From contig JAUSBY010000009.1 of assembly GCA_030651765.1 (NCBI GenBank), positions 1 through 47,963 on the forward strand: DNA of 47,963 nt, in the 5' to 3' direction. The notes below the pieces were generated by a model. The model saw only the letters and a list, made by a program, of their open reading frames with translations, was not told the origin of the DNA and searched no databases. Origin of the DNA: Coriobacteriia bacterium. GTDB lineage: Bacteria > Actinomycetota > Coriobacteriia > Anaerosomatales > Anaerosomataceae. Of the stretch, positions 1-47,963 are shown piece by piece. The translations under genes were made by a program, and so were the position numbers. How positions within the stretch are numbered: position 1 is the first letter of the stretch; each line of letters starts with the position of its first letter.

Positions 1-1
1 C

Positions 2-85
2 TCGACGACCATCCCGATCAAAGGCGAGAGCTATCGCCTCAAGGACAAGAAGAAGGCCGGCATCGTGATGGCGCCGGCCCGCTGA
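2..85 (+). CDS. istB: IstB-like transposition helper ATPase, C-terminal fragment
   Basis: Only the last 27 codons are inside the window. They read STTIPIKGESYRLKDKKKAG followed by a short tail and TGA. A G-x-S-Y/F-R-L-(K/R) segment followed by basic residues is the usual C-terminus of IS21-family IstB proteins, AAA+ ATPases that help the IstA transposase choose targets. The call rests on this tail and on the IS21-like DNA end immediately downstream. The AAA+ motifs are upstream of the window, so activity cannot be judged. Confidence 0.7.
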   Translation, partial: STTIPIKGESYRLKDKKKAGIVMAPAR

Positions 86-86
86 G

Positions 87-133
87 GGTGGTCAATTTCA
101 AATCGTCACAGGGTGGTCAGTTTTCAATCGTCA
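87..133 (+). repeat. two direct repeats in the IS21 end
   Basis: Two 22-bp copies lie at 87-108 and 112-133, both starting GGTGGTCA and ending ATCGTCA, with three mismatches between them and a 25-bp period. Such repeats inside the terminus are the IstA binding sites of IS21-family elements. Confidence 0.8.
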
Positions 134-139
134 TTGACA

Positions 140-850
140 CACGGACTCGTCCCCGTCCTTCATCACCGAGTACGTGCAATGGCACTGGCCGCACACCATC
201 AGGCGCTCCTGCTGCGTTGAGATGTTCTCGGGATCCAGGCCCACCTCGGCGAGAGCGCTCTCCACGGTCCAGCGTCGTGTCGCAAGGCCCATGGTCGCGT
301 TGTCGTGGCAGTCGATGCAGGCGGCACCGAGCATCCTGTGCTCCTCGGGAATCAATGCCACGGCCTCGGCATATGTGGCGCCGAAGAGCTTGTCCTTGTC
401 GGTCTCGTAGAGATCTTCGGTGTACGGCGACTTGCAGGTGAGGCACGCGCCGCCCGCCTTGACGCGAGAAGGATCTGCCTCTGCCTGGTCGATGAGCATG
501 TAGTAGTGCCCGCGAGGCTCGTTGTAATCGATGCCGAAGCCCCAGCCGTTGAACAATAGGGCCATGAACGGGAACTCGGAGAGCTTGTCGAACATCACGC
601 CATCGTCGAAGCCTCGCTTGTAGACGCTCTTGCCGGCCAGCCGGGGCTCGGACGTGGCGAGCCACGTCCGGTAGACCTCGGGGTACGCGGCACCCCAAAC
701 AGCGGGATCATGTTCGCCCTCGGGCACGATTGGTGGAGCGACCACTTCCTGCGCGGCTCCGCATCCGTGCAGGGCCGGGACGAGCAGGGTGCCGACGATC
801 AGCAGCCCTGTTGCCGCGATTCGAACGCGCGCAGACGTCGCTGTTCTCAT
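140..850 (-). pseudogene. nrfA: cytochrome c nitrite reductase (NrfA-like), truncated by an IS
   Basis: NrfA is the pentahaem enzyme that reduces nitrite to ammonium outside the cytoplasmic membrane. From the ATG at 848-850 (complement; good GGGAGG ribosome site) the product has a lipoprotein signal with lipobox Cys30. It carries the active-site haem motif CLTCK (136-140, the lysine-ligated haem that marks NrfA) and then CIDCH (178-182) and CGQCH (220-224). After residue 237 the frame enters the IS21 end and stops at 131-133. The family has about 450-480 residues and five haems, so haems 4 and 5 and the C-terminal half are missing and the protein cannot be active. No nrfH lies upstream: the next gene there is a divergent tRNA. 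A lipoprotein signal, instead of a cleavable one, is a feature to note. The distal part may lie beyond the IS. Confidence 0.88.
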
Positions 851-949
851 GGCGGAGTTCCCTCCCAATCGAGCGTGACCGCATGGAGTGATGCGAGCGC
901 ATTCCCTGTTGCGGTAGATACCCGAAGTGGCCGACCCGCTCGCCCTCGC

Positions 950-978
950 TTGATTTAGGCCCTGTCGTTGGTTACTCT
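950..978 (+). promoter_or_regulatory. probable promoter of tRNA-Phe
   Basis: TTGATT at 950-955 and TACTCT at 973-978 are separated by 17 bp, and the -10 ends 14 bases before the mature tRNA 5' end. This is a fair sigma-70-type match in a suitable place. Confidence 0.5.
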
Positions 979-992
979 CTTTCAGCACCCAC

Positions 993-1068
993 GGCCAGGT
1001 AGCTCAGTTGGTAGAGCAGGGGACTGAAAATCCCCGTGTCGGCGGTTCAAGTCCGTCTCTGGCCACCA
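993..1068 (+). tRNA. tRNA-Phe (GAA)
   Basis: A complete cloverleaf is present: acceptor GGCCAGG paired with TCTGGCC, D-arm GCTC/GAGC, anticodon stem GGGGA/TCCCC around CTGAAAA (anticodon GAA), T-arm GGCGG-TTCAAGT-CCGTC, discriminator A. The CCA end is encoded at 1066-1068. Confidence 0.97.
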
Positions 1069-1082
1069 TCGATGCTTCCGAA

Positions 1083-1116
1083 GGGTCGGGCCGAAAGGTC
1101 CGGCCCTTTGTGTTTG
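1083..1116 (+). terminator. terminator after tRNA-Phe
   Basis: GGGTCGGGCC (1083-1092) pairs with GGTCCGGCCC (1097-1106) over 10 bp, including G-U pairs, around a GAAA loop. The T-rich run TTTGTGTTTG follows. It lies 15 bases after the tRNA, as expected for an intrinsic terminator. Confidence 0.8.
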
Positions 1117-1172
1117 TGAGCTGGGGAGCGCTCCGTCCTCGCTTCGGCGACGGATGCCCGCGCGTTGAGCGC

Positions 1173-1205
1173 GGGGAGGGCCTCGCATGTCGCGAGGCCC
1201 TCCCC
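1173..1205. terminator. strong hairpin between tRNA-Phe and the rhodanese remnant
   Basis: A perfect 14-bp inverted repeat, GGGGAGGGCCTCGC (1173-1186) and its complement (1192-1205), encloses a 5-nt loop. It sits 23 bases downstream of the minus-strand rhodanese stop. No clear T run follows on either strand, so termination is inferred from stem strength and position. Confidence 0.55.
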
Positions 1206-1228
1206 GGTGTATCCGTGCGAGACGGGTG

Positions 1229-1745
1229 TCACTTCACGGTTGCGTAGTTCGGGACCGTGGCAGGATCGTAGCCAGCGGCGCCGCCGACAGCCGGATCGGT
1301 GTTCCAGCCGCTCATACCGAACTTCATGTTGTAGGTCTCATAACCCATGAGGTTCAGGAACATCGCAGCCTCGCCACCGGTGTGACCGGTGTAGCAGTAG
1401 ATGATGATCTTCTTGTCGGGATCGATCTTGTCGACATTGTCGGCGATATCGGTCCACAGGATGTTGATGGCACCGTCAACGTGACCCTTGGCATAATCCT
1501 AGGCCTTGCGCACCGAGACGATCTGGTAGCTCATGTCCTGCGCCTGCACGAGGTTGAACAGGTCGGCGGCAGCGATCGTGGGTACGGGCTCGTTCTTGAA
1601 GTACTCGTTGGCGGCCTCGATCATCGTATCCAATAACGACAAGTGCGAGCAGTGCGCCCACCCAGACCCACAGACGCTTCGGCTTTCGCTTCTTGCTGGA
1701 TGCCGGGGTGTCGCCCCTGGATCGGTCTTCCGCCACTACAACCAT
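1229..1745 (-). pseudogene. membrane-anchored rhodanese, frameshift plus amber stop
   Basis: Rhodanese-domain proteins move sulphur (sulphane) groups through an active-site cysteine. The first part (ATG at 1743-1745, complement) encodes a charged lead and one membrane segment, WVWVGALLALVVIG. The reading frame must then shift by one register between about 1625 and 1640 to continue as IEAANEYFKNEP and the rhodanese domain. That domain keeps the active-site loop CYTGHTG and the late motif GMSGWN. Within it an in-frame TAG at 1499-1501 interrupts VSVRKA*DYAKGHV, where the family normally has Glu or Asp; GAG to TAG is the simplest change. Two independent lesions suggest real decay, although assembly error is possible. 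The C-terminus ends NYATVK. A segment restarting at the ATG at 1622-1624 would still meet the TAG. Confidence 0.8.
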
Positions 1746-2022
1746 CTCCCTCGCATGTCTCGGCGGCAAGCAGCCGCCTCGTGCCCTGCCGGGAGCACTT
1801 GATTGAAGTGAGCCATGGTGCCTCGGCAGCGACGGGTCGCAGCGGGTATCCGGACGCGCCAGTTCCCACTAACCCCTTACCCTGTTCAGGCCATGCAATG
1901 CGTCGGCCACAGATTGTGATTCCTTAAACGATACTGACACCGGACGGGGGGCTGGAGGGGTTGAACCGGTGGGCACCGGGTAAGGACTTGTACAGTACAG
2001 GCCAGTGCGAGGGGGACATCCG

Positions 2023-2247
2023 ATGCCGGGTAGCGTCTACAAAGTCATCGAACTTGTGGGAACGAGTACTGAGTCATGGGAGGCTGCCGCGCGGCAGGCA
2101 CTCGAAGCCGCCGCAAAGAACCTTCACGACCTTCGCGTGGCCGAGGTGGTGACGTTGGACGTTCGGTTGAAGGACAACAAGATCGTCGAGTACCGCGCGA
2201 AGATGAAGGTGTCGTTCAAGTACCACGAGGAGCTGGGCGACTCGTAG
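2023..2247 (+). CDS. dodecin family flavin-binding protein
   Basis: Dodecins are small proteins that assemble into hollow dodecamers and bind pairs of flavins, storing or buffering them in the cytoplasm. The 74-residue product has the family length and pattern: VYKVIELVGTSTESWEAA with the flavin-stacking tryptophan, an alpha helix (RQALEAAAKNL), then strands VAEVVTLDVRLKD and VEYRAKMKVSFKYH. The ATG at 2023 is preferred to the GTG at 2005 because GAGGGGGA lies 7-8 bases before it and the family starts there. The gene stands alone, about 50 bases before the J-domain gene in the same direction. No clear promoter could be assigned in the preceding 277-base gap. Confidence 0.9.
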   Translation: MPGSVYKVIELVGTSTESWEAAARQALEAAAKNLHDLRVAEVVTLDVRLKDNKIVEYRAKMKVSFKYHEELGDS

Positions 2248-2301
2248 ATACGTCCCGATGGTACTCTTGGGTCGGACCAGCCGTGCATCGAGAGGGTGCG
2301 T

Positions 2302-2625
2302 GTGACCGACCACTACAGACTCCTGCAGGTTCGTCGTGATGCCTCAGCCGAGGTGATCTCGGCAGCCTACCGGCGGCTCATGCGCGACGCGCACCCGGAC
2401 CGGGGCGGTGACGCGGAGCGGGCCCGCAAACTCAATGTCGCCTACGAGACCCTCTCTGATTCGGCAGCCCGGCGCGCGTACGACAACTCACTCGGTCAGA
2501 GTACGGACGACGGAGGGCCCTCCCGCATGGAGGCGATCGCCGCTCGACTCGGCGCCGGTCTGGGGACACAGTACGTGAGGCTTCGCAGAGTCCTGCGCGA
2601 GGTTCGCAAGGATCTCTCAACGTAG
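2302..2625 (+). CDS. small J-domain (DnaJ-like) protein
   Basis: The 107-residue product starts with a J-domain: DHYRLLQVRRDASAEVISAAYRRLM, then the Hsp70-activating HPD tripeptide in DAHPDRGGD, then ARKLNVAYETLSD. J-domains stimulate the ATPase of DnaK-type chaperones. The Gly/Phe, zinc and substrate domains of full DnaJ are absent, and the last 45 residues match nothing I recognise. It is therefore a specialised co-chaperone and not DnaJ itself. GTG at 2302 is favoured over GTG at 2296 because the GAGAGG ribosome site ends at 2295. Its client cannot be inferred from the flanking dodecin and two-component genes. Confidence 0.85.
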   Translation: MTDHYRLLQVRRDASAEVISAAYRRLMRDAHPDRGGDAERARKLNVAYETLSDSAARRAYDNSLGQSTDDGGPSRMEAIAARLGAGLGTQYVRLRRVLREVRKDLST

Positions 2626-2702
2626 TCACCACACGGTCTTGAGAGACACGGCACGTCCGGAGCGGGTACATTTGGCCGGTAGGCGCGACCAAGGGGGTCC
2701 AT

Positions 2703-3386
2703 ATGCAGCGCGCACTGGTGGTCGACGACGAGGCGAACATCCGCGAACTCGTGGCGGTGTACCTGCAGACCGCCGGGTTCTCCGTCGAGCACGCGACGGA
2801 CGGCGCCGAGGCGCTCACGAAGGCCCGGCACGGATCCTACGATGTGGTGATACTCGACATCATGCTCCCCGGGATCGACGGCGTGGAGGTCTGCCGGCGC
2901 ATCAGGGAACACTCGTCAGTCCCCATCATCATGCTCACCGCGCGTGAGGGCGACTTGGAGAAGGTCGCTGCCCTCGAGATCGGTGCAGACGACTACGTGA
3001 CCAAGCCGTTCAGCGCTCCAGAGCTCGTTGCGCGCGTCCGTGCGCTGCTGCGCAGGGCCGGGGCCGGCCGCCCCGCCGGACCGCTGACGATCGGCGGGCT
3101 GAGTCTGGATCCCGGAACCCGCGAGGTGATCGTGGACGGTCGCCATGCCTCGCTCACCGCCAAGGAGTTCGACTTGCTGCACGCCCTCCTGCGCAACCCC
3201 GGCATCGTCATGACCCGGGAGACGCTCCTCGACGCCGCATGGGGCTTCACCGAGTATGTGGACGCCCGCGGCGTCGACGTCCACATCAGGCACATACGCG
3301 AGAAGCTCGGGGACGACGCGGCCGACCCTCGCTTCATCGAGACCGTGCGCGGCGTGGGCTATCGCGCGATACGCGAGGGCTCATGA
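2703..3386 (+). CDS. OmpR/PhoB-family response regulator
   Basis: This is a 227-residue DNA-binding response regulator. The receiver domain occupies about residues 1-115, with acidic pocket D8-D9, phospho-acceptor D52 in VVILDIMLP, and K101 in TKPF. A winged-helix domain fills about 128-223 (TAKEFDLLHALLRNPG, then VDVHIRHIREKLGDD and the wing RGVGYR), so phosphorylation by the adjacent kinase probably controls promoter binding. The start ATG follows AAGGGGGT. The stop overlaps the kinase start as ATGA, which indicates translational coupling. The two secreted products encoded just after the kinase are its most obvious regulatory partners, but this is only context. Confidence 0.95.
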   Translation: MQRALVVDDEANIRELVAVYLQTAGFSVEHATDGAEALTKARHGSYDVVILDIMLPGIDGVEVCRRIREHSSVPIIMLTAREGDLEKVAALEIGADDYVTKPFSAPELVARVRALLRRAGAGRPAGPLTIGGLSLDPGTREVIVDGRHASLTAKEFDLLHALLRNPGIVMTRETLLDAAWGFTEYVDARGVDVHIRHIREKLGDDAADPRFIETVRGVGYRAIREGS

Positions 3387-4873
3387 CGATGGGTTCCGGG
3401 GTCGGGCGGGCGCGCATGACGGTCATGCGTCGCACGCGGCTTGCGGTCGCGGGCGTCGCCATAGCGTCTGTCCTGCTGCTCGCCGGCGTGGTCTACACCG
3501 CCTGGTTGCAGCACACCGAGGTCGTTCGCACCACAGAACTCGCGCGCCAGGTCTCGGCGATCGCCGCGGGCTTTGCGGCAGGTGACCCGCTCGACCTCTC
3601 CGGCGCTTCTCCGCTGGAGGGGCTACGCGCCGAGCTATTCGAGGTTGAGGCACGCCTGATAGGTACCCACCTCGTGCTGACCGACGCCGAAGGAGTGGTG
3701 CGTCACTCCTCGACGTTCGACGGGACGCTTGAGCGTTACGACATCGAGCGGCTGACCGGTCCCGCGGATGTGCGCGGCGTGCGCACAGGAACGGCGCCTG
3801 TGGCCGGTGCCGGCCGGGTGATCATCGTGGCCGCGCCCGTCCCGGGTGTCGCCTCCGACGGCTATCTCGTCGCGGTCCAGCCGATACGGGAGCTGGCCGC
3901 AGCCCGGCGCGGTGGAGGACTCATCCTCGTCGCCGTCACGCTCGTCGTCGTTGCGGGGGCCTGGCTGGCCGGCGGCATCATCGCCCATCGGATCACAGCG
4001 CCGCTCGTCCGGTTGCGGGAGGGCGCCGAAGCGATCGCGGGAGGCTCGTGGGGTCTCCAGGTGGCCGCGGAGGGCGACGAGGAGGTGGCGGCTCTCGCGA
4101 CCGCGTTCAACACCATGTCCTCGCGTGTGGATGCGGCGTACACAGCGCAGCGTGAGTTCGTCGGCGATGTGTCCCACGAGCTGCGGACGCCGATAACGTC
4201 CATCCAGGGGTTCGCGGGAGCGCTGCTCGACGATCTTGCGTCTGACGATGAACAGCGCGAGCGCTTCGCGCGGATCATCCGCGAGGAGTCGGGGCGGTTG
4301 ATGGAACTCACGGGCACCCTGCTCGCGCTTGCGGATCTCGATTCGGGACGAGTCCGGCTCGCTTCCGTGCCGGTGGACACAGTCGCGCTTGCCGAGGCGC
4401 TTGCCTCCCGTCACGAGATGGTCGCGCACCGCCGACAGGTGACGCTCGACATCGGTGACCTCGCCGCGAGCGGTCGCCCCGTGGCGGACGACCTCCGGTT
4501 GCTGCAGGTCGCATCCGCGCTTGTGGCCAATGCGATCACACATGCGCCGCCGGATAGCACGGTGCGGGTGGGCAGCTGCGTGCGTGATGGACGGTGGTGT
4601 CTTGAAGTCGACGACGCCGGCCCGGGGGTCCCGGAACACGAGCGCGACCGGGTGTTCGAACGGTTCGTCCGGCTCGACGTCAGCAGGTCGGCCGAAAGCG
4701 GGGGTTCCGGGCTTGGCCTGGCGATCTGTCGGCGCCTTGTCGAGCTGATGGGCGGGACGATAGCGGCGGAGACCTCTGGTCTCGGCGGGGCCCGTTTCGT
4801 CGTGTGTCTCGACCTTGCGCAGGGAGCTGACCCGCCCGGAGGGGTCAACCGCATCTCAACGGGTGCTCCATAA
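3383..4873 (+). CDS. sensor histidine kinase with HAMP domain
   Basis: The 496-residue membrane kinase pairs with the regulator before it. A first membrane helix lies at about 22-42. An extracytoplasmic sensor of about 130 residues follows, then a second helix at 179-201 and a HAMP linker ending near 255. HisKA has the phospho-acceptor His265 in FVGDVSHELRTP. The ATPase domain has N-box Asn383 (VANAITHAPP), G1 DAGPG (411-415), F-box FERF and G2 GGSGLGLA. All catalytic boxes look intact. The ATG at 3383 overlaps the regulator stop; the in-frame ATGs at 3389, 3416 and 3425 are alternatives. The sensor domain resembles nothing I can name, so the stimulus is unknown. Confidence 0.95.
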   Translation: MTMGSGVGRARMTVMRRTRLAVAGVAIASVLLLAGVVYTAWLQHTEVVRTTELARQVSAIAAGFAAGDPLDLSGASPLEGLRAELFEVEARLIGTHLVLTDAEGVVRHSSTFDGTLERYDIERLTGPADVRGVRTGTAPVAGAGRVIIVAAPVPGVASDGYLVAVQPIRELAAARRGGGLILVAVTLVVVAGAWLAGGIIAHRITAPLVRLREGAEAIAGGSWGLQVAAEGDEEVAALATAFNTMSSRVDAAYTAQREFVGDVSHELRTPITSIQGFAGALLDDLASDDEQRERFARIIREESGRLMELTGTLLALADLDSGRVRLASVPVDTVALAEALASRHEMVAHRRQVTLDIGDLAASGRPVADDLRLLQVASALVANAITHAPPDSTVRVGSCVRDGRWCLEVDDAGPGVPEHERDRVFERFVRLDVSRSAESGGSGLGLAICRRLVELMGGTIAAETSGLGGARFVVCLDLAQGADPPGGVNRISTGAP

Positions 4874-4958
4874 TGAGACAATGTGAGGCGTCGATAGTGT
4901 AGGTGTGCGCAGATGACATGCGCGCATCGGCAGGACGACGATCGGTAGGGTGATCAGG

Positions 4959-5552
4959 ATGCACAGGACGGCCAGGCACATCCGCAGTTCGCTGCTCGTC
5001 GCGGTGCTCGTAGCAGCCCTGCTCGTTCCCGCGCTCACATTCGGTGCACAGGGTTCGGGTCAGGCTGGGAGCGTCGACAGCGGCTCGGCCGACACCGGTA
5101 CCGCAACCGCACAGCAGTCTGGCTCGACCGGAGACTCGGCGCAGGCCGCCGACGCCGCCGTCGCCCAGTTGCGGGCGAGGATCGGCCTTGCGCTCCAGAA
5201 GCGCGCGCGCCGTTTCGACACTGCCACCGCTGCTCTCGAGCGCCAGCGGACGAGACTGATGACGCTCGCGGACAAGCTCGAGCAGCTCGGCGGAGACGTG
5301 TCGCAGGTTCGGACCCGCTTGCGTGAGTGCGAGCAGCTGCTCGTCCAGGCACGCGAACAGGAGCAGACCGCCACTCGACTGATGCGGCGGATCGCCGATG
5401 AACAGGATCGCTCCGGTGCCTTCGTGCGGGCTCGCACTCAGGCCCGTGCAGCAGTTCAGACGATGAGCCAGGCCCGGACCCGGCTTCGTGCCGCGGCCGA
5501 CCTGCTTGAGGATATCGCCGAGGATATCGGCGAAGGGGGCGAGACTGGGTGA
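4959..5552 (+). CDS. secreted coiled-coil protein of unknown function
   Basis: I do not recognise a family. The 197-residue product has an N-terminal signal (basic start, LLVAVLVAALLVPALTFGAQ), then a Gly/Ser/Thr-rich low-complexity linker to about residue 60. An almost continuous amphipathic Arg/Gln/Glu-rich helix follows to the end and is likely a coiled coil. It should lie outside the membrane. ATG at 4959 is chosen over GTG at 4950 because the GGTAGGG ribosome site would be too close to the GTG. It lies 85 bases after the kinase and its stop overlaps the start of the lipoprotein gene, so the four genes from 2703 probably form one unit. It may be a target or an accessory of the two-component system. 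Confidence 0.75.
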   Translation: MHRTARHIRSSLLVAVLVAALLVPALTFGAQGSGQAGSVDSGSADTGTATAQQSGSTGDSAQAADAAVAQLRARIGLALQKRARRFDTATAALERQRTRLMTLADKLEQLGGDVSQVRTRLRECEQLLVQAREQEQTATRLMRRIADEQDRSGAFVRARTQARAAVQTMSQARTRLRAAADLLEDIAEDIGEGGETG

Positions 5553-5914
5553 AGCGACTGCCCGCGATCGCGCTCATCATCGTGATGCTGATGGTGGGTG
5601 CGGTCGGATGCAGTGGACCCGACGACACGGACGATGCGACTTCGGGTGACGGGGTCGCATCGTCTATCGTCGGCACCCTTGCGCCCGACGCTGATGCCGC
5701 ACCGGGTGATGTGACGTCCTCAGACCCGGACTCCGCCGATGGCGCCGATGGCTCCACGGGAGGCACCTCGGACCCGTCCGCGGTCGGCTCGGGAGCAAGC
5801 GCGGCCGACACGTCGGCGGTCCTGCGTGAACTCGACGCGGTTCGTCGTGAACTCGACGCGATCTCGCTTCCCGACGACACGGACTTCAGCGACATCGAGG
5901 CGGCACTGCGGTAG
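5549..5914 (+). CDS. small lipoprotein of unknown function
   Basis: The 121-residue product begins MKRLPAIALIIVMLMVGAVGC, a clear lipoprotein signal with lipobox cysteine at position 21. The mature part is an acidic Asp/Gly/Ser-rich stretch typical of an extended linker. It ends in a short helical repeat, LRELDAVRRELDAISLP, that could pair with the coiled coil of the preceding protein. The GTG start overlaps the previous TGA (GTGA), which implies coupled translation. The next gene is convergent and ends two bases away. No enzymatic motif is visible. A membrane-anchored partner of the preceding secreted coiled-coil protein is a reasonable but untested idea. Confidence 0.75.
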   Translation: MKRLPAIALIIVMLMVGAVGCSGPDDTDDATSGDGVASSIVGTLAPDADAAPGDVTSSDPDSADGADGSTGGTSDPSAVGSGASAADTSAVLRELDAVRRELDAISLPDDTDFSDIEAALR

Positions 5915-5916
5915 CT

Positions 5917-7392
5917 CTACAGGTACTGCCAGACGTCGTCGATCCCCGCGTCGGTCGCCGGGATGCACTCGACGATGCCGTGGTCGTACGTTCCCGTCTC
6001 GGGATTCACGAGTCGCAGATCCACTGTCTCGGGCTCCTTGAGCCACGACCCGTCCGCGGCGATCACGCGCTTGACACGCGGCCGGAGCAAGTCGTCCTTG
6101 TTGACACGGAATACGATCGCCTTCGAGCCGTCGTCGAGGGTGACGACCGCACCCATCGGGTAGATGCCGAGCATCGCCACGAGTGCCTTGGTCACGCTGG
6201 GATCGTACGCCTTGTTGCGGCCCTGCATGAGCACAGCAAGCGCCTTGTCCGGTCGGATCTCCCGCCGGAACGGGCGGCGCGTCGTCATGGCGTCGTACGC
6301 ATCGCACAGCGCCACGATCTTGGAGAACAGATGCTGCTCCTGTGGGCCTGCCGCTTTGGGGTATCCCTGCAGGTCGTGGCGCTGATGGTGCTCGTAGGCG
6401 ACCACCATCGGCATCTGATCGACGAGCTGGATGCGCTTGAGCAGGTCGGCGCCCTCGGTCGTGTGGCTCTTCACAATCTGCCACTCGTCGGCCGTGAGTG
6501 GCCCCTCCTTGCCGAGGATGTCCCCGGGGATGCGCACTTTTCCGAGGTCGTACAGCAGCGCCGAGAGGCCGAGCGACTTGAGCGACTCGGCATCCAGGCC
6601 GAGGGACGCGCCGAGTGAGATCGACAGGATACACACGTTGATCGAATGGTTGAGCGTGTAGTCGTCATGGCCCTTGATCGCGGTCAGGCCGAGGATGGCT
6701 GCCGGGTCCTTGAACAGGGTGTCGAGCAACGAGCTCACCATATGCTGGAGCGGCCCGACCTCGAAGACCTTGCCGAGTTTGGCCTGCGTCTCGACGTCGC
6801 GCATGAGCTCGATGCCGCGGTCGTACGTCTCGCGGCCCTGGGCTTTGTTCTCCCGCTCCTCCTCCTCGCGTACCGAGTCGTCGAGGTCGGTCGTCTCGGC
6901 CACGGCGACGCTTGCAGCACCGCGATGCCGGAGGAACGCCGTGGACTGCTCGATGCTCGCGATGTCGGGGGTGTTGAGGAGCTCGGTGACCGCGGCTGCG
7001 TCCGCCTCGCCGAAGCCGGCCCCGAATGTGACCGCCGAGATGCCGCGGGCCAGAAGGTCGACCACGAGCTTGCGGTACGTGACGCTCTCCTCCGGAAGCA
7101 CCTGGTTTTCAATGAACAGCGTCGCCTTGTAGACGTTGATCGTCACGTCCTCGAAGCCGATCTCGAAGATCGCCGCGACGGCGGCGGTGAGGTCCTGGAT
7201 GGACTGGACGGCGAGTGGGTGGCTCGCCGGGTAGAGTGCAGCGTTGTTCTGGGCGACGGCGAGCGCTCTGGCGAGGTCGCGGGCCTTCTCGAGACGCTTT
7301 GGCGTCGCGAACGGTGCGCGTGTCGCTGGCGCGGCCAGGGTGGCCATCTCCTCGGCAGTCTCGAGGCGGTCGTCGTGTGAGGTGTCCGTCAC
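5917..7392 (-). CDS. HD-GYP domain protein with a degenerate HD motif
   Basis: HD-GYP domains usually hydrolyse cyclic di-GMP with a metal centre. This 491-residue protein has an N-terminal domain (about 30-165, with ALYPASHPL) shared with the product of the gene just upstream, an acidic linker, and an HD-GYP domain at about 240-420. Present are H249 (NHS), H310, H335-H336 and GYP (343-345), plus the late D364/D367. The HD pair itself reads Y281-D282 (LLYDLGKVRIP), so one metal-ligand histidine is lost. The usual HHE..DG.GYP is altered to HHQRHDLQGYP. Reduced or absent phosphodiesterase activity is therefore likely, leaving a binding or signalling role. A C-terminal extension of about 70 residues follows. 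The gene starts 14 bases after the HEAT-repeat gene. Confidence 0.88.
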   Translation of the reverse strand: MTDTSHDDRLETAEEMATLAAPATRAPFATPKRLEKARDLARALAVAQNNAALYPASHPLAVQSIQDLTAAVAAIFEIGFEDVTINVYKATLFIENQVLPEESVTYRKLVVDLLARGISAVTFGAGFGEADAAAVTELLNTPDIASIEQSTAFLRHRGAASVAVAETTDLDDSVREEEERENKAQGRETYDRGIELMRDVETQAKLGKVFEVGPLQHMVSSLLDTLFKDPAAILGLTAIKGHDDYTLNHSINVCILSISLGASLGLDAESLKSLGLSALLYDLGKVRIPGDILGKEGPLTADEWQIVKSHTTEGADLLKRIQLVDQMPMVVAYEHHQRHDLQGYPKAAGPQEQHLFSKIVALCDAYDAMTTRRPFRREIRPDKALAVLMQGRNKAYDPSVTKALVAMLGIYPMGAVVTLDDGSKAIVFRVNKDDLLRPRVKRVIAADGSWLKEPETVDLRLVNPETGTYDHGIVECIPATDAGIDDVWQYL

Positions 7393-7406
7393 TGCTGGTT
7401 CCCCTT

Positions 7407-9317
7407 TCAGTCAGCGCGATCCCCGTGTCGCAGCGTCTCGAGGATCCGTCGGGCCAGGTAGCGCAACTCCCGGTTCTTCTTGCCGATCGCCACCGGCCGG
7501 TGCGCGAGTCTCTCGAGCACCGGTATCGCCTGTGGTGAGTCTAGCGCTTCCAGGCTCTTTAAGACTTCTTTCTTCAGCTCGTAGTTCCTCTCGAACAGGT
7601 TCACGACGGCGATGATCCTGAGCAGCGCAGGGACGGCATCGGTAAGCCCCGCCCGACCGATCTCGCGGGCTGCGAGTCTGCGCGTCTCAGGGTCCCAGTG
7701 TCCGAGGGCCTTCTGCAGGATGGCAGCGCTGTCGGGCCCGGGGTTCGCGCCGAGGGCGACGATCGCCGCCTGCCGGACGCGGCTGTCGAGGTGCTCGAGC
7801 GCCACGGCGATCGACGGCAGAAGCCGTCGCGCGCCCGTCGCCCCAAGCATGTCGATCGCCGTGGCGGCCTGCGCCGGATCTCCTGTTCGGAGCGTCCTGC
7901 CGACGACGGCGGCGACCGGTTCGGCCATCGACACGATGACCGGCATGAGGTGTTCGCGGCGGTCGGCCGGAGCATCGAGGTAGCCGCTCACGAGTGCCTC
8001 GGCGCCGGCAGCGCCCGCCGCCTCGAGCAGCGTGCGCGCGCTGACGAGCATCGGGTCCTCTGAGAGCCTGCGAACGCACTCGCGCAAGATGTCGGGCGAG
8101 CCCAGCACCTTCCGGGCGGCCTGGATCGCCGGCGCGAGCGCGGGATCGGACGAGAGCTCCGAGAGTAGTCCGGCGGCCTCGGAGACTTCATCGAAAGCGC
8201 CGACCTCAACCGCGCTGCCCAGCGCATCGGTGACCGCCCTGATCGAGTCTTCTGTAGGGCGCTCGCGCGCGACGCTCACGATCGTGGCGAGTCCCCGCGC
8301 GGCGGCGCTGCGCGGAGTCGAGGCTGCGACGAGGGTGCTGATGTGGTCGAGGTCCTCTTCATCGGCTCGTGCTATCTCGCGCGAGATCTCTTCGGCATCG
8401 GCCTCCGGAGGGACGCCCCGGGCAAGGTCCTCGCGAAACGTCGGCTTGAGCAGAATGGCAAGCTCGTTGAAGATCTCCGGCGGCAACTCGATCTCCCGGA
8501 GCAGCGTCTCGGGTTGGCGGGACATCATCTGCGCGGTGAGGCGCAGAAGGCGCGCCAGGGCCGCGGGCTGCATGTGGCCGATGATGTCCAGGACCGAGTC
8601 CATGAGTCGCCCGTCGGCGTCGACGGTCAGCGCGTTGCTGAGCAGGTCGACGCGGGTCGCCTCATCGAGGTGGAGCAGCGCCTCGGCGCATCGGCGCATC
8701 GCGAGGTCCTGTGCCGCACTCTCCAGGCGACCGATCGCCTCGGTGGCGATGTCGGTGGACTGCGAGCCCGCGAGTGCATCCTGCTGCCAGGTCGCGGCGG
8801 CGAGTGTGAGCTCGCGCGCTATCTCCTCAAGCGGCGCGCCGGTCAGGTCGAGTCCGAGCAGTCCCGCCTCGGTGGATGCCCTGAGGGTCACTTCCACCAC
8901 GGCGATCGCGCGGACATCGGCGCCGAGCAGCGCCGAGCGGACTCCGCCGGACGCCCGCATCGCTCGCGCGTCGCCGCCGATGATCTCGAGCAGGCTCGCG
9001 ACCTCGTGGTCCGTGACGCCGGGCGCCACGATCAGCTGCCCGACCTGAAGCGCATGCAGCGTCTCGGCAAGGGCTGCGACCTGTGGCAGCCCCTCTCCGA
9101 CGGTCGTCTCGGCCACCACGAACCGTGCGCGGTCCACGTGGTACTGAACTGTGCCGTGCGACGCGGTGACGGCCGCTGCGCGCGCGACGACGCGCTCGAC
9201 CGCCTCGAGCCGAAGTGGACTCGTCGGCGGGTAGAGGCGCGAGGCTGCCGCGGCTCCTGCGATCGTGCGCAGGAGTTCCTCGGCTTCTGTGGCCAGACCG
9301 CCGCCCGGGCGCTCCAC
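7407..9317 (-). CDS. HEAT-repeat protein with the N-terminal domain of its HD-GYP neighbour
   Basis: The 636-residue soluble protein starts at a GTG (9315-9317, complement) preceded by AAGGAGG. Residues about 5-150 resemble the N-terminal domain of the next gene product, with a shared A-x-x-LYP-x-(S/T)-x-PL motif and a similar run of beta and helical segments around FVVAETTVGEGLP. The middle is alpha-helical. The last 170 residues form HEAT-like repeats, for example AATAIDMLGATGARRLLPSI, DSRVRQAAIVALGA and DPETRRLAAREIGRAGLTDA. HEAT arrays are protein-binding scaffolds. No catalytic motif is seen. The gene precedes the HD-GYP gene with a 14-base gap, and the shared domain suggests that the two proteins interact or sense the same ligand. 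Confidence 0.8.
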   Translation of the reverse strand: MERPGGGLATEAEELLRTIAGAAAASRLYPPTSPLRLEAVERVVARAAAVTASHGTVQYHVDRARFVVAETTVGEGLPQVAALAETLHALQVGQLIVAPGVTDHEVASLLEIIGGDARAMRASGGVRSALLGADVRAIAVVEVTLRASTEAGLLGLDLTGAPLEEIARELTLAAATWQQDALAGSQSTDIATEAIGRLESAAQDLAMRRCAEALLHLDEATRVDLLSNALTVDADGRLMDSVLDIIGHMQPAALARLLRLTAQMMSRQPETLLREIELPPEIFNELAILLKPTFREDLARGVPPEADAEEISREIARADEEDLDHISTLVAASTPRSAAARGLATIVSVARERPTEDSIRAVTDALGSAVEVGAFDEVSEAAGLLSELSSDPALAPAIQAARKVLGSPDILRECVRRLSEDPMLVSARTLLEAAGAAGAEALVSGYLDAPADRREHLMPVIVSMAEPVAAVVGRTLRTGDPAQAATAIDMLGATGARRLLPSIAVALEHLDSRVRQAAIVALGANPGPDSAAILQKALGHWDPETRRLAAREIGRAGLTDAVPALLRIIAVVNLFERNYELKKEVLKSLEALDSPQAIPVLERLAHRPVAIGKKNRELRYLARRILETLRHGDRAD

Positions 9318-9380
9318 TCGCGCCTCCTTCTCGTTCGTGCTCCTTCTCTCCTCTATCGGCAGCGCCGCGCTTCGGGCGGA

Positions 9381-9410
9381 TGCCCGATACCGGAGAGATT
9401 TGCCCGATAC
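9381..9410. repeat. direct repeat, candidate operator
   Basis: TGCCCGATAC occurs twice, at 9381-9390 and 9401-9410, exactly 20 bp apart or about two helical turns. The second copy overlaps the putative -35 box of the ImmA/IrrE-like gene in the divergent intergenic region. The position and phasing suggest a regulator-binding site. Confidence 0.5.
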
Positions 9411-9428
9411 TCCTCTGGTACCTATATC
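9400..9428 (+). promoter_or_regulatory. possible promoter of the ImmA/IrrE-like gene
   Basis: TTGCCC (9400-9405) and TATATC (9423-9428) have a 17-bp spacer and lie 33 bases before the GTG start. Each box matches four of six consensus positions. Confidence 0.4.
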
Positions 9429-9460
9429 CTAGCGAGTAATGGCGCAACCCGGAGGAATCA

Positions 9461-9955
9461 GTGGCGCTGCGGAGTGACGCATACTACCGGGGCCTCGTGG
9501 AGGCCGAACTGCGTGCGGCCGGACACACCGAGCCGCCCGTCTCGCCGACGGCCGTGGCCACGCATCTCGGCGTGCCGGTTCGCACGCTGCCGCTGCCGCC
9601 GTGGTTCACCGCCGCCCTGGTCTACGAGGACGGCATGCCCGCGATCCTTCTCAACCCGACGCGACCGGAGGATGTGCGGCGGCGCGCACTCGGCCACCTT
9701 CTCGGCCATCTGCTCCTCGTCCTGGACGATCCGACGGCAACGTATCCGCGCACCGTGCAAGACGCGCACCGCGAGGCCGACATCATGGCCGAGGAGTTCG
9801 AGACTCCCGGTTACCTCGTGCGCGACCAGGCGCAGAAGTGGTTCAACGACTACCGCTATCTTGCCGGACTGTTCGGCGTGACCGAGGAGAGGATGTTCGC
9901 GGCGATGCAGGAACTCGGGCTCATCAAGACCCGGGGGGTCATCTGGGACTACTGA
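9461..9955 (+). CDS. ImmA/IrrE-like protein lacking the catalytic glutamate
   Basis: ImmA/IrrE (COG2856) proteins are zinc proteases that often cleave a repressor after stress or mobile-element signals. The 164-residue product fits the fold: a short N-terminal helical part (AVATHLGVPVRTLPLP), a beta hairpin (AALVYEDGMPAILLNP), then RRALGHLLGHLLL where the family has AHELGH. The zinc histidines H79 and H83 are kept but the catalytic Glu is Leu80. The third ligand site, HREADIMAEEF, retains E105. The protein may bind metal but should not cleave by the usual mechanism. The GTG start has GGAGGAA upstream. It is divergent from the HEAT-repeat gene and no XRE-type repressor is adjacent, unlike typical ImmA pairs. 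Confidence 0.7.
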   Translation: MALRSDAYYRGLVEAELRAAGHTEPPVSPTAVATHLGVPVRTLPLPPWFTAALVYEDGMPAILLNPTRPEDVRRRALGHLLGHLLLVLDDPTATYPRTVQDAHREADIMAEEFETPGYLVRDQAQKWFNDYRYLAGLFGVTEERMFAAMQELGLIKTRGVIWDY

Positions 9956-9974
9956 GGGAGCTGTCGGGGGAGCC

Positions 9975-9983
9975 TGCTATCAT
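9975..9983 (+). promoter_or_regulatory. extended -10 element before the ROK kinase gene
   Basis: TGCTATCAT matches the extended -10 form TGnTATAAT in all but one position. It lies 45 bases before the ATG at 10029. No good -35 box is visible. Confidence 0.4.
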
Positions 9984-10028
9984 CGGGTGTGACTCAGATT
10001 CTGTGGCGTGGACCGTTCGGGAGGACTC

Positions 10029-11006
10029 ATGCGCACGACCTACGCGGTCGGTGTTGATGTCGGTGGCACGCGGATCGCCGCCGGTCTGGTGGAGCGAAAA
10101 GGCCGGATGCTCAAAGAGGTCCGGACGCTCACACCTGCCGAGGCGGGGCCGTTCGCTATCGTCGATGCGATCATCGACCTGATCACGGAGGTCACTGCCG
10201 GGGTCCACCCGGGCGAGATCGCCGGCATCGGGGTCGGACTGCCGGCACAGATCGATTTCCTTAAGCAGACGGTGGAGTTCTGCACCAACCTGCCGCTCGC
10301 AGGGGTCGACATGCGGTCACTCATCATGTCGCGGGTGCGCCACCCGGTTGCGATAGACAACGACGGCAACTGCGCGGGCATTGGCGAGAGCCGCTTCGGG
10401 GCAGCCAAGGGCGTGCGGGACTTCGTGATGATCACGCTGGGTACCGGTGTCGGGGGCGCGCTGTTCTTCAACGGCGAGCCGTATCGCGGCTCGCGCGGGC
10501 TCGCCGCCGAGATCGGTCACATGGTCGTTCGGCTCGACGGCCCGCCGTGTCCGTGCGGCGGCAAGGGCCACATCGAGTCGTACATGGGCCGCCCGGCGAT
10601 CGCCGCAGCGGGACGGGCCGCCGCCGCCGAATACCGTGGCCGTGCGATACGTGAGCAAGCCGGCGGCAACGACGAGCGTGTGACCGCCGAGGACGTCATC
10701 AACGCGGCGCTCAAGGGCGATGAGATCGCGCGCGAGATCCTGCTTGACGCCGGCGAGGTGCTCGGCGAGGCGCTTGTGGGGATCGTGAACCTGCTCAACC
10801 CGAGGCTGATCGTCGTTGGCGGTGGCGTCGGCGAATCGTGCGCCCTCATCGTCGAGAGAGCCGCCGAGGTCATCGATCGCAACGCGCTGGCCGGGCGCCG
10901 CGACGTTCGGGTCGCACAGGCCGAGCTTGGCAACGACGCGGGCGCGCTCGGCGCAGCGGCCCTCGCCTTCGACGAGCACGACTCGCGGGAAGGGCTTCAC
11001 CGATGA
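10029..11006 (+). CDS. ROK-family sugar kinase (glucokinase-like)
   Basis: ROK proteins include glucokinases, N-acetylhexosamine kinases and sugar-responsive repressors. This 325-residue form lacks a DNA-binding domain, so it is a kinase. It has the ATP phosphate-binding motif VGVDVGGTRIAAGL near the N-terminus, the sugar site LPLAGVD...IDNDGNCAG, and ITLGTGVGGALFFNGE. The ROK zinc signature GHM...CPCGGKGHIE has histidine where the last cysteine is usual. Glucose with ATP is the likely substrate pair, but N-acetylsugars cannot be excluded. ATG at 10029 is preferred to GTG at 10008 because GGGAGGA lies just upstream. It overlaps the start of the DUF362 gene (ATGA). Confidence 0.9.
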   Translation: MRTTYAVGVDVGGTRIAAGLVERKGRMLKEVRTLTPAEAGPFAIVDAIIDLITEVTAGVHPGEIAGIGVGLPAQIDFLKQTVEFCTNLPLAGVDMRSLIMSRVRHPVAIDNDGNCAGIGESRFGAAKGVRDFVMITLGTGVGGALFFNGEPYRGSRGLAAEIGHMVVRLDGPPCPCGGKGHIESYMGRPAIAAAGRAAAAEYRGRAIREQAGGNDERVTAEDVINAALKGDEIAREILLDAGEVLGEALVGIVNLLNPRLIVVGGGVGESCALIVERAAEVIDRNALAGRRDVRVAQAELGNDAGALGAAALAFDEHDSREGLHR

Positions 11007-12109
11007 GCGCGACCGTCTACTTCGCACCGATGCGCTCCGCCATGAAGCGGAGCATGGTCACGCGTGCCGGTGCGCTTCTTTCGCGCGCGGGTCTGTCCGA
11101 CGCGGTGGCCGACGGTGACCTGGTCGCCGTCAAGCTGCACTTCGGTGAGCAGGGCAACACGGGGTTTGTGAGCCCCGTCTACCTGCGCGAAGTCGTTCGG
11201 CGTGTCCGCGCGGCCGGTGGCAAGCCGTTCCTGACCGATGCGAACACCCTCTATCGCGGCGAGCGCGCCAACGCCGTGGACCACCTTGCCTGCGCGCTCC
11301 ACAACGGGTTCGCGTATGCCACCGTCGATGCTCCGTTGATAATCGCCGACGGGCTCGACGGACGGGAGGCGGTGGACGTGCCGGTCGCCGGCACGCACTT
11401 CGACTCCGTCCGCATCGGCTCGGCGGCCGTGCATGCCGATGCGATGGTCGTCGTCACGCACGTGAAAGGCCACGAGGCCACTGGTTTCGGCGGGGCTCTC
11501 AAGAATGTCGGCATGGGGCTCGGATCCCGCTCGGCCAAGCAGCGCATGCATGCCGACTTCCGCCCCGAAGTGACCGCCGAGACATGCACCGGATGCGGCA
11601 GATGCGTGACGTGGTGCCCGGTGAGTGCCATCGTCCTCGGCCCCGATCGCGTGGCGGCGGTCGATTACGAGACGTGCTACGGGTGCGGGGAGTGCGTGGC
11701 TGCGTGCCCGTACGGAGCGATCGCCACCCAGTGGAAGACGGACGCCACCATGATCCAGGAGAAGATCGTGGAGCATGTCGCCGGCGCGCTCGCGGGCAAG
11801 GAGGGCAAGGTCGTGTACCTCTCGTTCGTCACGGCTGTCTCGCCCGACTGCGACTGCTGGTCGTTCTCCGACGCGCCTATCGTCCCCGACCTCGGCGTCT
11901 TGGCCTCGACCGATATCGTAGCCATCGAGCAGGCGGCGTACGATCTCGTCACCGGCGCCGTCGGGCTGGCGGGCTCGCGGGGCGAAGGCATGGGCGCCGG
12001 TGACGACAAGTTCAGGGCGATCACCGGCGTGGACGGCACGCGCGCTATCGTGTATGCGGAGGAGATGGGCCTGGGAACGCGTGAGTACGAGCTCGTGACG
12101 GTCGACTAG
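11003..12109 (+). CDS. DUF362 domain protein with two [4Fe-4S] clusters
   Basis: The 368-residue cytoplasmic protein has an N-terminal DUF362 domain (VAVKLHFGEQGNTGFVSP, then THVKGHEATGFGGALKNVGMG). A bacterial ferredoxin insert follows with two complete cluster motifs, CTGCGRCVTWCP and CYGCGECVAACP. The domain resumes with a CDCWSFSDAPIVPDLGVLAS segment. Such proteins are common in anaerobes and are thought to move electrons, but no substrate is established. The ATG overlaps the stop of the ROK kinase gene, so the two are translationally coupled. That link is unexpected, because nothing in the sequence ties sugar phosphorylation to this redox protein. Confidence 0.9.
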   Translation: MSATVYFAPMRSAMKRSMVTRAGALLSRAGLSDAVADGDLVAVKLHFGEQGNTGFVSPVYLREVVRRVRAAGGKPFLTDANTLYRGERANAVDHLACALHNGFAYATVDAPLIIADGLDGREAVDVPVAGTHFDSVRIGSAAVHADAMVVVTHVKGHEATGFGGALKNVGMGLGSRSAKQRMHADFRPEVTAETCTGCGRCVTWCPVSAIVLGPDRVAAVDYETCYGCGECVAACPYGAIATQWKTDATMIQEKIVEHVAGALAGKEGKVVYLSFVTAVSPDCDCWSFSDAPIVPDLGVLASTDIVAIEQAAYDLVTGAVGLAGSRGEGMGAGDDKFRAITGVDGTRAIVYAEEMGLGTREYELVTVD

Positions 12110-12149
12110 GCTGACGCGGGGAGCGCCGGTCTGACGAACAGGAGTGGGC

Positions 12150-13172
12150 GTGGACTACTTCGACGTACTGAAGAAAGCGTGGACCATCACATGGCGCTAC
12201 AAGGCGCTGTGGGTGCTTGGCCTGTTCGCCGGAGCCGCGAGCGGCGGCAGTGGCGGTGGAGGTGGCAGCGGCTACCGGACGGGCAGCTCGGACTACTCGA
12301 CCAGCGGACAGGAGTTCAACCGTATGGCCGGGGACTTCGCGCGGGTCTTCGAGGACAACCTCGTGCTTATAGCCATCATGGTCGGCGTTCTCGCAATCAT
12401 CGGCATCGTGTTCTGGGTGCTCTCGATCGCGGCGCAGGGCGGTCTGGTCCACGGTGCTAACGAGGCTGCCGAGGGGCGCACTCCTGCGCTTGGCGCAGCC
12501 TGGCGTGTCGGTTTCCGTCACTGGGGCCGCACGTTCATGATCGGTCTCGTGCTTGTCGTGCCGATGCTGCTCATCGTAGGCGTCATGGCCGCTACACTCG
12601 TCGCGGTGGTGGCCGGCGGTGCGATGGGCGGAGACGCCGGAGCCGGTGTCGCGATCGGCGGTGCGTGCCTCGTGCTGCCGCTCTTCGTCGTGCTCCTCAT
12701 AGCCGCCGGGCTGATCATCGGCATCGTGTTCAACCTCGCGCTCCGCTACGGCGTGCTCGGGGATGTCTCCTTCGGCCAGGCCATCAAGCGCGGCTGGGGC
12801 GACCTGTGGGGCAAGCGCGGCGCGTTCGTCTTCTGGCTCGTCATGCTGCTTCCCGGTGTGGCGTACTCGATCATCGCACTGCTCATCATGCTGCCGTTCA
12901 TCGTCGGCAGTGTGGCGCTTGTGATCGCCGAGCAGTTCGCTATCGCGGCGCTCGTGTTCCTGGTGATGATCATCGTGGCGCTCGTTCCCGGGGCCATCTA
13001 CGGGACGTTCGTCTCGTCGGCGTGGACCGTGTTCTTCCGAAGGATGACAGGGATGGAGGTCGCTCCGGTGCAGAGCGCACCGACCCCGGTGTACCCGGCT
13101 CCTCCGGTACCACCCGCCGCGCCGGCGGTTCCCGGTGAGGTGCCACCGGCCCCACCGGTGTCCGGTGACTGA
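12150..13172 (+). CDS. multi-pass membrane protein of unknown function
   Basis: The 340-residue protein begins MDYFDVLKKAWTITWRYKALWVLGLF, an N-terminus common in membrane proteins related to glycerophosphodiesterase membrane domains. It has about six hydrophobic segments: about 22-35, 73-98, 130-158, 170-197, 230-255 and 262-298. A glycine/serine loop (GGSGGGGGSG) follows the first, and a Pro/Ala/Val-rich tail of about 40 residues closes the protein. No catalytic residues stand out. GTG at 12150 is preferred to GTG at 12144 because the CAGGAG ribosome site abuts the latter. The stop overlaps the start of rsmI by eight bases. Confidence 0.75.
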   Translation: MDYFDVLKKAWTITWRYKALWVLGLFAGAASGGSGGGGGSGYRTGSSDYSTSGQEFNRMAGDFARVFEDNLVLIAIMVGVLAIIGIVFWVLSIAAQGGLVHGANEAAEGRTPALGAAWRVGFRHWGRTFMIGLVLVVPMLLIVGVMAATLVAVVAGGAMGGDAGAGVAIGGACLVLPLFVVLLIAAGLIIGIVFNLALRYGVLGDVSFGQAIKRGWGDLWGKRGAFVFWLVMLLPGVAYSIIALLIMLPFIVGSVALVIAEQFAIAALVFLVMIIVALVPGAIYGTFVSSAWTVFFRRMTGMEVAPVQSAPTPVYPAPPVPPAAPAVPGEVPPAPPVSGD

Positions 13173-14001
13173 GAGCTCCGGCATCCTGCTCGTCTGCGCG
13201 ACGCCCATCGGTAATCTGGGTGACGTGACGCTGCGGGTGCTCGATGCCCTTCGTACTGCCGATTCGATCGCCGCCGAGGACACGCGGGTGTCGCGCAAGC
13301 TGCTAGCGCGCTACGACATCCATACGCCGCTCGAGGCCTATCACGAACACAATCGTGCCACCAGGACGCCCGAACTCGTCGCTCGCATCGAGCGGGGCGA
13401 GCGCATCGCCCTGGTGTCCGATGCGGGCACGCCCGGGATCTCGGATCCGGGCGAGCATCTCGTGGATGCGTGTCTCGACGCGGGCCTGCGCGTGGACGTG
13501 CTGCCGGGCGCTTCTGCCATCACCACCGCGCTTGTGGCGAGCGGGCTGCCGACGCAGGCGTTCTACTTCGGCGGGTTCCTCCCGCGCAAGCACGGGGAGC
13601 GTACCCGCGCGCTCGAGAGCCTCGCCAGGCTCGATGCGACGCTCGTGTTCTACGAGTCGCCCGGCCGCACCGCTGCGACCCTCGCCTCGCTCGCGGCGGC
13701 CTTCGCCGGCCGCCGCGCGGCGCTGGCGCGCGAACTCACCAAGCTCCACGAGGAGGTGGCGCGCGCCGAGATCGGCGAGCTCGCCGACCGCTTCGCCGAG
13801 CGCGAACTCAAGGGCGAGGTCGTCCTGCTCGTCGGCCCGCCCGAGGGTCCCGAGCAGCTGACGCTCGACGAAGACGTCGTGCGGGAGCGGCTGACCGCGG
13901 CCGCGGAACAGGGACTCACTCGTAGGGATGCGGTGCGTGAGGTCGCTGCCGGCCTCGGGCTGCCGCGCAACGAGGTGTACCGGATATCGCTCGGGAAGTG
14001 A
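13165..14001 (+). CDS. rsmI: 16S rRNA (cytidine(1402)-2'-O)-methyltransferase
   Basis: RsmI methylates the ribose of C1402 in the decoding centre of 16S rRNA using S-adenosylmethionine. The 278-residue product has the signature VCATPIGNLGDVTLRVLDAL, then AEDTRVSRKLL, LVSDAGTPGISDPG, LPGASAITTALVASGLP and FYESPGR, all typical of this tetrapyrrole-methylase-fold family. Its C-terminal part (GEVVLLVGPPEG, then a helical tail) has normal length. The GTG at 13165 gives the expected family start about eight residues before the first strand and overlaps the previous stop. It opens a block in the gene order rsmI-abrB-metG-tatD also found in Bacillus. Confidence 0.95.
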   Translation: MTESSGILLVCATPIGNLGDVTLRVLDALRTADSIAAEDTRVSRKLLARYDIHTPLEAYHEHNRATRTPELVARIERGERIALVSDAGTPGISDPGEHLVDACLDAGLRVDVLPGASAITTALVASGLPTQAFYFGGFLPRKHGERTRALESLARLDATLVFYESPGRTAATLASLAAAFAGRRAALARELTKLHEEVARAEIGELADRFAERELKGEVVLLVGPPEGPEQLTLDEDVVRERLTAAAEQGLTRRDAVREVAAGLGLPRNEVYRISLGK

Positions 14002-14004
14002 GCG

Positions 14005-14247
14005 CTACCGCCGCTTGATATCGGCGACGCACGAGGAGCAGACCGGCCGGTCCTTGATCATGCCGATGTCCTCCGTGCTGCCGCAGATCACGCACGACGC
14101 GGCGTACTTCTCCAAGATGATGCGCTCGCCCTCCACAGAGATGGAGATCGGGTCCTTCACGCGGATGCCGAGTGTGCGCCTGAGCTCCATCGGGATGACG
14201 ATCCGACCGAGGTCGTCCACGCGCCTTACGATGCCGGTATCGCTCAT
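14005..14247 (-). CDS. AbrB/SpoVT-family transition regulator with a zinc-ribbon-like tail
   Basis: The 80-residue protein starts MSDTGIVRRVDDLGRIVIPMELRRTLGI, nearly the consensus of the AbrB N-terminal DNA-binding swapped-hairpin domain, and continues DPISISVEGERIILEKY. The C-terminus differs from Bacillus AbrB: it has CVICG...CSSC, two CxxC-type pairs that could bind zinc. In Bacillus such proteins repress transition-phase genes and sit between rsmI and metS in the opposite direction, exactly as here. ATG at 14247 is supported by AAAGGAGT. The gene ends three bases from the rsmI stop (convergent). Confidence 0.9.
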   Translation of the reverse strand: MSDTGIVRRVDDLGRIVIPMELRRTLGIRVKDPISISVEGERIILEKYAASCVICGSTEDIGMIKDRPVCSSCVADIKRR

Positions 14248-14297
14248 CGTTCCGACTCCTTTGCACGGCGGGTCACGGTCGCCGGGTACGGTATCAT

Positions 14298-14324
14298 GAG
14301 AGGTCGCTCGGACTGAGCGCTCTC
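14298..14324. other. inverted repeat between the AbrB-like gene and metG
   Basis: GAGAG-gt-CGCTC (14298-14309) pairs with GAGCG-CTCTC (14315-14324) around a 5-nt loop, with a 2-nt bulge. It lies midway in the 115-base divergent gap. It could be an operator, possibly for AbrB autoregulation, or part of a leader. The region is too short for a T-box. Confidence 0.35.
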
Positions 14325-14362
14325 TTCCATAAATGCCCACATCGGAGACGAGGTAACCGCCG

Positions 14363-15919
14363 GTGAGCAAGTCGCCCTTCTACGTCACCACCCCCATCTA
14401 CTACGTGAATGCCGAACCACACCTCGGCACGGCGTACACGACGATCGCGGCCGACGCGATCGCCCGCTACCGTCGTATGACCGGTCGTGACGTCCTGTTC
14501 CTGACGGGGCTCGACGAGCATGGCCAGAAGATAGCGCAGGCCGCCGAGGAGAACGGCATGTCCCCGCAGGAGTGGGTGGACGCGATCGCGCCCAAGTTCA
14601 CGGAAGCGTGGGCCATGCTCGACGTGGCCTACGACGACTTCATCCGGACGACCGAGGAGCGCCACAAGCGCGGCGTGGCTGCGTTCTGGCAGAAGCTCCA
14701 CGACGACGGTTGGCTGTACCAGGGCCACTACGAGGGCTGGTACTGCGTGCCCGATGAGACGTACTGGACCGCCGAGCAGCTTGCGGACGGGGTGTGCCCG
14801 CAGTGCGGCCGTGAGGTCCAGTTCATCACCGAGGACAACTGGTTCTTCAAGCTCTCCGAGTTCGGTGAGCGCCTGCTCGAGTTCTACGAGACGCATCCCG
14901 GATTCGTTCAGCCCGAGACGCGCAAGAACGAGGTCGTCTCCTTCGTGCGCGGCGGCCTCAAGGATCTCTCCATCTCGCGCACCACGTTCACCTGGGGCGT
15001 GCCCATCCCGTTCGCCGAGGGCCACGTCACCTACGTGTGGATCGACGCGCTGCTGAACTACATCACGGCACTCGGCTACGGCAGCGACGATCCGGCCGAT
15101 GTCGAGCGATTCGCGCGCTACTGGCCGGCCGACTACCACTTCGTCGGCAAGGACATCATCCGCTTCCACTGCGTCATCTGGCCGGCGATGCTCATGGCGG
15201 CCGGCATCGAGCCGCCGACGAGCGTCTTCGCGCACGGCTTCCTGCTCACCAAGGGTGAGAAGATGTCCAAGTCCAAGGGAAACGCCCAGACACCCGCTGC
15301 GCTTGTCGAGCGCTTCGGCGTTGACGCGTACCGCTACTATTTCCTGCGCGATGTCGCCTTCGGCCAGGACGGTTCCATCTCGATGGAGGCGATGGTCCAG
15401 CGCTATAACGGCGACCTGGCAAACGACTGGGGCAATCTGTGCTCCCGCCTGTTCAACATGACCGAGAAGTATTTCGAGGGCATCGCGCCCGCGGCACCGG
15501 TCCGTGCGACCGAGACCGTCGAGGATGCGACGATGCGCGCGATTGCGGGCAAGCTTCCCGAGACGTACGAGGATCACATGTCGCGGCTCGACTACGCCGC
15601 TGCGCTCGACGCCGCCTGGGAGCTCATCAAATACGGGAATCGCTACCTGGAGAACGCAGCCCCGTGGACGCTCGCCAAAGAGGGCGACACGGCCCGGCTC
15701 GGCGCGGTCCTGTACAACGCGCTCGAGGCAGTGCGCATCGCGGCGCTGTTCACGGCGCCGGTCATGCCCGAGACCTCGGCCGAGGTGTGGCGCCGTCTCG
15801 GGCTCGGTGAGATCGTGGAGGTCACCGACATCCTCGGCGCGGCCGAGTGGGGCGGTCTTCCCGCGGGCACGCGCGTCACCAAGGGCGAGTCGCTGTTCCC
15901 CCGGATCTACGAGGAGTAA
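14363..15919 (+). CDS. metG: methionyl-tRNA synthetase
   Basis: The enzyme charges tRNA-Met. The 518-residue product has the class I signature HLGT (20-23) after FYVTTPIYYVN and the metal-binding knuckle CPQCG in the connective insert. The tRNA/ATP loop KMSKS is at 300-304 (TKGEKMSKSKGN), and the anticodon-binding helical domain follows (WELIKYGNRYLENAAPW). It stops at the usual end of the core enzyme, with no C-terminal EMAP/tRNA-binding dimerisation domain; this is the short form. GTG at 14363 gives the canonical start; GAGG lies about 10 bases upstream. It is followed by tatD after 11 bases, a widespread pairing. Confidence 0.97.
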   Translation: MSKSPFYVTTPIYYVNAEPHLGTAYTTIAADAIARYRRMTGRDVLFLTGLDEHGQKIAQAAEENGMSPQEWVDAIAPKFTEAWAMLDVAYDDFIRTTEERHKRGVAAFWQKLHDDGWLYQGHYEGWYCVPDETYWTAEQLADGVCPQCGREVQFITEDNWFFKLSEFGERLLEFYETHPGFVQPETRKNEVVSFVRGGLKDLSISRTTFTWGVPIPFAEGHVTYVWIDALLNYITALGYGSDDPADVERFARYWPADYHFVGKDIIRFHCVIWPAMLMAAGIEPPTSVFAHGFLLTKGEKMSKSKGNAQTPAALVERFGVDAYRYYFLRDVAFGQDGSISMEAMVQRYNGDLANDWGNLCSRLFNMTEKYFEGIAPAAPVRATETVEDATMRAIAGKLPETYEDHMSRLDYAAALDAAWELIKYGNRYLENAAPWTLAKEGDTARLGAVLYNALEAVRIAALFTAPVMPETSAEVWRRLGLGEIVEVTDILGAAEWGGLPAGTRVTKGESLFPRIYEE

Positions 15920-15930
15920 GGCCGGACACC

Positions 15931-16782
15931 GTGGTCGATTCGCTGCCGATACTGCCGGATCTCGGGGCGCCATCGGTCGACGCGCACGCGCACCTCGACA
16001 TGCTCGACGACCCGGTCGCGGCTCTCGTTCGCGCCGCGCAGGCCGGGATCGCGCTCGTGGCAACCGTCGTTGACCTGACCGAGTCGCCGGAGACCACGCT
16101 TGACGGCCTCGAGGGCTGGCTGGCGGCCGCGTCCGCGGCGCTCGAGGACGACGACGGGCTGGCTGCGCCGGACGTCCGCCTGGTGGTCGGCTGGCATCCG
16201 CATAACGCGAAGGAGGGTACCGAAGCCCTTCTCGCGCGCCTGCGCGAACTCGCTGCTGACCCTCGGGTCGGTGCGCTCGGCGAACTCGGCCTCGATTTCC
16301 ACTACGACCACTCCCCCAGAGACGATCAGCGGGCATGGTTCCGCACCCAGCTCGCACTCGCACACGAGGTCGGGTTGCCGGTGGAGATCCATCTGCGCGA
16401 GGCGCATGCCGAGGGCCTTCAGCTGCTAGCTGAGTTCGGCGTCCCGCCGGCAGGCTGCGTCATCCACTGCTTCACCGAAGGCTCGGCGCTTGCCGAGCGC
16501 TTCCTCGAGCTCGGCTGCCACATCTCGTTCGCGGGACCCGTGACCTTCAAGAAGGCCGAGGAGCTCCGCGAGGCCGCGCGTCTCGTGCCACTCGACCGGC
16601 TGCTCATCGAGACCGACTGTCCGTTCCTCGCTCCCCATCCGTACCGGGGGCGACGCAACGAACCTGCGTTCGCGGTGCTCAATGCGGCGGCAGTAGCCGA
16701 GGCGAAGGGGTTGGCATCGGCCGACGTGGCCACTGCGGCACTCGATAATGCCCGTCGACTGTTTGGGAGGCGGTTGGTGTGA
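15931..16782 (+). CDS. tatD: TatD-family metal-dependent DNase
   Basis: TatD proteins are TIM-barrel metal hydrolases with 3'-5' exonuclease activity, linked to DNA repair and turnover. The 283-residue product has all metal-ligand motifs in order: DAHAHLD (HxH), GELGLDFHYD (Glu), EIHLREA (His), VIHCFTEGS (His) and LIETDCPFLAPHP (Asp). The GTG at 15931 follows AAGG and gives a family-like start, 12 bases after metG. The gene order metG-tatD-yabE/rpf-rsmA is conserved across Gram-positives; here a small flavoprotein gene intervenes. Its stop overlaps the next start (GTGA). Confidence 0.93.
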   Translation: MVDSLPILPDLGAPSVDAHAHLDMLDDPVAALVRAAQAGIALVATVVDLTESPETTLDGLEGWLAAASAALEDDDGLAAPDVRLVVGWHPHNAKEGTEALLARLRELAADPRVGALGELGLDFHYDHSPRDDQRAWFRTQLALAHEVGLPVEIHLREAHAEGLQLLAEFGVPPAGCVIHCFTEGSALAERFLELGCHISFAGPVTFKKAEELREAARLVPLDRLLIETDCPFLAPHPYRGRRNEPAFAVLNAAAVAEAKGLASADVATAALDNARRLFGRRLV

Positions 16783-17381
16783 CGAGAGCGCCGCTCGTCC
16801 TGGGCGTAGCCGGGAGTCCTCGCAGGTACGGCAACAGCGAGCGCCTGCTCGAGGCCGCGCTTTCGGGCGCCCGGGAGGCGGGGGCCGAGACGCACCTCGT
16901 CGTGGCAGCCGAGATGGGAATGCGGCCCTGCCAGGGGTGCAACGCATGCTCCCTGACCGGCGAGTGCGTCCTGCGCGACGGCGGAGCGGACTGGTACGCG
17001 GCACTCGACGCGGCCGATGGGATCGTCGTCGCGAGCCCTGTGTTCTTCGCCACCGTGCCGTCGGTCCTCAAGGTCCTCATCGACCGTCTGCAGCCGTACT
17101 GGGCCAGACGGTACGTTCTTGGCCGGGAGATACCGAGGCGTCGTCCGGGCGCTATCCTGCTCGTCCGCAGCGGCGGTGACGCGTTCGGCTTCTCATCGGC
17201 CGAGGCCACCATTCGCAGCGCGTTCAACGTGCTCGGTATCGACGTCCTCGGCGAGGCACGGGTGGAGGGAGCCGACGGGCCGACCGATCTCGGTGCAGCC
17301 GCGCAGCCGCTCGAGGAAGCCGCCTCGCTCGGGCGAGCCGTGGCTGTGGAAGCGGCGCGCCGCCTGGCGGCAGACCGCTGA
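16779..17381 (+). CDS. NADPH-dependent FMN reductase-like iron-sulphur flavoprotein
   Basis: The 200-residue product starts LVLGVAGSPRRYGNSERLLEAAL, the FMN phosphate-binding loop of the flavodoxin-like NAD(P)H:FMN reductase superfamily. It next has CQGCNACSLTGEC, the compact cysteine motif that carries a [4Fe-4S] cluster in iron-sulphur flavoproteins of anaerobes. ADGIVVASPVFFATVPSVLK is the second flavin contact. The protein probably transfers electrons from ferredoxin or NAD(P)H; the acceptor is unknown. GTG overlaps the tatD stop. It is an extra gene within an otherwise conserved tatD-yabE order. Confidence 0.88.
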   Translation: MTRAPLVLGVAGSPRRYGNSERLLEAALSGAREAGAETHLVVAAEMGMRPCQGCNACSLTGECVLRDGGADWYAALDAADGIVVASPVFFATVPSVLKVLIDRLQPYWARRYVLGREIPRRRPGAILLVRSGGDAFGFSSAEATIRSAFNVLGIDVLGEARVEGADGPTDLGAAAQPLEEAASLGRAVAVEAARRLAADR

Positions 17382-17401
17382 CCGTTCGTCAGACCGAACG
17401 G
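17382..17401 (+). terminator. hairpin right after the flavoprotein stop
   Basis: CCGTTCG (17382-17388) pairs perfectly with CGAACGG (17395-17401) over a 6-nt loop, directly after the TGA. No T run follows. It may act as a weak terminator or an RNA 3' stabiliser. Confidence 0.4.
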
Positions 17402-17433
17402 CCGATCCCGTGGTTGGCCTCCGGGGCTTCGGC

Positions 17434-17439
17434 TATACT
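17434..17439 (+). promoter_or_regulatory. -10 box candidate for the YabE-like gene
   Basis: TATACT lies 47 bases before the ATG at 17487. TTGGCC at 17414-17419 is the nearest -35-like box but leaves only 14 bp, so the -35 is unsure. The same TATACT hexamer precedes several genes in this window. Confidence 0.35.
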
Positions 17440-17486
17440 GCGAAGGTCGCACTCTGACAGGAACTGTACCCGGTCGAAGGAGCCCT

Positions 17487-18578
17487 ATGCGTAAGCCGGT
17501 CGACCCGGCCCGCCTCCTGAAGACTCTGCATATCGTCATCGTTCTCATCGCAGCTCTCGTCGTACCACTGACAGTATCCGGATTCGTCTGGGCCAAGAAA
17601 GGCGTCACCGTCGTCGTCGACGGCGAGAGCGTCTACTACACCACCGAAGCGAAGACCGTTTCCCAGGTCCTCGACGAGGTTGATGTCGTGCTGGCCGAGG
17701 GCGACGTGGTCAGCCCGCTCCCCGAGACTCCGATCGCCGACGGCACCGAGATCGTCGTCAGGCAAGCCGTTCCCGTCACGATCGACTGCAACGGGACACC
17801 CGTCGATCTTCGCGTCGTCGGCTCCACCGTCGCCGATGCGCTCGTGGCCGCAGGGCTCGACCCATCCCTCGGGCTGCACGTGTCGCCGCCGGTGGACGCT
17901 GTGCTCACTCCCGACATGACGATCACCGCCACCGACGTCTTCGTGCGCATCGTCAAGGAGGAGGCCGAGGTCGCCTTTGAGACGGTCGAGGAGGAAGACC
18001 CCGACCTGCTCGCCGGGCAGAAGCGCACGGTGCGCGAGGGTGTCGTCGGCTCGGCCATCAGAGTCTACGAGGTGCTCATGGTCGGCGAGACCGAGACGCG
18101 GCGCACGGTCATAGCCGAGGAGATCCTCGTGCCGTCGGTGTCCGCAGTCGTGAAGGTGGGGACCCGCGTGCCCGCCGCGAAGAAGCCCATCGCAAGCGCG
18201 CGCGCCAAGACCCCGGCACCCGTCCAGGGCGGCGCGGTGGTGGCCGCCGCACCCGAGGGCGGCACTACACTCAAGGTCACCTCGACCGCCTACACGCCCT
18301 GGGATCCGGGTTGCGGCGGTATCAGCGTCATCAATCGCAAGATCGCGAGCTACAAGATCCCTGACGGCTGGGGCATCGTGGCGGTGGATCGCAGTGTGAT
18401 CCCGCTCGGCACGAAGCTGTACGTGCCCGGTTACGGCTACGCGATCGCGGCCGACATCGGTGGCGCCATCCGCGGCGACAAGATCGACGTCTGCTTCTGG
18501 GCCGGCGGCGAGAGCGCGGCAAAGGCCGCTGCACGCGGTTGGGGCCGTCGTACCGTCACCATCACCATCGTCGAGTAG
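17487..18578 (+). CDS. YabE-like secreted cell-wall protein (DUF348, G5 and 3D domains)
   Basis: The 363-residue protein has a membrane anchor or signal at about 15-36. Two ubiquitin-like DUF348 repeats (about 38-85 and 92-140) and a G5 domain (about 150-232) follow, then an Ala/Pro linker. A C-terminal 3D domain (about 262-363) carries the conserved aspartates in VAVDRSVIPLGTKLYV, AIAADIGGAI and KIDVCFW. The 3D fold is related to MltA lytic transglycosylases, so it probably cuts peptidoglycan strands outside the cell, as proposed for Bacillus YabE and, with a different catalytic domain, actinobacterial RpfB. The ATG has GAAGGAG upstream. It precedes rsmA by 15 bases; the rnmV (RNase M5) gene found here in Bacillus is missing. 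Confidence 0.9.
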   Translation: MRKPVDPARLLKTLHIVIVLIAALVVPLTVSGFVWAKKGVTVVVDGESVYYTTEAKTVSQVLDEVDVVLAEGDVVSPLPETPIADGTEIVVRQAVPVTIDCNGTPVDLRVVGSTVADALVAAGLDPSLGLHVSPPVDAVLTPDMTITATDVFVRIVKEEAEVAFETVEEEDPDLLAGQKRTVREGVVGSAIRVYEVLMVGETETRRTVIAEEILVPSVSAVVKVGTRVPAAKKPIASARAKTPAPVQGGAVVAAAPEGGTTLKVTSTAYTPWDPGCGGISVINRKIASYKIPDGWGIVAVDRSVIPLGTKLYVPGYGYAIAADIGGAIRGDKIDVCFWAGGESAAKAAARGWGRRTVTITIVE

Positions 18579-18593
18579 CACCGGACTCTCGCG

Positions 18594-19460
18594 GTGCCAC
18601 ACTCGCGGCTGGCCAGCCCGTCGGCCACCATCGCGGTTCTGAAGCGACACGGACTCTACACGCGCAAGTCGCTCGGGCAGCACTTCCTCGTCGACGATAA
18701 CATCGTCGGCCGGATCGTTGAGGTCGCCGGGATCGAACCCGGCGAGCCGGTCCTCGAGATAGGGCCGGGGATCGGGACCCTCACCGACGCGCTGCTCGGC
18801 GCGGGCGCAACAGTCGTCGCCGTGGAGTACGACCGTCGGCTGCTGCCGGTACTCGAGGAGCTGGACGCTGGTCCGGCGCTTACGGTCGTGAATGCCGACG
18901 CGGTATCCGTGCCCATATCGGCGCTCACCACCCCCGCCGGAGTGCCGCGCGCGCTCGTCGCCAACCTACCGTATGCCGTGGCAGCCACCGTGGTCCTGCG
19001 CCTGTTCGAGGAGATGCCATCGCTCGATCGGGCGATCGTGATGGTGCAGGCCGAGGTCGCAGACCGTATGTCGGCCGTTCCGGGAACGAAGGAGTACGGT
19101 TCCTACACGGTCAAACTCGCGCTGCGCGCGCGCGTCTCGGCACGGTTCCCTGTGCCACGCTCGTGCTTCCTGCCGCCGCCGCGGGTCGATTCGGCGGTCA
19201 TCAGGCTCGATCGTGCCGAGAGCCCTGCGGCGGGTCCGGCCGTCGTCGTAGCCGCCGCGCGGGCGGCCGACGCGGCCTTCACACAGCGGCGCAAGACGCT
19301 CCGCAACTCGCTTGCGGCGGGGCTGGGCGTGCCGGTGGCCGAGGCCGATGCGCTGCTGGCCTCGGCGGGGATCGACGGCTCTGTGCGGGCCGAGACGCTC
19401 GACCGTGCGGCGTACCTTGCGCTCGGAGCCGTGCTTCAGGCAGCGAGCGGGCGCTCCTGA
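18594..19460 (+). CDS. rsmA: 16S rRNA (adenine(1518)/(1519)-N6)-dimethyltransferase
   Basis: RsmA (KsgA) dimethylates two adjacent adenines near the 3' end of 16S rRNA late in small-subunit assembly. The 288-residue product shows RKSLGQHFLVDDNIVGRI, the S-adenosylmethionine loop LEIGPGIGTLTDALL, NADA and the catalytic motif NLPYAVA. The C-terminal PPPRVDSAVIRL and QRRKTLRNSL are the usual family landmarks. The GTG start has no strong ribosome site, but the N-terminus has family length. Its last 25 bases overlap the 3' end of the convergent O-antigen-ligase-like gene, so transcription of the two may interfere. Confidence 0.95.
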   Translation: MPHSRLASPSATIAVLKRHGLYTRKSLGQHFLVDDNIVGRIVEVAGIEPGEPVLEIGPGIGTLTDALLGAGATVVAVEYDRRLLPVLEELDAGPALTVVNADAVSVPISALTTPAGVPRALVANLPYAVAATVVLRLFEEMPSLDRAIVMVQAEVADRMSAVPGTKEYGSYTVKLALRARVSARFPVPRSCFLPPPRVDSAVIRLDRAESPAAGPAVVVAAARAADAAFTQRRKTLRNSLAAGLGVPVAEADALLASAGIDGSVRAETLDRAAYLALGAVLQAASGRS

Positions 19461-20929
19461 GGGCCGGGCTGACCGAGATCGGGCCGGGGAATGGGCACGC
19501 CGCCGAGCAGCATGATCAGCAGGAACACCATGTGGATCTCGGTGACATTGTAAAAGAGGCACCACAGCGCGAAGAGCGCGGCGATCCCCAACCTCCAGCT
19601 CCGGGGCATGGTCCGGTTGCTCCAGAAGACCGCGAGCAGGCCACCCAGGTACAGCAGGCTTCCCAGCACGCCCATCTCCACGAGCATCATGCCGTAGAAG
19701 AAGTCGGCATAGAATCCCTCGGGCACGCCGTACGTCTCGTAGTGTGGCGGCAACCAGAACGCCGACCCTGCGGACCCGTAGGTCGCCGGTCCGTTGCCGA
19801 GGGCGAGTGTCGACACATCTGTCGTCGCCAGCTCGACAGCAGTCCGAAGTGAGAAGAGCCGGCCCGTGTTCACGCTCTTGTCGAGTTCGTCCTCGTCGGT
19901 GAGGAACCGTCCGAAGATGCCGAAGCCAGCCGAGTCAGCTGCGAGCGCTTCCATGATGAGCGGGGTGACCATCCCCAGCGTGACGGCGATGAGCGCCGTT
20001 GCGAGACCCACGGTGAACGGGCGTCGCACGAGCTGCCAGATGTCCCGTCCGCGAAGCAGCTCGATGCCCTTGAAGATGGCGATGACCGCCACGAACACGG
20101 CGAGTCCCCACAGCGCGCTTCTCGACACGCTCAGGACGAGCGTCGAGAAGTAGAGGGCGAGCGATCGATCGAGCGACTGTGTTCTCCACCCGTACGCGGC
20201 GAGCAGGATGCCGAGCGCGATGAGCAGGACGCACACCGCGCCGAGGGAGTTCGGATTTGCCGCCCAACCGTAGACTCTCGGCCAGTTTGTCCAGCTTATC
20301 GCGGTGAAGCGCGCAAAAGCCGTGGTGAAAAGGACCTTCGACGATGCCTTCTCCATGAACGCCTGTGCAAACAGCCACCATGCGAGGAGTTCGTAGAATC
20401 GAAGTCCGAGTGCCGCGCGCTTGGCGCTTGCGCCGAAGCCGAGTTCCCGAATCAGTATGAACAAGGGGTAGATCGCGAGCATCGCACGCATCTGGATGAT
20501 CGTGGGCAGAAGCGGGATCGAACGCAGCTGGCCGAGTGCGAGGGCGTAGAGCGCCCAGGCGAAGAAGATCCAGTCGTAGAAGCGCAGACGTGCCCTCTTG
20601 CGCACGAGCAGGACGAGCACCGCCACGCCCGAGAGCACGAAGATGAGGTCCGACAGTGAACGGAACGGTGAGGCGACCTCGATCAGGTTGAATCGGAAGA
20701 GGTAGTAGATCCCGGCGAGCATGGCGATGTGCAGTGTCCGGCCCTCGGCGATCGCGAATGTGAACAGCAGGCTGAAGACGCCGAACGCGAGACCGGCGAT
20801 CGCGGGTTCGTACAGGACCGTGGTGAGCGAGAAGAGCGCGAGGACGATCACCTCGGCCACGGGCAGGTCGTCCGAGAGCAGGGTGTTGCTGTAGGAGCGT
20901 CTGATGCGCTGAAGCTCACTCACGGTCAC
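19436..20929 (-). CDS. O-antigen ligase/polymerase-like membrane protein
   Basis: The product of about 497 residues has some eleven hydrophobic segments. A large loop between late helices contains a conserved-looking region (GRFLTDEDELDKSVNTGRLFSLRTAVEL, then LALGNGPATYGS). This is the layout of Wzy polymerases and WaaL ligases (O-antigen ligase superfamily), which join lipid-linked glycans outside the membrane. The NTGRLF...W/L-x-x-A and GxGPxT features fit that family. GTG at 20929 is preferred for its TGGAG ribosome site; GTG at 20947 would add six residues. It follows the glycosyltransferase-like gene in the same direction by about 107 bases and overlaps rsmA at its 3' end. Substrate unknown. 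Confidence 0.8.
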   Translation of the reverse strand: MTVSELQRIRRSYSNTLLSDDLPVAEVIVLALFSLTTVLYEPAIAGLAFGVFSLLFTFAIAEGRTLHIAMLAGIYYLFRFNLIEVASPFRSLSDLIFVLSGVAVLVLLVRKRARLRFYDWIFFAWALYALALGQLRSIPLLPTIIQMRAMLAIYPLFILIRELGFGASAKRAALGLRFYELLAWWLFAQAFMEKASSKVLFTTAFARFTAISWTNWPRVYGWAANPNSLGAVCVLLIALGILLAAYGWRTQSLDRSLALYFSTLVLSVSRSALWGLAVFVAVIAIFKGIELLRGRDIWQLVRRPFTVGLATALIAVTLGMVTPLIMEALAADSAGFGIFGRFLTDEDELDKSVNTGRLFSLRTAVELATTDVSTLALGNGPATYGSAGSAFWLPPHYETYGVPEGFYADFFYGMMLVEMGVLGSLLYLGGLLAVFWSNRTMPRSWRLGIAALFALWCLFYNVTEIHMVFLLIMLLGGVPIPRPDLGQPGPQERPLAA

Positions 20930-21036
20930 GGGACTCCAGGTCTTCACGGGGTGTGCGGTGCGGGCAATGACGCCCGGTGCTCATGCGGGCTGAGACAGTA
21001 TAGCAACTGGGCCATGGCCGAGGGCATCGACAGGCT

Positions 21037-22785
21037 CTACCGGAGACGGTAGACGACGAACCCGCCACCCACTTCCACGGAGTCGTAATCGGCATGCAGG
21101 CGGCTGAGAAGCGGGTCGGCCGCGACGCCCGACGGACCGAGTGACTCGACCAGCGACAACGAGACGAAGACAACGTCCGGCCACCGTCCCGTGCGCTCGA
21201 AGTACGCGACCGACTCGGCGTCTGTCGGCCCGGTCGCGAGCCACACCGCATTGGTCACCATGGGAGCGTCCACGAGGACATAGCCGAGTTGGCCGTGAAC
21301 GAACAGCACGCCCTCGTCCGGCGCCACCTGTCGGCGTCCGATCTCGGCCACGTCTTCGATACGCTCGGCCCGCTCCTCGTGCGTGACGATGCCCAGGACC
21401 GCCGGTTCTCGCAGCGTCTGGCTGAGCGTCAGCGGGGGACTGTCCTTGAATGCGCTGCCGTACAGCAGCACAAGCAGGCCGATGATCACCCCGGCCGCGA
21501 CCACCGACAGGGCGAGAGTGCCATTCTGGTCAGCGTCATCCCGGCACGCGAGAGTCCAGCCCGCGATCAGTGCCGCCGCCAGGGGCGCGAGGCCGATCGC
21601 GGGGACGACCCAATGCCATCCAGCGCTCGTGAAGTACGCGACCGCGAGCATGTTGGTGATCGACACGGGGAGGGCAAGGACGAGCATCTGCCGGGCCCGC
21701 TCATCTCCCGCCCGTCGGTACCAGGCCAGCACCGGGAGCGCAAGGCCGGCCGTGAGCGCGATCACGTAGCTGCCAGCCTGCACGCCGAAGTGCGGGACGT
21801 CGGCGACCGGGGGCAGCCTCAACGCGACGATGCTCGGCAGGAACGCCGAGGCGGGGAGCAGCAGTGTCGCGAGGCGGGTGCCGGCCCGGGCGCGGTTTCG
21901 CACAGACGCGACGACCGCCAGCAGCCACATCGGGATCAGCCACGGGGTCAGAAGCGAGTCACGCAGGTTCTCGGCGATCGCCGAGAACCGCTCGGCAGGT
22001 TCGAGCACCCCTTCGAGGACGCTTGACGAGTACGTGAACGCCGCCAGTACGTCTGAAGGACGCGCGTTTGCCAGCAGCCATGCGCCGAACACAACGAGGA
22101 CCGCACCTGCGCCGAGGAGCGCGGCGGGCGTGAGCCGTCGCGTCTCCCTCATCGCGACGAAGGTTGCGAGCAGCACTACGGCTCCCAGCGCGACTGGCGG
22201 GTATGCGATGGTACCGATCGCCGCTGCGACCCCGGCCGCCGCTGCGATTCGGCGAGAACCGGTCTGCGCGGCCCGCAACGCGAGTGCCCATGCGAGCAGG
22301 TACGCGAGCAGCACGGTCGTGTTGTACGTGAGGCCGAGGATGTTGTAGGGGGGAGCGAGCAGGGGTGCGGCCGCAGCCAGGTGCGCGCCTGCGAAGGGCA
22401 CGGTGGGTCTGAGCGTCCGGTAGACCACGGCCCCGACGGCTGTCGCTGCTGCCACGTACAGCAGCCGCAGTGCGAGAACGAGGCCCGCCAGACCGAACAG
22501 GGCGTGCCACGCGCGTGCGAACAGCGCGGGAATGAGGAAGCCGAGCAGCTGGGGGGTCATCTCATCCACGAACGGCCGTGCCCCAAGGGCAAGCCGAAGC
22601 GGCAGCGACGCGTTGTAACCGTCATCGAAGAAGCTGATGCCGAACCGTGCCCGCCACGCGACGGCAATCACGACGAGCAGCACGCCGAGCGCCGAGAGTG
22701 CGCGGTGCAGCCCGGAGGGGCCATCCGCGTGGGCGCCGCCGATGGTCGAGCCGTCCGAGGTGGGTGGGTGTCCGGGGCCTGACAT
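21037..22785 (-). CDS. membrane glycosyltransferase-like protein (GT-C type)
   Basis: The 582-residue protein has a first membrane helix near 30-50 followed by a loop with FFDDGYNASLPLRLALGARPF. An acidic pair in the first extracytoplasmic loop is typical of GT-C enzymes that use polyprenyl-phosphate sugars. About ten further hydrophobic segments and a soluble C-terminal domain of about 130 residues follow. GT-C proteins add sugars to surface glycans or proteins. ATG at 22785 has AAGGGCACC upstream. It lies upstream of the O-antigen-ligase-like gene and the two form an insert between rsmA and veg. Donor and acceptor cannot be told from sequence. Confidence 0.75.
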   Translation of the reverse strand: MSGPGHPPTSDGSTIGGAHADGPSGLHRALSALGVLLVVIAVAWRARFGISFFDDGYNASLPLRLALGARPFVDEMTPQLLGFLIPALFARAWHALFGLAGLVLALRLLYVAAATAVGAVVYRTLRPTVPFAGAHLAAAAPLLAPPYNILGLTYNTTVLLAYLLAWALALRAAQTGSRRIAAAAGVAAAIGTIAYPPVALGAVVLLATFVAMRETRRLTPAALLGAGAVLVVFGAWLLANARPSDVLAAFTYSSSVLEGVLEPAERFSAIAENLRDSLLTPWLIPMWLLAVVASVRNRARAGTRLATLLLPASAFLPSIVALRLPPVADVPHFGVQAGSYVIALTAGLALPVLAWYRRAGDERARQMLVLALPVSITNMLAVAYFTSAGWHWVVPAIGLAPLAAALIAGWTLACRDDADQNGTLALSVVAAGVIIGLLVLLYGSAFKDSPPLTLSQTLREPAVLGIVTHEERAERIEDVAEIGRRQVAPDEGVLFVHGQLGYVLVDAPMVTNAVWLATGPTDAESVAYFERTGRWPDVVFVSLSLVESLGPSGVAADPLLSRLHADYDSVEVGGGFVVYRLR

Positions 22786-22892
22786 GGTGCCCTTCCGCAC
22801 GAAGCGCGCGCGTCCGCCTGACCGTTCGGTGCCCAATGGTACTCGCTCACCTCGGCGGGTGCCACGAACTGCGTATTCGCACCGCGCGCGCA

Positions 22893-22921
22893 TTGAGGTA
22901 TGCCGCTTCATCCTGTATAAT
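22893..22921 (+). promoter_or_regulatory. sigma-70 promoter of veg
   Basis: TTGAGG (22893-22898), a 17-bp spacer and a perfect TATAAT (22916-22921) lie 24 bases before the veg ATG. This is the best promoter match in the window and suggests strong expression. Confidence 0.85.
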
Positions 22922-22945
22922 CACAGTCTTCTAGGAGGGTGATGC

Positions 22946-23227
22946 ATGGATACCATGAACCAAGTGCAGGTTGTCGGCCGTATCAGAAGTGATCTCGAGA
23001 CCATGATGGGCTCCAGGATGCGGCTCAAGGCGAACATGGGCAGGTCCAAGGTACTCGAGCGCGTCGGTGTCTTGGAGCAGACGCACCCGAGCCTGTTCGT
23101 CATCAAGATCGACGAGAAGCGCGGACGCACCGCGCGTGTCTCGTACAGCTACGTCGACATCCTCACCGGCACCGTGGAGCTGACGGACTGCGACACCGGC
23201 GAGTGCGTCTTCCCGTGGCTCAACTGA
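22946..23227 (+). CDS. veg: Veg-family protein
   Basis: The 93-residue product matches the small cytoplasmic Veg family (DUF1021): a short helix (VGRIRSDLETMMGSRMRLKANMGR cut into two parts), the family segment VLEQTHPSLFVIKI, then a beta part RVSYSYVDILTGTVEL. In Bacillus subtilis veg is highly expressed and affects biofilm formation by inhibiting the SinR repressor; a direct role elsewhere is unknown. A perfect TATAAT promoter and an AGGAGGGT ribosome site five bases before the ATG agree with high expression. An in-frame ATG at 22955 is possible but less well spaced. It lies in the Bacillus order, before ispE and spoVG. Confidence 0.93.
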   Translation: MDTMNQVQVVGRIRSDLETMMGSRMRLKANMGRSKVLERVGVLEQTHPSLFVIKIDEKRGRTARVSYSYVDILTGTVELTDCDTGECVFPWLN

Positions 23228-23250
23228 GCGGCACCCACTCTTAGGCGTAT

Positions 23251-23285
23251 GCGACTCGCGCGGGGCTCCATGCCCCGCGTGTCGC
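23251..23285 (+). terminator. terminator-like hairpin after veg
   Basis: CGCGGGGC (23259-23266) pairs with GCCCCGCG (23272-23279) over a 5-nt loop, and GCGAC/GTCGC (23251-23255, 23281-23285) extends the stem. No T run follows. The position between veg and ispE suggests transcript attenuation or end. Confidence 0.6.
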
Positions 23286-23301
23286 GTTCAGGGGGCAGAC
23301 C

Positions 23302-24186
23302 ATGGCCAGTCGAGGACTGCGGATCCACGCGCCCGCAAAAGTGAATCTGCACCTGGCTGTGGGCCCCACCCGACCCGACGGCTACCACGAGCTTACGACG
23401 GTATTCCAGGCGCTCTCGTTCGGGGATACCGTGACCATCACGCCCGCGCCCGCGTTCTCCTTCTCGTGCGTTCCGGATCTCGGGCTCGCCGGAAGCGCCA
23501 ATCTGGCGTATCGGGCCGCGTGCGAGATGTCAGCGCGCTTCGGCCGGCCGCTCGGCTACGCGATAGCGATCGAGAAGCACATTCCGGCTGGTGGCGGGCT
23601 GGGCGGAGCGAGCACCGATGCCGCGGCGGTTGTAGAGGGTCTCGCCACACTCTGGGGTCTGGACGTCGCGGTTCCTGAGGTACTCGACCTCGCGCGGTCG
23701 CTCGGCGCCGATGTCCCGTTCTTCTTTGAGGGCGGTGCGGCTCTGTTCACCGGCCGCGGTGACGTGCTCGAGCGCTCCTTGCGCTCACTGGATGCGCCGA
23801 TCGTCCTGGTCAAGGCCGCCGAACCGATCGGTACGGGTGCGGCGTACATCGCCTTCGATGCTGCACCCGTGCCGCAGGCGCCTCCGGTCGATCGGCTCGC
23901 CGACGCGCTTCAGGCAGGGGACACGGAAGCCGTGGCGAGCCTGCTCTACAACAACATGACCGACGCGTCGATCGGCCTGGTTCCCGAGGTCGGGACCGTA
24001 CTGGCGCTCGTCGGCGGGGCTCCGGGGGTCGTGGGGGCGGCCATGGCGGGTAGCGGCTCGACAGTGTTCGGCCTATGCGCCGATGAAGCGGCCGCAGAGG
24101 CGGTTGCCGGAATCGCCCGCGCGGCGGGCTTCTGGTCGGTCGCGACGCGCAGCGCCGACCACGGGTGCGTGCTCGAGCCCGTCTGA
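23302..24186 (+). CDS. ispE: 4-diphosphocytidyl-2-C-methyl-D-erythritol kinase
   Basis: IspE phosphorylates CDP-methylerythritol in the MEP pathway to isoprenoids. The 294-residue GHMP kinase has the substrate motif APAKVNLHLAVGPTRPDGYHEL, the ATP loop IPAGGGLGGASTDAAAV and the catalytic-region SLGADVPFFFEGGAA. The C-terminal MAGSGSTVFGL motif closes the family pattern. ATG follows GGGGGCAG by five bases. It follows veg, as in Bacillus, and rsmA-ispE closeness is also typical of actinobacteria. Its presence shows that the organism makes isoprenoids by the MEP route. Confidence 0.96.
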   Translation: MASRGLRIHAPAKVNLHLAVGPTRPDGYHELTTVFQALSFGDTVTITPAPAFSFSCVPDLGLAGSANLAYRAACEMSARFGRPLGYAIAIEKHIPAGGGLGGASTDAAAVVEGLATLWGLDVAVPEVLDLARSLGADVPFFFEGGAALFTGRGDVLERSLRSLDAPIVLVKAAEPIGTGAAYIAFDAAPVPQAPPVDRLADALQAGDTEAVASLLYNNMTDASIGLVPEVGTVLALVGGAPGVVGAAMAGSGSTVFGLCADEAAAEAVAGIARAAGFWSVATRSADHGCVLEPV

Positions 24187-24258
24187 ACCGGCTTCGTGGC
24201 AGGGAAGCTCCCCGGCGCGTCGAAGTACACGGTGAACATGAGCAGCCATGGGGGGAAC

Positions 24259-24552
24259 ATGGACATCACACGAGTCTCGCTACGCCCCGTAGCTATGAAC
24301 AAGGTCTGCGCGATCGCAAGTATCGTGATCGACGACGCGTTCGTGATCCACGACCTTCGCATCGTCAACGGCGACAAGGGCGTCTTCGTCGCCATGCCGT
24401 CGCGCAAGCTGCCGAGCGGGGAGTTCCGCGATATCTGCCACCCGATCAACTCCGACGCACGCCAGGCCATACAGGAGGCCGTGCTCGCCGAGTTCGAAGC
24501 CGAGGGTGGGCTGGAGGCCTTCTCTCGCGCCGCCGAGGGTCTGGCCACCTAG
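24259..24552 (+). CDS. spoVG: SpoVG-family regulator
   Basis: The 97-residue product starts MDITRVSLRPVAMNKVCAIA and continues IVIDDAFVIHDLRIVNGDKGVFVAMPSRK and FRDICHPIN, the SpoVG consensus. SpoVG is a small nucleic-acid-binding protein, affecting septation and sporulation in Bacillus and virulence genes in other Firmicutes. ATG at 24259, with GGGGGGAAC before it, fits the family start; an in-frame GTG at 24196 would add 21 unrelated residues. It sits between ispE and glmU as in Bacillus, with tRNA-Gln inserted. The window gives no sporulation genes, so a role outside sporulation is likely. Confidence 0.95.
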   Translation: MDITRVSLRPVAMNKVCAIASIVIDDAFVIHDLRIVNGDKGVFVAMPSRKLPSGEFRDICHPINSDARQAIQEAVLAEFEAEGGLEAFSRAAEGLAT

Positions 24553-24639
24553 CGCCCGCAGGTCGTCGACCCGGCGCCTTCGCTCACCGATACGGCGCTC
24601 GCTGCTGGGGCTCGCGCGACCGTTTCGGGACCCGTCCTA

Positions 24640-24648
24640 TGGTATACT
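24640..24648 (+). promoter_or_regulatory. extended -10 promoter element before tRNA-Gln
   Basis: TGGTATACT is an extended -10 (TGnTATAAT type, one mismatch), 47 bases before the tRNA. No convincing -35 is seen, which is common for extended -10 promoters. Confidence 0.5.
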
Positions 24649-24662
24649 CCCTGCGCTCGCGA

Positions 24663-24682
24663 GACAGCGTTTGAGCGCTGTC
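24663..24682. other. perfect inverted repeat in the tRNA-Gln leader
   Basis: GACAGCG (24663-24669) and CGCTGTC (24676-24682) form a 7-bp stem with a 6-nt loop between the promoter and the tRNA. It may be a processing signal in the precursor or an operator. Confidence 0.45.
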
Positions 24683-24695
24683 GCCGCATGCACGG

Positions 24696-24770
24696 TGGGG
24701 CGTAGCCAAGCGGTAAGGCAGCGGACTTTGGATCCGCCATCCGTAGGTTCGAATCCTACCGCCCCAGCCA
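24696..24770 (+). tRNA. tRNA-Gln (TTG)
   Basis: The cloverleaf is complete: acceptor TGGGGCG with CGCCCCA, anticodon stem GCGGA/TCCGC around CTTTGGA (anticodon TTG), T-arm GTAGG-TTCGAAT-CCTAC, discriminator G and encoded CCA at 24768-24770. The U1-A72 end is typical of tRNA-Gln. Confidence 0.97.
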
Positions 24771-24812
24771 CGGTCAGCAGACGGGATCGTGTCCCGATCA
24801 GAAGGGGTCCCG

Positions 24813-26198
24813 ATGGGCGCGACAGCACTCATACTCGCAGCGGGCGAGGGTACGCGCATGAAGTCGGCGCTGCCCAAGGTCGCTCACGAGATCCTCGGCG
24901 TTCCGATCGTGACCCACGTGATCGAAGCCGTACGCGGAGCCGGCGTGAGTCGCGTCGTGGTCGTCACCGGCTTTGGGGCCGAGACGGTCGAAGCGCTGCT
25001 TGCCGACGCCGATGTCGCGTTCGTCCGCCAGCACGAGCGGCTCGGCACGGGCCACGCTGTGATGTCGGCCGAGGAGGCGCTCGGCGACGTAGAAGGCTCG
25101 CTGCTCGTGGTGGCGGGCGACTGCCCGCTTCTGACCGCGCAGACGCTCGCTGCCCTCGTTGCTGCTCGCGCGGATGCGGCAGCGGCGTGCTCGATGCTTA
25201 CCGCGCGCCTGGACGACCCGTGGGGCTACGGCAGGATCGTACGGGCCGACGACGGCTCGATCGCCGGAATCGTCGAGGACAAGGACCTTGCACCCGACCA
25301 ACGGGGCATCGCCGAGGTCAACACGAGCACCTACTGCTTCGACGCCCGGGCGCTGTTCGCGCACCTGCACCGACTGGAAGCCGGGAACAAGCAGGGGGAG
25401 TTCTACCTGACCGACATCGTGGCGCTCTTCCGGAAAGAAGGGCTCGCCGTCGTCGGCGTCGAGGCATCCGATCCGGCGGAGGCGCTCGGCGTGAACAGCC
25501 GTGTGCAGCTTGCCGAGGCCGCGCGCGTCCTGCGGCGGCGGATCAATGAGCGCCACATGCTCGCTGGCGTGACCATGACGGATCCGAGTCTCGTCTGGAT
25601 CGGCTCTCACGTGACGATCGGCCGCGATACGGTCATCGAGCCGATGACCTTCCTGCTCGGCGAGACGTGTATCGGTGCGGACTGCGTGCTCGGGCCGGAT
25701 ACGAGGATCACGGACTCCACCATCGACAACGGCTGCATCGTGGACTCATCGATCGTTCTCGGCTCCGTGCTCGGGAGTGGCGTGAGCGTCGGACCACGGG
25801 CATACCTTCGCCCCGGAACGAGTATGGGTGACCGCTCCAAGGCGGGCACGAGCGTCGAGATCAAGAACGCGCGCATCGGTGCGGGCACGAAGGTGCCGCA
25901 TCTGTCCTACATCGGTGATGCGGAGATCGGCGCGGGCGCCAACATCGGCGCGGGTACGATAACCTGTAACTACGACGGGTGGCACAAGCACGTCACCCGC
26001 ATCGGTGACGGGGCGTTCGTGGGCTCGGACACGATGCTCATCGCGCCTGTCGAGATCGGTGAAGGTGCGGTCGTTGGCGCGGGAAGCGCGATCTCGCACG
26101 ACGTACCCGCCGACGCGCTTGCGGTCGAGCGCACCGAGCAGCGGACGATCGAAGGGTGGGCCGCGCGCAGACGCGCGGAGGCCGAGGACGAGGCGTAA
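24813..26198 (+). CDS. glmU: bifunctional UDP-N-acetylglucosamine pyrophosphorylase / glucosamine-1-phosphate acetyltransferase
   Basis: GlmU makes UDP-GlcNAc for peptidoglycan and surface glycans in two steps: acetylation of glucosamine-1-phosphate, then uridylation. The 461-residue product has the N-terminal nucleotidyltransferase signature LILAAGEGTRMKSALPKV. The C-terminal left-handed beta-helix is built of hexapeptide repeats from about residue 255 (IGSHVTIGRDTVIEPMTFL and so on), and GAGTITCNYDGWHKH carries the acetyltransferase site. ATG at 24813 follows AGAAGGGG by five bases. It is followed by prs, the usual partner, after 17 bases. The tRNA-Gln lies 42 bases upstream, and read-through from its promoter is possible. 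Confidence 0.97.
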   Translation: MGATALILAAGEGTRMKSALPKVAHEILGVPIVTHVIEAVRGAGVSRVVVVTGFGAETVEALLADADVAFVRQHERLGTGHAVMSAEEALGDVEGSLLVVAGDCPLLTAQTLAALVAARADAAAACSMLTARLDDPWGYGRIVRADDGSIAGIVEDKDLAPDQRGIAEVNTSTYCFDARALFAHLHRLEAGNKQGEFYLTDIVALFRKEGLAVVGVEASDPAEALGVNSRVQLAEAARVLRRRINERHMLAGVTMTDPSLVWIGSHVTIGRDTVIEPMTFLLGETCIGADCVLGPDTRITDSTIDNGCIVDSSIVLGSVLGSGVSVGPRAYLRPGTSMGDRSKAGTSVEIKNARIGAGTKVPHLSYIGDAEIGAGANIGAGTITCNYDGWHKHVTRIGDGAFVGSDTMLIAPVEIGEGAVVGAGSAISHDVPADALAVERTEQRTIEGWAARRRAEAEDEA

Positions 26199-26215
26199 GG
26201 GAGCGAGCGCAGACG

Positions 26216-27181
26216 ATGATCTCCACACCCGGCAAGCGCATGATGGTGTTCGCGGGCAGTCACAACCGTGATCTGTCCGAGGACATCGCACGGCATCTCG
26301 GGGTCGAACTCGGCAACATCAAGATCTCGAAGTTCGCCAATGGCGAGATCTACGTCCGCTACCTCGAGAGCGTGCGTGGCGCCGACATCTTCCTCGTACA
26401 GTCGATGTGCGAGCCGGTGAACGCCAGCATCATGGAGCTCCTCATCATGATCGACGCGGCCAAGCGGGCCAGTGCCCGCTGCATCACCGCTGTCATCCCG
26501 CACTACGGGTACGCGCGTCAGGACAAGAAGTCGGCGGCGCGCGAGCCGATAACGGCCAAGCTCGTGGCGGACCTGCTCACGGTGGCCGGCGCCGAGCGGG
26601 TCATCACGATGGATCTTCACCAGGGCCAGATCCAGGGATTCTTCAACCAGCCGGTGAACCACCTGACCGCGCTTCCTATCCTGTCCGATTACTTCGAGGG
26701 TCTTGGGATCGGCAACCTCGTGGTGGTTTCGCCGGACGTCGGCCGGGTGAAGGCCGCCAAGAAGATGGCCGATATGCTCGGCGCGGGCCTGGCGATCATG
26801 CATAAGGGCCGCCCCGAGCACAACGTGGCCGAGATAACCCACGTCATCGGCGAGGTGGAGGGCAAGAACTGCATCGTGGCCGATGACATGATCGACACCG
26901 CCGGCTCGGTCACCGAGGGCGCCCGGGCGCTGATCACGAAGGGCGCTGCCAAGGTCTGGGTCGCGGCGACGCACGGCGTCTTCTCGCCACCGGCGTTCGA
27001 CCGGATCGATGCCGCTCCGATCGAGGAGGTCGTCATCACCAATACGCTCCCTGTGCCCGAGGAGCGTCAGCATGGAAAGATACGGGTGCTCTCGGTCGCA
27101 CCGCTGTTTGCCCGAGCCATCCAGAACGTATACAACGACGAGTCCGTCTCCGAGCTGTTCGACCCCGATTTCCAGCTCTGA
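26216..27181 (+). CDS. prs: ribose-phosphate pyrophosphokinase
   Basis: Prs makes PRPP from ribose-5-phosphate and ATP for nucleotide, histidine and tryptophan synthesis. The 321-residue product has family length and motifs: FAGSHNRDLSEDIA, KFANGEIYVRYLESVRG, HYGYARQDKKSAAREPITAK (ATP flexible loop), MDLHQGQIQGFF, VVSPDVGRVKAAKK and the PRPP loop VADDMIDTAGSVTEGA. The ATG at 26216 fits the family although the purine-rich GGGAGCGAG lies somewhat far upstream. Class I, phosphate-dependent and ADP-inhibited behaviour is expected from these motifs. It stands between glmU and rplY. Confidence 0.97.
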   Translation: MISTPGKRMMVFAGSHNRDLSEDIARHLGVELGNIKISKFANGEIYVRYLESVRGADIFLVQSMCEPVNASIMELLIMIDAAKRASARCITAVIPHYGYARQDKKSAAREPITAKLVADLLTVAGAERVITMDLHQGQIQGFFNQPVNHLTALPILSDYFEGLGIGNLVVVSPDVGRVKAAKKMADMLGAGLAIMHKGRPEHNVAEITHVIGEVEGKNCIVADDMIDTAGSVTEGARALITKGAAKVWVAATHGVFSPPAFDRIDAAPIEEVVITNTLPVPEERQHGKIRVLSVAPLFARAIQNVYNDESVSELFDPDFQL

Positions 27182-27230
27182 GCCACACGCGGGTGCGTGC
27201 GATGCGCCCGAGATCACAAGGAGGAAGCGC

Positions 27231-27878
27231 ATGTCCAACGTCACCGAACTGAAGGCCGGTCTGAGAGAGATCACCGGCAAGTCGAGCAAGAAGCTTGCGG
27301 GCGAAGGCCTCGTCCCGGCGACCGTCTACGGTCCCAAGTTCGAGACCATCTCGATCTCGGTCGACCGCCGGGACTTCGACCGCATGATGCACGACGCTGC
27401 AGTGGGGTCCACGCTCGTCGACCTCACCATCGAGGGTCGCGAGAAGCCTGTGGACGTCATCATCAAGGAGGTCAAGCGGGATCCGCTCAAGGGCACGGTC
27501 CAGCATGTCGACTTCTGGGCCGTCGACATGAGCGAGACGATACAGACTGTCGTCTCGATCACGTACGTCGGCTCCGCTGCAGGTGAGCGCGAGGGCGGCG
27601 TCATGATGCACGCGCTGCGCGAGCTGAAGGTCGAGGCACGGCCGAAGGACCTCCCCGAGCACATCGAGGTCGACGTCTCGGCGCTCGAGATCGGTGACTC
27701 GATCACCGTATCAGACATCACCGCCCCCAAGGGCGTCGCGCTTCTCGACGATCCGGACGCCACGGTCGCATCCGTGGGTGCACCGTCCGTCGAGGAAGAA
27801 GAGGTCGTCGAGGAGGGCATCGAGATGGGCGAGGTGCCCGAGGTGGGCAAGGAGTCCGACGAAGAGACCGAGGAGTAG
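27231..27878 (+). CDS. rplY: 50S ribosomal protein L25/Ctc family
   Basis: The 215-residue product is the long (CTC/TL5) form. An N-terminal L25 domain that binds 5S rRNA (VTELKAGLREITGKSSKKLAGEGLVPATVYG) is followed by a beta domain (about 95-185) with LKVEARPKDLPEHIEVDVSAL in pieces. The acidic tail is rich in Glu. In Bacillus ctc is a general-stress gene; no such promoter was identified here. AAGGAGGAAG lies just before the ATG. It is followed by pth after 12 bases, as in most Gram-positives. Confidence 0.95.
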   Translation: MSNVTELKAGLREITGKSSKKLAGEGLVPATVYGPKFETISISVDRRDFDRMMHDAAVGSTLVDLTIEGREKPVDVIIKEVKRDPLKGTVQHVDFWAVDMSETIQTVVSITYVGSAAGEREGGVMMHALRELKVEARPKDLPEHIEVDVSALEIGDSITVSDITAPKGVALLDDPDATVASVGAPSVEEEEVVEEGIEMGEVPEVGKESDEETEE

Positions 27879-27890
27879 TCCGAACCCCTC

Positions 27891-28457
27891 ATGGCACGGA
27901 TGGTCATCGGGCTCGGGAATCCGGGCGCAGAGTACGACACTACGCGACACAACGCCGGCTTCATGGTCATCGACCTGCTGGCCGAGAACCTGCGCGTGAG
28001 CTACTGGAAGGACGAGGCCGGCGCGAAAGTCGGCCTCGTCCGCTTCGGTGAGGACGATCTCGTGATCGTCAAGCCGCAGACGTTCATGAACCTGTCGGGC
28101 AAGGCCGTGGCCAAGCTGGCGCACGCCTATGAAGTGGACGTCGCTGACATCATCATCGTCCACGACGACCTTGATCTTCCGGAGGAGACCGTACGCGTCA
28201 AGCGCGGCGGAGGGCATGGAGGCCATAACGGGCTGCGCTCTCTGGCCGACGCGCTTGGCAGTGGAGACTTCCTGCGCGTCAGGCTCGGCATCGGCCGACC
28301 GCCGGGCCGTCAGGCGCCGGCCGACTTCGTACTCGAGCCGATGAGACGCGACGTGGCCGAGCGGCTGGCGGAGATGGTGCCACACGCCGCGCAGGCGGTG
28401 CTGCACATCCTCGAGTACGGCGTCGACAGCGCGATGCAGGAGTACAACGCGGGTTAG
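27891..28457 (+). CDS. pth: peptidyl-tRNA hydrolase
   Basis: Pth frees tRNA from peptidyl-tRNA that drops off ribosomes. The 188-residue product has MVIGLGNPGAEYDTTRHNAGF with the catalytic histidine, VKPQTFMNLSGKAV, IIVHDDLDLP with the assisting aspartate, and RGGGHGGHNGLRS, followed by FLRVRLGIGRP. All catalytic positions are intact and the length is usual. It is the last gene of the conserved block and is cotranscribed with rplY by spacing. A hairpin follows its stop. Confidence 0.96.
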   Translation: MARMVIGLGNPGAEYDTTRHNAGFMVIDLLAENLRVSYWKDEAGAKVGLVRFGEDDLVIVKPQTFMNLSGKAVAKLAHAYEVDVADIIIVHDDLDLPEETVRVKRGGGHGGHNGLRSLADALGSGDFLRVRLGIGRPPGRQAPADFVLEPMRRDVAERLAEMVPHAAQAVLHILEYGVDSAMQEYNAG

Positions 28458-28460
28458 GAG

Positions 28461-28483
28461 CGCGCCCGTCTGACGGCGGCGCG
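28461..28483. terminator. hairpin between pth and the convergent M23 gene
   Basis: CGCGCC-CGT (28461-28469) pairs with ACG-gc-GGCGCG (28473-28483), leaving a 2-nt bulge and a 3-nt loop. It lies in the 34-base convergent gap and could serve both strands; no T run is present. Confidence 0.5.
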
Positions 28484-28491
28484 ACTTCAGG

Positions 28492-29724
28492 CTACTTGAG
28501 GTAGCCCATCGGATCGACCGGGTTGCCGTTGATCCTGACCTCGAAGTGCAGGTGAGGGCCGGTCGAGAGTCCCGTGGAGCCGACCGCGCCGATCGCCTGA
28601 CGCTTGGTGACCGACTGCCCGGTGCTCACCTTGTAGCTGCCGCTCTGCATGTGCGCGTACAGCGAGGTCACACCGTTGCCGTGATCGATGATGACCGTGT
28701 TGCCGTAACCGCCGCGATAGCCGGTGTAGATGACTGTCCCGTCCGATGACGCGACGATTCCGGCGCCGTTGATGTCCTTGCCAATCGCCCGGCCGCCGAT
28801 GTCGATGCCGGTGTGCATCTTCCGGTAGCCGAGGATCGGGTGGACGCGGTAGCCGAACGCCGAGCCGCCCGTGGGGGTCTGCTCGAAGCCGGGGACCGGG
28901 AACGCCATTACCCCGGCGAAGTATCCCGAGCCGGTGCCGTAGAGTTCCGAGGCGATCTTGGCCGATTCGGCCTCTTCAGCTTCGGCCAGGGCGCGCAGCC
29001 GCTTCGCGTTGGCCGAGTTCTCGGCCACGAGGTCGGCCTTCTGGTCCTGCGCGGCCTTCTGGGCGTTGAGCTTGCTCTGGTGCTGGGCCCGCAGGTCGCG
29101 GAGACGGTCCTCTTCGGCCTGTGCCTCCGCGCGCTTGGCGTCGACGGCTGCCAGGTCTCGCTCGATCTCGGCCTTGGCCTTCTCGAGTGATATGCGTGTG
29201 GCCTTGAGGCCCGCCGCGAGCTCCTCGTTTGACTTCAGCACGCGCTGGACCAGGGTCGTGCGCGCGATGAGGTCCTCGATGCTCCGGCTGTCGAGCAGCA
29301 ACTCCAGGTAGAGGAAGTCGCCGTTCTTGTAGGTGGCTTGCATGCGCTCGGCCAGGAGTGCCTTCTGGCGCTCGAACTCGGTCTGGGTGACGTCGATCTC
29401 GCCCTGTTTGGTATTGACCTGCGATCGTAGCCCGTCGACCTCGCTCTTGAGGCGCGCCGTGCGTTCCGTGGCGGCTGTGACATCGTCGGCCAGTGCGTTG
29501 ATCTCCACCTGGATCGAGTCGATGGCCTGATCGAGGTCCGCGACCTCGCGAGAGAGGCGGTCAGCCTCGGATTGGGCCGCTGCCGCGGCCTCACGGGCCT
29601 TGCGGGCAGCGTCCTCGTGCGCGCGAAGATCCGACTCTGTGACGGCCCCCGCGATCGGGGTCGTCATGAAGGCGAAGATGATAGAGAGCGAGATGAAGAA
29701 GGGGAGTGCGCGTCTGCGTCGCAT
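28492..29724 (-). CDS. secreted coiled-coil murein hydrolase, M23/LytM domain
   Basis: The 410-residue protein has an N-terminal signal (RRRRALPFFISLSIIFAF...IAGA) and a long coiled coil at about 30-270. A C-terminal M23 domain carries all zinc ligands: HTGIDIGG (His and Asp), LYAHM, and HLHFEVR. This is the EnvC/PcsB/NlpD-like layout of division or cell-separation endopeptidases or amidase activators; intact ligands favour hydrolase activity on peptide cross-links. ATG at 29724 has GGAGGAAAC upstream. It is convergent with pth and separated by a hairpin. Confidence 0.92.
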   Translation of the reverse strand: MRRRRALPFFISLSIIFAFMTTPIAGAVTESDLRAHEDAARKAREAAAAAQSEADRLSREVADLDQAIDSIQVEINALADDVTAATERTARLKSEVDGLRSQVNTKQGEIDVTQTEFERQKALLAERMQATYKNGDFLYLELLLDSRSIEDLIARTTLVQRVLKSNEELAAGLKATRISLEKAKAEIERDLAAVDAKRAEAQAEEDRLRDLRAQHQSKLNAQKAAQDQKADLVAENSANAKRLRALAEAEEAESAKIASELYGTGSGYFAGVMAFPVPGFEQTPTGGSAFGYRVHPILGYRKMHTGIDIGGRAIGKDINGAGIVASSDGTVIYTGYRGGYGNTVIIDHGNGVTSLYAHMQSGSYKVSTGQSVTKRQAIGAVGSTGLSTGPHLHFEVRINGNPVDPMGYLK

Positions 29725-29872
29725 GCTGTGTTTCCTCCGGGCGGCCAAAGGCGCCGCATTGCTAACACCGGAAGGCGCTACTGCACGTATGGTACCAACC
29801 TGGTAGGGTATAAGGCAAACAGGGCCCGGACCGAGCCGGGCGTCGTAGTACATCGAGGAGGGGTTGATCCGC

Positions 29873-30253
29873 ATGAGCGATGACTTCAACACTGCACCCC
29901 CCGTACCGCCCGCACCCCCGTCCCCTATGCCCGGAAGTGACGTTCCGAGCGATACGGGCAAGATCCTGGCGGCCGTCGGCTATCTCGTGGGCATCGTCGC
30001 GCTGATCGCGATCCTCATAGAGCCCTACAAGAACGAGCGGTACGTCCGGCACCACGCGGTGCAGGCGCTTGGGATATGGGTGGGCTGGATCGCCATCAGC
30101 ATCGTGAGTGCGATTCCGATCATCGGCTGGATCGTCGCGGCTGTCGGCTGGGTCGTCCTACTGGTGTTCTCGATCATGGGCGCCATCAAGGCGTTCCAGG
30201 GCGAGATGTGGGAGATGCCGGTCGTCTACGGTCTCGTCAAGCAGTTCATATAG
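29873..30253 (+). CDS. small DUF4870-like membrane protein
   Basis: The 126-residue protein starts with a Pro-rich cytoplasmic lead, then a first hydrophobic segment (KILAAVGYLVGIVALIAILI). The motif KNERYVRHHAVQALGIWV follows, then two more hydrophobic stretches. That three-helix arrangement with F/Y-V-R-x-H-A-x-Q-A after the first helix is typical of the DUF4870/Tic20-like family; its function is not known. The ATG at 29873 has GAGGAGGGG nine bases before it, and the TTG at 29864 would be too close. A hairpin GCCCGG/CCGGGC lies at 29824-29841 in the leader. Confidence 0.82.
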   Translation: MSDDFNTAPPVPPAPPSPMPGSDVPSDTGKILAAVGYLVGIVALIAILIEPYKNERYVRHHAVQALGIWVGWIAISIVSAIPIIGWIVAAVGWVVLLVFSIMGAIKAFQGEMWEMPVVYGLVKQFI

Positions 30254-30257
30254 GTCT

Positions 30258-31307
30258 TCACCGCAGCGGGGTGGCCTGCTCGGCCACACTCGCTCCGGAG
30301 CGTTCGGGGGCGGGCACCAGGTGTGCCCGCCCTCCGGCGTCTACAGCGTAAAGCGCGACGCCCCTGTCTTCGGCATACCTGCGCACCGCGTCGCGTCCCG
30401 CTACGAACAGGGCAGTCGACAGGATGTCGGCATCGAGACCCGACATCCCGGCTCCCCCGACCGTCACCGACCTGAAGCCGCGTGCGGGCAGCCCGGTCGC
30501 CGGGTCGAGGATATGGTGGTACCGGATACCGTCGGCCTCGAAGTAGCGCTGGTAGTCGCCCGAGGTCGAAAGCGCTCCATCACCCTCGAACGCGAAGACC
30601 GCGATCACGCGCTCGGTGTCGCGTGGGTCTTCGACGCCGACGCGCCACACGCTCCCGTCCGGTTTGGTGCCCAACGTCACCGTGCTGCTCGTCGACGAGA
30701 TGAGCGCGGCCGTGACGGCACCGCTCGATCGCAGTGCCTCGCGCGCGCGGTCGAGCGCGAGGCCCTTCGACGCGCCCCCGAGATCGAGCGCCGGCGCCAG
30801 AGCGCCGCCCGGTTCGAGTCGCGGGTCGGGATCCTTGACCCGGGCGAACATCGCCGTCTCGGTCGCGGTGCGCCTGAAGCCGTTACCGGCGACAAGCGCA
30901 AGGTAGAGGTCCTCTTCGTCGGGCACCGTTCCGCCGCCCTCGAAGTCGTACTGGCGCGTGACGGCCGAGAGCACGGGCGAGAAGTGCGCGCTCACGCCAA
31001 GGGCGTCGATCGCGCCGAGGACCTCGACGGCATCAGGCGGCAGCACCTGCTGTGTGTACGGCGCATCGTTGAAGCGGCTGAGTGCCGAGGCAGGGTCGTG
31101 TGAGTCCAGCTGGCTCTCCACAGCGGCCATGGCTGCGTACGCGTCCTCGACGGCTGCACTGACCGCCTGCCCGTCGTCGCCGTATGCGGTGATGGTGACG
31201 ACCGTGCCGAGCGCTTCCCGGCTCACCACCACCGGCTCGTCGGTCGCGCAGCCGACGAGCATGAGCAGCGCTAGCACCAGCAGTGACAGACCCGCCACGC
31301 GTCGCAT
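30258..31307 (-). CDS. apbE: FAD:protein FMN transferase (ApbE lipoprotein)
   Basis: ApbE attaches FMN covalently to Thr/Ser of flavoproteins such as Rnf and Nqr subunits outside the cytoplasmic membrane. The 349-residue product has a lipobox (LMLVGC, Cys20) and the family motifs REALGTVVTITAYG, LDLGGASKGLALDRA and GMSGLDADILSTALFVAG, the last with the Mg2+ and FAD contacts. It should be anchored on the outer face of the membrane. No flavinylated target (Rnf, Nqr or FMN-bind proteins) is encoded in the window. It is convergent with the DUF4870-like gene (4-base gap) and divergent from the Nfn-like genes. Confidence 0.92.
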   Translation of the reverse strand: MRRVAGLSLLVLALLMLVGCATDEPVVVSREALGTVVTITAYGDDGQAVSAAVEDAYAAMAAVESQLDSHDPASALSRFNDAPYTQQVLPPDAVEVLGAIDALGVSAHFSPVLSAVTRQYDFEGGGTVPDEEDLYLALVAGNGFRRTATETAMFARVKDPDPRLEPGGALAPALDLGGASKGLALDRAREALRSSGAVTAALISSTSSTVTLGTKPDGSVWRVGVEDPRDTERVIAVFAFEGDGALSTSGDYQRYFEADGIRYHHILDPATGLPARGFRSVTVGGAGMSGLDADILSTALFVAGRDAVRRYAEDRGVALYAVDAGGRAHLVPAPERSGASVAEQATPLR

Positions 31308-31378
31308 CGTGCGCCTCTCTGTCCCAGGTATACTGTCCCCACGGCCCGGCCGTCAGTGTACCAACCTCCGGAGGACGG

Positions 31379-32218
31379 ATGTTCCGCATCGTACATACCC
31401 GTCAGCTCTCGGACGCCGTGTTCGAGATGGGCGTCGAGGCTCCCGCCATCGCCGCCAAGGCGCGCGCGGGCCAGTTCCTCATTCTGCGCGTGGCCGAGGG
31501 CGGCGAGCGCATCCCGCTCACCTTCTCCGACTGGAGCGCCGAGGAGGGGTGGATCCGCTTCATCTTCATGCGCGTGGGCAAGACCACGCACCAGCTCTCG
31601 CATCTACAGGTCGGCGACGCGCTCACCGATGTGGTGGGACCGCTCGGCGTGCCGACCCACACCGAGGGGCTCGGCCGGGTGGCTGTCGTCGGCGGTGGCG
31701 TCGGGGCCGCCGTCGCCTATCCTGTGTCACGCGCGATGTGCGACGCCGGCGCCGAGGTCACGGTCATCCTGGGGGCGCGCAACGCCGATCTGCTCATCCT
31801 GGAAGACGAGTTCCGGGCGCTTCCCCTGAAGGAGCTCATCATCGCCACCGACGATGGGTCGGCGGGCCGCAAGGACCTCGTGACGGCGCCGCTCAAGGAA
31901 CTGTGCGAGTCCGGCGCAATCGATGCGAGCATGGCCATCGGACCGGCCATCATGATGAAGTTCTGCGCGGCCACGACCAAACCATACGGTGTGCCGTGCG
32001 TCGTCTCGCTCAACCCGATCATGGTGGACGGCACGGGCATGTGTGGCGCCTGCCGTGTGACGGTGGGCGGCCAGACCAGATTCGGCTGCGTGGACGGGCC
32101 TGACTTCGACGGCCACCTCGTGGACTTCGAAGAGCTGATGAGCCGCCAGCGTGTCTACACCGACGACGAGCGGCTTGCCGACGCCGAGTACCACAGGGAG
32201 TGCTCATGCGGGCCGTAG
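31379..32218 (+). CDS. NfnA-like ferredoxin-NADP+ reductase subunit (FAD, [2Fe-2S])
   Basis: The 279-residue protein is of the dihydroorotate dehydrogenase electron-transfer/sulphide dehydrogenase type. It has an FAD domain (RAGQFLILRV...IPLTFSDW), an NAD(P) domain (VAVVGGGVGAAVAYPVSRAM) and a C-terminal [2Fe-2S] motif (GMCGACRVTVGG...FGCVDGPDFDGHLVDF). Paired with the following gene it matches NfnAB, which in anaerobes couples NADH, NADPH and ferredoxin by electron bifurcation; a simpler NADPH:acceptor role is the alternative. ATG at 31379 is preceded by GGAGG. It overlaps the next gene by 13 bases. Confidence 0.88.
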   Translation: MFRIVHTRQLSDAVFEMGVEAPAIAAKARAGQFLILRVAEGGERIPLTFSDWSAEEGWIRFIFMRVGKTTHQLSHLQVGDALTDVVGPLGVPTHTEGLGRVAVVGGGVGAAVAYPVSRAMCDAGAEVTVILGARNADLLILEDEFRALPLKELIIATDDGSAGRKDLVTAPLKELCESGAIDASMAIGPAIMMKFCAATTKPYGVPCVVSLNPIMVDGTGMCGACRVTVGGQTRFGCVDGPDFDGHLVDFEELMSRQRVYTDDERLADAEYHRECSCGP

Positions 32219-33660
32219 ACGATACCGGCAGCCCCGTGCCGCCTGAGAAGCCCCGCCACAAGCCGGCGCGCATCTCGCGCACGGCGATGCCCGAGCGTGG
32301 CCCTGAGGAGCGTGCGCGCGACTTCGACGAGGTCACCCTCGGCTACACCGAGGAGATGGCGCGTGCCGAGGCGAGCCGCTGCCTGCAGTGCCGCAACGCC
32401 ACCTGCATCGACGGCTGTCCGGTGAACATCGACATCAAGTCGTTCATCGGCGGCATCATCGACGGCGACTACCACGAGGCGGTTGCGATCCTCAAGGAGC
32501 GCAACGCGCTGCCGGCCATCTGCGGGCGTGTGTGTCCACAGGAGGAGCAGTGCGAGGCGGCGTGCGTGCTCGCCAGGAAGGGCGAGCCGGTCGCCATCGG
32601 CAGGCTCGAGCGGTGGCTTGGCGACTTCGATCTTGCCTGCGAGCTCGAGCACCGCTGTGTGCCCGAGGTCGGGCCGGACAGCGGCAAGCGCGTCGCGGTC
32701 ATCGGCTCGGGTCCCGCGGGTCTGGCGTGTGCAGGCGAGCTGCGTCGCTTCGGCCATGCGGTGACCGTCTTCGAGAGCCTTCACGCCACGGGCGGCGTGC
32801 TCACCTACGGCATCCCCGAGTTCCGACTGCCCAAGCACATCGTGCAGGCCGAGGTGGGACTCCTCGAGGAGATGGGCGTGGAGATCCGCTGCGACGTCGT
32901 GGTCGGCGCCACGTATACGATCGACGAGCTCATGACAGCCGAGGGCTACGACGCGGTGTTCATCGGCAACGGAGCCGGTCTGCCCATGTTCATGGGCATC
33001 CCGGGCGAGAACCTGAACGGCGTCTACTCGGCCAACGAGTTCCTCACGCGCGTGAACCTCATGCGCGCCTACGAGTTCCCGAAGGCGGATACCCCCGTGT
33101 GGCGCGGACGCAAGGTCGCGGTCGTCGGCGGCGGCAACGTCGCGATGGACGCCGCTCGTACTGCCAAGCGGCTCGGCGCCGAAGAGGTCTTCTTAGTCTA
33201 CCGCCGGACCGAGGACGAGATGCCGGCGCGCAAAGAAGAGGTGCACCATGCGCGTGAGGAGGGCATCGAGTTCAAGATGCTGTGCTCGCCGGCGGAGATC
33301 CTCGGTAACGACGGATTCGTGACAGGACTCGTGGCCAATCGCATGGAACTTGGCGAGCCCGATGCGAGCGGTCGCCGGTCGCCGGTGTGCGTGCTTGGTC
33401 AGGACTTCACGATCGACTGCGACACGCTCATCATGGCGATCGGCACCCGGGCCAACCCTCTCCTTGCACAGACGACTCCCGATCTCGAACTCTCGAGCCG
33501 GGGCTACGTCCTGGCCGACGAGCACGGCGCGACCTCGAAGCGCGGCGTATTCGCAGGTGGCGACATCGTCACCGGCTCGGCGACCGTGATCCTGGCCATG
33601 GGGGCCGGCAAGGTCGCTGCCCGCGCTATCGACAGATGGCTCAAGCCTGGCGCTGAATAG
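32206..33660 (+). CDS. gltA: NfnB / GltA-type NADPH oxidoreductase
   Basis: The 484-residue product resembles the small subunit of glutamate synthase and NfnB. N-terminal cysteine motifs for two [4Fe-4S] clusters (CLQCRNATCIDGCPVNI, then CGRVCPQEEQCEAACV) are followed by an FAD Rossmann site (VAVIGSGPAGLACAGEL) and an NADPH site (VAVVGGGNVAMDAARTAKRLG). The C-terminal FAD contact is GVFAGGDIVTG. The ATG at 32206 follows AGGGAG. Because it overlaps an NfnA-like partner and no glutamate synthase large subunit is present, Nfn transhydrogenase is the better role; homotetrameric archaeal-type glutamate synthase is the other annotation often given. Confidence 0.88.
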   Translation: MRAVDDTGSPVPPEKPRHKPARISRTAMPERGPEERARDFDEVTLGYTEEMARAEASRCLQCRNATCIDGCPVNIDIKSFIGGIIDGDYHEAVAILKERNALPAICGRVCPQEEQCEAACVLARKGEPVAIGRLERWLGDFDLACELEHRCVPEVGPDSGKRVAVIGSGPAGLACAGELRRFGHAVTVFESLHATGGVLTYGIPEFRLPKHIVQAEVGLLEEMGVEIRCDVVVGATYTIDELMTAEGYDAVFIGNGAGLPMFMGIPGENLNGVYSANEFLTRVNLMRAYEFPKADTPVWRGRKVAVVGGGNVAMDAARTAKRLGAEEVFLVYRRTEDEMPARKEEVHHAREEGIEFKMLCSPAEILGNDGFVTGLVANRMELGEPDASGRRSPVCVLGQDFTIDCDTLIMAIGTRANPLLAQTTPDLELSSRGYVLADEHGATSKRGVFAGGDIVTGSATVILAMGAGKVAARAIDRWLKPGAE

Positions 33661-33768
33661 TCCGATGTCTGTGCTGTGCGGTACAATCCGACTGTAACCG
33701 CGTGACAATCGGCATATGTCGGCGATGAGTGGCACGACCAGCGGTTTCCTGGCGGTCGGGAGGTGGCG

Positions 33769-34509
33769 GTGTCAGACTCCATCAGAGTACTCGTTGTCGA
33801 TGACGACGTGTCGATCGTGGATATGCTGCGCATGGGCCTCGAGGCGGAGGGAATGCGCGTGCATACAGCCGGGGACGGGGCCGAGGCACTCGAGGTGCTC
33901 CACGCGACCGCGATCGACCTGGTGGTTCTGGACATCATGATGCCGCGCGTAGACGGCTGGATGGCGCTCATGGAGATCCGCAACGATCCCGCCACCGCCG
34001 ACATCCCGGTGATCATGCTCACCGCCAAGACGCAGGATCTTGCCCGCATCCTCGCGTTCAAGCAGGGCGTGCAGCAGTACGTCACCAAGCCGTTCAACCT
34101 GATGGAGCTTGTGGCCCGTATCCAGAGTCTGATGCGCGGTCGGACACGTGCCGGTGCGTCCGTGGGCGTCGAGGGCGATTTTCGCAAGCTCGCCGTCCGC
34201 AAGGGCGGCCGCACCGTGCTGCTCGACCTCGACGATGTCATCTACGTTTCGGCGAAGAACAAGTCGACGTACGTGCATACGTACGAGAACCAGTACCTCG
34301 TCGATCTCACGCTGTCCGAGCTCGAAGAGCGGCTGTCGAAGGACGCGTTCCGCAGGCTTCACCGCAGCTACATGATCAACCTGAACAAGGTCAAGGAGAT
34401 CCTGCGCGTCGACGGTGCGTACGTCGTGGCTATGGCCGATCGCGACGAGACGCAGGTGCCGGTCGCCAGGCGACAAGTAAGGGCTTTCCGAGAGGCGGTA
34501 GGTATCTGA
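33769..34509 (+). CDS. LytTR-family response regulator
   Basis: The 246-residue protein has a receiver domain (about 5-125; D11-D12 pocket, acceptor D55 in LVVLDIMMP, K107 in TKPF). A LytTR DNA-binding domain (about 143-244) follows, with VIYVSAKNKSTYVHT and LHRSYMINLNKVKEI. LytTR regulators usually control surface polysaccharide, autolysis, bacteriocin or virulence genes, often as AgrA/LytR-type partners of a sensor kinase. No kinase is adjacent. The start at GTG 33769 is favoured by GGGAGG five bases upstream. Its stop overlaps the next start (TGATG), so it is coupled to the DUF916-like surface gene, which suggests it controls this surface cluster. Confidence 0.92.
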   Translation: MSDSIRVLVVDDDVSIVDMLRMGLEAEGMRVHTAGDGAEALEVLHATAIDLVVLDIMMPRVDGWMALMEIRNDPATADIPVIMLTAKTQDLARILAFKQGVQQYVTKPFNLMELVARIQSLMRGRTRAGASVGVEGDFRKLAVRKGGRTVLLDLDDVIYVSAKNKSTYVHTYENQYLVDLTLSELEERLSKDAFRRLHRSYMINLNKVKEILRVDGAYVVAMADRDETQVPVARRQVRAFREAVGI

Positions 34510-35516
34510 TGACGCTGCGTCCAACCACCCGGCGGTTCACGGCCGTGCTTCTGCTCACGGCCGTTGTCGTACTGGGGACCGTGCATACAGCGATGGCCGA
34601 ACGCACGATCGCGCTCAGCACCGGGACGGTCGATCTGGCGCTCGCTCCCGGTGGCATAGCGACGGAAACGATAGCGGTGGCCAACAACGGCGACGAGCCG
34701 CTCGCCGCTCTGGTCTACACGAATGACGTCGTGTACGACGATGAGGGTCTACCCGAGTACGTGAAGCCCACCGGCGCCGCAGGCGAGTTCAATCGCAGTC
34801 CGGCTTCGTGGCTGTCGCTTCGCATGCCTGCCGAGACTCAAGTGATCGCGAACACCCCGTATATCGAACTCGCTCCCGGCGAGGAGATGCTCATCGACTT
34901 CGAGATGCGCGTTCCCGACGGCGCGACGCCGGGCGACTACAACGCCATCATCTTCTTCGAGATGTTCAACCCGGAGCCGCAGTCAGGCACCTCGTCGCAG
35001 ATCTCCGGGCGGATCGGTGCGCGCATCGTCCTGCGGGTCGCCGGCGACGTCATCGACCGTCTCGATGTCGCGCCCTACGCGGTCCGGGGCTTCGTGATCG
35101 GCGACGTGGTTCCGTACTCGTTCACGCTCGCCAACGACGGCAACATCGACAAGCGGTACGTGCCCTCGCTTGTGGTGCTCGATGGCACGGAGGCCGAGCG
35201 GATGCGCTCGCAGATCGAGACCATGCCTATCGTCTATGCCGGCAACACGCGGGGGTATGATGGTGGCCTGAAGCTGACGAACGCGAACTTCGGCCGCTAC
35301 ACGATGCGGGTCGAGATCGCGTACGACAAGGAGACCGGAAGCGCGCCTGGCGCCACGATCCCGGAGACGATCGTGAAGGATCGGAGCTTCATCGTCATCC
35401 CGCTGTGGTTTGCGATCGTGGTCGTGCTCGTCGTGGCGCTGCCGATCCTGTGGCTGGTGTGGCGCACAAGCGTGCGCGGAGCCGCAAAGAAAGCTGCTGC
35501 CGTATCGGCCGAGTGA
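34509..35516 (+). CDS. membrane-anchored Ig-like surface protein (DUF916/WxL-interacting-like)
   Basis: The 335-residue protein has a signal peptide ending in AMA (about residue 30). A beta domain at about 32-155 (LAPGGIATETIAVANNGDEPLAALVYTNDVVYDDEG in pieces, then ELAPGEEMLIDFEMRVP) is followed by a second Ig-like domain (about 160-285). One C-terminal membrane helix (about 298-320) and a short basic cytoplasmic tail close it. That layout and the N-terminal domain resemble the DUF916 WxL-interacting proteins of Firmicutes, which bind peptidoglycan and WxL-domain proteins. The match is by eye. It is coupled to the LytTR regulator and faces four small secreted proteins with W-x-(L/F) motifs. 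Confidence 0.72.
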   Translation: MTLRPTTRRFTAVLLLTAVVVLGTVHTAMAERTIALSTGTVDLALAPGGIATETIAVANNGDEPLAALVYTNDVVYDDEGLPEYVKPTGAAGEFNRSPASWLSLRMPAETQVIANTPYIELAPGEEMLIDFEMRVPDGATPGDYNAIIFFEMFNPEPQSGTSSQISGRIGARIVLRVAGDVIDRLDVAPYAVRGFVIGDVVPYSFTLANDGNIDKRYVPSLVVLDGTEAERMRSQIETMPIVYAGNTRGYDGGLKLTNANFGRYTMRVEIAYDKETGSAPGATIPETIVKDRSFIVIPLWFAIVVVLVVALPILWLVWRTSVRGAAKKAAAVSAE

Positions 35517-35526
35517 GCGCGCGAAT

Positions 35527-35859
35527 CTAGCGGGCGGGGACCAGGCTGTACTCCTGCAGGGCTGCCACCGGCACCGCCGCGCCGTCGCCTCCGGTGGGTC
35601 CGCCGCTGATCACCCGGGTCTGAACCCCGGCGCCATCGGCTGCCGTGGAGATCGTCGTCAGGACCCATGGGGTGTTTGCGTAGACGGTCATCCCGTTGTC
35701 ATCCACCTGCGCGCTGATGCTTGGAAGCACGCGGAACGACACCTGGACCTTCGCGTCTGAGGCCAGAGCGGTGATGGGGAGTGCGACGGATGCTGCCAAC
35801 CCTGCCGCCACGACAAGAGCTGAGACCCTCTGTCGGCTGGTATACCGTCCGTCTCTCAT
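35527..35859 (-). CDS. small secreted protein with a WxL-like motif (family member 1)
   Basis: The 110-residue product has a signal peptide (about 1-34, VALPITALAS), then a beta-rich mature part beginning KVQVSFRVLPSISAQV. YANTPWVLTTIS includes a W65-V-L tripeptide. It has the same start (K/S-V-x-V-x-x-R-V/I-x-P) as the two larger proteins encoded further along this strand but is shorter and ends EYSLVPAR, not V-Q-Q. No enzyme motif is seen. Convergent with the DUF916-like gene (10-base gap). It is probably a surface protein; function unknown. A Gly-rich loop (GGPTGGDG) lies in the middle. Confidence 0.7.
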   Translation of the reverse strand: MRDGRYTSRQRVSALVVAAGLAASVALPITALASDAKVQVSFRVLPSISAQVDDNGMTVYANTPWVLTTISTAADGAGVQTRVISGGPTGGDGAAVPVAALQEYSLVPAR

Positions 35860-36056
35860 CGGTGCCTCCCTTCATCGCCTTGACATACCGTTTATCGGGC
35901 GATGAACGGGCATGACTTGGTGACGAAGGGCACACCGTGAAAGACAAACCGACCAACGGTAGATGGACGGGAGTGAACGGCAGACTTGCGGTCATACTGA
36001 CTGGGTCTGAGGCGGCGATGGAAGGCAGCTGAAGGGGGCCTGACGTAGGCCGCGCG

Positions 36057-36545
36057 CTACTGCTGAACGGCTGTGTAGCCCATCGTCGTGGTGATCTGCG
36101 TGCCGGCAGGCAGCGAGAGCGCCTCAGGTGTGGTGAGGTCGAGCACGTAGTCGCACGCGATCTCGTGGATGCCGGCAGGCAGCCCGTCACCGAAGCCGGG
36201 TGTCACGGTGTGCCGAACGATCCGTTCACGGGGGATCGTGAGCTCGCCTACCGAGATGACCGAGTCCGACGAGTCGGTGAAGTCCCACGGGCGTCCGGAG
36301 CGGACGAGAAGTGTCTGGCTGTCGGGCGACTCGTAGACCTCCCCGACCGTGACGTCTCCGAAGGCGACGGCACCGCCCGTGAGGATCGTAAGCGAGAAGA
36401 CGGGAGCGATGCGGGCGGTGACCTGGACGCTCACGGACTCGGCGTCGGCGTAGCCGGGAAGCAGCAAGGCGACGAGGAGCGTGGCGCATGCGATCGCGGC
36501 GATCGCTCGCCTACCGGTGCCCATCGATGTGATGCCCGCATGCAC
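36057..36545 (-). CDS. small secreted beta-rich protein (family member 2)
   Basis: The 162-residue product has a signal peptide ending near AYADA-like GYADA (about 35). The mature domain runs SVSVQVTARIAPVFSLTI, then AVAFGDVTVGEV, then LLVRSGRPWDFTDSSD with W87, and ends TTTMGYTAVQQ. The pattern of alternating hydrophobic strands with FG-x-V-x-x-G and W-x-F-T is shared with member 3. I do not recognise a named family. It resembles surface beta-sandwich subunits such as WxL or spore-coat-U-like proteins. GTG at 36545 has GAGGAGAG seven bases before it; the ATG at 36524 is an alternative. Confidence 0.7.
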   Translation of the reverse strand: MHAGITSMGTGRRAIAAIACATLLVALLLPGYADAESVSVQVTARIAPVFSLTILTGGAVAFGDVTVGEVYESPDSQTLLVRSGRPWDFTDSSDSVISVGELTIPRERIVRHTVTPGFGDGLPAGIHEIACDYVLDLTTPEALSLPAGTQITTTMGYTAVQQ

Positions 36546-36598
36546 GCTGATGCTCTCCTCGTCCGATCGATGCCGCGTGAGAACTCCCGAATCGAGCG

Positions 36599-36628
36599 GC
36601 GGCCGGGGTGGAAACCCACCCCGGCCGC
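36599..36628. terminator. strong hairpin between family members 3 and 2
   Basis: A perfect 13-bp inverted repeat, GCGGCCGGGGTGG (36599-36611) and its complement (36616-36628), encloses AAAC. It lies about 40 bases after the stop of the 37095-36667 gene and before the next minus gene. The T run is weak; a terminator or attenuator within the cluster is likely. Confidence 0.6.
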
Positions 36629-36666
36629 ACGTTACGCACGTAGTAGAAAGTACGTACCGGGCTGCC

Positions 36667-37095
36667 CTACTGCTGGACGGCGGTGTACGTGTACGTTGCG
36701 ACGTAGTTCGTATCGGCCTCGAGGTCGTAGGCCGCGTCAGTGCTCAGGTCGATGGCGTACTCGGCGTCGATGGTCGTCACGCCGCGGGCAATGTCAGTGG
36801 TGTCAGCCATACTGGTCTCGGTGAGGACCGCGGCGAGCGGCGCGACGACGTCATCGCTCTTGGTGAAGTCCCAGAGCTTGTTCGACTTGACGGTGATGAC
36901 GGAGCTGCCGGTGTCGGTGTCGCCGACGTCCAGACCGGTGAAGTCGATCGCGGGCTCGCTGATTTCCATCGAGAAGGCCGGGTTCACCTTGGCGGTGACG
37001 ACGACGTCGCCAGTGTCATCGAGGGCAACTGCGAACGCCACGATGCCGAACATCAGCGCGACCACCATGACGGCTGCCAGTACGGTTCTCTTCAT
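36667..37095 (-). CDS. small secreted beta-rich protein (family member 3)
   Basis: The 142-residue product has a signal peptide (MKRTVLAAVMVVALMFGIVAFA cut before LDDTG). Its mature domain parallels member 2: DVVVTAKVNPAFSMEI, FTGLDVGD, VITVKSNKLWDFTKSDD with W75, AEYAIDLSTDAAYDLEA, and the end TYTYTAVQQ. The mature protein is acidic. Its ribosome site is AAGGAGGAA. It is flanked by hairpins and by its relatives, so the group probably arose by duplication. The function is unknown, but repeated secreted domains beside a DUF916-like anchor suggest a wall-associated complex. Confidence 0.75.
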   Translation of the reverse strand: MKRTVLAAVMVVALMFGIVAFAVALDDTGDVVVTAKVNPAFSMEISEPAIDFTGLDVGDTDTGSSVITVKSNKLWDFTKSDDVVAPLAAVLTETSMADTTDIARGVTTIDAEYAIDLSTDAAYDLEADTNYVATYTYTAVQQ

Positions 37096-37282
37096 GCGAT
37101 GTTCCTCCTTGTTGTCCGTCGCGGCCTGTGGCCACAGTCGGTTGGCGGCCCACGGGCCACACGATTAGCTTTCTACAGTACTTCTCGGCACGGCGGGCAG
37201 GAAATGAAGCACCCTTTGCCGTACGGCGGAAAAATGTGACGAGCGGTTGACCCACAGCGACCAGCGGCCCCGATTTCGGGTG

Positions 37283-38065
37283 TCAGTCCTGCACGACGGT
37301 GTACGTGACCGTCGCCGTGTAGGTCGCATCACCCGGGGTCGTCCACGGCGCAGTGGCCTGGTACTGGTCGACGAGCGCAGCGGTTCCGTCCGACTTCGGG
37401 CCTGACGCATCTCCGGTGACGTCGAGTCCGAACGAAGCGGCGTCGGGGGTGATGTCGCGGGTGATCATGTACGAATGTGACGACGTCACGCTCACCGTGA
37501 CGTCGTGGACCGGGGAGGCCACATCCGGCTGCAGATCGAAGTCGACCGATGTCGGACTCACGCTGAGTGTCAGCACGCGTGTGCCGATGGTGTAGTCGCC
37601 GGTCGGTAGATCCTGCGGGTCGCGCACGTTGTTGTTGGCGGGGTTCGCGAGGAAGATCGTCAGGCTGCCGGCGTTATACACACCGGAACTCGAGGGGTTG
37701 GTGATCCCGCCGATGCTCACGCTGTATTCGGCGCCCCTGCCCACGGGCGTGGCGAACGTGATGGTGACCGTCTGACCGCTGATTGAGACCGTGCCGGCGG
37801 GGCTGACCGCGGTTGCGCCGGAGACACTGGTGCCTGCCGGGAACGTGATCGCCGCACCAGTCGCCATCTCGCCGTTGCCGTTGGTGAACGTTCCGAAGGT
37901 GTACGTGACGCCGGTGGTGGACGTGTACGCGTCGCTCAACGTCGTCGTCGGTCCGGTATACGAGACGGCATGCGCGAGCAGGGCTGAGCCTGCGATGAGA
38001 GCCAGGACGAGACCTGCACTCGCGAGCGCCGTCCGTCGGCTATGTGTGCTGTGGGTGCTGTGCAT
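37283..38065 (-). CDS. larger secreted beta-rich protein (family member 4)
   Basis: The product of about 260 residues has a signal peptide ending LAHA. A Ser/Thr/Gly-rich beta domain follows (GAAITFPAGTSVSG, GRGAEYSVSIGGITNPSSSG), of a type common in actinobacterial and archaeal surface proteins. The C-terminal half resembles members 2 and 3 (LTLSVSPTSVDFDL, VTVSVTSSHSYMIT) and ends ATYTATVTYTVVQD. In place of the W-x-F-T it has SYMIT. The start is unsure: ATG 38065 and ATG 38110 both lack a ribosome site. Codons 2-7 are a HST repeat made by a 9-bp tandem repeat (38046-38063), which could vary in length. Confidence 0.68.
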   Translation of the reverse strand: MHSTHSTHSRRTALASAGLVLALIAGSALLAHAVSYTGPTTTLSDAYTSTTGVTYTFGTFTNGNGEMATGAAITFPAGTSVSGATAVSPAGTVSISGQTVTITFATPVGRGAEYSVSIGGITNPSSSGVYNAGSLTIFLANPANNNVRDPQDLPTGDYTIGTRVLTLSVSPTSVDFDLQPDVASPVHDVTVSVTSSHSYMITRDITPDAASFGLDVTGDASGPKSDGTAALVDQYQATAPWTTPGDATYTATVTYTVVQD

Positions 38066-38148
38066 GTCGGGCACCGATCGGCTATGGGTCGTTGCGCCCC
38101 AATGATACATCGGCAGGAAGGTGCGTCGTACTGAGCCCGTATCCGCGG

Positions 38149-39516
38149 CTAGTTCCGGAGACTCCCGAGCGGGGCGGGGACCCGTCCTCCCCTGCGGACG
38201 AGCGTTGCGCTGCTCCACTCGGACACACTCATCACAGGCGCGGCGCCGAGCAGCCCGCCCCAGCTCACGTGGTCGCCGGCGTGCTTGCCGAACGCCGGAA
38301 TCAGGCGCGCCGCGGTGGTCTTGTTGTTGATGACGCCGATCGCGCACGCGTCCGAGATGATGCCCGCAATCGTCTCGGCGGGGGTGTCGCCCGGAATCGC
38401 GATCATGTCGAGACCCACAGAGCACACGGCGGTCATCGCCTCGAGCTTCTCCAAGTTGAGCGCACCGCACTCCACGGCGCGCACCATGCCGGCGTCCTCC
38501 GAGACCGGGATGAATGCGCCCGAGAGCCCGCCGATCGATGACGTGCCCATGGCGCCGCCCTTCTTGACGGCGTCGTTCAGCAGCGCGAGCGCCGTGGTGG
38601 TGCCGGGCGCACCGCAGCGCTCAACGCCCATAGCTTCGAGGATCTCCGCCACGCTGTCGCCCTCGGCAGGTGTCGGGGCGAGCGAGAGGTCGACGATGCC
38701 CATGGCAACGCCGAGGCGCCGTGCGGCCTCGCGCGCGACGAGCTCCCCCGCGCGTGTGATCTTGAACGACGTCGCCTTGATGGCCTCGGCCACGGCGGTG
38801 AGGTCCGCTTCCGGCGGCATCGCGGCGATGACCGCACGCACCACTCCAGGTCCGGAGATCCCCACGTTGACCACGACATCGGCCTCTCCGGGGCCGTGCA
38901 TCGCGCCGGCCATGAACGGGTTGTCCTCGACCATGTTGGCGAAGACGACGAGTTTGGCGCAGCCGATGGAGTCGGCATCCGCGGTGAGCTCGGCGGTCTC
39001 CTTGATCGTGTGTGCCATGCGCGCCACCGCGTCCATGTTGATGCCCGCGCGTGTGGAGGCTACGTTGACCGACGAGCACACGCGCGAGGTGGAGGCGAGT
39101 GCGGCCGGGATGGAGCGGATGAGCGCGTCGTCGCCAGCGCCGACGCCTTTGTGCACGAGCGCCGAGAAGCCGCCGATGAAGTCGACCCCTGCAGCCTCGG
39201 CGGCGCGGTCCATCGCTTCGGCGACCGGTGTGAGGTCGTCGCATGCGCAGCGTCCGGCAACGACTGCCACCGGGCTCACCGCGATGCGCTTGTTGCGGAT
39301 CGGGATGCCGTACTCGCGCTCGATGGCCTCGCAAACAGGCACGAGCCGCTCGGCGGCGTGTGTGACCTTGTCGTACAGGCGGCGCGCCATCTCATCGGAT
39401 GAGTCGGCACCGCAGTCGCCGATGGAGATGCCGAGCGTGACGGTGCGGATGTCGAGATGCTGCTGGTGGACCATGAGCAGCGTCTCGACGATCTCCTCGG
39501 GACTGATGTTGAGCAT
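38149..39516 (-). CDS. UPF0210 (DUF711, PFL-like) family protein
   Basis: The 455-residue cytoplasmic protein matches the DUF711/UPF0210 family, structurally related to pyruvate formate-lyase-type barrels. Landmarks are [64 protein letters not shown] and [14 protein letters not shown]. Its reaction is unknown; no glycyl-radical motif is present. It is nearly always paired with the small ACT-domain gene that precedes it here by 52 bases, which suggests amino-acid-responsive control. ATG at 39516 has CGGAGG upstream. Confidence 0.93.
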
Positions 39517-39568
39517 GTGGTACCTCCGGCGGGGAGTGCGAGCGGGCGGGTCGGTCCGGGGTGGTGCT

Positions 39569-39844
39569 CTAGACCCGGTGCATGAAGCGGAAGACGTCCT
39601 CGCGCTGCAGCGTGACCTGCATCCCGAGCTGCTCGGCCACGTCGGCCAAGCGCGCCTGGACCTCCTCGAACGGGTGCGACTCCTCGTCGACGGAGACGAG
39701 CATCGTCATCGAGAAGACGCCGGAGAGGATGCTTTGCTGGATGTCCTCGATGTTGACCGAGTTCTCGGCAAGCGCTGTCGCGATCGCGGCGACGATGCCG
39801 ACGCGGTCGGCGCCGAGGACGGATAGGATCGCTCTGGTCTGCAT
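39569..39844 (-). CDS. ACT domain protein (UPF0237)
   Basis: The 91-residue product is a single ACT domain: [35 protein letters not shown] in pieces, then [12 protein letters not shown] and [22 protein letters not shown] domains bind amino acids and regulate partner enzymes. The pairing with the UPF0210 gene is conserved in many anaerobes and archaea, so it most likely senses a small molecule for that protein. ATG follows GAAGGAG. It is divergent from the DUF951 gene across a 75-base gap. Confidence 0.93.
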
Positions 39845-39919
39845 ACGGCTCCTTCAGGTGGCGCGTACGTCACGCGCTATACTCTACCCGCCCTGGTCCG
39901 CAAGTGCGACGGAGACCCC

Positions 39920-40141
39920 GTGGCGATACCGATAACACCCATACGACTCGGCGATGTCGTACGGCTCAAGAAGCCGCATCCATGCGGCACCAACGAGTGG
40001 GAAGTCATCAAACTCGGCATGGACATCGGGCTTCGCTGTTGTGGCTGCGACCGCAAGGTGCGTCTCGAGCGTTACGAGTTCGACCGGCGGTTCCGGGGCT
40101 ACATCACACGGCCCGGCGGTGAGACTGGCACGTCCGGGTAG
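39920..40141 (+). CDS. DUF951 family protein
   Basis: The 73-residue basic protein reads IRLGDVVRLKKPHPCGTNEWEVIKLG and then DIGLRCCGCDRKVRLERYEFDRRF, the near-invariant pattern of DUF951, including KKPHPCG and C-x-x-C. The family has a small beta-barrel-like pattern suited to nucleic-acid binding and is often next to the ychF or parB regions in Firmicutes; its role is unknown. GTG start with GGAG upstream; a TATACT -10-like box lies at 39878-39883. It is convergent with the LytM-like gene (4-base gap). Confidence 0.9.
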   Translation: MAIPITPIRLGDVVRLKKPHPCGTNEWEVIKLGMDIGLRCCGCDRKVRLERYEFDRRFRGYITRPGGETGTSG

Positions 40142-40145
40142 CGTC

Positions 40146-40988
40146 TTACGACTCCTCGGGTCCGCGCAGCACGCCCGTGACCTCGATCTCGTTGAGTTGC
40201 ACGTGCACGTGGTCTCCGCCGTTGGCCGTGTAGCCGCCGAGTTGGATGTCGATCTTGTCGGACATCTTGCGCACGCTTGCGATCCGTGTGGCACCAGCGA
40301 AGACCCGATCGCCGGCCTCCACAACGACATCATCGACGTGGATGAGGACGACGTCGACGTGGTTCCAGCCATCCGGCCGGATGTGGATCTCGAAGTCGTC
40401 GTGCGCGCCGTAGAGCTGGTACGCCTTGACCTCGACGATCGTCCCGGTCACCGGAGACCACACCGCCGTGCCGGGATCGGCGCCGAGGTCGACCGCTGTA
40501 TCCGGCTGTCCCGAGCGGTTGGAACGCCAGAGCCGGAGACAGCTGCCCGCCCAGACACTGGAGGGGGAGTCGGCGGCAGGCGCGAGCGGAGGGACCGCCT
40601 TGAGCTCCTTGGCCAGCGCCATGTCCGCATCGGGCACGAGTGAGGTCATCGACAGTGCCGAGGAGCCTGCGGCCTGATGGAAGGCAAGAGCGGTGAGATC
40701 GTCCGGGTCGACCGGCAGTCTCAGCTGCAGGCTTCGGTACGAGGCGAAGAACGGGGTCGGCTCGCGCTCGGGTGCTGGCGCAGCTTCAGCGGCAGATCCG
40801 CCCGATGCCGCACCGGCGTCCCCACTCGTTCCCGCCGCTCCCCACGACAGCATCCAGGCGATCACCGCGAGGCCAAGGGCCGCGACGATGACGGTCGCCA
40901 CTGGATAGGGGGAGCGCGCCCTGTCCGGACGGCGGTATCGATACCTGCGCTGCCGCGCCTGGCGGCGGGTGGTGCGTGTGGGAGGCAT
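40146..40988 (-). CDS. membrane-anchored LytM/M23-like protein missing the first zinc ligand
   Basis: The 280-residue protein has a strongly basic N-terminus, a membrane helix (about 30-48), a Gly/Ala/Glu-rich linker and a C-terminal LytM-like fold. The usual HxGxD is DTAVDLG (His replaced; D167 kept), followed by DPGTAVWSPVTGTIVEV, a normal family strand pair. HVHVQ (260-264) supplies the last HxH. Without the first histidine the zinc site is incomplete, so a non-catalytic binding or regulator role, like EnvC-type activators, is likely. ATG 40988 is preferred to GTG 41015, which lacks any ribosome site. It is divergent from the ATPase operon. Confidence 0.75.
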   Translation of the reverse strand: MPPTRTTRRQARQRRYRYRRPDRARSPYPVATVIVAALGLAVIAWMLSWGAAGTSGDAGAASGGSAAEAAPAPEREPTPFFASYRSLQLRLPVDPDDLTALAFHQAAGSSALSMTSLVPDADMALAKELKAVPPLAPAADSPSSVWAGSCLRLWRSNRSGQPDTAVDLGADPGTAVWSPVTGTIVEVKAYQLYGAHDDFEIHIRPDGWNHVDVVLIHVDDVVVEAGDRVFAGATRIASVRKMSDKIDIQLGGYTANGGDHVHVQLNEIEVTGVLRGPEES

Positions 40989-41027
40989 AGGGTCGTTCCG
41001 CTCAGGTGCGTTCACGTTTAAGGAATC

Positions 41028-41041
41028 GTGCGTAGTGCGTA
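41028..41041. repeat. tandem heptamer next to a TATACT box
   Basis: GTGCGTA is repeated twice without spacing (41028-41034 and 41035-41041), directly before TATACT (41043-41048). It overlaps the first copy of the 11-bp repeat. It may be an activator site for plus-strand transcription. Confidence 0.4.
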
Positions 41042-41097
41042 CTATACTGTAGCAAGCATGGGGCCGCGGAAGTGTCGGGGGCGCTCCCGGGGCACGA

Positions 41098-41106
41098 TGG
41101 TAGAAT
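41098..41106 (+). promoter_or_regulatory. extended -10 promoter candidate of the V/A-ATPase operon
   Basis: TGGTAGAAT is an extended -10 element with one mismatch to TGnTATAAT. It lies 36 bases before the first ATPase gene. TATACT at 41043-41048 is a second possible -10 further up. No clear -35 is seen for either. Confidence 0.45.
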
Positions 41107-41142
41107 CACAGGAATCGTGCTCGCGGGCATCGGGGGGCAGGC

Positions 41143-41448
41143 GTGGAGAAGCTCGAGAAGATACTGCACGCCGAGGAGGCAGCGCGCCTCCGGGTGTCCG
41201 AGGCCCGGGAGGGGGCCGCGCTCATCGTCCGCGATGCGGCTGCGCAGGCTGCCGAGATCCGTGCCAAGGCCGACGAGGCCGCGGCCGACGAGGCGCGCGC
41301 GCGCGCAGCGGCGATCCTCGGACCGGTGCGTGACGGCGCCGAGAAGACCCACATGGAACACCAGGCCGCCCTGGCCCGAACGCTCGAGCGGGCCGAGGCG
41401 CGCGTCGAACGGGCGCTGGTCGCGGTTCTCGAAGACCTGGCTGAGTGA
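41143..41448 (+). CDS. V/A-type ATPase subunit G/H (peripheral stalk)
   Basis: The 101-residue product is one long charged helix: EKLEKILHAEEAARLRVSEAREGA, then repeated Ala/Glu/Arg heptads, with no beta or membrane segment. In V/A-ATPases subunit G/H pairs with E to form the outer stalks that hold the catalytic head against the membrane part. First position in the operon, before subunit I, is the usual place for it. GTG start follows GGGGGGCAG. Identification rests on context as much as on sequence. Confidence 0.8.
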   Translation: MEKLEKILHAEEAARLRVSEAREGAALIVRDAAAQAAEIRAKADEAAADEARARAAAILGPVRDGAEKTHMEHQAALARTLERAEARVERALVAVLEDLAE

Positions 41449-41451
41449 GCC

Positions 41452-43623
41452 GTGGCCGTTGCCCGGATGCTCAAGGTCACCGCATTCTTGCACGGGTCTG
41501 CGACCGGCGAGATCGTCGACGTGCTCCGGAAGGCCGGTGTGCTCGATATCACGCCCGACGAGCACGAGCTGCCGGCACCCATGGATGCCGCAGTCGAGGC
41601 GGACCTGCTCGATCTCGAGGAGCTGATCGCCAAAGCCCAGTTCACAGCATCGTTCCTTGGCCGCTTTCACGAGGTCGACGCGCCGTTCTCGTCGTTCATC
41701 AGCGAAAAGTTGCACGTCGATGAGGCCGATTTCTATGCGCTCGTGGCCGACGATGCGTTTCGGCAGCTCTACCAGGAATGCGAGACGATCGCCGACCGCC
41801 TCGCCACCATCGAGCGTCAGCAGTCTCGCCTGCACGGCCTGATCGAGGATCTCCGACCCTGGGAGTCGCTCAGGCTCCAGATCAGCGGCTGGCAGGGCAC
41901 GGAGCACGTCGCCTTGCTGACCGGAACCGTGCCGGCGCCTGAATGCGCTTCGATCCGCGAGCGTCTTCGCGAGATCGTGTCTGAGGTCACGGTCGAGGAA
42001 CTCGGACCTGTCGGCAGCAGGCAGGCGTGGGTGGTGATGGCGCACCGCGACAGCGTCGAGGACGTACAGACCCTGCTCAACCTCACTGACTTCGCCGAGG
42101 TGTCGTTCCCGGATCTCTCCGACTATCCTGCCGAGGAGATCGGCGTGGCGCTCGACACCATCGAGCAGCTGAAGGCCGAGGAAGTGCGGCTCACGGCGCG
42201 TGCGCACGAGCTCGAGGCGGCACACTACATTCGGGCAGTCACGCTCGCGGAGCGCCTGGAAACCGAGCGCGAAGCACTGACGGTACGGGAGCGCTTCGGC
42301 GTCACTGAGCGGGTGGTCGTGATCAGCGGATGGGTCGAGGCGAAGCGGCGCGGTGAGCTCGAAGCTGCGTTGGCGCCACTCCGTGCTGTGACGGACCTCA
42401 CCTTCGCCGAGCCCGGTCCCGAGGATGCGCCACCCGTTCGGCTCGACAACCCCGGCATCCTGCATCCGTTCGAGACACTCACCGAGCTCTACGGCTTGCC
42501 GAGGTACCGCGAGGTCGACCCGACTCCGCTGTTCGCGGGCTTCTTCTGGGTGTTTTTCGGCATGGCTCTTGGCGATGTCGGCTACGGACTGGTGCTCATC
42601 GTGGTCGCGTGGCTGATAAAGACGCGCCTGGATGTCGCGCCGGGCGTTCGGCGCTTCATGGATCTGCTCATGTATGGCGGCGTGTCGGCGATGGTGTTCG
42701 GCGCGCTCACCGGCTCGTATTTCGCGATCGACGCGACCACGCTTCCGACGGCCCTGCGGGCCCTGATCGTGCTCGATCCGATGCAGGACATCATGATCGC
42801 TCTCGTCATCAGTATCGCGTTCGGTGTCGTGCATATCGTGTTCGGAATCAGCCTGGCCGCGGCGGCCAACATCAAGGCCGGCAAGTGGGATGAGGCCGTG
42901 AAGGGACAGTTCTCCACCCTGTGGCTCATCACGACGGTCGCGGTCGTCGGTATGGGCGCCGCCGGTGTCCTGCCGGGCGCCGTGGTGATGCCCGCGCTCA
43001 TCGTCGGCCTGCTGGCCACCCTGATCATGAAGGGTCTGGCGTATCGGGCACCAGGACGTGATGCGGACGCTCCCGTGTGGCAGAAGGCGCTCGGGTGGGT
43101 GTGGCTCGCGCTGCTCATGGCATGGGGCGTCGCGGCCGGCACGGGCGGGTCGTCCGGTCCCGTGGGCATCGCCCTGCTTGCGCTCAGTGTGGCGGCCGTA
43201 GTCGTCGGCGGCCCCGCGCGGTCGACAGTGCTCGCCGTGCTCGTCGGCGCATACGAGACCTACGGCATGACGGGCCTTATCTCGGACTTCCTCTCCTATA
43301 CACGCCTGGCCGCGCTCGGGCTCGCGAGCGTGCTCGTGGGTCAGGTCATGAACATGCTCGGCGCCATGGTGGCACCGATGCGGATCGGACCGGTGCCCAT
43401 CGGGTGGCTGTTCGCCGTACTCATCCTCGTCGTGGGCCACGGAGTGAACGTGGCCATCAACCTGCTCGGCGCGTTCGTGCATCCTACGCGCCTGCAGTTC
43501 GTGGAGTTCTTCAGCAAGTTCTACGAAGGTGGCGGTACGGCGTACCGTCCCTTCAGGCCGTATACCAAGTCTGTCGTTCTGCACCCCGCCGTGCGGGGGC
43601 AGGAAGGAGGCACGCTATCGTGA
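41452..43623 (+). CDS. ntpI: V/A-type ATPase subunit I (a-subunit)
   Basis: The 723-residue subunit couples ion flow to rotor turning. Its N-terminal half (to about 355) is a cytoplasmic coiled-coil arm with two globular lobes. The C-terminal half has about eight membrane segments starting near LFAGFFWVFFGMALGDVGYG, a family signature. The essential arginine that meets the rotor carboxylate is R618 in LSYTRLAALGLAS. The GTG at 41452 starts just after the subunit G/H stop. Its stop overlaps the K gene start (GTGA). The length is longer than Thermus subunit I, within the family range. Confidence 0.95.
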   Translation: MAVARMLKVTAFLHGSATGEIVDVLRKAGVLDITPDEHELPAPMDAAVEADLLDLEELIAKAQFTASFLGRFHEVDAPFSSFISEKLHVDEADFYALVADDAFRQLYQECETIADRLATIERQQSRLHGLIEDLRPWESLRLQISGWQGTEHVALLTGTVPAPECASIRERLREIVSEVTVEELGPVGSRQAWVVMAHRDSVEDVQTLLNLTDFAEVSFPDLSDYPAEEIGVALDTIEQLKAEEVRLTARAHELEAAHYIRAVTLAERLETEREALTVRERFGVTERVVVISGWVEAKRRGELEAALAPLRAVTDLTFAEPGPEDAPPVRLDNPGILHPFETLTELYGLPRYREVDPTPLFAGFFWVFFGMALGDVGYGLVLIVVAWLIKTRLDVAPGVRRFMDLLMYGGVSAMVFGALTGSYFAIDATTLPTALRALIVLDPMQDIMIALVISIAFGVVHIVFGISLAAAANIKAGKWDEAVKGQFSTLWLITTVAVVGMGAAGVLPGAVVMPALIVGLLATLIMKGLAYRAPGRDADAPVWQKALGWVWLALLMAWGVAAGTGGSSGPVGIALLALSVAAVVVGGPARSTVLAVLVGAYETYGMTGLISDFLSYTRLAALGLASVLVGQVMNMLGAMVAPMRIGPVPIGWLFAVLILVVGHGVNVAINLLGAFVHPTRLQFVEFFSKFYEGGGTAYRPFRPYTKSVVLHPAVRGQEGGTLS

Positions 43624-44126
43624 ACGAAGTGGTCTGGGGTCTGGACGGCACTACCTGGGCCGTCATGGGCGCCGCGTTCGCCGCCATCGGGGGTGGCATC
43701 GGGTCCGCGATCGGCATCACGAGCATCAGTAACGCCGCAACCGGCATCGTGACCGAGGACAGCGAGAAGTTCGGCCGGATGCTGCCGCTGGCGGCAATGC
43801 CGGGCACGCAGGGGATCTACGGTCTCATCACGGCGATCCTGGTGCTCTCGTTCTTCGGCTTCTTCGGCGACGCGGTGCCCGCGATCGATGCGAGCACCGG
43901 ATTCAAGGTGTTCCTCGCCTGCCTGCCGGTCGCGTTCATCTGTCTTGTCTCGGCGATCTACCAGGGTATGACAGCCGTGGGTGCAGCCGGTATGGTGGCG
44001 CGTCGCAGCGAGGAAGCCGGCAAGGCACTCATCTTCCCGGCGCTGGTGGAGACCTACGCGGTGTTCTCGCTTATCACGACCATCATCATCCTGTCGCGGA
44101 TCGCGGCGCTCTACCCCGCGAGCTGA
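43620..44126 (+). CDS. ntpK: V/A-type ATPase subunit K (rotor ring), Na+-type ligands
   Basis: The 168-residue product has four membrane helices, i.e. a duplicated hairpin as in Enterococcus NtpK. The first hairpin has P-G-T63-Q64-G with no carboxylate. The second hairpin has Q115 (IYQGMTAVG) and the ion-binding E144 (ALVETYAV). In E. hirae NtpK the Na+ ion is held by T64, Q65, Q110, E139 and a backbone carbonyl at L61; all side-chain ligands have equivalents here, with Met60 at the backbone position. This suggests a Na+-coupled enzyme with one ion per four helices. GTG at 43620 overlaps the previous stop and follows AAGGAGG. Confidence 0.94.
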   Translation: MNEVVWGLDGTTWAVMGAAFAAIGGGIGSAIGITSISNAATGIVTEDSEKFGRMLPLAAMPGTQGIYGLITAILVLSFFGFFGDAVPAIDASTGFKVFLACLPVAFICLVSAIYQGMTAVGAAGMVARRSEEAGKALIFPALVETYAVFSLITTIIILSRIAALYPAS

Positions 44127-44130
44127 CGCC

Positions 44131-44727
44131 ATGGCGCTGGTGGACATCATCGGACGCATCGAGAGCGATGCCGGGGCGGAGGCCAGAGCGATCCTCGAGC
44201 GTGCGCGCGAGCACGCCGAGGGCATGATCGCCCAGGCGGAGTCCGAGGCTGCCGCCTCGGCTGCCGCGCGCATCTCGGCTGCCGAGCGCGATGCGCGCGC
44301 AGAAGGCGAGACGCTCGATGCCAACGCGCGGCTGTCGGCACGCGACGCGGCGCTGACCGCCAAGCGCGAGCTGGTCGACCGCGTGCTCGCGGAGGCCGAG
44401 GGGCGCTTGATCGCGCTGCCTGACGCCGCGTACATGGCTCTTATCGCGCCCGCCGTCGCCCGTCAGGCCCGTGGTGGCGACACCGTGCGCATCGCGGCTG
44501 CCGACCGCGACAGGCTTGACGGACTCGCCGACGCGGTCACCCGGGTGGCTGGCCGGGATCTTGGTCTCGTCTTTGCGGACGAACCGGCGAGGCTGGAGCA
44601 CGGCGTGACGCTCGCTGCCGACCGGGTGAGTTCCGAGGTCTCGCCGAGCTCACTTCTCGACGCGAAGCGGGACCGGCTGGTCGCGACGGTCGCCGGAATC
44701 CTGTTCGGCGACGACGGGGAGGCATAA
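44131..44727 (+). CDS. ntpE: V/A-type ATPase subunit E (peripheral stalk)
   Basis: The 198-residue product begins with a long helix, IIGRIESDAGAEARAILERAREHAEGMIAQ in pieces, rich in Ala/Glu/Arg. It ends in a mixed alpha/beta domain with LEHGVTLAADRVSSEVSPSSLLDAKRD in pieces, typical of subunit E C-termini, which bind the top of the catalytic head. With subunit G/H it makes the peripheral stalk. ATG at 44131 lies 4 bases after the K stop. The position K-E-C-F-A-B is the standard operon order. Confidence 0.92.
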   Translation: MALVDIIGRIESDAGAEARAILERAREHAEGMIAQAESEAAASAAARISAAERDARAEGETLDANARLSARDAALTAKRELVDRVLAEAEGRLIALPDAAYMALIAPAVARQARGGDTVRIAAADRDRLDGLADAVTRVAGRDLGLVFADEPARLEHGVTLAADRVSSEVSPSSLLDAKRDRLVATVAGILFGDDGEA

Positions 44728-44732
44728 GGATC

Positions 44733-45725
44733 GTGGCGTACAGGACGGCGGTGAAGGACTCCATCCGGTACGGCTACGCCGTCGGGCGCGTTCGCGTGCT
44801 CGAGGGCCGGATGCTGCCGTCGGCCACCTACGAGCGTCTGCTCGACGCGGCGACGTTCCGCGAGCAGATGCGCGTGCTCTCGGACACGCCGTACGGAAAG
44901 TTCCTCGAGGGCGCCGAGGTGGCAGAGGATGTCGAGCGCGCGTTCGAGCGGGCGCTCGACGAGCTCTACGGGTTCCTTGTGACCGCCAACCTGCCCGAAT
45001 CGGTCAACAGCTTCTTCCGCACGTCGTACGATTTCGCCAATCTCAAGGCGCGAGTCAAGGCCGATTCCCTCGGCCAGTCTACCGAGGGGCTGCTCGTCTC
45101 CCTCGGCACGGTGCCCGCGGAACGGTTCGCCGGGCAGGTGGGCGCGCTCCCGAAGCGCTTCCGGGAGCTCTACGAGCGTCTTGCGGGTGAAGGCACCGAA
45201 GTGGCCGAGGAGCAGGTCTCGACGGAGATCGACCGCGCGCTGTTCGCCGAGCTCGCTCTGCACGCCAGCACCTCCAAGAGCCGGTTCCTGACCGGGCTCG
45301 TCGCGCTTCAGGTCGATCTGGCGAACGTGCGGACCCTTCTGCGCGCCCGGGTGCGGGAGCGCAAAGCCGCCGAGACGCGGACGCTGCTTATCGAGGGAGG
45401 GAATCTGGACCCCGACCGGCTGATGAGCCGGTACTCCCTGCCGGTGTCGGAGATGGCGGGAGCGCTCACAGCCATGCCGGGTCCGTTCAGAGGTCTGCAT
45501 GCCGAGGACGTGGCCGATCTGGCCCGCTACGACGTGCTTGCCGATGACATCGAGGTTCGTTATCTGAAGCAGGCGCGTATGGTGGCGGCAGGTCCGGAGC
45601 CGGTCATCGGCTACATCATGGCTCGTCAGGCCGAGGTGATGATGGTGCGCACGCTGCTCATCGGCAAGATGTCCGGCGTGCCGGTAGATGTTCTCCGTCG
45701 CCGTTTGCGGCAGCGATACGGGTAA
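44733..45725 (+). CDS. ntpC: V/A-type ATPase subunit C (AC39-like)
   Basis: The 330-residue mostly helical protein has the AC39/subunit C pattern: GYAVGRVRVLEGRMLPSATYERLLDA at the start, DFANLKARVKADSLGQ in the first repeat, and QVDLANVRTLLRARVRERKAAET followed by the ending IGYIMARQAEVMMVRTLLIGKMSG. The last motif, with K/R-E-x-x-N-x-R/M-V-R-x-I/L pattern, is typical. Subunit C is the funnel that links the rotor ring to the central shaft. GTG at 44733 lies six bases after the subunit E stop. Confidence 0.92.
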   Translation: MAYRTAVKDSIRYGYAVGRVRVLEGRMLPSATYERLLDAATFREQMRVLSDTPYGKFLEGAEVAEDVERAFERALDELYGFLVTANLPESVNSFFRTSYDFANLKARVKADSLGQSTEGLLVSLGTVPAERFAGQVGALPKRFRELYERLAGEGTEVAEEQVSTEIDRALFAELALHASTSKSRFLTGLVALQVDLANVRTLLRARVRERKAAETRTLLIEGGNLDPDRLMSRYSLPVSEMAGALTAMPGPFRGLHAEDVADLARYDVLADDIEVRYLKQARMVAAGPEPVIGYIMARQAEVMMVRTLLIGKMSGVPVDVLRRRLRQRYG

Positions 45726-45737
45726 GGGGTCGGGTGC

Positions 45738-46064
45738 ATGGCACGAGTAGCGATCATCGGCGATTCGACGAGTGTGGTGGGGTTCCGTCCACTCGGCTTC
45801 GCGGTCTTTCCGGTCCGCGAGCCCGAAGATGCCCGTGCGCTGTGGGACGGGCTTCTCACGGACGGCTACGGGACGGTGTTCGTGACCGAGCCCGTGTACG
45901 CGGCGCTTGAGGACCTCATCGCCGAGGTCGTCGATCGGCCGCTTCCGGCAGTCACGGTGATACCCGGCGCGGGCAGCGCCGGCGGAGTGGGAGAGGCAAA
46001 GCTCGAGCGGGCCATAGTACGGGCGCTCGGTACGAGCATGCCGATCACAGAAGAGGAAGGCTGA
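45738..46064 (+). CDS. ntpF: V/A-type ATPase subunit F
   Basis: The 108-residue product has an alternating beta-alpha pattern: RVAIIGDSTSVVGFRPLGF, then GTVFVTEPVYAALEDLIAEVVDRPLPAVTVIPG, then a C-terminal helix EAKLERAIVRALG. Both the start motif and ITE-like segment are characteristic of subunit F, a central-shaft component with a CheY-like fold that binds subunit D and stimulates ATP hydrolysis. The ATG follows AAGGGG. It precedes subunit A by one base. Confidence 0.93.
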   Translation: MARVAIIGDSTSVVGFRPLGFAVFPVREPEDARALWDGLLTDGYGTVFVTEPVYAALEDLIAEVVDRPLPAVTVIPGAGSAGGVGEAKLERAIVRALGTSMPITEEEG

Positions 46065-46065
46065 C

Positions 46066-47868
46066 GTGGACCAGGGCAAGATACAGAAGGTCGCCGGGCC
46101 GCTCGTCGTGGCCGTGGGCCTCACGAACTCGAAGATGTACGACCTCGTGCGTGTGGGCGAAGAGGGCCTCATGGGCGAGATCATCGAGATGCGCGGGGAG
46201 CGGGCGTCCATACAGGTGTACGAGGAGACCGAAGGACTCGGCCCCGGCGATCCGGTCGAGGCGACCGGCGCGCCGCTGTCCGTCGAGCTTGGCCCCGGGA
46301 TGCTCGAGGCGGTCTACGACGGCGTCCAGCGCCCGCTCGACGCGCTAGAGGCGCAGGCCGGGGCGTTTCTCGCGCGTGGGATGACGGCACCGGGTCTCGA
46401 CCGCGCGAAGGTGTGGGAGTTCGTCCCCACGGTGAAGCCCGGCGAGGAGGTGGCGGGTGGCGACATCATCGGCACGGTGCAAGAGAACACCGTCATCGAG
46501 CACCGCGTCCTGGTGCCGCCCGCGCTTTCGGGGACCATCGAGTCGATCGTGGCCGGCAGCTACACGGTCACCGACACGGTCGGTCGCCTGAAGGCGGCGG
46601 ACGGAACCGTCCACGACCTGATCATGATGCAGACATGGCCGGTTCGGCTGCCGCGACCGTTCACGAAGAAGATCGCGGCCGACGAGCCGCTCACCACGGG
46701 CACGCGCGTGATCGACACGTTCTTCCCGATCGTCAAGGGCGGCGTGGCGTGCATCCCGGGCCCGTTCGGTGCCGGCAAGACGGTCACGCAGCACCAGATC
46801 GCCAAGTGGTCCAACGCCGAGGTCGTCATCTTCATCGGCTGCGGCGAGCGCGGCAACGAGATGACCGACGTGCTCATGGAGTTCCCCGAGCTTATCGACC
46901 CGTACTCGGGCGAGCCGTTGCTCAAGCGCACGGTGCTCGTAGCCAACACCTCCAACATGCCGGTGGCCGCACGCGAGGCGAGCGTCTATACGGGCATCAC
47001 GATGGCCGAGTACTTCCGCGATATGGGCTACGACGTGGTGCTTCAGGCTGACTCGACGAGCCGTTGGGCCGAGGCGATGCGCGAGATCTCCGGGCGTCTC
47101 GAGGAGATGCCGGGCGACGAAGGCTTCCCCGCCTATCTCGGCACCCGCCTCGCATCATTCTACGAGCGCGCCGGCAAGGTGGTGTGCCTCGGGTCGACGC
47201 ACCCGGAGCCCCGCACGGGCAGCGTTTCAGTGGTCGGCAGCGTGTCCCCTCCCGGCGGTGACCTCTCGGAACCCGTCGTGCAGAACACGCTTCGCGTCGT
47301 GAAGGTCTTCTGGGCGCTTCAGGACCAGCTGGCCTTCCAGCGGCACTTCCCGGCGATCGACTGGCTCACGAGCTACTCGCTGTACCTCGACAAGATCACC
47401 GGTCACTGGGCCGAGGAGGTCTCGCCCGAGTTCCGTGGCCGGCGCGACGAGTGCATGGCGATCCTTCAGAGGGAGAACGAACTATCCGAGATCGTGCGGC
47501 TCGTGGGTGTCGAGGCGCTCTCGGCCGAGGAGCAGATCCTCATGGAGACCGCCAAGACGATACGTGAGGACTTCTTGCAGCAGAACGCATTCCGCGAAGA
47601 TGACCAGTTCTCATCGCTCAAAGAGCAAGACCTGCTTCTTGGCACGATCTTGCTCTTCCACGAGCGCGCAATCGAGGCGCACGCCAAGGGTGCCGCGCTC
47701 AAGGACATCTTCTCGGCGCCGGTACGCGAGCGCATCACCCGCGCCAAGTACCTGGGTGCGGAGAACATCGCCGAGTACGATTCGATCGCCTCGGATATCG
47801 AGACACAGCTGGTTGGCGGTGGCGCCGATGAAGGCGCACGCGCCGTGTACGCGGGAGGTGAGCGGTAA
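46066..47868 (+). CDS. ntpA: V/A-type ATPase catalytic subunit A
   Basis: The 600-residue catalytic subunit has the Walker A loop GPFGAGKT (232-239) and the catalytic Glu261 in GCGERGNEM. It also has the large non-homologous insert (about 115-190) that sets A subunits apart from F-type beta, with KPGEEVAGGDIIGTVQE. LQADSTSRWAEAMREISGRLEEMPGDEGFPAYL is present in full across the active-site region. It is a normal-length, apparently active enzyme. GTG start one base after the F stop. Its TAA overlaps the B start (TAATG). Confidence 0.97.
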   Translation: MDQGKIQKVAGPLVVAVGLTNSKMYDLVRVGEEGLMGEIIEMRGERASIQVYEETEGLGPGDPVEATGAPLSVELGPGMLEAVYDGVQRPLDALEAQAGAFLARGMTAPGLDRAKVWEFVPTVKPGEEVAGGDIIGTVQENTVIEHRVLVPPALSGTIESIVAGSYTVTDTVGRLKAADGTVHDLIMMQTWPVRLPRPFTKKIAADEPLTTGTRVIDTFFPIVKGGVACIPGPFGAGKTVTQHQIAKWSNAEVVIFIGCGERGNEMTDVLMEFPELIDPYSGEPLLKRTVLVANTSNMPVAAREASVYTGITMAEYFRDMGYDVVLQADSTSRWAEAMREISGRLEEMPGDEGFPAYLGTRLASFYERAGKVVCLGSTHPEPRTGSVSVVGSVSPPGGDLSEPVVQNTLRVVKVFWALQDQLAFQRHFPAIDWLTSYSLYLDKITGHWAEEVSPEFRGRRDECMAILQRENELSEIVRLVGVEALSAEEQILMETAKTIREDFLQQNAFREDDQFSSLKEQDLLLGTILLFHERAIEAHAKGAALKDIFSAPVRERITRAKYLGAENIAEYDSIASDIETQLVGGGADEGARAVYAGGER

Positions 47869-47963
47869 TGCGCGAGTACATGACCACACGCGACATCGTA
47901 GGGCCGCTGCTCCTCATCGAGAGCGTCACCGATGTGACGTACGGCGAGCTTGTTGAGCTTGAG
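47868..47963 (+). CDS. ntpB: V/A-type ATPase subunit B, N-terminal fragment (cut by the window end)
   Basis: Only 32 codons are in the window: MREYMTTRDIVGPLLLIES and then VTDVTYGELVELE. Start with TTRDI-x-GPLLL/M followed by V-x-x-V-x-Y-x-E-L-V is the pattern of subunit B, the non-catalytic nucleotide-binding subunit alternating with A in the head. The ATG overlaps the TAA of subunit A. Subunit D is expected after it, beyond the window. Confidence 0.9.
   Translation, partial: MREYMTTRDIVGPLLLIESVTDVTYGELVELE

Follow-up and report, generated by a model that had tools for sequence, protein, structure and literature searches.

The stretch of DNA analysed (47,963 nt, referred to here as the window) carries a cluster at 33763-38065 in which two forward-strand genes, A and B, are followed by four genes, C to F, that face them. 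A (33763..34509; its start codon may be GTG 33763 or the one at 33769) encodes a response regulator with receiver and LytTR DNA-binding domains, and an ATG/TGA overlap joins it to B (34509..35516). B encodes a WxLIP-like (DUF916-type) anchor with a signal peptide, two Ig-like beta domains, a C-terminal transmembrane helix (residues 299-334) and a basic tail. The facing genes, all on the minus strand, encode exported proteins: the smallest subunit, C (35527..35859, 110 aa), the small WxL-like subunits D (36057..36545) and E (36667..37095), and F (37283..38065), which joins a DUF2808-like N-terminal part to a C-terminal WxL-like domain. The initial annotation had described this arrangement as a regulator gene overlapping a two-Ig protein with a helix and basic tail, opposed by four genes for exported beta-rich proteins, and the open reading frames, start codons and overlap agree with it. 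The same holds for the W-V-L-T or W-D-F-T motifs that it saw in the first three members (PWVLT in C, PWDFT in D and LWDFT in E) and the C-terminal signature of the last three (YTAVQQ in D and E, YTVVQD in F). Outside the system lie a conserved neighbour upstream of A (32200..33660, plus strand), presumably a glutamate-synthase-type oxidoreductase gene, and a gene that we take to be of the PFL/DUF711 type (38149..39516, minus strand), both names being read from the sequence without a family scan. They belong to a larger fixed site that runs from the glutamate-synthase-type gene through A, the cassette (B to F) and the PFL/DUF711-type gene to an ACT gene.

The signal peptide, tandem Ig-like pair and C-terminal transmembrane helix of B are the layout of WxL-interacting proteins (WxLIPs). 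Pfam WxLIP_PGBD matches 24 of 31 B orthologues (best 1.7e-7); the window protein itself scores 16.9 bits against a curated cut-off of 27.3, and the orthologues in genomes G003, G005 and G007 lie above this cut-off at 30.3-34 bits. Full-length hhalign comparison with WxLIP gave 97% (E 8.6e-11), compared with 5.8% for the reversed control, and 95% for the first domain on its own. The second domain gave no sequence signal with the DUF3324 (HBD) profile (0.3%), although its predicted fold agrees. A search of PDB sequences with B returned only EfmWxLIP1, as weak matches (E 0.26), while the predicted structure of B (pLDDT 86.9) has the WxLIP of Enterococcus faecium (9i1y and 9i25) as its top PDB matches, with a Foldseek value of 4.5e-11 and a VIA-align Z of 15.0 across 229 residues, the next family reaching 13.3. 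The NQIDKxxxYFDLK motif, which is conserved in WxLIPs of Bacilli clusters (PMC10599100), is absent from B, where the equivalent position reads STGTVDLALAPG; the E. faecium WxLIP of known structure reads IGYFDLLVAP there. Collectively, these data show that B either belongs to the WxL-interacting proteins, as a divergent member, or is very closely related to them. The structural similarity to DUF916 on which the initial annotation had made its anchor assignment depend was thus found, in the top PDB matches as well as in the several orthologues that Pfam recognises.

The cluster could in principle be an Ig-domain module for adhesion or wall binding that is unrelated to WxL systems and resembles them only by convergence, the DUF916 signal in B then being generic to NEW3/Ig domains. 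NPCBM_assoc (NEW3) does match 27 of the 31 B orthologues, a frequency similar to that of WxLIP_PGBD (24), and the first domain of B gave 62% with NEW3-type repeats in hhalign. However, the order of domains and helix in B agrees over the full length, WxLIP is its first structural match, orthologues exceed the Pfam cut-off and the make-up of small protein, large protein and anchor is that of WxL clusters, so we consider such convergence very unlikely.

C to F share one beta domain of ~100-120 aa, which is the constant partner of B. Throughout Anaerosomatales it recurs, both in small proteins and as the C-terminal part of proteins of 570-1030 aa; one subunit family, in small and large forms, is present in nearly all clusters. 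The position of F is the site of the 570-1030 aa 'large' protein in other genera, and a large protein of more than 500 aa is present at 11 loci. The first W-x-L motif is retained in 17 of 19 C-type proteins, reads W-D-F in D and E, and is lost from F and many E-type proteins. The distal WxL motif, Y-x-x-x-(L/I/V)-T-W-x-L-x-x-x-P, is replaced in the subunits by Y-T-x-x-Q, and this C-terminal Y-T signature is found in 56 of 58 D, E, F and large proteins.

In a WxL cluster, a single WxLIP is accompanied by two or more WxL-type proteins, both small and large. This composition is found here with WxL-like proteins rather than Pfam WxL proteins: PF13731 has no match in C to F and none in the whole genome. 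In hhalign, the subunits scored 66-70% (E about 5e-5) against a joint Bacilli and Actinomycetota WxL profile (reversed control 0.2%, other Ig-like families at most 6%) and 1-3% against Bacilli WxL alone. Small subunits that retained their signal peptides reached up to 88%, and trimming lowered this to 23% alone or 66% when joined with large domains, so the lower figures were adopted. The subunit profile gave no useful match to PDB sequences, a query with Bacilli WxL likewise retrieved no WxL chain from them, and no WxL chain is among the structural matches listed for E, which does not exclude one. Homology between the C to F domain and WxL is therefore only suggestive. The initial annotation had called these proteins WxL-like; since the sequence likeness is remote and the second W-x-L motif is missing, we retain 'WxL-like' and not 'WxL'. 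No unrelated known family claimed any of the small proteins, and only the N-terminal half of F just passes DUF2808.

E is predicted to adopt a widespread Ig/pilin fold (best Z 7.3) that resembles the pilins PapE, PapG, FimG and CsuA/B amid many other Ig folds, and in the structure lists for B the class 5 fimbrial chaperone CfaA directly follows WxLIP, with CsuC lower. B might accordingly act as a PapD/CfaA-like chaperone, tethered to the membrane, and assemble a true fibre, in which C, D and E are pilins joined by N-terminal strand exchange and F or the large protein forms a tip or base. The small subunits would suit this, as their mature N-terminus features a conserved alternating segment (V-x-V-T-A-x-V) to which the model assigns no strand, and the cells of cultivated Anaerosomatales are covered all over with pili-like appendages, which one strain shows only when ferrihydrite is present (PMC9686372). 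Fold likeness of this kind is widespread, however, and the WxLIP match to B is stronger. Neither an usher-like nor a sortase partner was noticed when the cluster was read without a family search, and the type IV pilin genes of the genome could account for the appendages. We therefore think fibre assembly unlikely. Rather doubtful, too, is its extension to a Gram-positive chaperone-pilin system under an AlgR-like regulator, where B lends a strand to pilin-fold C to E and the strand-exchanged fibres could be some of the Anaerosomatales appendages. If fibre assembly did hold, WxL systems would be a Gram-positive branch of chaperone-pilin systems.

A survey of related genomes, as the initial annotation had suggested, showed that the cluster recurs across the retrieved neighbourhoods with its gene order and location unchanged. 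This recurrence, together with the retained W-x-L and Y-T signatures, indicates that the cluster is not a chance assembly. B was found in 42 genomes of the class, all of which also carry A, while A was found in 60 of 149 class genomes, every one in a single order. At the 14 A-bearing loci that lack B, every subunit is missing too, and in 12 of these the ends of A and the PFL-type gene, which adjoins A in cassette-free genomes, lie 3-53 bp apart. B and the domain proteins are thus present or absent as a unit; gain or loss as a unit is also reported for csc clusters (PMC1534035).

A combines a receiver (PF00072, 9.6e-28) with a LytTR domain (PF04397, 6.8e-26), as do LytTR response regulators; the best-scoring models for its receiver are of the PhoB/YycF type, with scores far below their cut-offs. 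It is an orphan with no LytS-type kinase adjoining. A dedicated two-component pair of A and such a kinase was considered and rejected, as the sole PF06580 kinase of the genome lies elsewhere, beside the other LytTR gene.

Candidate binding sites follow the pattern CCGYTYRTC, which covers the AlgR core CCGTTCGTC (PMC4064291). Across the order, 122 of 196 such sites lie upstream of A or the subunits, in regions that make up 5% of the sequence, a 31-fold enrichment (6.0 for the best of 200 permuted motifs), and same-strand spacing peaks at 19-21 bp. In the window, exact sites were found upstream of C and E only, and not upstream of A, D or F. Those at C form a palindrome of two sites (35888..35909, no strand assigned), CCGTTTATC-GGGC-GATGAACGG, 29-50 bp upstream of the start codon. 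This is the single occurrence of CCGYTYRTCN{0,5}GAYRARCGG in the 2.26-Mb genome, where the reversed control pattern has none. The site at E, CCGCTCGTC (37238..37246, minus strand), lies 143-151 bp upstream of the gene and is part of a conserved promoter element. A direct-repeat pattern was rejected as evidence here, having two matches in this genome, the same as its reversed control.

Retention of A in cassette-free genomes shows that it is not a private regulator of B and the subunits but regulates more. The direct LytTR control that the initial annotation had guessed from gene position gains support from the conserved AlgR-type sites. That same retention, and the lack of exact sites upstream of A, D and F, would also fit a LytTR gene that merely adjoins a cassette governed by other control. 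We regard this as improbable, because regions upstream of the subunit genes are strongly enriched in AlgR-type sites throughout the order and C has the genome-unique palindrome shortly before it.

Our preferred interpretation, which we consider probable, is that the cassette specifies a WxL-type cell-surface assembly in which B binds the subunits and A controls their genes through these sites. B would be exported, with its C-terminal helix then anchoring it in the cytoplasmic membrane. From outside the membrane it would bind the domain shared by C to F, probably through a donated beta-strand; the WxLIPs of Bacilli are predicted to lend a beta-strand to WxL. The small subunits C, D and E would thereby be stabilised and kept at the wall, together with a display subunit, a part played here by F and in other genera by the large proteins. 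An unlinked kinase would phosphorylate A, which may bind the CCGYTYRTC repeats and so control the genes of the subunits as well as, in most relatives, the gene for A itself.

With the WxL/Csc clusters of Lactobacillales and Bacillales the cassette shares a DUF916-type anchor with a C-terminal helix, for which the E. faecium protein (EfmWxLIP) is the nearest structure, and small and large partners with a common C-terminal beta domain. It differs in the ~100-120 aa size of that domain, the change of the distal WxL motif to Y-T-x-x-Q, the frequent loss of the first W, an additional, very short protein (the C type), subunit genes that converge on the anchor gene, the presence of LytTR/AlgR-type sites, and an occurrence in environmental actinobacteria rather than gut Bacilli. 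According to published surveys, WxL is essentially confined to Firmicutes, and the initial annotation expected an actinobacterial analogue to be new. The cassette is not alone in the phylum: other Actinomycetota also encode DUF916 proteins with WxL-like partners (e.g. L116, L117, L119, L121 and L124). Their anchors are homologues of B, most of them with HMM E values between 2e-21 and 1e-10, and likewise adjoin a partner with a C-terminal beta domain. Unlike the cassette subunits, these partners retain the D-T-R...W motif of WxL and score 97% against Bacilli WxL in hhalign, and several carry a fused HtaA, phosphatase or GDPD domain; a LytTR gene was not noted beside most of these loci, with one weak A-like match (L120). 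The chaperone-usher proteins CfaA and CsuC share a two-Ig chaperone fold with B, and PapE an Ig fold with E, whereas B is membrane-anchored, no usher was noticed and the likeness is one of fold. AlgR/LytTR response regulators have the domains of A and the AlgR core lies within the cassette sites, with A differing as an orphan.

WxL systems have been seen as platforms, bound to peptidoglycan, by which gut bacteria attach to their hosts, and the second WxLIP domain is named 'host binding'. The source organism is a free-living, probably subsurface actinobacterium, and cultivated Anaerosomatales originate from subsurface waters. The cassette matters because WxL is explained as host attachment and, to our knowledge, this lineage has no known host. 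A WxL relative conserved in this order points to a broader function at the cell surface, which becomes testable, and shows that Pfam WxL overlooks related partners across Actinomycetota. In cultivated Anaerosomatales, the link between anchor, subunits and regulator can be put to the test by way of the all-or-none occurrence of the cassette and its AlgR-type sites.

The six genes occupy the positions given in the initial annotation, which had proposed a LytTR-regulated, WxL-like surface system. Gene A (33763..34509, plus strand) encodes a regulator with receiver and LytTR domains according to Pfam, and its stop codon is overlapped, as already noted, by the start of B (34509..35516, plus strand), whose exported product comprises two beta domains and, at its C-terminus, a helix with a basic tail behind it. 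Facing B on the minus strand are C (35527-35859), D (36057-36545), E (36667-37095) and F (37283-38065), all encoding exported proteins. The motifs listed in the initial annotation were confirmed, namely W-V-L-T in C and W-D-F-T in D and E, along with a shared C-terminal signature (YTAVQQ in D and E, YTVVQD in F).

B from the window falls below the Pfam WxLIP_PGBD cut-off (E 0.0066), and this family matches 24 of 31 B orthologues, with three exceeding the cut-off. B is homologous to WxL-interacting proteins (WxLIPs); in profile comparison it matched a Lactobacillales and Niallia WxLIP profile at 97% over 316 columns (E 8.6e-11; reversed control 5.8%). This signal sits in the first domain (95%); the second gave no sequence signal to its WxLIP counterpart in profile comparison. 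Among 350,542 PDB chains, the best match to the predicted structure of B was an E. faecium WxLIP, which scored Z 15.0 and 14.7 on realignment versus 13.3 for the fimbrial chaperone CfaA. B is taken here as a divergent WxLIP. Separately, a stretch of CP069367.1 (102334-102483), labelled as a Klebsiella pneumoniae plasmid, is identical to Enterococcus faecium WxLIP, which is likely contamination or misassembly.

An iterative profile built from E detected its domain in D and F, and a shortened version in C, across nearly all loci; in 11 loci the domain also forms the C-terminus of 569-1033 aa proteins, where Ig-type and NEW3-like matches precede it. The cassettes share the composition of WxL clusters, which comprise small and large WxL proteins plus an anchor (PMC10599100, PMC9772566). 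Published surveys assign WxL proteins mainly to Firmicutes, which contribute over 91% of the sequences known (PMC9772566). Elsewhere in Actinomycetota, DUF916-type homologues of B adjoin secreted proteins whose D-T-R...W domain gave a 97% match to Bacilli WxL in profile comparison, and two such proteins have sub-threshold Pfam WxL matches. These pairings of DUF916 with a WxL-matching C-terminal domain (loci L116, L117, L119, L121, L122 and L124-L127) involve partners below threshold in or absent from Pfam WxL, several of them being fusions with an HtaA, calcineurin-like phosphatase or GDPD domain. The subunit domain scored 66-70% against a joint Bacilli WxL and actinobacterial WxL-like profile, with alignment ends coinciding with the two WxL motifs, compared with 1-3% against Bacilli WxL alone and ≤6% against other Ig-like families. 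This suggests, without proving, WxL homology of the subunits at the sequence level. The structure of E was confidently predicted, but its fold is of a common Ig/pilin-like type.

B is present in 42 of 149 sampled genomes of the class, all within the window's own order, which is most likely Anaerosomatales (Actinomycetota). Its partnership is conserved: across the fetched neighbourhoods B directly follows A and the subunit genes are convergent, and throughout the order the site runs from a glutamate-synthase-type gene through A and the cassette to a PFL/DUF711-type gene and an ACT gene. A is present in 60 of the 149 genomes, 18 of which have no B match; in all 14 loci examined from these 18, neither B nor any subunit was found. 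In the 12 of these loci with a readable PFL-type gene (L133-L144, 12 genomes), the regulator is kept and the ends of A and the PFL/DUF711-type gene lie 3-53 bp apart. Presence is therefore all-or-none, and anchor and subunits move or disappear as a unit while A persists. One locus, L062, carries the LytTR regulator in two tandem copies (2274-2903 and 2900-3688), the first being shorter.

Operator-like sites recur in the upstream regions as CCGYTYRTC, which takes in the AlgR core CCGTTCGTC (PMC4064291). In the 300 bp that precede the starts of A and the subunit genes, their density is 31 times that elsewhere, versus a mean enrichment of 1.2 and a maximum of 6.0 for 200 permuted motifs; the loci are kin, and the permuted controls carry the same kinship. 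Such a site stands before A in 25 of 32 cases and before a subunit gene in 41 of 58. In the window, C is preceded by a palindrome of sites that occurs nowhere else in the genome, E has one upstream site, and A, D and F have no exact upstream CCGYTYRTC site. In two relatives, paired AlgR-type sites also occur away from the cassette (L149, L150, L151). One pair separates genes for an exopolysaccharide-type sugar transferase and a secreted repeat protein, and the others precede a gene for a large secreted protein and an RNase Y-like gene, all named by sequence inspection. These pairs hint that A controls surface functions beyond the cassette. The only LytS-type kinase of the genome adjoins a second LytTR gene (G000:C4:233152-234472; L129, L130). 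On an Enterococcus gilvus plasmid, too, a WxL cluster has a LytTR-type regulator in its vicinity (L093, 1-744).

By analogy with the WxLIP-WxL pairs of Bacilli, where strand completion is an AlphaFold2 prediction (PMC10599100), strand completion by B would keep the domain common to C-F at the surface. The outcome may be surface display or fibre building; pili-like appendages have been described on cultivated Anaerosomatales (PMC9686372), but type IV pilin genes are also present in the window's genome. The cassette is of interest because it extends WxL-type systems beyond the gut, brings a regulator with it and allows presence or absence to be tested cleanly.
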